Shown here: piece after piece, positions 1-37,823 of the stretch
Position numbering within the stretch: the first letter of the stretch is position 1
Layout: every line of letters starts with the position of its first letter
Assembly: GCA_003153375.1 (NCBI GenBank)
Contig: PLYM01000161.1
Span: 19,839-57,661 of the forward strand
Direction: 5' to 3'
Source: Planctomycetaceae bacterium
GTDB taxonomy: Bacteria > Planctomycetota > Planctomycetia > Pirellulales > PALSA-1355
DNA length: 37,823 bases
Notes under the pieces: generated by a model
What the model saw: only the letters and a program-made list of their open reading frames with translations
Told to the model about the DNA's origin: nothing
Databases searched by the model: none
Position numbers and translations under genes: made by a program

Positions 1-1
1 G

Positions 2-1528
2 TTCGACTACTGCTGCTGCCACGCCAGCTTCGCTCTGCGCGAGCTGGGCATTCAGTCGATCATGGTCAACTCGAATCCCGAGACGGTCAGCACCGACTAC
101 GACACCAGCGACATGCTGTTCTTCGAGCCGTTGACCACCGAAGACGTGCTGAACATCTGCGACCGCGTGCAGCCCGACGGCGTGATCGTGCAATTCGGCG
201 GCCAGACTCCATTGAACCTGGCTCGGGCGCTGGAGAGCGCAGGGGTCAACATCATCGGCACCAGCGTCGACACGATCGAGGACGCCGAGGACCGCGAGAA
301 GTTCCAGCAACTTCTGATTCGCCTGAATCTCAAGCAGCCGGCCAACGGCATCGCCCGCACGATGGCCCAAGCGCGGGCCGAGGCGGCCAAGATCGGCTTT
401 CCGGCCCTGGTGCGCCCCAGCTTCGTGCTCGGCGGCCGGGCGATGGAAATCTGCTACGACCAATCACAACTCGAGCGGTTCGTGGCCGAAGCCTTCATCG
501 TGGCCCAGGGCCAACCGGTGCTGATCGACCGCTTCCTGGAAGACGCCATTGAAGTCGACGTCGACGCGATCAGCGACGGCCACCAGGTTGTCGTGGCCGG
601 CATCATGGAGCACATCGAAGAGGCCGGCGTTCACTCGGGCGATTCGGCCTGCGTGATTCCGCCCTATAGCCTGCAAGGGCCGATTCTCAACGAGATTCGC
701 GAAGCCACCCACGCGCTGGCCCGCAAGTTGAAGGTCGTGGGCTTGATGAACATTCAATATGCGATCAAGAAAGAGGACGGCCAACAAAACCTGTACGTGC
801 TGGAAGTGAATCCCCGCGCCAGCCGCACCGTGCCGTTCGTCTCCAAGGCCACGGGCATTCCACTGGCCAAGATCGCGGCCAAGGTGATGACCGGAGTGAC
901 GCTGGCCGAGTTGGGCTGCGAGACCGAACCGATTCCCAGCCACGTATCGATCAAGGAAAGCGTGTTCCCGTTCCGCAAGTTCGTGGGCGTCGACATCGTG
1001 CTCGGTCCCGAGATGCGATCAACCGGCGAAGTGATGGGCATCAGCGAGCATTTTTCGATCGCCTTTGCCAAAAGCCAGCTGGCGGCCGGCACCGTGTTGC
1101 CGATGAGCGGCACGATCTTCATCAGCGTCGCCCCACCGGCCAAGGAGCACATGGTCGGGCTGGCCAAGCGGCTTTCGGCGATGGGCTATCGGCTGATGGC
1201 CACCGAGGGCACGGCGCAGCGGCTGGAAGAAGCGGGCATCGAAGTGCAGCACGTCAACAAGCTGCAAGAGGGCCAGCCCAACCTGCTCGACTACCTGGTC
1301 GATGGCGCGATCCAACTGATCATGAACACGCCCAGCGGCAAAGGCGCCCGCACGGACGAAGGCAAGATCCGCTCGGCCGCCGTCGCCCGCGGCGTGCCCT
1401 GCATCACCACGATCCAGGCCGCCGACGCCGCCGTGCGCGCGATGGAAGCCTTGCGCACCGAAGAGATCACGGTCCAAGCCCTGCAAGACCGTTTTGCCTC
1501 CTTGGTCGAAGACAAATCAACCCGTTAG
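2..1528 (+). CDS. carB: Carbamoyl-phosphate synthase large subunit, C-terminal part
   Basis: This is the last 508 residues of the large subunit, which makes carbamoyl phosphate from glutamine-derived ammonia, bicarbonate and two ATP for arginine and pyrimidine synthesis in the cytoplasm. The gene is cut by the window start; the frame is open from base 2, and the ATG at 62 is internal because conserved CarB sequence (FDYCCCHASFALRE) lies upstream of it. The fragment has the NPETVSTDYDTSD segment at the start of the second synthetase half. It is followed by the second ATP-grasp domain (about residues 120-350; ALVRPSFVLGGRAME, LYVLEVNPRASRTVPF). The C-terminal MGS-like allosteric domain is about residues 385-500 (MATEGTAQRLEEAG, NTPSGKGARTDEGKIR). 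The family is usually about 1070-1090 residues, so roughly half is missing upstream. No carA is visible. Confidence 0.97.
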   Translation, partial: FDYCCCHASFALRELGIQSIMVNSNPETVSTDYDTSDMLFFEPLTTEDVLNICDRVQPDGVIVQFGGQTPLNLARALESAGVNIIGTSVDTIEDAEDREKFQQLLIRLNLKQPANGIARTMAQARAEAAKIGFPALVRPSFVLGGRAMEICYDQSQLERFVAEAFIVAQGQPVLIDRFLEDAIEVDVDAISDGHQVVVAGIMEHIEEAGVHSGDSACVIPPYSLQGPILNEIREATHALARKLKVVGLMNIQYAIKKEDGQQNLYVLEVNPRASRTVPFVSKATGIPLAKIAAKVMTGVTLAELGCETEPIPSHVSIKESVFPFRKFVGVDIVLGPEMRSTGEVMGISEHFSIAFAKSQLAAGTVLPMSGTIFISVAPPAKEHMVGLAKRLSAMGYRLMATEGTAQRLEEAGIEVQHVNKLQEGQPNLLDYLVDGAIQLIMNTPSGKGARTDEGKIRSAAVARGVPCITTIQAADAAVRAMEALRTEEITVQALQDRFASLVEDKSTR

Positions 1529-1654
1529 CTCTCCGCCTCGACGCGTGAAGAGTCGCGAGCACCGGAAAATCGGCGAGTAACGCAAACCGCCTGACGTGGC
1601 GAGCCGCGAGCGACGGGCGATTTCAGTCGGGGCTCAGTTCTTAGGAGACTTCGC
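1529..1654. other. carB-crcB intergenic spacer with repeat-like sequence
   Basis: This 126-base spacer is purine-rich and full of short GCGAG/CGAGC motifs, with a loose inverted pair (GAGCC near 1600, GGGCTC near 1630). It contains no recognisable fluoride riboswitch. An AGGAG at 1643-1647 serves the TTG start of crcB. The texture suggests a degenerate dispersed intergenic repeat, but that is an inference. Confidence 0.35.
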
Positions 1655-2050
1655 TTGCCTCTCGACGGCCCCTTCTGGCAGAAAATGGCCTGGCTGACCG
1701 TGGCCGGCGCGATCGGCACACTCTGCCGCTATGGACTCGGGGGTTGGGTGCAGCGGCTGATCCCCACGGCCTTCCCTTGGGGCACGCTGGCCGTCAATGC
1801 CACGGGCTGCTTCTTGTTCGGCATCGTCTGGTCGTTGGCCGAACAGCGGATGTTGATCAGCGGCCAGACCCGGTTGATCTTGCTCGTGGGCTTCATGGGC
1901 GCCTTCACCACGTTTTCCACCTTCGCCTTCGAGACCAGCCAGATGCTCGACGACGGCGAGTGGCTGCTGGCTGCTGGCAATATGCTGCTGCAGAACATTT
2001 CCGGCGTGATCCTGGTGCTGGCCGGCATCGCCCTGGGACGATTCTTCTAA
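1655..2050 (+). CDS. crcB: Fluoride ion channel CrcB/Fluc
   Basis: This 131-residue inner-membrane protein belongs to the CrcB/Fluc family, which forms dual-topology dimers that export fluoride. The size fits the family (about 120-130 residues) and four hydrophobic segments are visible. Family signatures are present: the WGTLAVNATGCFLFG segment (Asn of helix 2) and the GFMGAFTTFSTFAFE motif in helix 3, which carries the central Na+ site and pore-lining Phe residues. The start is a TTG with AGGAG seven bases upstream; no ATG gives a sensible N-terminus. A DUF190 gene follows after 31 bases, a common arrangement for crcB. The fluoride (crcB) riboswitch often found before such genes was looked for and not seen. 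Confidence 0.93.
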   Translation: MPLDGPFWQKMAWLTVAGAIGTLCRYGLGGWVQRLIPTAFPWGTLAVNATGCFLFGIVWSLAEQRMLISGQTRLILLVGFMGAFTTFSTFAFETSQMLDDGEWLLAAGNMLLQNISGVILVLAGIALGRFF

Positions 2051-2081
2051 TAGTTCAGATGAAACTCGCGGGGACGACCTG

Positions 2082-2423
2082 ATGAAACTGCCAAGCGAAG
2101 CCCAACTGCTCCGAATCTTCATCGGCGAGAGCGACAAGTATCACGGCCGACCGCTCTATGAAAAGATCGTCGAGGAAGCCCGATCGCGCGGGTTGGCCGG
2201 CGCCACCGTGCTGCGCGGCACCATCGGCTTCGGCGCCAGCAGCCGCATCCACACCGCCAAGGTGCTGCAACTTTCCGAAGACCTGCCAATGATCATCGAA
2301 ATCGTCGACGCCCCCGACCGCATCGCCGCCTTCCTGCCCGATCTCGACAACATGATCACCGAAGGTTTGATCACGCTGGAAAAGGTGAGCGTGATTGCGT
2401 ATCGGCATGATGCGAAGGCGTGA
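2082..2423 (+). CDS. DUF190 family PII-like protein
   Basis: This 113-residue soluble protein matches DUF190 (PF02641), small proteins with a PII/ferredoxin-like fold that are often encoded next to or fused with CrcB. Recognisable features are the N-terminal LLRIFIGESDKYHGRPLYE, the central GATVLRGTIGFGASSRIHTA and the LPMIIEIVDAPDRI strand-helix segment; it ends near SVIAYRH as family members do. The PII-like fold suggests a trimeric ligand-binding regulator, but no ligand or partner has been firmly assigned to the family. The gene lies 31 bases after crcB on the same strand and probably shares its transcript, so a role in fluoride handling is a reasonable inference. The ATG at 2082 follows GGGGACGACCTG, a weak ribosome-binding site. 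Confidence 0.9.
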   Translation: MKLPSEAQLLRIFIGESDKYHGRPLYEKIVEEARSRGLAGATVLRGTIGFGASSRIHTAKVLQLSEDLPMIIEIVDAPDRIAAFLPDLDNMITEGLITLEKVSVIAYRHDAKA

Positions 2424-2957
2424 CAAGCTGTCTATTCATCGTCTGACGTTGCGTGCAGGCTTCGCGTCACTCCCACGGACCGCCCGGCTTCGGTTGCCCT
2501 GCGATCAAGATTACCTCTGCCGAGTGTCTATCGCGAATACGCCTCTTTGGCTTGAAAAACTAAAACCTTCTTTGCGGCGCGAAGGGGCCGCAGAATGGAT
2601 CGGGACGAGTTGCACCTGCCAGTGATAAGGTTTGAGCTCAGCCAGCCGTTTCGGCTGATAAGCGTGGGCACCAACCTTCGTCGAATTGCTTCGCCATCCC
2701 GCTGGCCAGCTGCCGCCAGGCATTGAACGGAATTCGCCCAGCGTTTCCTGCCGGCAATACTCCCACCCGCTCAGCCTACTGCCGCCGCAATTTCTACCGC
2801 TTATATTGACACGGCGATGACTGTCCTCGTCGGCAACTTTGCGCAGGGCGCGTATCGTATGAAACTCGACGGCTTGTCGATATAGCTCTTCGCGTTCACT
2901 TACTTCGGCGCTCAAAATAGCGAGCAGGCGTCACGCGCGGCGGCAATGAGCGCCCTG

Positions 2958-2979
2958 TTCGGCGGATGGATCCGCCGAA
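2958..2979. repeat. 10-bp perfect inverted repeat
   Basis: Arms TTCGGCGGAT (2958-2967) and ATCCGCCGAA (2970-2979) are perfect complements separated by GG. No T-run follows on either side, so it is not an obvious intrinsic terminator. It could be a protein-binding site or a remnant of a small mobile repeat. Confidence 0.6.
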
Positions 2980-3272
2980 GGTTGGCGCACGACGCGTGAT
3001 GTAGCTGAACCGCACCGTCTTATGAATTACGTCTCAGCTTAACAAATCGTGGTTTTCCTGACATATAGGATGGGAAGCACCTAGCTTTTCGGCCAGCTGC
3101 GTTTTGGCCGCTAGAATCAAGCACGCTCGCCCATCCGTGTCGGCCGGCTTGTGCCGCCACACATTGTAGGATTCACCGGCGGCGTGACACCCGCTCATAT
3201 CGAGGGTGCAGGCTCACGCCTCGGGCGCCAGGAGTACCGGGGCGATTCCGCCAACCAGTGCTAGTCGCCCAG

Positions 3273-3314
3273 AAGCCCTCAGAATGCAGCCCTGCACTGA
3301 CATAAGGGCTTTTT
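3273..3314 (+). terminator. Candidate intrinsic terminator upstream of the sigma-like gene
   Basis: AAGCCCT (3273-3279) pairs with AGGGCTT (3305-3311) and the sequence runs into T3310-3314. A nested small hairpin (TGCA 3285-3288 with TGCA 3293-3296) fills the loop. The seven-bp stem followed by a five-T tract looks terminator-like, though the large loop makes it weaker than a compact hairpin. It would insulate the next gene from upstream transcription. Confidence 0.4.
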
Positions 3315-3367
3315 CGTTCCGCTCATGACGCCCGATTGAAGGGCGCCATGCTCGCCCAGGCATTGTG

Positions 3368-3421
3368 CCCGGGCGGTTGTGTTTACCCACATGACCGCCC
3401 GGGTGGGCGGTCTCTTTCTTT
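3368..3421 (+). promoter_or_regulatory. Attenuator-like leader with two mutually exclusive hairpins
   Basis: Hairpin A pairs CCCGGGCGGT (3368-3377) with ACCGCCCGGG (3394-3403), with an inner TGTG/CACA extension. Hairpin B pairs GACCGCCC (3393-3400) with GGGCGGTC (3405-3412) over a GGGT loop, followed by the pyrimidine run TCTTTCTTT. The two share bases 3394-3400 and cannot form together. Immediately after hairpin B comes the ribosome-binding site AAGGAGG (3422-3428) of the gene starting at 3438. This is the geometry of an antiterminator/terminator or of a switch that hides the ribosome-binding site. The pairing is seen directly; a regulatory role is inferred. Confidence 0.5.
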
Positions 3422-3437
3422 AAGGAGGTCGTCCCCC

Positions 3438-4091
3438 ATGATTTCTATCGTCAAACAGTCGCATCAGGTCAAAAAGGCTCAAGGGAACGTACGGTTTCTC
3501 GAAATGCTGCCAAGAATTCGCCGTCAGGCGCGTCTGGCCTTTCGCCGATTTTGTCCCGAGCGCAAAGACGAACTGGTTCAAGAGGTAGTGGCCAACGCCT
3601 TTTGCACATTTGTAGCACTAGTCCACTGCGGCAAGGCCGACGTCGCCTACGCCACGCCGCTGGCCAACTATGCGATTCGCCAGGTTATTGCCGGCCGACA
3701 AGTCGGCACGAAACCAAACCGTCGTGACGTCCTTTCGCCAAAGGCTCGTGCAGACTATGGGATCGTTGTCGAACGGCTGGACATGTTTGACGAAAAGCAA
3801 GGTGAATGGCGCGCCGCACTGGTTGAAGATCGTTGTGCCACGCCGGCGGACATCGCGGCAGCGCGGATTGACGTGGCGACCTGGCTTCATTCACTCACCC
3901 AGAGGAATCGCCGGATTGCCAAGGCACTGGCCAGGGGTGAAACCACGAGCGATGTAGCCCAGCAGTTCAAGTTGAGCTCGTCGCGAATCAGTCAGATCCG
4001 CGACGAGCTGAAGACGAGTTGGGAGAGCTTCCAGGGAATATGCCCAGCGGTTCAGCGTTTCCAGTGCCCCTATCAGCCAACTGCACAGTGA
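3438..4091 (+). CDS. Sigma-70-like / HTH DNA-binding protein of planctomycete type
   Basis: This is a 217-residue soluble protein. The N-terminal half (MLPRIRRQARLAFRRF, KDELVQEVVANAF) resembles sigma region 2 helices. The C-terminus (about residues 155-200: RNRRIAKALARGETTSDVAQ, then LSSSRISQIRDEL) is a clear helix-turn-helix of sigma region 4 type. The middle (VLSPKARADYGIVVERLD, CATPADIAAARIDVATWL) matches a form I associate with a paralogous family in planctomycete accessory regions. The start is set by the near-perfect AAGGAGG nine bases before the ATG at 3438; the frame is open further upstream, but that part overlaps the leader hairpins. It could be an ECF-like sigma factor or a sigma-derived regulator; the target is unknown. 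It stands alone in a less GC-rich stretch, which suggests horizontal acquisition. Confidence 0.7.
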   Translation: MISIVKQSHQVKKAQGNVRFLEMLPRIRRQARLAFRRFCPERKDELVQEVVANAFCTFVALVHCGKADVAYATPLANYAIRQVIAGRQVGTKPNRRDVLSPKARADYGIVVERLDMFDEKQGEWRAALVEDRCATPADIAAARIDVATWLHSLTQRNRRIAKALARGETTSDVAQQFKLSSSRISQIRDELKTSWESFQGICPAVQRFQCPYQPTAQ

Positions 4092-4173
4092 GCTGCAGGC
4101 CTCCCGGCAATCGTTCCAAGGCGAAAATCGCTAGCGTATCTGGGCCTCCAATAAAAACTCACACAGGAGCCAA

Positions 4174-4314
4174 ATGTACATGTTCATCGTCGTCTTGATC
4201 TTTATCGTGCTGGCCGTGGCTGCATGGCTGAGCGCTCCCACCGAACACCGCCGCCGCAACGGTTGTCGGTGTCCACGGCGCTGCGCTTGCCGTGGTCATT
4301 TTCACCGCCGATAG
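4174..4314 (+). CDS. Possible small membrane peptide (46 aa)
   Basis: An open frame of 46 codons begins with a strongly hydrophobic segment (MFIVVLIFIVLAVAAWL) and continues with a basic, Cys-rich tail (RRRNGCRCPRRCACRG). AGGAG at 4165-4169 is four bases from the ATG at 4174 and ten from a second ATG at 4180. The hydrophobic start and ribosome-binding site argue for a real membrane peptide. The tail composition argues against it, or suggests a frameshift: another frame continues with a second hydrophobic stretch (TVVGVHGAALAVVIFTA) up to the palindrome. No family is recognised, so this may be a remnant of a decayed gene. Confidence 0.3.
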   Translation: MYMFIVVLIFIVLAVAAWLSAPTEHRRRNGCRCPRRCACRGHFHRR

Positions 4315-4362
4315 CTCGGCAGTTTCTCGCGGTCATGCGGCAAGGCACGTTGGGGCAATCAA

Positions 4363-4404
4363 CAAGCAGCTCCCCCGACGAGGACTCGTCGGGGGAGCTG
4401 CTTG
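4363..4404. repeat. 20-bp perfect palindrome with 2-base centre
   Basis: The left arm 4363-4382 (CAAGCAGCTC then CCCCGACGAG) and the right arm 4385-4404 are perfect reverse complements separated only by GA. As RNA or single-stranded DNA it would form a very stable hairpin with a GGAC tetraloop. No T-run follows on either side. It lies in a non-coding, accessory-looking stretch. It may be a mobile hairpin repeat, a terminator lacking a U-tract, or a recombination or binding site. Confidence 0.75.
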
Positions 4405-4752
4405 AAGTGGGCTCCCAGACCAAGCATGATTCAACACCGCCGGTGATCGAAGCGAACGTCAGTGGCATCGCCGCCTGTTGAGTCTGCCAGATTTGATCTC
4501 TCATCTCCAAGCGAAGAGTCATTGCAGCGCGGCTAGCACCCTGATTAGCCGGATCACACCGGGTCGACAACATGCTGAACGGCAGGATCCTCACACACGC
4601 AATGCTGGCAGGGAACCACTTCGTGTAGCAGAGTGTAGTTAATCCCCCCTGAAACCGCCGCGATTGGCCGAAGTTACGCGGATGGCGCGGAGCTGGTGAA
4701 TCCGTGCTTTTATGGGATTTTTGTCGCTGATCCAGCCGCTAGGCTCCGTTTG
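4405..4752. other. Non-coding stretch between palindrome and acidic-protein gene
   Basis: About 350 bases hold no open frame with coding character on either strand and no recognisable RNA. The base composition is more AT-rich than the flanking core genes. The minus-strand frame 4202-4594 spans the palindrome but has no family resemblance. It is probably intergenic or decayed sequence. Confidence 0.4.
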
Positions 4753-5712
4753 TTAATCGTTGTCGTCGATCTTGGCTTCGATCAGCTTGTCGATGCGCGT
4801 CGCCACGCGCTCGATCGCCTCGTTGGCTACCAGTTCCGCTCCCTGAACCGTCACCTCCAGAAACACCCGCGGAGTCGATGCACCTTCGCCCCCTTGTTGC
4901 TCAAGTGGAATCGGCAGGTAGTTCACCCTCGGCGCGGGCCGTGAACCGCCGGTCCGCGGGGCAACGCGCTCTCCAGGCGAATCCGCGAATGGGCCTTCGT
5001 CGGGTGCTTCCCCTGGCGCGATCGTGATCTTGATCAAGTCATTCGGCCGTACGACGGATTCATCGGCAGGATCGCCTTCGTCGGCTGGTGCGTCCGCGCC
5101 ACTGTCCTGCTCGTCAAACCCATCGCCGTCACTGGCCGGTTGGATCGATGCGAAGTCGTCAGACAAGGTATCGCCACCACTCTCGGTGGGAAAATCGCTC
5201 TCAGACGAGATGTCCGACACGCTGTCGGCCATTGGGCCGGGGAAGGCATCTGAGGAACCTGACAAGTCGTCAGGCAAATCCGGCGCCGCTGCGGATTCGT
5301 CAACACACAGTGCATCCCCCGTGGCGAAATCCGCGCTATCGTCGAAAAGCTCCGGCAACCCGTCTTCGGAATTCTCAGGCTCGTCGTTCGTATCATTCGC
5401 GTCGTCGAAATCTCCGCTCGCGCCGTGCACCAGTCGCAACGCGGCATCGACCTGGTGCTTTTGTTCCGCGGCATTTCTTTTCAGCGGCTGTAAGGGGCGT
5501 CCGGCTTCGTTCGCCGCATCGCGGGCATTAGTGGGCTGGTTGTCGTCCAGTCCAAACTTCCATTCTTGGAAACCGGCTGACGAAGAAGCGTGCCGAATCA
5601 GCAGCGTGCACGCTGTTAACACCGATCGTGCAGGGGCGACTTTAGCAATCGCCCGACGGAATTGCGCTATGTCAAATCGGCCACTTGACAAGCAGGGCGC
5701 TGAGCAGCGCAA
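4753..5712 (-). CDS. Hypothetical acidic, Asp/Ser/Glu-rich protein
   Basis: This 319-residue frame is not recognised. Residues 1-95 are mixed, with a basic start. Residues about 100-240 are low-complexity and strongly acidic (runs such as DFDDANDTNDEPENSEDGL and DEQDSGADAPADEGDPADES). The C-terminal 80 residues look folded, ending in VFLEVTVQGAELVANEAIE and then RVATRIDKLIEAKIDDND, a strand plus helix. There is no clear signal peptide or membrane segment. The only upstream start is a TTG at 5712 with GGTGA six bases before it; no ATG occurs until the acidic region. A Ser-rich 278-codon frame runs antisense, but the minus frame is preferred because its C-terminus has normal protein composition. 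The gene is 36 bases downstream of the amidohydrolase and may be co-transcribed. Existence is fairly likely; function is unknown. Confidence 0.5.
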   Translation of the reverse strand: MRCSAPCLSSGRFDIAQFRRAIAKVAPARSVLTACTLLIRHASSSAGFQEWKFGLDDNQPTNARDAANEAGRPLQPLKRNAAEQKHQVDAALRLVHGASGDFDDANDTNDEPENSEDGLPELFDDSADFATGDALCVDESAAAPDLPDDLSGSSDAFPGPMADSVSDISSESDFPTESGGDTLSDDFASIQPASDGDGFDEQDSGADAPADEGDPADESVVRPNDLIKITIAPGEAPDEGPFADSPGERVAPRTGGSRPAPRVNYLPIPLEQQGGEGASTPRVFLEVTVQGAELVANEAIERVATRIDKLIEAKIDDND

Positions 5713-5748
5713 CGAATCACCATCGACAAAGGCTCGCGCGGCGCCGAT

Positions 5749-7323
5749 CTACGCCTTGAAACGCAGCGCCCTGCCCGGCTGCTCGGGTCCGCCGACCGCA
5801 ACCGGCTCGCCGTGGGCGATGATCGAGACGCCGTTGACTAGCACGTGCTCGATGCCTTGAGAGGGCTGGTGCGGATCGTCATAGGTCGCGCGGTCGACGA
5901 CCGTGTTGGCCTTGAAGAGCACGACGTCGGCGAAGGCGCCTTCGCGGATCTCGCCGCGATCGGTCAAGCCGAATCGCTCGGCGGGAATGGCGCTCAGCTT
6001 GCGAACGGCCGACTCGAGTGAAAACAACTTGCGGTCGCGCACCAAGGGACCGAGGATCCGCGGCGCCGAGCCCCAGACGCGCGGGTGGACTTGTCCGTCG
6101 GCGAAATAGATGCCGTCGGTGCCCAGCATGAACTTGGGATGCTGCAAAAAGGGCTCGATCCAGGCGTCGTCGCCATTGTGCAAGACGCTGAGCGCCGCCA
6201 GCCCCTCGTCGATCAGCAGATCGCACAGCGCCTCGGCCGGCTCTCGGCCCGTGTGGGCCGCGTATTGGGCGAGCGTGCGGCCCACGTGCGGAGCGTTGGC
6301 TTTCGTGGCCACCCAGGCCAGCGAAATCTGCTCGGGCGTAACCTGGAAACAAGCCAATAGCGTCGCCAGCCGCTCGCGCACCGCCGGATCGCGCAGCCGC
6401 GCGATCGCCGCCAGCGGCCCATCTTCCCAAACCTCGTAGGGAAGCAGGTAGTTGAACATCGTCGAGCCGGGCAGATACGGATAGATGTCGAACGAAAAGT
6501 CGACCTCGTGCACCGCGGTCCGATCGACGTAACTCAGAATCGCTTCGGCCTCTTCGGGCGAGCCGGCCTTGAGATGCGAGATGTGAACCGGCACGCCGCC
6601 ACGCCGGCCGATCTCGACGGCCTCGCGCACGCCTTCGAGCGTGCCCTTCTTGTAGCGCACGTGCGTGACGTACAGCCCGCGCCAGGGAGCTAGCGCCGAG
6701 GCGACCTCGACCAATTCGTCAGTGGTGGCAAAGCACTCGCTGATGTAATCCAAGCCGGTCGACAGTCCGACGGCGCCAGCGTCCATCGCTCGTTCGATCT
6801 CATGGCGAATGATTTTGAGCTGCGAGTCATCGAGCGGCCCGCGCCGCCAGCCAGCTGCTAACACACGCACATTGGCATAGGGTATCTCGGCGATCACGTT
6901 CTGCGCGGCCCGCCGGTCGAGCAGCGCCAAATAATCGGCAATCGTCCGCCAGCCCTGATAGTCGGCTTGTTCGAGCCCGTTGAGCGCCCGCAGATAGTGA
7001 AACCAATCGCGATAATTCTCCGGCGTGACGGGCGCATAGGAGATGCCGTCGCTCATCAGCACTTCGCTGGTGATTCCCTGGCTGGTCTTGGCGACCAGGT
7101 TCGGAATCTTCAACAGCCAGCCGTCGCTGTGCGTGTGTACGTCGACAAAGCCCGGCGCCACGATCAGACCTCGAGCGTCGATCGTGCGCCGCGCCGTGGC
7201 GCCGGCCGCCGGCGGCAACAACGCAGCAATGCGATCGCCCGAGATCGCCACGTCGGCCGCCCTGCGCGGCGCGCCGCTGCCATCGATGACCGTGCCACCC
7301 TGAATCAACACATCGAAGAACAT
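5749..7323 (-). CDS. N-acyl-D-amino-acid deacylase family amidohydrolase
   Basis: This 524-residue cytoplasmic metal-dependent hydrolase belongs to the D-aminoacylase branch of the amidohydrolase superfamily, which removes acyl groups from N-acyl-D-amino acids; the actual substrate cannot be told. Visible features are the N-terminal beta-sandwich segment (FDVLIQGGTVIDGSG) and the metal motif FVDVHTHSD (His63 and His65). Later come YVTHVRYKKG and VPVHISHLKAG with two further His ligands, and LGTDGIYFADG with the catalytic Asp. Where classical D-aminoacylase has a metal-binding Cys (GNCG), this protein has MSDGISYAPV (Asp about 92), a variant seen in a related subgroup. The ATG at 7323 is chosen because the family starts at MFFDVLIQGG and GGTGG lies upstream; the open frame extends 14 codons further. 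The gene lies 99 bases after the propeller gene on the same strand and may form an operon with it. Confidence 0.9.
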   Translation of the reverse strand: MFFDVLIQGGTVIDGSGAPRRAADVAISGDRIAALLPPAAGATARRTIDARGLIVAPGFVDVHTHSDGWLLKIPNLVAKTSQGITSEVLMSDGISYAPVTPENYRDWFHYLRALNGLEQADYQGWRTIADYLALLDRRAAQNVIAEIPYANVRVLAAGWRRGPLDDSQLKIIRHEIERAMDAGAVGLSTGLDYISECFATTDELVEVASALAPWRGLYVTHVRYKKGTLEGVREAVEIGRRGGVPVHISHLKAGSPEEAEAILSYVDRTAVHEVDFSFDIYPYLPGSTMFNYLLPYEVWEDGPLAAIARLRDPAVRERLATLLACFQVTPEQISLAWVATKANAPHVGRTLAQYAAHTGREPAEALCDLLIDEGLAALSVLHNGDDAWIEPFLQHPKFMLGTDGIYFADGQVHPRVWGSAPRILGPLVRDRKLFSLESAVRKLSAIPAERFGLTDRGEIREGAFADVVLFKANTVVDRATYDDPHQPSQGIEHVLVNGVSIIAHGEPVAVGGPEQPGRALRFKA

Positions 7324-7422
7324 CGCAATTGCCACCCGAAGCCAATGAAAATGTCGTCCGGGCAATTAGACCACGCGCGGTAGTCGTCACCAAGACAGTG
7401 CGCGACAGCCGGCACGTTCGTT

Positions 7423-9399
7423 CTACGGCAATCGGTGCCGCAGCGTGTAGTAGGCCTCGCTCGGAAAGAACCGTCCGTCTCCGCCGAGATCGCGGACGTG
7501 ATACTCGTAGACAAAGCCTTCTCGCAGCTCGGCCAACTTCAGGCTGACGTGCTGGCCGTCGGTCGAGACCTCAGCCGCCTCGATGCGTTCGACGCGCCGA
7601 TCTTGATCGGGCCCACCATAAGTCGGCGTCGACGTGCGGCGATAGGACGTGACCGCATAGTTGCCCGCTTGCGCAGCCCGGCCGCGATCGACGGGGCGAG
7701 TAAAAGTCATCGAGAACCCATCGGCGGCCACCTTGACTTCGGCAATGCCAGGGGGCAACTCGCCGCGCCAACGAAGCCGCACCAAGGAACCCGTGTTCGA
7801 ACCGGCGCCCCAGCCGCTGTCGCGAATGTTGCCAATATACAAGTCGCCGTTGGGCGCGACCTGGCACACCAGCGGGCCCTCGAACGTCTCGGCGCCCGCG
7901 GATGGCTCGATTGAGAGCGGATAGACCGCGCCTTGAAAGTCGCCCCCGACGCGCTCCAAGCTCATCCGCACCAGCCGCCGGGTGTCGTATTCGCAGCCGA
8001 CCATCTGCCCGGCCAGCGGACCATACAGCTCGTGCCCCAATCGCTCGCGCACCACCGGGGGCGTGTCCAAAAAACAAATCCCGTTCACGCTGCGTGTCCA
8101 GAGATGTGGTATCTCGACCGCGGCGGAGCGATGCGGCGGGTTTAGTCCTCGATCGCTCTCCAGGCGATTGAGAAAGCCATAACGAGCGCCGCGCACGACG
8201 TGGTTCAGCTCGTTGAATGGCGTGTAGTTTCCTTGATTGTCTGTGACGAATAAATCGTTGGAGCGCGACAGCGCGATACCCTGTGCGAATCGCAACCCGC
8301 CACAGAGTGGTTCGGCCTCGAAGCGCCGCGGATCGTCGTTGCTGGGCGCGCGAGGAACCAGCTTGAGTACGGAGCCGCGCCAGGTGGCGGCCACCGCGGA
8401 GCGTGCATCTTGCTGGCAGGCGAGCGAGATGTAATAGTTGCCCTCCGAGTCGCGCGGCAGACCAATCGCCCAATCGTGATAGTCGGTCGTGTGTCCCCAG
8501 CCGCTGGCAAGCAGCTCGGTCCGATCGGCGTGGCCGTCGCGGTCGTCATCGCTGAGCCGCAACAGGCCGTACTTGTTGATCACGTCGATCGACTCGCCCG
8601 TGGTCGCCACACCGAAAGGCGCGGCCAGATCGTCGCTGAACGGCACCAGCCGATCCTCCAGCCCGTCGCCATCGTCGTCGTGACCCAGCCACACTCGGCC
8701 CTCGAGCGAAGAGACGACCAGCGTGCCATCGCCACGCCAGGCCAGACCGGTGGGCATGGCCTGATTGGTCACCGGCAGCCGCACGGCTTCGAAGCCCGGC
8801 ACCACGTCCAGCACCGCTCGCTCCAGGCTGCGATCGGCCGCGGGCCGCGGCGCGAACTGGTCGACCGCCACGTCGGCCCGATACTCCAATTCGCAGACCG
8901 CCGTCCCCGCCGCATCGCCGCGCAAATTCAGCACCGCCCCCCCTGCCGTCTTGGTCAGCTTTGCTTCGCCGGGCAATCGCAACGCGACCTGCACGCGCCC
9001 GCCCCGTCCGGCGAGCGTGGCCACGAGTCGGTCGGCAGTAAGCGTCACGTCCCCGCTCAGGACGACGAACTCCGCGACTGTCTCGTCAGGCAACTCGCTG
9101 ATCTCGACACGGCGCGAAAAACCCGCGCCATCCAATGTGGCACTCAAGGGCGCGAAACGCTGAACGACGTGCAGCGGATGTTCATGGCCGTCGCGAGCGA
9201 AGTGCAAGCGATGCTCAAACTCGAGCTCCTGCCCTGCGTGAGCGAAGCGGTCGAACTCGGTGAGGTATTGTCCCTTGGCAACCGGCTGCCGCGACTGGCC
9301 ATTTTGCACGAGATCGAACAGCACGTTTTGACGATTCGGCAAGCCAATCACGAGCGGTTTGATCCCCGAGCGCGGCCGCGCGCATGGCACGACAGACAA
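7423..9399 (-). CDS. Beta-propeller (sorbosone-dehydrogenase-like) protein, probable continuation of the cytochrome gene
   Basis: This 658-codon frame encodes a beta-propeller like the membrane-bound-dehydrogenase/sorbosone dehydrogenase proteins of planctomycetes. It begins with about 200 residues of beta-rich sequence. From about residue 205 come repeated blade motifs (MPTGLAWRGDGTLVVSSLEG, then DDDGDGLEDRLVPF, WAIGLPRDSEGNYYISLACQ, ALSRSNDLFVTDNQGN, CQVAPNGDLYIGNIRDSGWG). A C-terminal beta-domain (VKVAADGFSMTFTRPVDRG) follows. It has no signal peptide although such propellers work outside the cytoplasm. The only start is a TTG at 9399 with no ribosome-binding site, overlapping the upstream cytochrome frame by 52 bases. 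Together this suggests the two frames are one gene interrupted by a frameshift, with the signal peptide on the upstream part. Coordinates are those of the open frame. Confidence 0.75.
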   Translation of the reverse strand: MSVVPCARPRSGIKPLVIGLPNRQNVLFDLVQNGQSRQPVAKGQYLTEFDRFAHAGQELEFEHRLHFARDGHEHPLHVVQRFAPLSATLDGAGFSRRVEISELPDETVAEFVVLSGDVTLTADRLVATLAGRGGRVQVALRLPGEAKLTKTAGGAVLNLRGDAAGTAVCELEYRADVAVDQFAPRPAADRSLERAVLDVVPGFEAVRLPVTNQAMPTGLAWRGDGTLVVSSLEGRVWLGHDDDGDGLEDRLVPFSDDLAAPFGVATTGESIDVINKYGLLRLSDDDRDGHADRTELLASGWGHTTDYHDWAIGLPRDSEGNYYISLACQQDARSAVAATWRGSVLKLVPRAPSNDDPRRFEAEPLCGGLRFAQGIALSRSNDLFVTDNQGNYTPFNELNHVVRGARYGFLNRLESDRGLNPPHRSAAVEIPHLWTRSVNGICFLDTPPVVRERLGHELYGPLAGQMVGCEYDTRRLVRMSLERVGGDFQGAVYPLSIEPSAGAETFEGPLVCQVAPNGDLYIGNIRDSGWGAGSNTGSLVRLRWRGELPPGIAEVKVAADGFSMTFTRPVDRGRAAQAGNYAVTSYRRTSTPTYGGPDQDRRVERIEAAEVSTDGQHVSLKLAELREGFVYEYHVRDLGGDGRFFPSEAYYTLRHRLP

Positions 9400-10976
9400 C
9401 TGTGCTGGGCCAGCAATGCCTTGCCACTGAGTGCTTCGGTAGCGCCGGAACGATTCTCGCTGAGAAACACCGTCACCGCTTCGCGCAACGGCTGCGACAG
9501 CCGATAACCGGGTCGGCGAGCAGCCGCGTCAGGCTCGAACAAGCAATTCGATCGTCCAAGCAGGGCGGCCAAATCGAGCTTGCGCAAGGGGCGTCCCTGC
9601 GCGATTTCGCCCCTTTTTGGCAGATCATGGCAGGCCGAGCAGCGGGCCTGCTCAACCAGCTCGCGCCCCTCTTCGGCCCGGGATGTCGGACCGTTGTCGA
9701 CTGCGGCCGGCTTGTCGCCCAAGGATTGCAGATAGAGCGCCAGGCTTTCCAGCTCGAACGGATTGAGCGTAAAAACGGGCATCCGATGATTGCGATTCAG
9801 CCGCGCTGGGTCGGCCAGCCATCCCACGAAGTAACCGGCCGGTCGTTTCTCGGCCACGCGGTCCAGGTTGCCGCCGCCGAACAGGTTGTCGGTGCCCAAC
9901 TCGCCCACGCGATGGCAGGCCAGGCAGCCCAGACTGCGAAACAGCGTCGCTCCTGCCTCGCGATTCGGCACCGGCGGAACTCCGATCGGCGCGGCCTGGG
10001 ATTTTTTGTCCTTCTTCTTCTCCTTGACCGCGGGTTCCCCCGGGTTGACCTCCTTGGCCGGAGGCAGCGGCTCTGAATTGGCAAACAAATAGTCGGCGAT
10101 TGCGTTGGCCTCGGACTGCTCGAAAGAAAAATGGGGCATCCGTCTTGAAGCCACTGCCAGATCCACGGATTCCCGGTGGTCCGGGGTTCGTTGCGCAAGC
10201 CAATCGATGAGCCAGGCGCGGCCCAGGTTGCCAGCCATCGTGTTCAGGGCCGGCGCGGGCAGAGGCGCCACTTCGCCGGCAATCTCGTGGCACGCCGCGC
10301 ATCGCAACGCCCGAACCAGCCGCTCGCCATCTTCGAACGCCGTCGAGGGGGTCTCGCGCGTCGCGTGATACAGCCAACGGCCGGCCAGCGGCTCGAGCGC
10401 AAACTGCGGTCCTTCCCAGTACAACGCCAGCCGTCCCGAACCGTCGTCGGGCGGACGATAGTCGACCACCAACGGGTGATAGCCGAAGGGCAGCTCAATG
10501 GCTTCGGCATCGAGCCAAGCCGGTGCCTTGGTCGACGCGTCGAGCAGCACCTTGCCGTTGAGCTCGAGACGAACCGCACCGGACCCGAAGCCCCGCAAGC
10601 GGTAGGTGCCCGAGGCTTGAACCTGCAAATGTCCGCTGAACTGAACCGACCACCCCCCGGGCGGCAACCGGCGATCGGGCGGCGCTCCGGCCAAGGAGAC
10701 CTCATCCTCGAGCCGAACATGCGGCACGCCATCGACGCCCGTGAAGCGCGCGATCAGGCCGTTTTGAAAGGGACTCTCGGCGTCATCTTCCGACTCCTCG
10801 GCGGCATCCCCAGCCACATCGGACCAGGCGGCCGCGCGAGTTGGCAGGACACCCAAGCCAATCGCGGCACACAAGATGACCAGGGCCCTGGGCGCGCTAT
10901 CCAAAACTATCGCCCAACTGCCGCGCTCGCGTGGCCGTTTCATCAGGCCGGCCATCCGTGACACTAAGATCCTCAT
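9348..10976 (-). CDS. Exported PA14-domain tetra-haem cytochrome c, probably the N-terminal part of a split gene
   Basis: This 542-residue protein has an N-terminal export signal (hydrophobic LVILCAAIGLGVL followed by PTRAAA), then a PA14/carbohydrate-binding-like domain (about residues 70-205: GTYRLRGFGSGAVRLELNGK, ALYWEGPQF). Four CXXCH haem sites follow: CAACH (about 225), CLACH (about 349), CSACH (about 445) and CLSCH (about 529). A Lys-rich linker (KEKKKDKK) separates the first two cytochrome domains. The last CXXCH is only about 13 residues from the stop, so the fourth haem domain lacks its body. Such proteins are thought to pass electrons from a dehydrogenase domain outside the cytoplasm, and that domain is in the next frame. 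The start at 10976 (MRILVSRM) is chosen over the longer open frame because the signal peptide follows; ATGs at 10955 and 10943 are also possible. Confidence 0.85.
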   Translation of the reverse strand: MRILVSRMAGLMKRPRERGSWAIVLDSAPRALVILCAAIGLGVLPTRAAAWSDVAGDAAEESEDDAESPFQNGLIARFTGVDGVPHVRLEDEVSLAGAPPDRRLPPGGWSVQFSGHLQVQASGTYRLRGFGSGAVRLELNGKVLLDASTKAPAWLDAEAIELPFGYHPLVVDYRPPDDGSGRLALYWEGPQFALEPLAGRWLYHATRETPSTAFEDGERLVRALRCAACHEIAGEVAPLPAPALNTMAGNLGRAWLIDWLAQRTPDHRESVDLAVASRRMPHFSFEQSEANAIADYLFANSEPLPPAKEVNPGEPAVKEKKKDKKSQAAPIGVPPVPNREAGATLFRSLGCLACHRVGELGTDNLFGGGNLDRVAEKRPAGYFVGWLADPARLNRNHRMPVFTLNPFELESLALYLQSLGDKPAAVDNGPTSRAEEGRELVEQARCSACHDLPKRGEIAQGRPLRKLDLAALLGRSNCLFEPDAAARRPGYRLSQPLREAVTVFLSENRSGATEALSGKALLAQHSCLSCHARGRARGSNRS

Positions 10977-11800
<824 letters not shown>

Positions 11801-11801
11801 A

Positions 11802-11838
11802 CACACGTCGGTACGGCAAATCCGTGCCAGTGCGTGTG
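11802..11838. terminator. Hairpin between convergent glnB and pckA
   Basis: CACACG (11802-11807) pairs with CGTGTG (11833-11838), and GGTACGG (11810-11816) pairs with CCGTGCC (11822-11828, one G-U pair) around a CAAAT loop, with a small internal loop between the two helices. It begins one base after the glnB stop. There is no strong T-run, so termination strength is uncertain. Confidence 0.45.
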
Positions 11839-11897
11839 AATCAACTTTCCAGGCAACCCTCGAGCGCCGAAGTTGTGCGCCCACGGCGCGGCAGCTC

Positions 11898-13499
11898 TCA
11901 CGAGTTCACGGTCGCTGCCGCGCGCGGGCCCGCCGCGGCAGTGGCCGGATTGGCCGCCTCGGCATACTGCCGGAAGTTCTGGTGAAACAGCGCGGCCAGC
12001 TTGGCCGCCGTGCGCCGATAGGCGGCCGGATCGCTCCAGGCATTCGCCGGCCGCAAGATCGCCGGGTCGACTCCCCGCACGTGTTCCGGAATCGCCAGCC
12101 CAAACGCGGCGTCCTCGGCCGTGGGCGTGTCGACCAGTTCGCCCGAGTGAATCGCGTCAATGATCGCCCGCGTGTGGGCCAGGTTGATGCGGTGGCCCTT
12201 GCCGTAGGCGCCCCCCGACCAACCGGTGTTGACCAGCCAGGCTTGCGCGCCGTGCGCCTGCAGTCGCTCGGCGAGCATCTCGGCATACTTCGTGGGATGC
12301 CACACCAGGAAGGCGGCGCCAAAGCAGGCCGAGAACGTGGCCTGTGGCTCGACCACGCCGACTTCGGTGCCGGCAACCTTGGCCGTGTAGCCGCTGATAA
12401 AGTGATACATCGCCTGCTCGCGCGTGAGCCGACTCACCGGCGGCAGCACGCCAAACGCGTCGCAGGTCAAGAAGATGATGTTCTGCGGATGGTCGCCCAC
12501 GCAGGGTATCTGGGCGTTGGGAATGAATTCGATCGGGTACGAAGCCCGCGTGTTGTCGCTCAGCCGATTGTCATCGTAATCGACTGCGCGCGTGTGCGCG
12601 TCGACCACGGTATTTTCCAACACCGTGCCATAGCGAATCGCGGAATAGATTTCGGGTTCCTTGGCAGCCGAGAGGTGGATGCACTTGGCATAGCAGCCCC
12701 CCTCAATGTTGAAAATGCCGTCATCGCTCCAGCAATGTTCGTCGTCGCCGATCAAGCGGCGCGACGTATCGGCCGAGAGCGTGGTCTTGCCGGTGCCCGA
12801 CAGACCAAAGAATAGCGAGACGTCGCCGCTGGGGCCCTCGTTGGCCGAACAGTGCATGCTCAGCACGTCCTGCCGCGGCATCAGGTAATTCATGAGCGTG
12901 AAGACGCCCTTCTTCATTTCGCCGGCATACTCGGTGCCCAGGATCACGAACTCGCCGCGCTCGAAGCTGATGCTGATGCTAGTGGGCGACGTCATGCCCG
13001 GCGTCGTCGTGTCGGCCGCGGCCTGGCCGGCGTTATAGATCACGTAGTCGGGCTGGCCGAAATCGGCCAATTGCGCCGCGGTCGGACGGATCAGCATGTT
13101 GTGCATGAACAACGCGTGATACGGACGCGCGCAGATCACGCGCACCTTCAAATGCCGCCGCCCGTCCCAACCCGCGAATCCGTCGACGACGTACAGCCGC
13201 TGCCGGCTGTTGAGAAAATCGAGCGCCTGCCGCCGGATGGCTAGAAACGATTTCTCGGCCAGCCGCATGTTGATGTCACCCCACCAGATGTCCGCGGCGC
13301 TGGCGGGGTTGTCCACGATCCGCTTGTCGCGCGGGCTGCGTCCGGTCTTCTCGCCCGACGAAGCCGCCAAAGCGCCGCTCGAGGTGATCTGATCGCCGTC
13401 GTGGACGATCGCATGTTCGTACAACACCGCTACGGGCGCATTGCGCCAGACTTCGCCAACCGTAATTCCCTCGGCGGACCAATCCATTCGCTCAATCAT
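11898..13499 (-). CDS. pckA: Phosphoenolpyruvate carboxykinase (ATP)
   Basis: This 533-residue cytoplasmic enzyme converts oxaloacetate and ATP to phosphoenolpyruvate, CO2 and ADP, the first committed step of gluconeogenesis. The length matches the ATP-type family. Signatures in order are [16 protein letters not shown] (substrate-binding Arg), [20 protein letters not shown] (metal-binding Lys region), P-loop GLSGTGKT (about residues 232-239) and [11 protein letters not shown] (second kinase motif with metal-binding Asp). [14 protein letters not shown] and [15 protein letters not shown] follow. The start ATG at 13499 gives [11 protein letters not shown] with AGGAAAGAG upstream; the open frame runs 50 codons further but has no family match there. 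The C-terminus ends in an Ala-rich tail. It is transcribed alone, convergent with glnB. Confidence 0.97.
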
Positions 13500-13823
13500 C
13501 CTCAAACTCTTTCCTGAAAAAACGCGGCTGCACGGCAATCGCGACTCCGTGCACGATCGCCACCCCTTTGCTCTGTCCACCCGGGCCGGCCGCCTGCGGC
13601 TCCCGAGACGGATGCAGATTCTACAACCCGGTGAATTATAGGAAATCACCTCCTGCGCACCTTGGCCAATTTTCGGAAGAATGGCAGCAGGCCGCGGTAT
13701 TTGCTCGCGCAGGGCGAGCGGATGCCACGGGTGTCGGGCGCGCCAAGGGGCACAACTGCCTTGCCTGACGTTGTTTGCAGGCCGGCAGCAGACGGAGCTC
13801 CGCCCGGCCCTGAGCGATTCGGC
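13500..13823. other. Intergenic region upstream of pckA
   Basis: This 324-base spacer lies between the stop of the CHAT gene and the start of pckA, both on the minus strand. It should hold the pckA promoter and the CHAT terminator. A T-rich/A-rich patch just upstream of pckA (around 13500-13525) and an AT-rich patch near 13625-13650 are candidates for promoter elements, but no confident match was found. No ORF in it has coding character. Confidence 0.35.
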
Positions 13824-16800
13824 TCACTCGTCCGTGGCCGGTGGCAGGGGCTTTTGGCGGGGCGCGGACTTTTTCGCGGGGGTGCGCGGTGGGACCTTGG
13901 ACTTTTTGGCCGGCTTGGCGGGCGGGTCGGCCATCGGACCGGGAACATCGACCAGGGGCCTGGGCGGCAGCGGCGCCGCCGGCGGGTTGGCCTGGATCAC
14001 GTGCTTGCCTCCGGCCTTGTCGCGACCTGGATTGCCGACTCCCGAGTCGACCAGCATGTAGCCGGCCCAGAAGAACGGATGATCGGCGTTGGCGAACTCG
14101 GTGCCGGGCGGCGCCTTTTTCAAGCGCGGCTCGCGCTCGGGTTCCAGTTGGGTATTGATGGCGACCTGCACGCTGCGCTGCCAGGCCTGCGCGGGGCTGA
14201 CGTGCGGCAGCTCCTGGGCAAACTCTCGCACCAGCCCCAGGCTCGTCTGGCCGCCGGTGCGCCAGCGGCTGATCAGGACCGTGCGTGTGCCGGTCGACAG
14301 CAGGCCACACAACGACAGAAACATTTCGCTCCCCGTGGGCTGGCCACGGCGCAATCCATTCTCGGCCGCGGTATGAAAGCCCGGCAGCAGCAGCACGTCG
14401 GGACCGCCGAAAGGCAGCGCCAGCCACTGAGCCAACGAACCACCGTTTTTTCCGCGATCCATGGGCGCCGGCAACCAGGCATAAGGATCGTCGCCGCCGG
14501 GCACGTCGTCCAAGACGATCAAGCCGTCGAATAGATGGCGATAGATCGCGGTCGAGACGGGCAGGGTCTTGGGCAGTTCGACGGCGCCGCCGACCGAACG
14601 ACCGATTTCCTCGAACGCCGAAGTCACCGTGCCTTCGTCATCGTGAGGCCAAAGCTTGCCGAGCATCACGCCGACGTTCGTGCGCGCCTTGGCAGGCCGA
14701 CCGGACGGCACCGCCAGTCCCACGGTCGGCGCATAGCGCACTTGGATCTGCGAAATCATCGGCCGGTCTTGCTCGCCCTTGCCGATGCGCAGGGCCTCGA
14801 ACGGCAAATACCACAGCCCCGCATCAGGCACGATCACCAGCTCTTCGAAATTTCCGGCCAGATCGACGTTCGATTTTTCCAACAGCAGACTCATCACCTT
14901 GGCAGCCGTAGCGCGCCAGGAACCCTTGGCCAGGTCGGTGGGCGCCAGCTCGTGGTTGGCGTCGAAATTGCCCATCTCGCGCAGCAACGTGGCAATCTGT
15001 TTTTGCAGCATGGCCGGCGAATGGATGTGCCAGGCGGCATACTTTTCGCTCGAGTACAGGAACGCGTACAGATTATGGTCCGTGGCAAAAAAGGCCAGCA
15101 GCACCTGTCCCTCGCGCATGGCGTGTTGAACATCGCGGGTTTTGCGCAGAGGCGGAAAGACCATCTCGGCCGGCTCGCGGCGCACGGCAATCTCGCGCAG
15201 GATGACTTCCTGGCTCTCGCTGATCTCGGCCAGTCGAGCCAGCTCGGCCGACTGGTCGCGCCGCGCCGCCACGTCGGCAGCCACCGGCGGCTTCGCGGCC
15301 AGGCCCGTGCGTATCGTGGCCGCTTGCTGCGCCAACTCGTGATATTTCGGATAGCGCAACAACAGATCCTGCCGCTGCAAGAGTCCCTTGTCGCCGACAA
15401 TTTCGGGCGGCCCCTCCAGAATCCAACGCAAGGCCAGCAGTCGCCCGCCCATGGGCAGCGTGCTGAAAAAGCGATGGCGGCGAGTACGATCGGCAATCTC
15501 GAGCGCCAGATCCTGCTCCTTGCCGTGCTTCATCACGCCTTCGAACCAGTGCTCGAAGACCACGCCGTGAGGAATCGACAAGACGGAGAGACATTCCAGC
15601 GGATTGCTCAACCAGTCGACCGGTGCCGGATCGCGCAACAAGGCGTCGTAGAGCATCAGCCCCACCCGATCGCTATAGTCGCCTTGGAGGTAACGGGTGT
15701 CGGCCAGCCCGATTTGAAACATCCACAGCGAGCCCTGCTGTTGAAACGAGAGTGCCGCGGCGAGCGCCTGGTCGCCGGCTCCGACGTTACCCGCCTGATA
15801 CGATGCGACCGCCGTGAGATGATTCATCCGCGCGCCCAGTTGGCTGATGCCCAGATCGCTACGGCCGATCAACGAGCGGACGCCCGTCAACAAGCTGGTG
15901 GCCTGCCCCGTGTCGCCCAGCGTCGTCATATTCTCGGCGCCCGACAGCAGCAGCGAGGCTTGCAACTGCCGCAGCCCCGCCGCCTTGGCCCAGGCCATGG
16001 CCGGCACCAGCGGCGGATAGGGTGTCTTCTGATTCAACAGCAAGTGGGCCAGCAATCCGAATCGAAACGATTCCTCGAGGATGCCCGGATTCGGAAAATT
16101 GACGCAGGCGTAGCTGGCTTCCTCGAAGTAGCGCGAGGCGGCCGCATAGTCACCGACTTCCAACGACAGCTGCCCCAGTTCCGCCAGCGCGGTGCTGGTC
16201 AACGGATGGTCGAATTCGCCGCTGACGACGAGCGCCTGTTGCAGCGTGGTCGTGGCTTGCGCGACATTGCCGGCGGCCGCATAGGCACAGCCCAACTGCA
16301 CGTTGATCCAAGCCTGACTCCAATGATTCGGCGGACCGGGGCGCCGCGACAGCGATTCGACCAGGTCGTTGGTCAAGGGATCGTGCTTGCACAACGGGCC
16401 CAGCAGTTCCTTGCGACGCCGAATGGCCAGGCTGGTGCAGCGCACAATTTCGGCCACGTGTACGGGAAAGATGACGGGACTTTGCACGACTCCGCCGCCG
16501 CCGAAGACGACGGCCGACTGATCGACCTGTCCCTGGCTCATGCCGAACGTATCGGGAAAGTTTCCCACGCGCGACCCGCGGCGGCTTTGGCCCCAGGGGG
16601 CGGCGCGCAGCACGCCCACTGTGGCTGGCCCCATGACCGGCGGAAACTGCACGCGCATCATCCAATTCGAGTAGGTCAGATAGAGCTTCAGCGCCGTGTT
16701 ATAGCTCTGCAGCGCCGCCGGATATTGGCCGAGCTGATAGTAGCTCTCGCCGGCCATCGTGTAGTAACAGATCGAATCGATCCACAGGCTTTGGGCGTTC

Positions 16801-17012
16801 TTGATGCCCGAGCGGCTCGCGGCCTGAAACGTGGCCAGCGAGTCGCGATAGTCGCCGTCGTAGTAGGTGGTGCAGCCCGTGAAATAGATGCGCGAGGGCA
16901 CGCTGTCGCCGAATTGCCCCCGGGCCGCCGGCGCCAGTGCCAGCGCGGTCACGATCGCCAGGCTGGCGGTCGCAAGAGTCCAGCAGCCGCGGCTCATGGG
17001 GCCACAGGGCAT
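13824..17012 (-). CDS. Exported TPR-CHAT domain protein with degenerate catalytic motifs
   Basis: This 1062-residue protein has a signal peptide (MSRGCWTLATASLAIVTALA, cleaved near APAARGQ) and a long alpha-helical TPR-like region, about residues 40-560 (YDGDYRDSLATFQAASRSG, AGESYYQLGQYPAALQSYN, AAGNVAQATTTLQQALVVSG). A C-terminal CHAT (caspase-like) domain lies at about residues 620-970 (LVIVPDAGLWYLPFEALRIG, FLSLCGLLSTGTRTVLISRW). The tail is Pro/Lys-rich. In CHAT proteases the catalytic His and Cys sit in HFATHG and LSACETG. The corresponding segments here read DGLIVLDDVPGG and LLLPGFHTAAENG (about 871-885), so both residues appear absent. It is probably a non-proteolytic scaffold outside the cytoplasm. 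The start at 17012 has GGGAG nine bases upstream and precedes the signal peptide; the open frame extends 48 codons further. Confidence 0.85.
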   Translation of the reverse strand: MPCGPMSRGCWTLATASLAIVTALALAPAARGQFGDSVPSRIYFTGCTTYYDGDYRDSLATFQAASRSGIKNAQSLWIDSICYYTMAGESYYQLGQYPAALQSYNTALKLYLTYSNWMMRVQFPPVMGPATVGVLRAAPWGQSRRGSRVGNFPDTFGMSQGQVDQSAVVFGGGGVVQSPVIFPVHVAEIVRCTSLAIRRRKELLGPLCKHDPLTNDLVESLSRRPGPPNHWSQAWINVQLGCAYAAAGNVAQATTTLQQALVVSGEFDHPLTSTALAELGQLSLEVGDYAAASRYFEEASYACVNFPNPGILEESFRFGLLAHLLLNQKTPYPPLVPAMAWAKAAGLRQLQASLLLSGAENMTTLGDTGQATSLLTGVRSLIGRSDLGISQLGARMNHLTAVASYQAGNVGAGDQALAAALSFQQQGSLWMFQIGLADTRYLQGDYSDRVGLMLYDALLRDPAPVDWLSNPLECLSVLSIPHGVVFEHWFEGVMKHGKEQDLALEIADRTRRHRFFSTLPMGGRLLALRWILEGPPEIVGDKGLLQRQDLLLRYPKYHELAQQAATIRTGLAAKPPVAADVAARRDQSAELARLAEISESQEVILREIAVRREPAEMVFPPLRKTRDVQHAMREGQVLLAFFATDHNLYAFLYSSEKYAAWHIHSPAMLQKQIATLLREMGNFDANHELAPTDLAKGSWRATAAKVMSLLLEKSNVDLAGNFEELVIVPDAGLWYLPFEALRIGKGEQDRPMISQIQVRYAPTVGLAVPSGRPAKARTNVGVMLGKLWPHDDEGTVTSAFEEIGRSVGGAVELPKTLPVSTAIYRHLFDGLIVLDDVPGGDDPYAWLPAPMDRGKNGGSLAQWLALPFGGPDVLLLPGFHTAAENGLRRGQPTGSEMFLSLCGLLSTGTRTVLISRWRTGGQTSLGLVREFAQELPHVSPAQAWQRSVQVAINTQLEPEREPRLKKAPPGTEFANADHPFFWAGYMLVDSGVGNPGRDKAGGKHVIQANPPAAPLPPRPLVDVPGPMADPPAKPAKKSKVPPRTPAKKSAPRQKPLPPATDE

Positions 17013-17367
17013 CTGACGGGTCTCCCGCGCAGGGGCGCGCGAAATTTTCGCAAGCATTCTCTGTCCCAGAGTCGCGCTTCGCTCAGGCCCGCAGGGCCGG
17101 GCAACGACGCGACTCTCATCATACCTAATTTTCCCAGCCTGAGCGAAGCTCCGCAAGATGGACTGCTAGCAGCAATCGGCCGGCGCGTGGGCCGCGCTCC
17201 AACTGAGGAATTGGGCATTTTTCGAGAACTTTTCCAATCAAGCGAAAGTCGGTCGAATGACCAGGCCGATAACGGTGGTGCGGATTGTATCGAACGCAAG
17301 GAGTTTGCCGGTGTCGACCTCGACTGTTGGGGCACCGGCCAACGGTCCGCTTTAGGAGATCAGCGTG
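17013..17367. other. Divergent promoter region between CHAT gene and lipoprotein gene
   Basis: This 355-base region between divergently transcribed genes has no coding character. One pattern (GAAC ending at 17229, then GTC at 17248-17250, 18 bases apart) loosely resembles an ECF-type promoter on the plus strand, but this is weak. AGGAG at 17354-17358 is the ribosome-binding site of the lipoprotein gene. Confidence 0.35.
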
Positions 17368-17604
17368 ATGCGGCGAACCAGCGAGCAAGGACATCCCTGG
17401 CGACGGACGTTGAGCGGCCTGGGCCTTTGCACGGCCTTGGGCCTGACCGGTTGCCAGGTGGACGTCGGCGGCCAAACGCTGCCCAGCGCGCATTACCAGT
17501 TGGACGACATTCAATACTTCCCCCCGGGACCTGAATTCAAGTTGGCTCGCGAGGCGGCGGCTCAAAAAGCCTTCAAGGAAACCAAGGAAGAGACGGAACG
17601 ATAG
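17368..17604 (+). CDS. Small lipoprotein, hypothetical
   Basis: This 78-residue protein has a basic N-terminus, a hydrophobic stretch and a lipobox (LCTALGLTGC; lipidated Cys about residue 29). A short mature part follows with VDVGGQTLPSAHYQLDDIQY, FPPGPEFKLAREAAAQKAF and a charged KETKEETER tail. It resembles short planctomycete lipoproteins but no function is known. AGGAG at 17354-17358 lies nine bases before the ATG at 17368; a GTG three bases earlier is in frame but less well spaced. The mature protein would be about 50 residues anchored in a membrane and partly helical. It is followed by a long hairpin terminator. Confidence 0.75.
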   Translation: MRRTSEQGHPWRRTLSGLGLCTALGLTGCQVDVGGQTLPSAHYQLDDIQYFPPGPEFKLAREAAAQKAFKETKEETER

Positions 17605-17763
17605 ATTGCCCCACGAAGAAGCAATCAAGGCTGGCTGACCAACGTCGCCCGTCGTGTTGCTTTGGATTTTCGTCGAGCATCCACGAAGAATGGGCGAACT
17701 TGCAGCGACTTCCTCGGGGGCTGCTGGCGGGTTACCCGGTGCGTGGATGTTGGGGGGACGACG

Positions 17764-17841
17764 CCCTCGGCGGCTGACGTTTGAGATGTTGCACGCGCTT
17801 CACCAAGCGCACCTCGAACGTCAGCAGCCGGGGGAATTTTT
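17764..17841 (+). terminator. Strong intrinsic terminator with 18-bp stem
   Basis: The arm 17764-17781 pairs with 17817-17834 over 18 positions with one G-U pair and one G-A mismatch, followed by AA and five T (17837-17841). The loop contains its own hairpin (GCGCTT/AAGCGC around a CACC loop). It ends 33 bases before the start of the next gene and would separate it from the lipoprotein transcript. Confidence 0.65.
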
Positions 17842-17874
17842 AACCTTCAATCTAGTCACCCGAAGGATCCAATC

Positions 17875-18261
17875 ATGAATCTGGAGCTTTCCGCAACCGC
17901 TCAGCAATGGGCCAACGACATCCTGGTGTGGGTTGGCTTTGGCACGCTGGTCGGACTGATGGCCAAGGCCATCATGCCCGGCCGCGATCCGGGCGGCGCC
18001 GTGGCCACGCTCTTGATGGGCATCGGCGGCGCCGTGATCGGCTGCAGCGTCCTCATGTATCTCTCGAATGGCCAACGCGTCTCGCCGATCACGCCGATGG
18101 GCTTCGTCGTCGCCACGTTGGGCGCTTTCGTGCTGCTGTTCTTCTACCGCCTACTGGGCGGAAAATACTTCGTCGAAGGCGATCATGGCGCACCGGGCGA
18201 AACCCGCGCCCCGTCCTTTGGCCGGCGGCGATACTATCGCACGTCGCGCGTCGACGACTGA
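17875..18261 (+). CDS. GlsB/YeaQ/YmgE family membrane protein
   Basis: This 128-residue inner-membrane protein belongs to the transglycosylase-associated (GlsB/YeaQ/YmgE, PF04226) family of small stress-related proteins; the name is historical and no enzymatic activity is established. Three hydrophobic segments are seen: ILVWVGFGTLVGLMAKAIMP, VATLLMGIGGAVIGCSVLMY and MGFVVATLGAFVLLFFYRLL. The GLMAKAIMPGRDPGG loop is the family hallmark. It is longer than the usual 80-90 residues because of an N-terminal helix and a basic, Gly/Arg-rich C-terminal tail. AAGGA lies about seven bases before the ATG. The gene stands alone between two hairpin terminators. Confidence 0.9.
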   Translation: MNLELSATAQQWANDILVWVGFGTLVGLMAKAIMPGRDPGGAVATLLMGIGGAVIGCSVLMYLSNGQRVSPITPMGFVVATLGAFVLLFFYRLLGGKYFVEGDHGAPGETRAPSFGRRRYYRTSRVDD

Positions 18262-18293
18262 GAGCGAACCTCGGTCGATCGCACGAAAATCAC

Positions 18294-18336
18294 AAAGAGC
18301 CAGTCAGGGCCGTTATTTGGCCCCGGCTGGCTCTTT
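18294..18336. terminator. Bidirectional terminator, 18-bp stem
   Basis: The arm 18294-18311 (AAAGAGCCAG start) pairs with 18319-18336 (GGCTCTTT end) around a GTTATTT loop, with one G-U pair and one A-C mismatch. The outer A-rich and T-rich ends make it work in both directions. It sits between two convergent genes (GlsB-like and acyltransferase). Confidence 0.75.
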
Positions 18337-18375
18337 GATTTCGTATGCGCGCCGCATTCGAATGGCTCGACGGGG

Positions 18376-19527
18376 TCAGGAGCTCGTGCTGCCGACCACC
18401 GTGAGACGGCGACCCCTGAGCAGGCGTCGCATGCTACGCTTGGCACGCACCAATTGGGCGATCGGCACATGGCTGGGAAAGTGCGTGTACCGATAGCCAA
18501 AGCGGATCTCCGTCTGCCAATAACGCTTGCACTCGGCATAGCCAGGACCGAGATCGTAGGCGCGATCGCCCCGCGCGAAGCAGTCTTCAATCATGCGGGC
18601 TTGCAGCACCGAGCCGGCCCCTTGGCACCCGGCCGTGGCATCGTATCCCGTTCGCAGACCGAACACATAGCCCGCATAATGGTAGGCATAGTTGAACGCC
18701 ACGGCCCGACCGTCGACCGAGAGCAGGTTCAAGTCCACCGCACCGACGGCCGCTGCCCGCTGGTGACAGTCTCGCAAGAACGGCCGAATCTCGGCGTGCG
18801 ATAGCGTTGTGCCCGTGCTCGAGGAACCCTGCCAACTGGCAGCGGCGATCCGTTCGCACTCGTCGTACAGGTCCCAGTGCGGATCCTGAGCTTCGCCCTC
18901 GATCGGCCGAAAGCGCAGGTAGCTCACTTCGCCGTGTTGAGCAAGTTTCTTCTCGGAGCGGCGCACGTTGTTGCGCCAACGGCTGGTGCGCGACGACCAA
19001 TAGCCCTGCCAATCGCCGCTGCCGGCGAGATCCACCAGCGCGATGTCTTGTCCGCGTTCGACGAAGGCGCCCAAGCCGGCGTCGTGCATGGCTTGCCGCG
19101 TGCGACCCCGATCGCTGCCCACGGCGTCCACCCAGGGCAGCTCGATCAAGTCCCAGTCGCGCTCGGTGCGGCGAACGTGGTCGAGCCCGGCCTGCAGGAT
19201 GACGCTCGCGTCGGCCCCAATGGGTCCGTAAAAGCTTCCCCAATCGTCAAGCGGATAGGTGAGCACGCGCAGAAGTCCCATGCGCCCCCGGGTGCGAATC
19301 ACCAAGGGCAAGAAGCCCAGGGGTTGATCGCCTGCCTGCACCACCAACACGCGCAAGCGTTGGCTGGCGCCAAAATGGCTCCAGTAGGATTCGAGCCAAT
19401 CGAGGGACTGGAAGAACGAAGCCCCTGGCGTTTCGGCCAACAGCGCCGTCCAGGCTCCCCGCAGAGCGGCCAATTCGCCAATTTCGTTGATTTCGCGGAC
19501 CGTGGGCAGCAAAGAATGACCGATCAA
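18376..19527 (-). CDS. FemAB/BioF2-like (CelD/BcsL) acetyltransferase family protein
   Basis: This 383-residue cytoplasmic protein has the two tandem GNAT-like folds of the BioF2-like/CelD acetyltransferase group. Members modify polysaccharide or peptidoglycan precursors or small acyl acceptors; the substrate here is unknown. Typical features are the N-terminal SFFQSLDWLESYWSHFG and the linker SSRTSRWRNNVRRSEKKL. The C-terminal acyl-CoA fold includes DLNLLSVDGRAVAFNYAYHY and ends with RAYDLGPGYAECKRYWQTE. The C-terminal 40 residues are very basic. The only reasonable start is a TTG at 19527 without a clear ribosome-binding site. It is a single gene, convergent with the GlsB-like gene and divergent from the DUF1549 gene. 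Confidence 0.85.
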   Translation of the reverse strand: MIGHSLLPTVREINEIGELAALRGAWTALLAETPGASFFQSLDWLESYWSHFGASQRLRVLVVQAGDQPLGFLPLVIRTRGRMGLLRVLTYPLDDWGSFYGPIGADASVILQAGLDHVRRTERDWDLIELPWVDAVGSDRGRTRQAMHDAGLGAFVERGQDIALVDLAGSGDWQGYWSSRTSRWRNNVRRSEKKLAQHGEVSYLRFRPIEGEAQDPHWDLYDECERIAAASWQGSSSTGTTLSHAEIRPFLRDCHQRAAAVGAVDLNLLSVDGRAVAFNYAYHYAGYVFGLRTGYDATAGCQGAGSVLQARMIEDCFARGDRAYDLGPGYAECKRYWQTEIRFGYRYTHFPSHVPIAQLVRAKRSMRRLLRGRRLTVVGSTSS

Positions 19528-19784
19528 TTGAGGGCAGCAGGATTATGCTAAACTCAATCATGGAACACATTTCGTGCCATGGCATCCCGCTCGGGAGGGC
19601 CCGCGAAAATGTTGCCGAATGTCACCAGGTTGAGCCGCCGATGTGGCAAAATCGCCCCCTTGGCGGGCTTCTTTCCAACGCTCAGGGTTGGGCCATCTCG
19701 AGTCGGATCGGACCGCGAAACTCGGCGGCCCCGTGCGGTGTTCAATGCACAGCGGCGATTCAAGGCCTTTAAAGGGTTTTCCAG

Positions 19785-21446
19785 ATGATGCTTAAGTCCG
19801 TCACCCGCGGTTCGGCCCGGTGGCAAACCGCCGGAATGGCCGTGGTCTTCTTGGCACCGATGTTGGCCGGCCGATCGGTCGCTTGGGGTCTCGATGCTCA
19901 CGAAGCTGCCAGGCAGGTCGACCAGCATCTGGCCAAGGAGATGTTCGGCGGCTCCGAGGGAACTCCGCACGATCCGCTGCCCCGGGCCGACGACCAGACG
20001 TTTTTGCGGCGTGCGACGCTCGACCTGGTGGGTCACTCGCCGTCGCCCGAAGAGATCACCACGTTTGTTCTGGATTCGGCACCCAACAAGCGCGGCCAGG
20101 CCGTCGAGCGATTGTTGGCGAATCCGCAGTTCGGCGAAAACTGGGCCCGCTACTGGCGGGACGTGATTTTTTATCGCCGCTCCGAGGACCGCGCCCTGCT
20201 GGCCGCGCCGGCCGCCGTGAAGATGCTCTCCGATGCATTCAACAAGGATCCGCACTGGGACAAGATCGCGCGGCAATTCATCACCGCCAAGGGAGACGTC
20301 CGCGAGCACGGAGCCACGGCCCTGATCATGGCTCAGATGGCCAATGCTGAAGACACGACCGCCGAAATCTCGCGCATCTTCCTGGGCATCCAGATCCAAT
20401 GCGCTCAATGCCACAACCACCCGACCGATCGCTGGAAGCGCGAGCAGTTTCACGAGCTGGCCGCGTTCTTCCCACGCATTGCCGTGCGACCGCTCAAGAA
20501 GGGCGAGGACCGCTCGTTCGAAGTCGTTTCAATGGATCGCCCCAAAGGGAAGAAAGACGACAAGAAGCCGAAGCGGGGCAACCTTGAGCACCACATGCCC
20601 GACCTGAAGCACCCGGAACAAGAAGGCAAGGTGATGAAGCCCGTCTTTTTCGTCACCGGGCAACATCTGCAAACCGGCGCTTCGGACCACGACCGGCGCG
20701 AGACGATCGCCGATTGGATCACCAGCGGCCGGGATCATTGGTTTGCCACGGCGTTCGTGAACCGCATGTGGTCCGAATTGGTCGGACGGGGCTTCTATGA
20801 GCCCGTCGACGACATCGGGCCCGATCGCACGTGCAGCGCTCCGCACACGCTCGACTATCTGGCCGAGCATTTCGCCGGCGAGCACTACAACGTCAAGTGG
20901 CTGATGCGGACAATCACCGCGACCGAAGCCTATCAGCGCCAAAGCCGCACGCGCTATGAAGCCGAGCAAGCGCCGTTCGCGGCCAGTTGCTCGCAGCGAC
21001 TGCGGGGCGATCAGTTGTTCAACTCGCTGGCCGAGGTGCTGGAGCTCGACGAGACTCTGCCGCCGGACGCCAAGGGAAAACCGCGCGGCGCGTTCGCCGG
21101 TCCACGCGGCCAGATGAATCAGACGTTTGGCTACGATCCCAGCACACGCCGCGACGAAGTCGCCGGCTCGATTCCGCAGGCCTTGTTCTTGATGAATGGC
21201 CCAGCGCTCAATCGGGCGCTGAACGGGCGACAGCCCTCAACTTCCTTGGGCCGACTGCTGGCCGAAACGAAGGACGACAAGGGGGTCGTCGAGGATCTCT
21301 ATCTGCGCAGCGTGGGGCGCGACGCCAACGATGGCGAGATCAAGACCTGCCTCGAGCACGTGCAAAGCGTCGGCAACCGGGCCGAAGCCTTCGAAGACAT
21401 TTTGTGGGCGCTGCTCAATTCGACCGAGTTTCTGAACCGGCACTAA
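19785..21446 (+). CDS. DUF1549/DUF1553 domain protein (planctomycete cytochrome-associated type)
   Basis: This 553-residue exported protein has a signal peptide (TAGMAVVFLAPMLAGRSVAW). A DUF1549 domain follows (about residues 35-230) with FLRRATLDLVGHSPSPEEIT and IFLGIQIQCAQCHNHPTDRW; the CXXCH at about residue 205 is characteristic of the domain. DUF1553 (about 290-545) carries RRETIADWITSGRDHWFATA, FVNRMWSELVGRGFYEPVDD and ALFLMNGPALNRALNGR. A basic Lys/Asp-rich linker (RPKGKKDDKKPKRGN) separates them. Unlike many family members it lacks an N-terminal PSD1-type cytochrome c domain. These proteins are abundant in planctomycetes and almost always precede a DUF1501 gene; the biochemical role is not established. 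The next gene starts 46 bases downstream, so the pair is an operon. Confidence 0.93.
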   Translation: MMLKSVTRGSARWQTAGMAVVFLAPMLAGRSVAWGLDAHEAARQVDQHLAKEMFGGSEGTPHDPLPRADDQTFLRRATLDLVGHSPSPEEITTFVLDSAPNKRGQAVERLLANPQFGENWARYWRDVIFYRRSEDRALLAAPAAVKMLSDAFNKDPHWDKIARQFITAKGDVREHGATALIMAQMANAEDTTAEISRIFLGIQIQCAQCHNHPTDRWKREQFHELAAFFPRIAVRPLKKGEDRSFEVVSMDRPKGKKDDKKPKRGNLEHHMPDLKHPEQEGKVMKPVFFVTGQHLQTGASDHDRRETIADWITSGRDHWFATAFVNRMWSELVGRGFYEPVDDIGPDRTCSAPHTLDYLAEHFAGEHYNVKWLMRTITATEAYQRQSRTRYEAEQAPFAASCSQRLRGDQLFNSLAEVLELDETLPPDAKGKPRGAFAGPRGQMNQTFGYDPSTRRDEVAGSIPQALFLMNGPALNRALNGRQPSTSLGRLLAETKDDKGVVEDLYLRSVGRDANDGEIKTCLEHVQSVGNRAEAFEDILWALLNSTEFLNRH

Positions 21447-21492
21447 ACTTTCTACGACCTCTCGACACGCATCACGGGCGCGGAGGCCTGGC

Positions 21493-22794
21493 ATGACTTT
21501 CCATTTGCGGCATCAAGTCGACGTGAATCTCGGCCGTGGCGGAATTGTGGGGCGGCGCGATTTCTTGCGCGGCATCACCGCGGCCAGCCTGGCAGCCGGC
21601 ACGCTGAGCTGGCGCGACCTGGTGGCGCTCGAGGCCTCGCAACTGCGCAAACAGGGTATGGCCTGCATCCTGTTGTGGATGCAAGGCGGTCCGAGCCATT
21701 TCGAGACCTTCAGCCCCAAACCGCATCATGCCAACGGCGGCGAGACCAAGGCCATCAGCACTGCGGTGCCCGGCATCGAAGTCAGCGAGCACTATCCGCA
21801 CGTGGCGGCCATGATGCACGAGGCCGCGATCGTGCGCTCCATGACCAGCAAGGAAGGCAGCCATCCGCGGGCCACGTACCTCATGCACACCGGCTACCTG
21901 CCGACGGCCAGCGTCAAGTATCCGTCGTTCGGCGCCATCGCGGCGCAGCAGTTGCCGCACGGCGAGCTGGACTTGCCGGCGTTCGTGCGCATCGGCGGCA
22001 ATTTGCAGAACGGCGGCGGAGGCGGAATCCTGGGCATCGAGTACGATCCGTTCCTGATGCCCCTGGCTGGAAAGCTGCCGACCAATGCAGCGCCGGGAAC
22101 CGACGTGCCCCGTTATCACCGTCGGCTCGATCTGCTGGGCCGGCTCGAAGCCGGGGCCGCGGGCGCGACCGCCAATGAAGAAGTGGCCGAGCATCAGAAG
22201 CTCTATCAAAAAGCCTCGAAGATGATCCTCAGCTCGCAGATGAAAGCCTTTGACCTCGACCATGAACCCACGCACGTGCGCGAGGGTTATGGCTCGGGAC
22301 AGTTTGGCCTGGGCTGCTTGCTGGCACGCCGGCTGGTCGAGACCGGCATCACCTGCGTCGAAGTGACGCTTAATGGCTGGGACACCCACGCCGAGAATTT
22401 CCCCCGCACCAAGGAACTGGCCGCCCAGGTCGATCAGCCGCTGGGCTATCTGCTGACTGACTTGAAGCAGCGGGGCTTGCTCGACTCGACGCTGGTCGTC
22501 TGGATGGGCGAGTTCGGCCGCACGCCCAAGATCAACCCGCGTGCCGGTCGCGACCATTACCCCAAGGCCTTCAACGTGCTCTTGGCCGGCGGTGGAGTTC
22601 GCGGTGGACAAGTGATCGGCAAAACCGACGCGGGTGGTGGCGAAGTGGCCGACCGGCCGGTGCTGGTCGCCGATTTGTTTCAGACGTTCTGCAAAAGCCT
22701 GCACATCAATCCGGCGGCCGAAAACATCGCCCCCAACGGCCGGCCGATCAAAATCGTCGATGGCGGTCATCCGGTGAGCGAGTTGTTTGCCTAG
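21493..22794 (+). CDS. DUF1501 domain protein, Tat-exported
   Basis: This 433-residue protein has an N-terminal twin-arginine signal (GRRDFLRGITAASLAAGTLS). The body has the alkaline-phosphatase-like DUF1501 fold. Hallmarks are ACILLWMQGGPSHFETFSPK, MTSKEGSHPRATYLMHTGYL, TGITCVEVTLNGWDTHAENF, VWMGEFGRTPKINPRAGRDH and LLAGGGVRGGQVIGKTDAGG. The WDTHAENF and GRDHYPKAF His/Asp positions resemble metal ligands of the alkaline-phosphatase/sulfatase superfamily. GGAGG six bases before the ATG supports the start. It forms a pair with the DUF1549/DUF1553 gene. Tat export implies folding, possibly metal loading, before transport. The substrate is unknown. Confidence 0.95.
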   Translation: MTFHLRHQVDVNLGRGGIVGRRDFLRGITAASLAAGTLSWRDLVALEASQLRKQGMACILLWMQGGPSHFETFSPKPHHANGGETKAISTAVPGIEVSEHYPHVAAMMHEAAIVRSMTSKEGSHPRATYLMHTGYLPTASVKYPSFGAIAAQQLPHGELDLPAFVRIGGNLQNGGGGGILGIEYDPFLMPLAGKLPTNAAPGTDVPRYHRRLDLLGRLEAGAAGATANEEVAEHQKLYQKASKMILSSQMKAFDLDHEPTHVREGYGSGQFGLGCLLARRLVETGITCVEVTLNGWDTHAENFPRTKELAAQVDQPLGYLLTDLKQRGLLDSTLVVWMGEFGRTPKINPRAGRDHYPKAFNVLLAGGGVRGGQVIGKTDAGGGEVADRPVLVADLFQTFCKSLHINPAAENIAPNGRPIKIVDGGHPVSELFA

Positions 22795-22864
22795 ATTTTC
22801 CTGGGCGCGCCGCGGCGTCCGCTTCGGGTTTGGCTATCGCCGCACGACACGTTAGCATGGGGGC

Positions 22865-23377
22865 ATGAGCAACCCCGCCGAACAGCCCTCGGACCACACT
22901 GCCAACACGCCGCGACGATTTGATTCGGTCGAGCAGGAAGCGTTTCTCAATCTGTGGCGCACGTACGACCGGCTGCACATGCTGGAGGAAGAGCTCTTCC
23001 TGCGCTACGAGTTGACGCCGCAGCAGTACAACGCCCTGCGATTGTTACGCGGCGAGGGCGACAAGAAGCTGCCCACCCTGGCCCTGGCCGCGCGGCTCGT
23101 TTCTCGGGCTCCTGACATCACACGGTTGCTCGACAAGTTGGAAGAACGCGGCCTGATCGAGCGCGAGCGGCCCGCCGATAATCGCCGCATGGTGCTAATC
23201 GGGCTGACCGACAGCGGACGCGCGCTGTTGGCCGAGTTGGATGATCGCGTACACGAATGCCACGTGCGGCAACTGGGCCATTTGTCGGAAACCCAGTTGC
23301 GCGAGCTGACCGCGCTGTTACAGTCCGCGCGGCGACCGCACGAAGATGTCCACAGTCCTTGGCTGCCCGCCCTCTAA
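22865..23377 (+). CDS. MarR family transcriptional regulator
   Basis: This 170-residue dimeric winged-helix regulator has the full MarR pattern: a dimerisation helix (VEQEAFLNLWRTYDRLHMLE), LTPQQYNALRLLRGEGD, and a recognition-helix region (LAARLVSRAPDITRLLDKLE). The wing follows with RGLIERERPADNRRMVLIGL and then C-terminal helices. The Asp/Arg pair in the wing (PADNRR) is conserved. It is followed after 54 bases by an MBL-fold hydrolase on the same strand, so it probably controls itself and that gene in response to a small ligand. The ATG at 22865 gives a 20-residue polar N-terminal extension; no strong ribosome-binding site is seen. Confidence 0.93.
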   Translation: MSNPAEQPSDHTANTPRRFDSVEQEAFLNLWRTYDRLHMLEEELFLRYELTPQQYNALRLLRGEGDKKLPTLALAARLVSRAPDITRLLDKLEERGLIERERPADNRRMVLIGLTDSGRALLAELDDRVHECHVRQLGHLSETQLRELTALLQSARRPHEDVHSPWLPAL

Positions 23378-23431
23378 CAATTCGCCCCCCTGTTTCGCGG
23401 CGCGGCTTGCCCACCGCCCACCGAGTTGCGC

Positions 23432-24466
23432 ATGAGTTTGGAAAAGCCGAACCTCCCGGAAGTGCGCCGCTTTGACTCCAGCACGGGCGCGCGCATTTAT
23501 CGCATCACCTGCGACGCTTTCCCCGGGCTGACGGTGCACATCTATCTGCTGCTCGAGGCCGGCGTGCCCACGATCGTCGACGCCGGCAGTGGGCTTGGGC
23601 ATGCCAATCAGCAACTCCTGGCAGGCCTCGAAAAAGTTCGCGATGAGTTCGGCGAGTCGGTGACGCTGGCCGACATCGAACGCATTATCATTACCCATGG
23701 ACACATCGATCACTTCGGCGGCCTGACCTTTCTGCATTCCCAGGCGCCACAGGCGGAAATCGCGATTCACGAACTCGACGCGCGCATTCTGACCGCCTTC
23801 GACGAGCGCGTGGCCGTGGCCAAGCGAGGGCTTCGCCGTTTCCTACAAGATGCCGGAGTCGGCAACGACCTGCTGCCCGGCTTCATGGACATTTACGGGT
23901 TCTCCAAGAAGAACGTGCAGAGCCTACCTTCGGTCCGCACGCTGGTCGACGGCCAACAGCTCGATGGCCTGCGATTCGTACACGCGCCCGGCCATTGCCC
24001 TGGCCAGGTTTGCATCACCCTGGGCAACGTGATGCTGACGGCCGACCACGTGCTGCCCGAGATTTCGCCGCACCAGGCGCCCGAGAGCATCATGCCCTAC
24101 ACGGGCTTGAGCCACTATCTCGAATCGCTCGAAAAGGTCGGTCGTTGCGAGGGCATCGAACTCGGCTTGGGTGGCCACCAAGCGCCGATGCGCGACATTT
24201 ACAAGCGGATCAAGGAGATTCACCGCGGACACCATCGCAAGCTGGATAAGATTCTGGGCGTGATCCGCGAGGCGCCCGCGCCGGTGACGACCGACGAGAT
24301 TGCCAAGCAGCTCTACATACACGTGGTCGGATTTCACGTGCTGTTGGCGCTGGAAGAAGTCGCCGCGCACGTGGAATACTTATATCAGCATGGCAAGCTG
24401 ACCATCGCGAACCTCGAGCAGTTCCAGCGCGAGGAAGACGCGCCGATTCGCTACGTCGTGGCCTAG
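23432..24466 (+). CDS. MBL-fold metallo-hydrolase with C-terminal winged helix
   Basis: This 344-residue cytoplasmic metallo-beta-lactamase-fold hydrolase has all metal motifs: ITHGHIDHFGG (HXHXDH), APGHCPGQ (third His), TADHVLPE (bridging Asp) and LGGHQAP (last His). From about residue 260 a winged-helix-like domain follows (KLDKILGVIREAPAPVTTDE, VLLALEEVAAHVEYLYQHGK), as in the LACTB2/glyoxalase-II-like subgroup. The substrate (thioester, nucleotide or lactone) cannot be told. The ATG at 23432 is preferred to an in-frame TTG two codons earlier. The gene follows a marR gene and probably shares its operon. It ends 24 bases from the convergent sulfatase gene. Confidence 0.92.
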   Translation: MSLEKPNLPEVRRFDSSTGARIYRITCDAFPGLTVHIYLLLEAGVPTIVDAGSGLGHANQQLLAGLEKVRDEFGESVTLADIERIIITHGHIDHFGGLTFLHSQAPQAEIAIHELDARILTAFDERVAVAKRGLRRFLQDAGVGNDLLPGFMDIYGFSKKNVQSLPSVRTLVDGQQLDGLRFVHAPGHCPGQVCITLGNVMLTADHVLPEISPHQAPESIMPYTGLSHYLESLEKVGRCEGIELGLGGHQAPMRDIYKRIKEIHRGHHRKLDKILGVIREAPAPVTTDEIAKQLYIHVVGFHVLLALEEVAAHVEYLYQHGKLTIANLEQFQREEDAPIRYVVA

Positions 24467-24490
24467 ACGCGCGCGGACGACAGCGAACAG

Positions 24491-25861
24491 TCAATCAGAG
24501 TGGGCGCCGGCGGCGATCGCTTCGACTCGCGTCACCAACTCCCGCTGCTCGCGCGCCACATCGTGCGTTTCGCCCGGGTCGGTTGACAGATCAAACACTT
24601 CCCAAGGCGCCGCCGGGCTTTGTCGCACCGCCTTCCAGCGGCCCATCCGAACGGCTTGAGCGAATCCACGTTCGGGAAATTCCCAATACAAATAGAGATG
24701 GTCGACCTGCGCGCGGCCAGCAGCGCGTTCTCCCAGCAACGCAGGCACCATCGAGATGCCGTCCAATCCCTCGGGCACCTCCGCTCCGGCCATTTCGGCC
24801 AGCGTTGGCAGCACGTCCCAGAAAGCCCACACCTGGTCGCTGGTGCTGCCCTGCGTGATCTTGCCCGGATAGCGCACGATCATCGGCACGCGAATGCCCC
24901 CCTCGTAGAGCGCCCGCTTGAATCCGCGCAGCGGCCCCGAGCTGTGAAAGAACTCGGGGTCGGCTCCCCCTTCACGGTGCGGGCCATTATCGCTGGTAAA
25001 GAAGACGATCGTCCGCTCGTCCAGCCCCAGCGTGGCCAATTTCTCGAGCACGCGGCCCACTTGGACATCGAGATAGGTGATCATCGCCGCATGATTCTTT
25101 TGCGGCTGCGGCCACGACTCGGCCGAGTAGGGGGCGTCGCTGGGCACTTCCATCCCCTGCTTGCCGGCTTCGTTGTTGGCATGCGGCAGTGTGAACGGCA
25201 AGTAAAGGAAGAACCGCTCCTGGGCATGGCGATCGAGAAAATCGAGCGCCTCGCGCGTGAACAAATCGGCCGAGTATTCGACGCGCCGCGTGGCGACGTT
25301 GTCTTGGACCACGTTCGTGAGTTCGACCCGCTGCTCGTTGCGCCACAGGTAATCGGGATAATAGTTGTGGGCGTGATGCTGGTTGAGATAGCCGAACCAT
25401 TCGTCAAAGCCTTGCCGATTCGGCAGGCCGGTCGTGCCGGGCTCGCCCAAGCCCCACTTGCCGATGATGCCAGTCACGTAGCCCGCGTCCTTGAGCACTT
25501 CGGCCACGGTGACGTCCTCCGGCGCCAGCGGCACCAGGCTGTTCGATCGCACTCGCGCGTGCCCGGTGTGACGCCCCGTCATCAACGCGCACCGCGACGG
25601 CGCGCAGACCGTGCAGCCGGCATAGCACTGCGTGAACCGCATTCCCGCCGCCGCCAGCCGATCGATGTGGGGCGTCTTGATCCTCGACTGTCCATAGCAC
25701 CCCAGATCGCCATAGCCCAAATCATCCGCCATGATCCAAACAATATTCGGCCGATCCCTCGTAACGGCGTCAGCAGCCCCCCACGCCCCCGGCATCATCA
25801 CCAACAGCGCGGCCGACAGCAACGCAACTCTGGCGACCAGCTTCCCGCATTCCGCGACCAT
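24491..25861 (-). CDS. Sulfatase (arylsulfatase type), exported
   Basis: This 456-residue sulfatase has a signal peptide (LVARVALLSAALLVMMPGAW). Metal-binding residues are in IVWIMADDLGYGDLGCYG (Asp46, Asp47). The formylglycine motif CAPSR (Cys86) in CTVCAPSRCALMTGRHTGH must be converted by a sulfatase-maturing enzyme. Later motifs include GIIGKWGLGEPG (active-site Lys), TLPHANNEAG and VFFTSDNGPHREGG (metal Asp/Asn). Members remove sulfate from organic esters, often algal polysaccharides. The ATG at 25861 is chosen because AGGAGG ends six bases before it and the signal peptide follows directly; a start at 25915 inside the tandem repeat is also open. It lies downstream of ppk2 on the same strand. 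Confidence 0.95.
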   Translation of the reverse strand: MVAECGKLVARVALLSAALLVMMPGAWGAADAVTRDRPNIVWIMADDLGYGDLGCYGQSRIKTPHIDRLAAAGMRFTQCYAGCTVCAPSRCALMTGRHTGHARVRSNSLVPLAPEDVTVAEVLKDAGYVTGIIGKWGLGEPGTTGLPNRQGFDEWFGYLNQHHAHNYYPDYLWRNEQRVELTNVVQDNVATRRVEYSADLFTREALDFLDRHAQERFFLYLPFTLPHANNEAGKQGMEVPSDAPYSAESWPQPQKNHAAMITYLDVQVGRVLEKLATLGLDERTIVFFTSDNGPHREGGADPEFFHSSGPLRGFKRALYEGGIRVPMIVRYPGKITQGSTSDQVWAFWDVLPTLAEMAGAEVPEGLDGISMVPALLGERAAGRAQVDHLYLYWEFPERGFAQAVRMGRWKAVRQSPAAPWEVFDLSTDPGETHDVAREQRELVTRVEAIAAGAHSD

Positions 25862-25912
25862 CATCGACCTCCTCCGACTTAGCCCCTCAATCACCGCCAC
25901 CTTCCTCGTTTT

Positions 25913-25940
25913 CATCCTTCATCCTTCATCCTTCATCCCT
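25913..25940. repeat. Four 7-bp tandem repeats at the ppk2-sulfatase junction
   Basis: The unit CATCCTT (GAAGGATG-like on the minus strand) occurs at 25913, 25920, 25927 and 25934, the last with one mismatch. It covers the stop codon of ppk2 and gives a series of GAAGG/ATG motifs just before the sulfatase gene. Because the unit is 7 bases it shifts frame with each copy. Confidence 0.85.
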
Positions 25941-26802
25941 TCTCTGCCAGCAGTAATTTCTTCGCCGCCTCGAGGGCCTCGAACTGCTTGCCGCTCAGCT
26001 TCGGCCAGTCGAGCTTCAATGAGTCCAGCTTGCGCACGATGATGTCGGCCACGGCCGCGTGCGCAAACCACTTGTGATCGCAGGGAATGATGTACCACGG
26101 GGCGTGCGCGGTGCTGGTGTTGCTCAGCATGTCCTCGAAGGCCGCGGTGTATTCGTCCCAGAAAGCCCGCTCCCGGACGTCGGCCTCGGAGAACTTCCAG
26201 TTCTTCTCGGGCGATTCGAGGCGTGCCATGAAGCGATTTTTCTGCTCCTGCTTCGAGATGTGCAGAAAGAACTTCAGGACCAGGATGCCGTTGTCGACCA
26301 GGTACTGTTCGAAGCTGTTGATCTCGCGGTAGCGACTTGCCCACAATTTGTCCGGCTTCGCCGGTCGTGGAATGCGTTCCTTCTCCAGCAATTCGGGATG
26401 GACGCGGAGGACGATCACCTCCTCGAAGTACGAACGATTGAAGATGCCAATCGTGCCGCGCTCTGGCAGAAAACGTCCATAGCGCCACATGTAGTCGTGG
26501 TCGAGCTCTTCCTCGCTCGGCACCTTGAAGTTGCGGACGTTGCAGCCCAAGGGGTTGACGCCCGACATGACGTGCTTGACCGTGCCGTCCTTGCCGGCCG
26601 CGTCAATGCCCTGCAACAGGATCAGCAGACCCAGCGTGTTTTGGGCCCATAGCTTGGCTTGCAGCTCGGCCAATCGTGCCACGTCGGCTTGCAGTTTCTC
26701 GGCCGCTTCGGCCTTCGCCTTGTACGGCGCGGTGTCGTCCGTCGAATGCTGGCTGAGCTTGATCTTCTTGTCCGACGGAACCAGAAACTTTTCGTGATAC
26801 AT
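25933..26802 (-). CDS. ppk2: Polyphosphate kinase 2 family protein
   Basis: This 289-residue cytoplasmic PPK2 enzyme transfers phosphate between polyphosphate and nucleotides, usually making nucleotide triphosphates or diphosphates from polyphosphate. It has Walker A GIDAAGKDGT (about residues 65-74), the lid-region pattern around VMSGVNPLGCNVRNFKVPSE and the Walker B-like IGIFNRSYFEEVIVLRVHPE. HISKQEQKNRFMARLESPEK and APWYIIPCDHKWFAH follow. It is a single-domain (class I/III-size) member; substrate preference (GDP, ADP or AMP) cannot be decided. The ATG at 26802 (MYHEKFLVPSDKK) with GGGGAGG upstream is preferred to a TTG at 26835. It follows the cobalamin-binding gene by 44 bases and ends inside the tandem repeat. 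Confidence 0.94.
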   Translation of the reverse strand: MYHEKFLVPSDKKIKLSQHSTDDTAPYKAKAEAAEKLQADVARLAELQAKLWAQNTLGLLILLQGIDAAGKDGTVKHVMSGVNPLGCNVRNFKVPSEEELDHDYMWRYGRFLPERGTIGIFNRSYFEEVIVLRVHPELLEKERIPRPAKPDKLWASRYREINSFEQYLVDNGILVLKFFLHISKQEQKNRFMARLESPEKNWKFSEADVRERAFWDEYTAAFEDMLSNTSTAHAPWYIIPCDHKWFAHAAVADIIVRKLDSLKLDWPKLSGKQFEALEAAKKLLLAEKG

Positions 26803-26846
26803 CGTCGGACGCGCCTCCCCAGGGGATGATGGCAAAACAACTCAGC

Positions 26847-27821
26847 TCACTCGACCATGCCCACCAACGCATTGCCGCGGGTGTCCAGCCGCCGCCATGC
26901 CTGTTGTCCACCAGCCCGCGAAGACCGGAATAACCGCGGATGAAACAGGTGGGCGAGGATTTCGAGGCTGTCGACCAGTCGTGGACCGGAGCGATTGAAG
27001 TACGCGTTGCCGTCGGCCGCATAAACGCGCCGCTCGCGCACCGCGGCCAGACGATTCCAGCCGGTCATCCCGGGCAGCACCTGCGCCTCGACGATCGACC
27101 GCTCGAGATCGAATCCGCAGGGCATGATCACGACGACCTGTGGATCATAGGCCACGACCTGCTCCCAGTTGGCATAGGCGCTATGCGCCCCCGGCACGGT
27201 CAGTCCCGGTTCGCCGCCGGCCATTTGCACCAGTTCGGGCGTCCAGTTGGCGGCCAGCATCGGCGGATCGATCCACTCGAGACAAGCCACGCGCGGTCGG
27301 GCCTCGCGCGGCAGCGCCGCCGTTTTCTCGCGCACGGCACGCACCCGCGCCTCGAGCGCCGCGCGAACGGCCCATGCTTGTTGCTCGCGGCCGATCGCTC
27401 GGCCGACCTGTATCAGGTCGTCGAACACGTCGGCGATCGTGTGGGGATTCAGAGCCACGATCCGGGTGTCGGCCAGCGCCGGCGTGTCGCGCACGGCCGC
27501 GGCGACGTCTTCGTAGCGCACAGCGCACACGTCGCACTGCGACTGGGTGAGGATCACATCAGGCCGCAGCGCCGCCAGCCGCTCGACGTCGATCGAGTAG
27601 AGAGCCGATTGGCTGGCCGCCAGCTCGTGAACCTGTTGATCAATGGCGCGGCTGGCCGCTGCCGCTTCGACCAACGAGCGCGTCAATCGCGGCTGGCCCG
27701 CTACTTCGGCCGGATAGTCACACTCGTGGCTGACCCCCACGACCCGATCGCCGGCGCCGAGGAGGTACAGAATTTCGGTCGCACTGGAAATCAGCGAGAC
27801 AATGCGCTCGGGAGTGGTCAT
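26847..27821 (-). CDS. BtuF-like cobalamin-binding protein without signal peptide
   Basis: This 324-residue protein has the two-lobed periplasmic-binding fold of BtuF/FhuD-type proteins: RIVSLISSATEILYLLGAGD, VVGVSHECDYPAEV, RPDVILTQSQCDVCAV, RVACLEWIDPPMLAANW, DPQVVVIMPCGFDLE and YAADGNAYFNRSGPRLVDS. It corresponds to the group annotated as cobalamin-binding proteins. The protein starts directly with the first strand (MTTPERIVSLISS) and has no signal peptide or lipobox, so it should be cytoplasmic unless the start is wrong. No BtuC/BtuD genes are near. A corrinoid or haem-like ligand is plausible. It is first in a minus-strand run with ppk2 and the sulfatase, divergent from the aldehyde dehydrogenase. 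Confidence 0.85.
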   Translation of the reverse strand: MTTPERIVSLISSATEILYLLGAGDRVVGVSHECDYPAEVAGQPRLTRSLVEAAAASRAIDQQVHELAASQSALYSIDVERLAALRPDVILTQSQCDVCAVRYEDVAAAVRDTPALADTRIVALNPHTIADVFDDLIQVGRAIGREQQAWAVRAALEARVRAVREKTAALPREARPRVACLEWIDPPMLAANWTPELVQMAGGEPGLTVPGAHSAYANWEQVVAYDPQVVVIMPCGFDLERSIVEAQVLPGMTGWNRLAAVRERRVYAADGNAYFNRSGPRLVDSLEILAHLFHPRLFRSSRAGGQQAWRRLDTRGNALVGMVE

Positions 27822-28016
27822 TTCCGCAGCTTAACGGCGCCGACACCTCCGCTCAAGCGATTTGCCAACTTACCAGCCCGCGCCACGCCGTGCCGTCGTT
27901 TCTGGGTCGCGCGTTGACCAATCGGCGGCGGGGCATAACCTTAAGGAGTGCCTGGCGGCATGCGGGCGACATGGCGGCCGCGTGACGCGAAATTGAAACC
28001 GAAAGGATCGTGCCCG

Positions 28017-29432
28017 ATGAAAATGTTCCTGGCCGGCCAATGGATCGATAAGTCCGCGCGGATTGAAGTCCGCAATCCCTTCGACAACTCGGTGATCGAC
28101 ACCGTGCCGCGGGCCGACGCCGGTGACGTCGAGCGTGCCTTGGCGGCAGCGGTCGAGGGCGCCCTGGCAATGCGACGCCTGAGCGGTTATGAACGGGCCC
28201 AGATACTTCGCAAAGCAGCCGACCTGCTCGGCCAGCGGACCGAGAAGCTGGGCCGGCTGATCAGCAGCGAGGAAGGCAAGGTGTTGGCCGAGGGACTTGC
28301 CGAGGTCGGCCGCTCGCGCGAAACGCTGGAGCTATCAGCCGAGGAAGCCAAGCGGCTCACCGGCGAGGTGCTGCCACTCGACGGCGCGCCCGGCGGCGCC
28401 GGCAAGCTGGGTTTCACGCTGCGCGTGCCCTGTGGGGTCGTGGCCGCAATCACGCCGTTCAACTTTCCGCTCAATCTGGTCTGCCACAAGGTGGGTCCGG
28501 CCCTGGCGGCCGGCAACGCCGTGATCCTCAAACCGGCCAGCGATACGCCGCTGTCGGCCTTGGCGCTGGTCGAAATCCTGCTCGAAGCCGGCTTGCCGCC
28601 GACGGCGATCTCCTGCCTGACCGGCTCGGGCGGGACCCTGGGCGACGCGATGTGCTCCGACCCGCGCGTGCGCAAGATCAGCTTCACCGGCAGCCGCGAC
28701 GTCGGCGAGCACATCTGTCGCGTGGCCGGGCTGAAAAAGGTGACCATGGAGCTCGGCTCCAACAGTCCGATCATCGTGATGAACGACGCCGACCTGAACA
28801 AAGTGGCCGAAGCCACGGCGATCACCGGCTATGCCAACGCGGGTCAGGTTTGCATCTCGACGCAGCGCGTGATCGCGCTATCGGGCGTCTATCACGACCT
28901 GATCGACGCGCTCAAACCTCGCGTCGAGGCCATCACGGCCGGCAACCAGCTCGAGCCTGGCACGAAGATGGGACCGATGATTCGCGAGACGGACGCCGAG
29001 CGCGTCGAGAGCTGGGTCAACGAGGCTGTCGCCGGGGGGGCGCGGCTCGTGGCCGGCGGACAGCGGCACGGCACGCTCTATCAGCCGACGCTGGTGGCCG
29101 ACGTCGATCCGCGGATGCGCATCAGTTGCCAGGAGCTGTTCGGGCCGGCCGTGGCCATGACCCGAGCCGACTCGATCGAAGAGGCCATTCGGATCGCCAA
29201 CGACACCCCCTATGGCCTGGCGGCGGGCATCTTCACCGAAAACATCGGCTGGGCCATGCAGTTCGCCCGTCAGGTGGATAGCGGCAACTTGCACATCAAC
29301 TGGGGCCCGCAGTGGCGCGCCGACCTGATGCCTTACGGCGGATTGAAAGAGAGCGGCTTTGGCAAGGAAGGCCCCAAATACGCCGTGGCCGAGATGACTG
29401 AGCTGAAGACCATCGTCGTACACGGCGTATAA
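28017..29432 (+). CDS. NAD(P)-dependent aldehyde dehydrogenase
   Basis: This 471-residue cytoplasmic ALDH superfamily enzyme oxidises an aldehyde to its acid. Motifs include GVVAAITPFNFPLNL, KPASDTPLSA, KISFTGSRDVGEHICRVAG, the general base Glu245 in TMELGSNSP, the nucleophile Cys279 in GYANAGQVCISTQR, and QELFGPAV and MPYGGLKESGFGKEG near the C-terminus. The sequence resembles the lactaldehyde/succinate-semialdehyde/non-phosphorylating GAPDH-like group; the exact substrate cannot be assigned. The ATG at 28017 (MKMFLAGQW) with AAAGGA nine bases upstream is preferred to a longer open frame from 27948. It is a single gene, divergent from the BtuF-like gene and convergent with the exported-protein gene downstream. 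Confidence 0.95.
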   Translation: MKMFLAGQWIDKSARIEVRNPFDNSVIDTVPRADAGDVERALAAAVEGALAMRRLSGYERAQILRKAADLLGQRTEKLGRLISSEEGKVLAEGLAEVGRSRETLELSAEEAKRLTGEVLPLDGAPGGAGKLGFTLRVPCGVVAAITPFNFPLNLVCHKVGPALAAGNAVILKPASDTPLSALALVEILLEAGLPPTAISCLTGSGGTLGDAMCSDPRVRKISFTGSRDVGEHICRVAGLKKVTMELGSNSPIIVMNDADLNKVAEATAITGYANAGQVCISTQRVIALSGVYHDLIDALKPRVEAITAGNQLEPGTKMGPMIRETDAERVESWVNEAVAGGARLVAGGQRHGTLYQPTLVADVDPRMRISCQELFGPAVAMTRADSIEEAIRIANDTPYGLAAGIFTENIGWAMQFARQVDSGNLHINWGPQWRADLMPYGGLKESGFGKEGPKYAVAEMTELKTIVVHGV

Positions 29433-29496
29433 ACGACGTTGCCCGGCTCGCACCACGCGGCCCCGCTGCCAGCGCAGCGCTGCCAACGGGCCGGCG

Positions 29497-31089
29497 CTAG
29501 GGAGCCGCTTTGGCGGGGTCGTTTTCGGGCGCGCCGGCGCTATCCTTGCCCGTGCCCGTCGCGGGAGCCTCACCGGCCGGCAACTGCGGGCCCTTTTGCA
29601 AGGCGTCGGCATCGAGGACGTCTTGCAACACGAACGGCGTGGGAAACTGGCGATCCATTTGGTGCAGGATGCTGCGGTAGTGCCCAATCGAGATCACCAA
29701 GTCCTCGGTCACTTCCGTATCTTTCAGCAGCGAGGGATACTTGTCGATCGTCTTGCGCCACAACTTGAGCCCTTCGTCATAGGCCTTGAAGCACTCCTCG
29801 AGTCTGCCCAGGGAGAAGGCCCGGTCGCCGTCGAACATCGCCTTTCGCGCGCCCAGCGTATCGTCGTCGGGCTCGATCTGGCACTTGAGCATCCAGAAGT
29901 TGTAATTCACGATGTCACGCTCGATGTCGATCGCGCGGGCCATGGCGTCGGCCTGGCCTCCGTCTTCGGCCGCCTTGAAGGCGGCGGCATGATCGTCACC
30001 GGTGATCCGGTCAGCGATATCAATCGCGTGCACCATTAACTTCTCGCCCACGGCCGCCGCCAGGTTCGTTTGCTCCTTGGTACGACGTTCTGCGGGGGTG
30101 TCATACGCCTCGCGCTCCTCGTCGCTGAGCGCGGCCCGTTTCTCGGCGGCAATCTTGTCACTCAATCCGGGTGGGGTCAGACGGTCCAACTCGGCTTTGG
30201 CTTCGTCGGCTTTCTTGGAATACGCTTCTTTTTCGCTGAGTCGAATGAGCACGTTGTATTGCGTTGGCAGGTCGCGGTTGGAAAACTCGACCCAGCTATC
30301 GCCCGCCTTTTTCCAAGCGTTTTTGGCCACTTCGCCAAAGGTGCCCTCTTCTTCCATCGTTTGAGCGTAGTTGACCAGGCACATCGGCGGCCGCGAATAG
30401 AACAAGAGCGGGCTCTTGCCCTTGAGCGGGGTGCCGCGAGCCACGATGCGCTCGGCCTTCAGCAGCTCTTCGCGTCCGACCAGCCAATTGTCGCGCTGCG
30501 ACCGAGGCAACGAACCGTTGAACTCGTCGTCGTCGCGGAACAAGCGGCGATACTGCACGTGCTCGTCGGCTCGGCCGATCTTGTGCGCGATCGTCCAGCC
30601 AATGTCCGTCAGCAATCGCGGCTCATCGCGATTGTACTGCGTGCCTTCCTTGAGAAAGTTGATGCCGCGGATCACCCAATGATAACGGTCGTGATAGTCG
30701 TCGAACTCCACCGAGATGTTGTAGGAAAGGTTCCAGCCCTGGAAAACCCAGACGCTGACGAAGTTGGGCTGCAAGCGCGCGATCTGTTCGAGCGTGGCTG
30801 ACAGGCCAGCCCAATCTTCTTCCTTGTGATACTCGTGGGCTTTCTCCCACAAGATGTTGGCCGCCACGCCACGCATGCCGAGCGTGGCCAGCTTGATCGT
30901 CTCGCTGGCCGGGTCGATTTCGCCCAGGTCGGCCTGGCTCAGGCTGTACTCCTGGCGCATGCGAGAGAGCAGCCCGCCCTTGGAGCCGTCTTGCGTCGCC
31001 GGCTGGCTGAGCCAGGAGAGCGGCAGCAGCAGTGCGGCAATGGCGCAAGCATAGGCAATTTTGCGGATGAAGCGCTGACGTTGATTCAT
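29497..31089 (-). CDS. Conserved planctomycete membrane-anchored/exported protein of the ABC operon
   Basis: This 530-residue protein has an N-terminal signal/anchor (IAYACAIAALLLPLSWLSQP) and a long, mostly helical body. About residues 65-175 look TPR-like (GMRGVAANILWEKAHEYHKE, LEQIARLQPNFVSVWVFQGW, ISVEFDDYHDRYHWVIRGIN). A charged helical middle follows (about 290-360) and a Pro/Ala/Gly-rich low-complexity tail. I recall similar planctomycete proteins carrying an uninformative 'iron responsive element' label; no function is established. Its ATG overlaps the permease stop (ATGA at 31086-31089), so it is translationally coupled to the ABC permease and probably acts with it outside the cytoplasm. 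Length and start are consistent with MNQRQRFIRK as the true N-terminus. Confidence 0.8.
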   Translation of the reverse strand: MNQRQRFIRKIAYACAIAALLLPLSWLSQPATQDGSKGGLLSRMRQEYSLSQADLGEIDPASETIKLATLGMRGVAANILWEKAHEYHKEEDWAGLSATLEQIARLQPNFVSVWVFQGWNLSYNISVEFDDYHDRYHWVIRGINFLKEGTQYNRDEPRLLTDIGWTIAHKIGRADEHVQYRRLFRDDDEFNGSLPRSQRDNWLVGREELLKAERIVARGTPLKGKSPLLFYSRPPMCLVNYAQTMEEEGTFGEVAKNAWKKAGDSWVEFSNRDLPTQYNVLIRLSEKEAYSKKADEAKAELDRLTPPGLSDKIAAEKRAALSDEEREAYDTPAERRTKEQTNLAAAVGEKLMVHAIDIADRITGDDHAAAFKAAEDGGQADAMARAIDIERDIVNYNFWMLKCQIEPDDDTLGARKAMFDGDRAFSLGRLEECFKAYDEGLKLWRKTIDKYPSLLKDTEVTEDLVISIGHYRSILHQMDRQFPTPFVLQDVLDADALQKGPQLPAGEAPATGTGKDSAGAPENDPAKAAP

Positions 31090-32873
31090 CGGGCGACCTC
31101 GCGCGTCCTCAAGAACAAATATCCAATGGCTAGCGCCGCGATCACATAGCCGGCGGCCGAGAACACCTGCACCAACACCGCGTCGGGTGGAATGTCAAAG
31201 CCATGGGCCACGTAACTGACGTTGCTGAACTGGTTGAAATTCGGCAGCAGACCCGTGATCGCCGTCATGAAGCTCATGAAGACCGAATCGGCCCACTTGA
31301 CCACGGTCGTGGTCAACCCGGGCTCGAGCTGCGTGGTGACGTTCTGCTGCTTGACGATACGAATGAAGGACTCGACCGGTCCGCCGCCTTCGATCGCCCC
31401 CTTGGCCACCCCCAGGACGAACTGCGCCTTGAAGCCCAGCACCAGGCTCGCCAAGGTGGCCATCATCGCCACCGGGCCGCTCAAGAAGGTGCTGAACATC
31501 ACGCCCAGGCTGGTCACCAGCAACATCTGCACCCAGATGCCCAGATAGCTCTTGATGAAGTTGAGCGTGAACGAGGCGTCGCGCGAACGCAGGTAGAGAT
31601 CGCCCTTGGCCACGCCCAGATACTGCGAGGCGTCGAGACACTGCATCCACACTTCCACCTGCCCATCCGACACCAGGTCGTCGAACAGGTCCAATGGCTT
31701 GCCGGTGGGATCCGTGAGATTGCGCGGAATTTTGAGGAAGTCGATGTAAAAGTCCTTGGCAATGAAGAATTTCTCGTCGCTAGCCCGGCCGGTGCGCGGA
31801 TTCTTCAGCACCAGGCTGCCGCGAATGCCCTTTTCGATGTCCCCTTTGTAGGAACGGAAGACGCGGATCGTCATCTCGACCGGCAGGCCATCAGGAAAGC
31901 GCTCGGGCGTGATGTCCGAAAAGGTCCAGATGGCCTTGGCCAGCGTGGCGCCTTCGACGTAGCTGTGATATTTCCACTCCTTACCAACACTGATCCCACG
32001 GTCCGAGGCCTTGCCGGCCCGATCCTTGAAGCGCAGGTCGCCATAGGCCGGCACGCGAGCGGTCAACAGGCCCTGGGGCGGGCCGACCACATACGTGGTC
32101 TTGTCGCCCGACTCCTGTGCCGTGACTTCGTGGAAATGGCCCTGCACCATGTCGGTGCTTCCGGTGCCGTCGGGACCAATCTTCAGCGTATGGCGGTGAT
32201 TCTGTGCCAATGACGTGCGGCCGGCGCGGTCGCCATTCGGGTCGTTGGGCACCGGGCGCAGCGAAGCGACGTCAACCTCGTGGGTGTGATTGAGGACGCG
32301 GATCACGAATACGTAGCTGAACAGACCCATCACGGCTAACAGCACGGTGCCGATCACGGCAAAGCCCACGATGCGGCCCAGCACAATCTCGCCCGAGCGC
32401 ACCGGCTTGGTGACGATCGTGTAGATCGTGTGGTTCTTGATGTCAGCCGGCAGGCTGAACGCGCTCAGAAACAGAGCGATCAGCAGGACCAGGTAGGTCG
32501 TGGCCGTGAGCACGAAGCTCAGATAGAGCGTGGCCGGATCGTTGGACTGGGTGTCCAGAAACCAGCCGGCGAACAACAGGATGAGCAGAAAGATGCCGAA
32601 GCCCACCAGCACGCGGCGCCGCAGCGACTCCTGCACGGCCAACCAGGCCAGCGCCAGGATGCGTCGCGGCGACAGCGCGATCAGGTCGCGCACCCCGCCG
32701 AGCACCATACGATAGATGACGTCGCCGCCACCCACGGGGCCATAGCGAAATGCCGAGATCAAATAGCCGCCCACCAGCGCAACGGCGCACAGCGTGGCGG
32801 CCGACGTCAGAAACGACAGCAGCGCCGGAACGATCCAGTTGGAGAAAGCTACCGGGTCGGAATCGAGGACCAT
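31086..32873 (-). CDS. ABC transporter permease with large extracytoplasmic insert
   Basis: This 595-residue membrane protein is the permease of an ABC exporter (ABC-2-like). TM segments are seen at the N-terminus (ALLSFLTSAATLCAVALVGG), after a cytoplasmic linker (VLVGFGIFLLILLFAGWFLD, LYLSFVLTATTYLVLLIALF, IVGFAVIGTVLLAVMGLFSY) and at the C-terminus (MLLVTSLGVMFSTFLSGPVA, VFSAAGYVIAALAIGYLFLR). Between them an insert of about 240 residues (about 200-440), beta-rich and with His-containing turns (HTHEVD, HRHTLKIG, QGHFHEV), lies outside the cytoplasm. LPADIKNHTIYTIVTKPVRS is typical of ABC-2 permeases. The gene is 103 bases downstream of its ATPase gene and overlaps the next gene by four bases. 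The exported substrate is unknown. Confidence 0.88.
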   Translation of the reverse strand: MVLDSDPVAFSNWIVPALLSFLTSAATLCAVALVGGYLISAFRYGPVGGGDVIYRMVLGGVRDLIALSPRRILALAWLAVQESLRRRVLVGFGIFLLILLFAGWFLDTQSNDPATLYLSFVLTATTYLVLLIALFLSAFSLPADIKNHTIYTIVTKPVRSGEIVLGRIVGFAVIGTVLLAVMGLFSYVFVIRVLNHTHEVDVASLRPVPNDPNGDRAGRTSLAQNHRHTLKIGPDGTGSTDMVQGHFHEVTAQESGDKTTYVVGPPQGLLTARVPAYGDLRFKDRAGKASDRGISVGKEWKYHSYVEGATLAKAIWTFSDITPERFPDGLPVEMTIRVFRSYKGDIEKGIRGSLVLKNPRTGRASDEKFFIAKDFYIDFLKIPRNLTDPTGKPLDLFDDLVSDGQVEVWMQCLDASQYLGVAKGDLYLRSRDASFTLNFIKSYLGIWVQMLLVTSLGVMFSTFLSGPVAMMATLASLVLGFKAQFVLGVAKGAIEGGGPVESFIRIVKQQNVTTQLEPGLTTTVVKWADSVFMSFMTAITGLLPNFNQFSNVSYVAHGFDIPPDAVLVQVFSAAGYVIAALAIGYLFLRTREVAR

Positions 32874-32976
32874 GAGTCGCTAAAACGTTGGGTAAGGGTG
32901 GTCTGTTAGCAGCCGATTCGCGGCACGGACAGCGGGTGTCCAGGTCAAACCTTGACCGCGAAGAACGAACTCGGCT

Positions 32977-33858
32977 TCAGTTGTCTTGTTTCGCTCGACG
33001 TCCGGGCCGGGCTTCGCTGTCGCGGACGATGGACAGAAACAGTTCCTCCAGCGTAGTGGTCGGATTATCCATGGTCAGAACCGAGCCGTGATGGCGCTCG
33101 ATCACCGAGCGAATTTCGGCTTGCGCCGATTCGCTGAGCCCCTTGGCGCGAATCTGCGTTTCGTCGCGCACCTTGAGCAGGCTGTCGACGCGGCCCAGTT
33201 CCTTGAGCTCACCTTGGTGCAGAATCGCGATCCGGTCGCAGACGTCCTGCACGTCGGCCAACAAGTGGCTGCACATCAACACGGTCTTGCCTTGCGCCTT
33301 GAGCTTCAGGATCAAATCCTTCATCTCGCGCGTGCCAATCGGATCCAAGCCGCTCGTCGGCTCGTCCAGCATGATCAGCTCCGGATCGTTGATCAGCGCC
33401 TGCGCCAGTCCAAGCCGCCGAGCCATGCCCTTGGAGTATTCTTTCAATTGCCGCCGCTTGGCCAGGTTCAGCCCCACCAGGTCGATCAACTCGGCAGACC
33501 GCTTCTTGCGCACCGCCGTGGGCATGTCGAACAGCCGGCCATAGAAATCGAGCGTCTCCTCGGCATTGAGAAACCGATAGAGATACGATTCTTCGGGCAA
33601 GTAGCCCAGCCGTTCGTTCTTCGAGACATCCGTGGCGTCGCGGCCAAAGACCAAGGCCTGGCCACTGGTGGGAAACAGCAGGCCCAGCAGGAGTTTAATC
33701 GTGGTGGTTTTGCCCGATCCGTTGGGTCCCAGCAGGCCAAAAATCTCACCCTGCCGAATCTCCAGGTCGAGAGCCTTGAGCGCCCGGACTTTTTGACGAC
33801 CCCAAAAGTCCCGGTAGACCTTGGACAGGTTGCGCGTCTCGACAATCACCTCGGCCAT
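32977..33858 (-). CDS. ABC transporter ATP-binding protein
   Basis: This 293-residue cytoplasmic ATPase of an ABC-2 type exporter contains Walker [21 protein letters not shown] (about residues 42-61), Q-loop region LGYLPEES, an ABC signature that is divergent ([15 protein letters not shown] instead of LSGGQ), Walker [14 protein letters not shown] and H-loop MCSHLLADV. The C-terminal extension (after about residue 230) is typical of exporter ATPases. It is the first gene of the operon with the permease and the exported helical protein, and is transcribed divergently from the LysR-gltB genes across an 805-base gap. The substrate is unknown. Confidence 0.95.
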
Positions 33859-34492
33859 GACTCTTCCTCACCTGAACGGGCAGACTGCCAACGGGGATCC
33901 AAAAGCGATTCACACCGACTGCGCCGAATGGCAAAACTGCAGGGCTGACCATCCCAAAGGCTCGGCCGCGAAAAGATGCCGCGGCAACCCCGTTCGAGAC
34001 TCATCGTCCGATACGCTACGACCGCGGTAAGAGTTCAGTCGCAGACGCGTGAGAGACAACCTGGCGTGTTCCGGCAGCCGATGAAAAGTTTCACTATAAG
34101 GGACACCAAAATCCCTTTCAAGCAGCGCCCCCGGGCCCGCGCTGCGATCAGCGTCGTTTGCAGCAGCGATCCCTCTCCACGGGCCAAAGCCGCGTAAACG
34201 TCAACCTGAACGGCAGTTTTGGGGACGCCGCCAGGGAAGCTCGCTCGCGGCTCGAAGTCCCCTGACCTGAGCCTCCGCTCTCCACGTACCGGCCCCGGCC
34301 GATCCTCATCAGCAAATGCCGCTGGGCCGCTGGATTCGATCCCCTCGGGGCAAAGAGGCCAAAACGGGGCCAAAACCGCTTGATCCCGCCTTGCTGGCAA
34401 CGATGCTGGCGGATTGCATGAGCTACGCGGCAGTAACAAAACTTATACCGATAGTCGCTGGAAAGCCGGGATTGATATACGTAAGTTGTTTT

Positions 34493-34507
34493 ATAACAAA
34501 TAGTTAT
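34493..34507. promoter_or_regulatory. Candidate LysR-type operator (T-N11-A dyad)
   Basis: ATAAC (34493-34497) and GTTAT (34503-34507) form a perfect inverted repeat around AAATA, giving the T-N11-A pattern expected for a LysR-type binding site. An overlapping dyad TTGTT/AACAA (34486-34499) extends it. It lies 170 bases before the lysR start and about 70 bases upstream of the promoter candidate. The pattern is seen; the role is inferred. Confidence 0.4.
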
Positions 34508-34577
34508 GGACTGTGGCGAACCTGCCATCGGCGGCCGCGTCTAAAGAATAATCCATCGCCTGGCAGCAAAAAGTTGC

Positions 34578-34606
34578 TTGACGCCAAGGGCCGAGACGCT
34601 TACCGT
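34578..34606 (+). promoter_or_regulatory. Candidate sigma-70 promoter of lysR-gltB
   Basis: TTGACG (34578-34583) and TACCGT (34601-34606) are separated by exactly 17 bases. Transcription would start near 34613, giving a leader of about 50 bases. The -35 element is near consensus and the -10 is weak, as expected for an activator-dependent promoter. Confidence 0.4.
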
Positions 34607-34663
34607 GATATGTTCGATTCAAATTCTGCGTTTGCACTCTATTTAGATTTCTCATCAGCCGCC

Positions 34664-35764
34664 ATGCAATTGAAATCCTTAAAGGTCTTCTGCGATGTCG
34701 TCGGCTGGCGAAGCTTCTCGCGGGCCGCCGACGAAAACGGGATCTCACAATCAGGTGCCAGCCAGGTCGTCAATCAACTGGAGCGCCGCCTGGGAGTGAA
34801 GTTGATCGACCGCTCCAAGCGGCCGTTCGTGCTCACGCCCGAGGGAGAGGCCTATTACGAGGGCTGTCGCAAACTGGTGCAGCGCTACGACGCCTTGGAA
34901 GACCAGGTGCGCACGCTGCACGAGGAAGTGTCGGGCCGCGTTCGGGTGGTCTCGATCTACTCGGTCGGCCTGCACCACATGAGCCGTTATCTGCAGAAGT
35001 TCCTGAGCCAATATCCCAAAGCCAACGTGCGGCTCGAGTATCAGCATCCGCACCGCGTCTACGAAGCCGTCGAAAAGGATCACGCCGACCTGGGACTGGT
35101 CAGCTATCCGCGCTCGTCGCGAACGGTCGAGGCCATGGGCTGGCGCGAGGAACCGATGGTGCTGGTCTGTGCCCCCAGCCATCGGCTGGCCGGCTACAGC
35201 CGCGTGGCCTTCGAAGATCTGGCCGGCGAAAAGGTCATCGGCTTCGACAGCGATCTGACCATTCGCCGCGAGATCGATCGCGTGCTGCAACTGCACCACG
35301 CGGAAGTTCACGTGACGATGGAGTTCGACAACATCGAAACCATCAAGCGCGCGATCGAGATCGACGCCGGCGTGGCCCTGCTGCCCGAGCCGACCGTGTT
35401 GCGCGAGGTCGAGGGCGGATCGCTGGTCGCGGTTCCCCTGGCCACCGACGAGCTGGTGCGCCCCTTGGGCATCATCCATCGCCGCGGCAAGGAACTGGGC
35501 GGCACCACGCGACGGTTCATCGAGTTGCTGCAAAGCGAAGGACAAACCGTGATCGCCGACCCAAGTCGCGCTCACTGCGAGACCGAGGTGCGAGGCCGCG
35601 ACCATGCGGGCAACGGCAAGGGGCACGACAGTAACATAGGGCACGACAGTAACATAGGGCACGACAATCACGTCGGGCAAAGTGGCAACGGGCACGAAAA
35701 CGGCCGTGCCAAGAGTAACGGTCACCGCGAAACAGCGCGACCGGTCGAGGTACAAGCGAAATGA
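34664..35764 (+). CDS. LysR family transcriptional regulator with repeat-encoded tail
   Basis: This 366-residue regulator has an N-terminal winged HTH (LKVFCDVVGWRSFSRAADEN, GISQSGASQVVNQLERRLGV) and the linker helix (KLVQRYDALEDQVRTLHEEV). A LysR effector-binding domain spans about residues 95-300 (FLSQYPKANVRLEYQHPHRV, DLGLVSYPR, FDNIETIKRAIEIDAGVALL). Beyond the normal end there is a roughly 60-residue hydrophilic tail rich in Gly, His and Asn, including a six-residue tandem repeat (GHDSNI). The ATG at 34664 gives the canonical N-terminus; the longer upstream frame has no family match. No good Shine-Dalgarno is seen. The stop overlaps or immediately precedes the start of gltB on the same strand, so control of glutamate synthase by this protein, as GltC does in Bacillus, is a good hypothesis. 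Confidence 0.93.
   Translation: MQLKSLKVFCDVVGWRSFSRAADENGISQSGASQVVNQLERRLGVKLIDRSKRPFVLTPEGEAYYEGCRKLVQRYDALEDQVRTLHEEVSGRVRVVSIYSVGLHHMSRYLQKFLSQYPKANVRLEYQHPHRVYEAVEKDHADLGLVSYPRSSRTVEAMGWREEPMVLVCAPSHRLAGYSRVAFEDLAGEKVIGFDSDLTIRREIDRVLQLHHAEVHVTMEFDNIETIKRAIEIDAGVALLPEPTVLREVEGGSLVAVPLATDELVRPLGIIHRRGKELGGTTRRFIELLQSEGQTVIADPSRAHCETEVRGRDHAGNGKGHDSNIGHDSNIGHDNHVGQSGNGHENGRAKSNGHRETARPVEVQAK
35621..35674. repeat. 18-bp tandem repeat in the 3' end of the LysR gene
   Basis: Two identical 18-bp units start at 35621 and 35639 (each beginning GGGCACGACAGTAACATA), and a third, diverged unit at 35657-35674 begins GGGCACGACA. The unit length is a multiple of three, so copies add GHDSNI blocks without breaking the frame. 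Confidence 0.9.
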
Positions 35765-35784
35765 GTGAAGCGAAGGAATACGCC

Positions 35785-37823
35785 ATGCAACCCATTCAGA
35801 AAAACCGCGGGCTGCCACCGAAGCAGGGACTTTATGACCCGGCCATGGAGCACGACGCTTGCGGAGTCGGATTCGTCGTCAACATTCGCGGCGAGAAGAG
35901 TCACGAGATCGTCCGCTCGGGCCTGGAGATTCTGGTCAATCTCACGCACCGGGGCGCCTGCGGCTGCGATCCGCTGACCGGCGACGGCGCCGGAATCTTG
36001 ACACAGATTCCGCACGAACTGTTCGCCGCCAAGGCCGCCGAGTTGGGCATCACCCTGCCCGCCGCGGGCGAGTATGGCATCGGCACGATGTTCCTGCCGC
36101 GCGATGAGGCCGAACGGCGACATTGCGAAGAGCGCTTCGAAGCCATCACGGCCGCCGAAGGCTTGATTTTCCTGGGTTGGCGCGATGTGCCCATCGACAA
36201 CAGCGTGCTGGGCCGCACCGCGCGCGATGTCGAGCCGATGATCCGTCAGATGTTCATCGCCCGCGGCCCGCAAACGCCCGCCGACATGCTCGAATGGAAG
36301 CTGTACGTCATTCGCAAGCTGCACGCCAACGAGATCGACGCCAGCGATTTGTCGCAAAAGCAATACTGCTACGTCCCCAGCCTGTCGAGCCGGGTCATGA
36401 TCTACAAGGGCCTGCTGCTGGCCGATCAGGTCGAGCGGTTCTATGCCGACCTGGCCGATCCGCGTTATGTGTCGGCCTTGGCCCTGGTGCATCAGCGCTA
36501 TAGCACCAACACCTTCCCGACGTGGGACCTGGCCCATCCGTTCCGCTACATGGCCCACAACGGCGAGATCAACACGCTGCGCGGCAACGTCAACTGGATG
36601 CACGCCCGCGAGAGCATGTTCCAAAGCGAAAAATATGGGGCCGATCTGAAGAAAATCTGCCCGGTGTGCATCGCCGGTGCTAGCGACTCGGCCACGTTCG
36701 ACAACGCGCTCGAGTTGCTCGTGCTCACGGGCCGATCGTTGCCCGAGGCGATGTCGATGCTCGTGCCCGAGCCGTGGCAGAACCACGAGAGCATGCCCGA
36801 CGACTTGAAGGCGTACTATGAATATCAGTCCTGCCTGCTCGAGCCCTGGGACGGCCCAGCCTCGATGGCTTTCACCGATGGCACGTTGATGGGCGCTGTG
36901 TTGGACCGCAATGGGCTGCGGCCTAGCCGCTATTGGGTGACCAAGGGCGGGCTGGTCGTGATGGCCTCCGAAGCCGGCGTGCTCGAGATTCCGCCCGAGG
37001 AAGTCGAGTCGAAGGGCCGCTTGCGTCCCGGCCGCATGTTCCTGGTTGACACGGCCCAGGGGCGGATCATCGCCGACAAGGAAATCAAAACCCAGCTAGC
37101 CGCGGGGCGTCCCTATCGCCAGTGGCTCAACGAAAACATGCGCACGCTGGCCGATCTGCCGGCGATCGCGCCGGTCAATGGCCAATTGACCGAACCCCTG
37201 CTGCAACTGCAGCGCACGTTCGGTTATACACTCGAGGATCTGCGCATCCTGATGGCGCCAATGGCCACTGACGGGGCCGAGGCGATCGGCTCGATGGGCA
37301 ACGACACCCCGCTGGCCGTGCTCTCCGATCGGCCGCAGCTGCTCTACAACTACTTCAAGCAACTGTTTGCGCAGGTGACCAACCCGCCGCTGGACGCGAT
37401 TCGCGAGGAGATCATCACTTCGTTGATCACGACGATCGGCTCCGAGGGCAATCTGCTCGCCGAAACCCCCGAGCAATGCCGGCTGTTGCGACTCGAGACG
37501 CCGATCTTGACCAACACCCAGTTGCAGCAGATTCGCGAGCTCGATGCGCCGGGCTTCAAGAACCGCACGCTGTCGATGCTCTTCTCGCGAGAGGCTGGCG
37601 TCGCGGGCCTGCGGCAGCGGATGGACGAGCTGCGAAGAGAAGCTTCGCAAGCGATCGCCGACGGCGTCACGATTCTGATCCTTTCGGATCGGGGCGCGAG
37701 CGCCGAGATGGTGCCGATCCCGGCCCTGCTGGCCACGAGCGGCGTACACCATCACCTGGTGCGCGAAGAAAGCCGCACGCACTGTGGCCTGGTGGTCGAG
37801 ACCGGCGAGGCGCGCGAGGTGCA
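35785..37823 (+). CDS. gltB: Glutamate synthase large subunit, N-terminal part
   Basis: The first 679 residues of the large subunit are present; the frame is open to the window end. The enzyme makes two glutamates from glutamine and 2-oxoglutarate. The class-II glutamine amidotransferase domain begins after a short propeptide at Cys26 (EHDACGVGFVVNIRGEKSHE), which would become the N-terminal nucleophile. HRGACGCDPLTGDGAGILTQ, LVHQRYSTNTFPTWDLAHPF and YMAHNGEINTLRGNVNWMHA follow, then DRNGLRPSRYWVTKGG. The central domain starts with LLQLQRTFGYTLEDLRILMA. AAGGA seven bases before the ATG at 35785 favours this start; an ATG at 35761 overlapping the LysR stop (ATGA) is equally open and would add eight residues. 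The catalytic FMN/iron-sulfur region lies beyond the window. Confidence 0.97.
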   Translation, partial: MQPIQKNRGLPPKQGLYDPAMEHDACGVGFVVNIRGEKSHEIVRSGLEILVNLTHRGACGCDPLTGDGAGILTQIPHELFAAKAAELGITLPAAGEYGIGTMFLPRDEAERRHCEERFEAITAAEGLIFLGWRDVPIDNSVLGRTARDVEPMIRQMFIARGPQTPADMLEWKLYVIRKLHANEIDASDLSQKQYCYVPSLSSRVMIYKGLLLADQVERFYADLADPRYVSALALVHQRYSTNTFPTWDLAHPFRYMAHNGEINTLRGNVNWMHARESMFQSEKYGADLKKICPVCIAGASDSATFDNALELLVLTGRSLPEAMSMLVPEPWQNHESMPDDLKAYYEYQSCLLEPWDGPASMAFTDGTLMGAVLDRNGLRPSRYWVTKGGLVVMASEAGVLEIPPEEVESKGRLRPGRMFLVDTAQGRIIADKEIKTQLAAGRPYRQWLNENMRTLADLPAIAPVNGQLTEPLLQLQRTFGYTLEDLRILMAPMATDGAEAIGSMGNDTPLAVLSDRPQLLYNYFKQLFAQVTNPPLDAIREEIITSLITTIGSEGNLLAETPEQCRLLRLETPILTNTQLQQIRELDAPGFKNRTLSMLFSREAGVAGLRQRMDELRREASQAIADGVTILILSDRGASAEMVPIPALLATSGVHHHLVREESRTHCGLVVETGEAREV

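Follow-up and report, generated by a model that had tools for sequence, protein, structure and literature searches.

A conserved leader with two alternative folds, a candidate translational switch, precedes a sigma-like gene and unrelated genes in planctomycetes

The window analysed here, a stretch of 37,823 nucleotides from a Planctomycetaceae bacterium (contig PLYM01000161.1), carries on its plus strand a gene for a divergent ECF sigma-like protein of 217 amino acids (3438–4091), defined by its open reading frame and by profile and fold searches. An earlier note, made from the sequence alone, had called this gene sigma-like, a label that is weak but consistent. TIGR02937 (sigma70-ECF) matches 19 of 20 family members, with the window protein at 24.5 bits against a cutoff of 42.9, and the Pfam matches were weak and limited to a C-terminal helix-turn-helix. 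An AlphaFold model of medium confidence (mean pLDDT 67) retrieved mainly sigma factors at the top of a fold search, with weak scores (E 0.013). A possible second gene of the unit (4174–4314, plus strand) encodes a 46-amino-acid protein, hydrophobic in its N-terminal half and rich in Arg and Cys in its tail; a close relative lies 3' of the closest paralogue (C273), and its association with the switch proposed below is uncertain. Also 3' of the sigma-like gene, at 4364–4405, is a near-perfect palindrome of very high stability, AAGCAGCTCCCCCGACGAG/CTCGTCGGGGGAGCTGCTT, which no T-run follows; an 85-nucleotide stretch at this position folds at about −51 kcal/mol. The window copy consists of an intact leader and gene and a small downstream reading frame among unrelated neighbours.

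Two mutually exclusive helices had been proposed upstream of the gene, and base-by-base reading found both, each with perfect complementarity. The 10-bp helix joins CCCGGGCGGT (3368–3377) to ACCGCCCGGG (3394–3403), and the 8-bp helix joins GACCGCCC (3393–3400) to GGGCGGTC (3405–3412). They are followed, as the note had described, by the pyrimidine tract TCTTTCTTT (3413–3421), the ribosome-binding site AAGGAGG (3422–3428) and the ATG of the sigma-like gene at 3438. The predicted fold of 3340–3450 has an energy of −60.2 kcal/mol, compared with a mean of −38.6 for shuffled sequences (s.d. 3.6; z = −6.1; 0 of 200 shuffles), and the larger hairpin in it is a 12-bp helix (3371–3382/3389–3400). Two further helices extend the arrangement. 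One pairs 3353–3362 with 3366–3375 and rivals the 10-bp helix from the side opposite to the 8-bp helix; the second, present in the lowest-energy fold, pairs 3405–3417 with 3422–3434, plus 3401–3403 with 3435–3437, and so places the pyrimidine tract opposite AAGGAGG.

The leader can therefore be described as a plus-strand chain of five segments, A to E (3353–3437), connected by four overlapping helices, A:B, B:C, C:D and D:E, in which each inner segment has two possible partners. Segment A (3353–3362) pairs with the 5' part of B (3366–3375) with one mismatch. Segment B (3366–3384) pairs with A through 3366–3375 or with C through 3371–3382, and contains a near-invariant core, GCGGTTGTGTTT, at 3373–3384 (alignment columns 38–49). 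Segment C (3389–3400) pairs with B over 12 bp or, through 3393–3400, with D over 8 bp. Segment D (3405–3417) pairs with C through 3405–3412 and with E along its whole length; folding, covariation and a swap test all mark its tract, 3413–3417, as the anti-ribosome-binding-site strand. Segment E (3422–3437) comprises AAGGAGG and the spacer. In the predicted alternatives, B:C with D:E buries the ribosome-binding site, and A:B with C:D frees it. In the lowest-energy fold of the window, the 5' part of the leader forms a different hairpin from A:B, which is what occupation of B by C would predict. The leader does not appear to be coding, since the distance from B to the ATG falls randomly with respect to frame (25, 18 and 17 leaders for the three values modulo 3). 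About 40 bases 5' of segment A, at 3275–3314, is another hairpin followed by TTTTT, which is common to related copies in the same genome and looks like the terminator of an upstream transcript.

We next consider the leaders of homologous genes in other planctomycetes, where the earlier note had placed a check. The leader precedes most full-length genes of the sigma-like family, and both of the helices first described proved conserved and covarying, so that the lack of conservation named there as a refutation did not occur. In an alignment of 49 distinct leaders, the core GCGGTTGTGTTT and the C and D arms were the most conserved parts. Cells were paired at 96.6% for B:C, with double changes at 5 of 12 pairs, and at 96.3% for C:D, with double changes at 5 of 9. 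For D:E, 86.3% of cells were paired and 16 carried double changes; the number of D:E pairs with double changes was not above that of shuffles (200 of 500). For each of these three helices none of 500 shuffles reached the observed percentage paired, number of double-change cells or score, a comparison uncorrected for relatedness. Sliding the partners by one to three columns reduced pairing to 39–60%; the covariation score of C:D (0.128) was close to that of one slid control (0.118). A column-by-column alignment of A:B was not possible, and this helix was tested by swapping: a leader's own A fitted its own B better than did the A segments of other leaders in 42 of 49 cases. Likewise, the D:E duplex formed with a leader's own D beat that with a swapped D in 38 of 49 leaders, and its own E beat shuffled E in 47 of 49. 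Judged from these alignments, the structure of the leader is conserved and covaries, and its position upstream of start codons is constant. Selection on B:C and C:D, which cannot coexist, points to two alternative folds rather than one.

On this basis we propose, with a probability of roughly 60%, that the leader acts in cis in the mRNA to switch translation between two states. When closed, with B:C and D:E formed together, it would reduce translation by burying the ribosome-binding site and, in some relatives, the bases as far as the start codon. In the open state, A:B and C:D would form, leaving E free so that translation could start. Energy predictions favour the closed state in 42 of 49 leaders, with a mean difference over all leaders of 6.8 kcal/mol and a difference of 12.2 kcal/mol in the window; the default should thus be off, and something must open the switch. 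A signal acting on B may tip the balance. The likeliest opener would be either a host-encoded factor that recognizes GGUUGUGUUU, a near-invariant stretch, or the order in which the RNA folds as it is transcribed. GGUUGUGUUU, which comprises the most conserved bases, lies outside A:B and C:D and would be unpaired in the open state, an arrangement that suggests a trans-acting factor. An antisense RNA carrying the exact B core elsewhere in the genome was ruled out as a partner, as all 14 exact copies belong to leaders or leader fragments.

The same helices could instead be read as a transcription attenuator, with C:D as an intrinsic terminator, B:C as the antiterminator and A:B as the anti-antiterminator. 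The helix topology is right for this, a pyrimidine-rich tract always lies 3' of C:D, and terminator scores are positive in the window (d = 12.1) and in 12 other leaders. However, the score falls below zero in the remaining 36 of 49, so that the GC-rich hairpin with a U-tract seen in the window copy is not a feature of the family, in which eight bases of the tract contain on average 3.5 U and 3.0 C. Moreover, the tract pairs and covaries with the ribosome-binding site, and termination at C:D would turn both states off, leaving neither to express the gene. We therefore prefer the translational switch and regard attenuation of transcription as unlikely. Where the earlier note had suggested an attenuator or a switch, the covariation of both helices argues for a switch in the leader RNA, and transcription attenuation is not supported for the family.

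Attenuators of the trp and riboswitch types oppose A:B plus C:D to B:C, and this leader has the same topology; unlike them, it has no consistent U-tract, no leader peptide and no conserved aptamer beyond a ten-base core. In ermC-type translational attenuators, a relay of mutually exclusive helices ends in one that buries the ribosome-binding site. Sequence and covariation indicate a similar relay here, with the ribosome-binding site in the last helix and freed by the alternative fold, but this leader lacks a leader peptide, has one extra upstream segment and stands before several unrelated genes. A mechanism in which a ribosome stalls on a leader peptide would share this relay but is very improbable: upstream reading frames ending at A or B occur in 3 of 54 leaders, compared with 7.2 expected, and a leader peptide was accordingly rejected. 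An RNA thermometer or a simple folding timer would need no trans-acting factor, as D:E would melt or the open state would exist briefly after synthesis. The burial of the ribosome-binding site by D:E, the ability of A:B to form before C is made and the restriction of conservation to a short core would all fit such a device. A thermometer, however, needs D:E alone and leaves A:B, B:C, C:D and GGUUGUGUUU unexplained, and the helices are very stable; we consider both mechanisms improbable.

To follow the leader beyond sigma-like genes, we used a covariance model, the E-values of which are rough. It found the leader before genes for a protein of about 73 amino acids with the motif AVA.ATGEDVR.I.RRGFSL.DP..VNFDPEPD, a DUF932 protein (PF06067) and one that matches GajA weakly. 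One locus (L081 in genome G020, 4923–6663) has three tandem leaders, one for each of three successive unrelated genes; a hydrophobic and Arg-rich reading frame similar to that in the window lies 3' of the leader genes there. Eighteen leaders of other genes, which had played no part in deriving the structure, keep B:C and C:D, except for the DUF932 leaders, in which that alignment misplaces the D arm. In L237 and L235, B, C and D have changed together (in L237 to GGGGUGG, CCAUCC and GGGUGG, respectively). D:E is kept with different sequences, such as GUCGUUUUC/GAAAACGAU in L239 and GAGCGGUCUUUC/GAAGGAUUGCUC in L232, and the leader's own duplex beats a swapped D in 14 of 18 leaders and a shuffled E in 15 of 18. 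The ~73-amino-acid family was seen in the class sampled (L234–L240, L100, L104, L106, L107 and L169). The one member scanned had no Pfam or NCBIfam match, and the family usually adjoins one of about 81 amino acids where the upstream gene was read.

The note had also suggested conditional expression of a sigma-like factor. The conserved and covarying helices are consistent with conditional expression, but the leader is not specific to sigma-like genes. The sigma-like protein itself is disfavoured as the common regulator, as leaders precede genes with no sigma-like gene adjoining (for example, L235–L239, judged from adjoining genes rather than whole genomes). Because we saw no sigma-like gene close to some of the leaders, a factor recognizing GGUUGUGUUU would probably be encoded by the host.

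Both the leader and the sigma-like family are patchily distributed and often present in several copies. With the covariance model, 32 of the 396 genomes sampled from the order had the leader. Among 392 sampled across the phylum, matches were confined to the same class, which we infer to be Planctomycetia from the named records Rubripirellula, Fuerstiella, Schlesneria and Planctomyces. A protein profile placed the sigma-like family in 42 of the 396 genomes and 34 of 144 genera, some by weak partial matches only. The window genome holds 15 leaders at E < 1e-5 and one cut by a contig end, many of its copies sit at contig ends, and it has 18 matches to the protein, some truncated. An exact-core scan of about 85,000 species returned 21 hits, 16 of them in planctomycetes, each with a strong model match. 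The hits outside Planctomycetota (L090, L091, L095, L103 and L105) were taken to be chance, since the best model score among them, 14.9 bits (E = 4), was not credible. The core was absent from viral contigs, and we found no plasmid or phage record encoding the sigma-like protein.

Many leader-bearing genes have mobile-element genes close by. Genes near the leader genes include phage-type integrases, a recombinase with a zinc ribbon, a terminase and a PD-(D/E)XK nuclease, as well as JAB/ThiF genes, CDC48-like AAA genes and a DrmD-like helicase. JAB, ThiF/E1-like, CDC48-like AAA and small uncharacterized proteins recur beside leader genes (L075, L076, L144, L234 and L237) and possibly form a ubiquitin-like conjugation cluster. 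In genome G157 the model gave 11 matches at E < 1, and ten of these are strong leaders. Ten copies of leader and gene compared in this genome (L156, L157, L160–L165, L227 and L228), each about 900 bp, are 95–99% identical and differ in their flanks; the stretch that all ten share begins at segment A, as if a transcribed unit had been shuffled behind different promoters. The multi-copy units, the boundary at segment A in several G157 copies and the nearby integrases could also reflect a DNA-level element, its inverted repeats serving as an operator or as a single-stranded site for recombination or mobility. Against this, 42 of 49 leaders retain the wobble pair U43–G62, as would suit an RNA element; in addition, the ribosome-binding site forms the outer arm, and the position beside the start codon is constant. 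We judge a DNA element to be a poor prospect and retain the translational switch.

None of 4,227 Rfam families matched the window or seven related loci at the gathering score, which ruled out a known Rfam family. We found no description of this leader in the literature. The only published candidate that might equal it is the Rhodopirellula-1 motif, known here from one table row (Weinberg 2010, PMC2864571) that gives it as a candidate cis-regulatory RNA of Planctomycetes, marked uncertain and with no Rfam accession in the table. That row also lists Proteobacteria, in which we did not find this leader. No record titled Rhodopirellula appeared in the exact-core scan, a weak argument against identity. 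The leader has the appearance of a previously undescribed RNA switch family.

More tentatively, it may represent a new class of regulatory RNA, in which one leader, read through GGUUGUGUUU by a host-encoded factor, would place unrelated genes near mobile elements (sigma-like, ~73-amino-acid, DUF932 and GajA-like) under one translational signal across Planctomycetia. To our knowledge, few regulatory RNAs have been described in planctomycetes. Here, a complete two-state switch appears to be written in covariation, common to unrelated genes, present in many copies within one genome and without an Rfam entry. It offers a handle on the role of a divergent sigma-like family, on the possible silencing of genes close to mobile elements in planctomycetes and on the signal that opens them.
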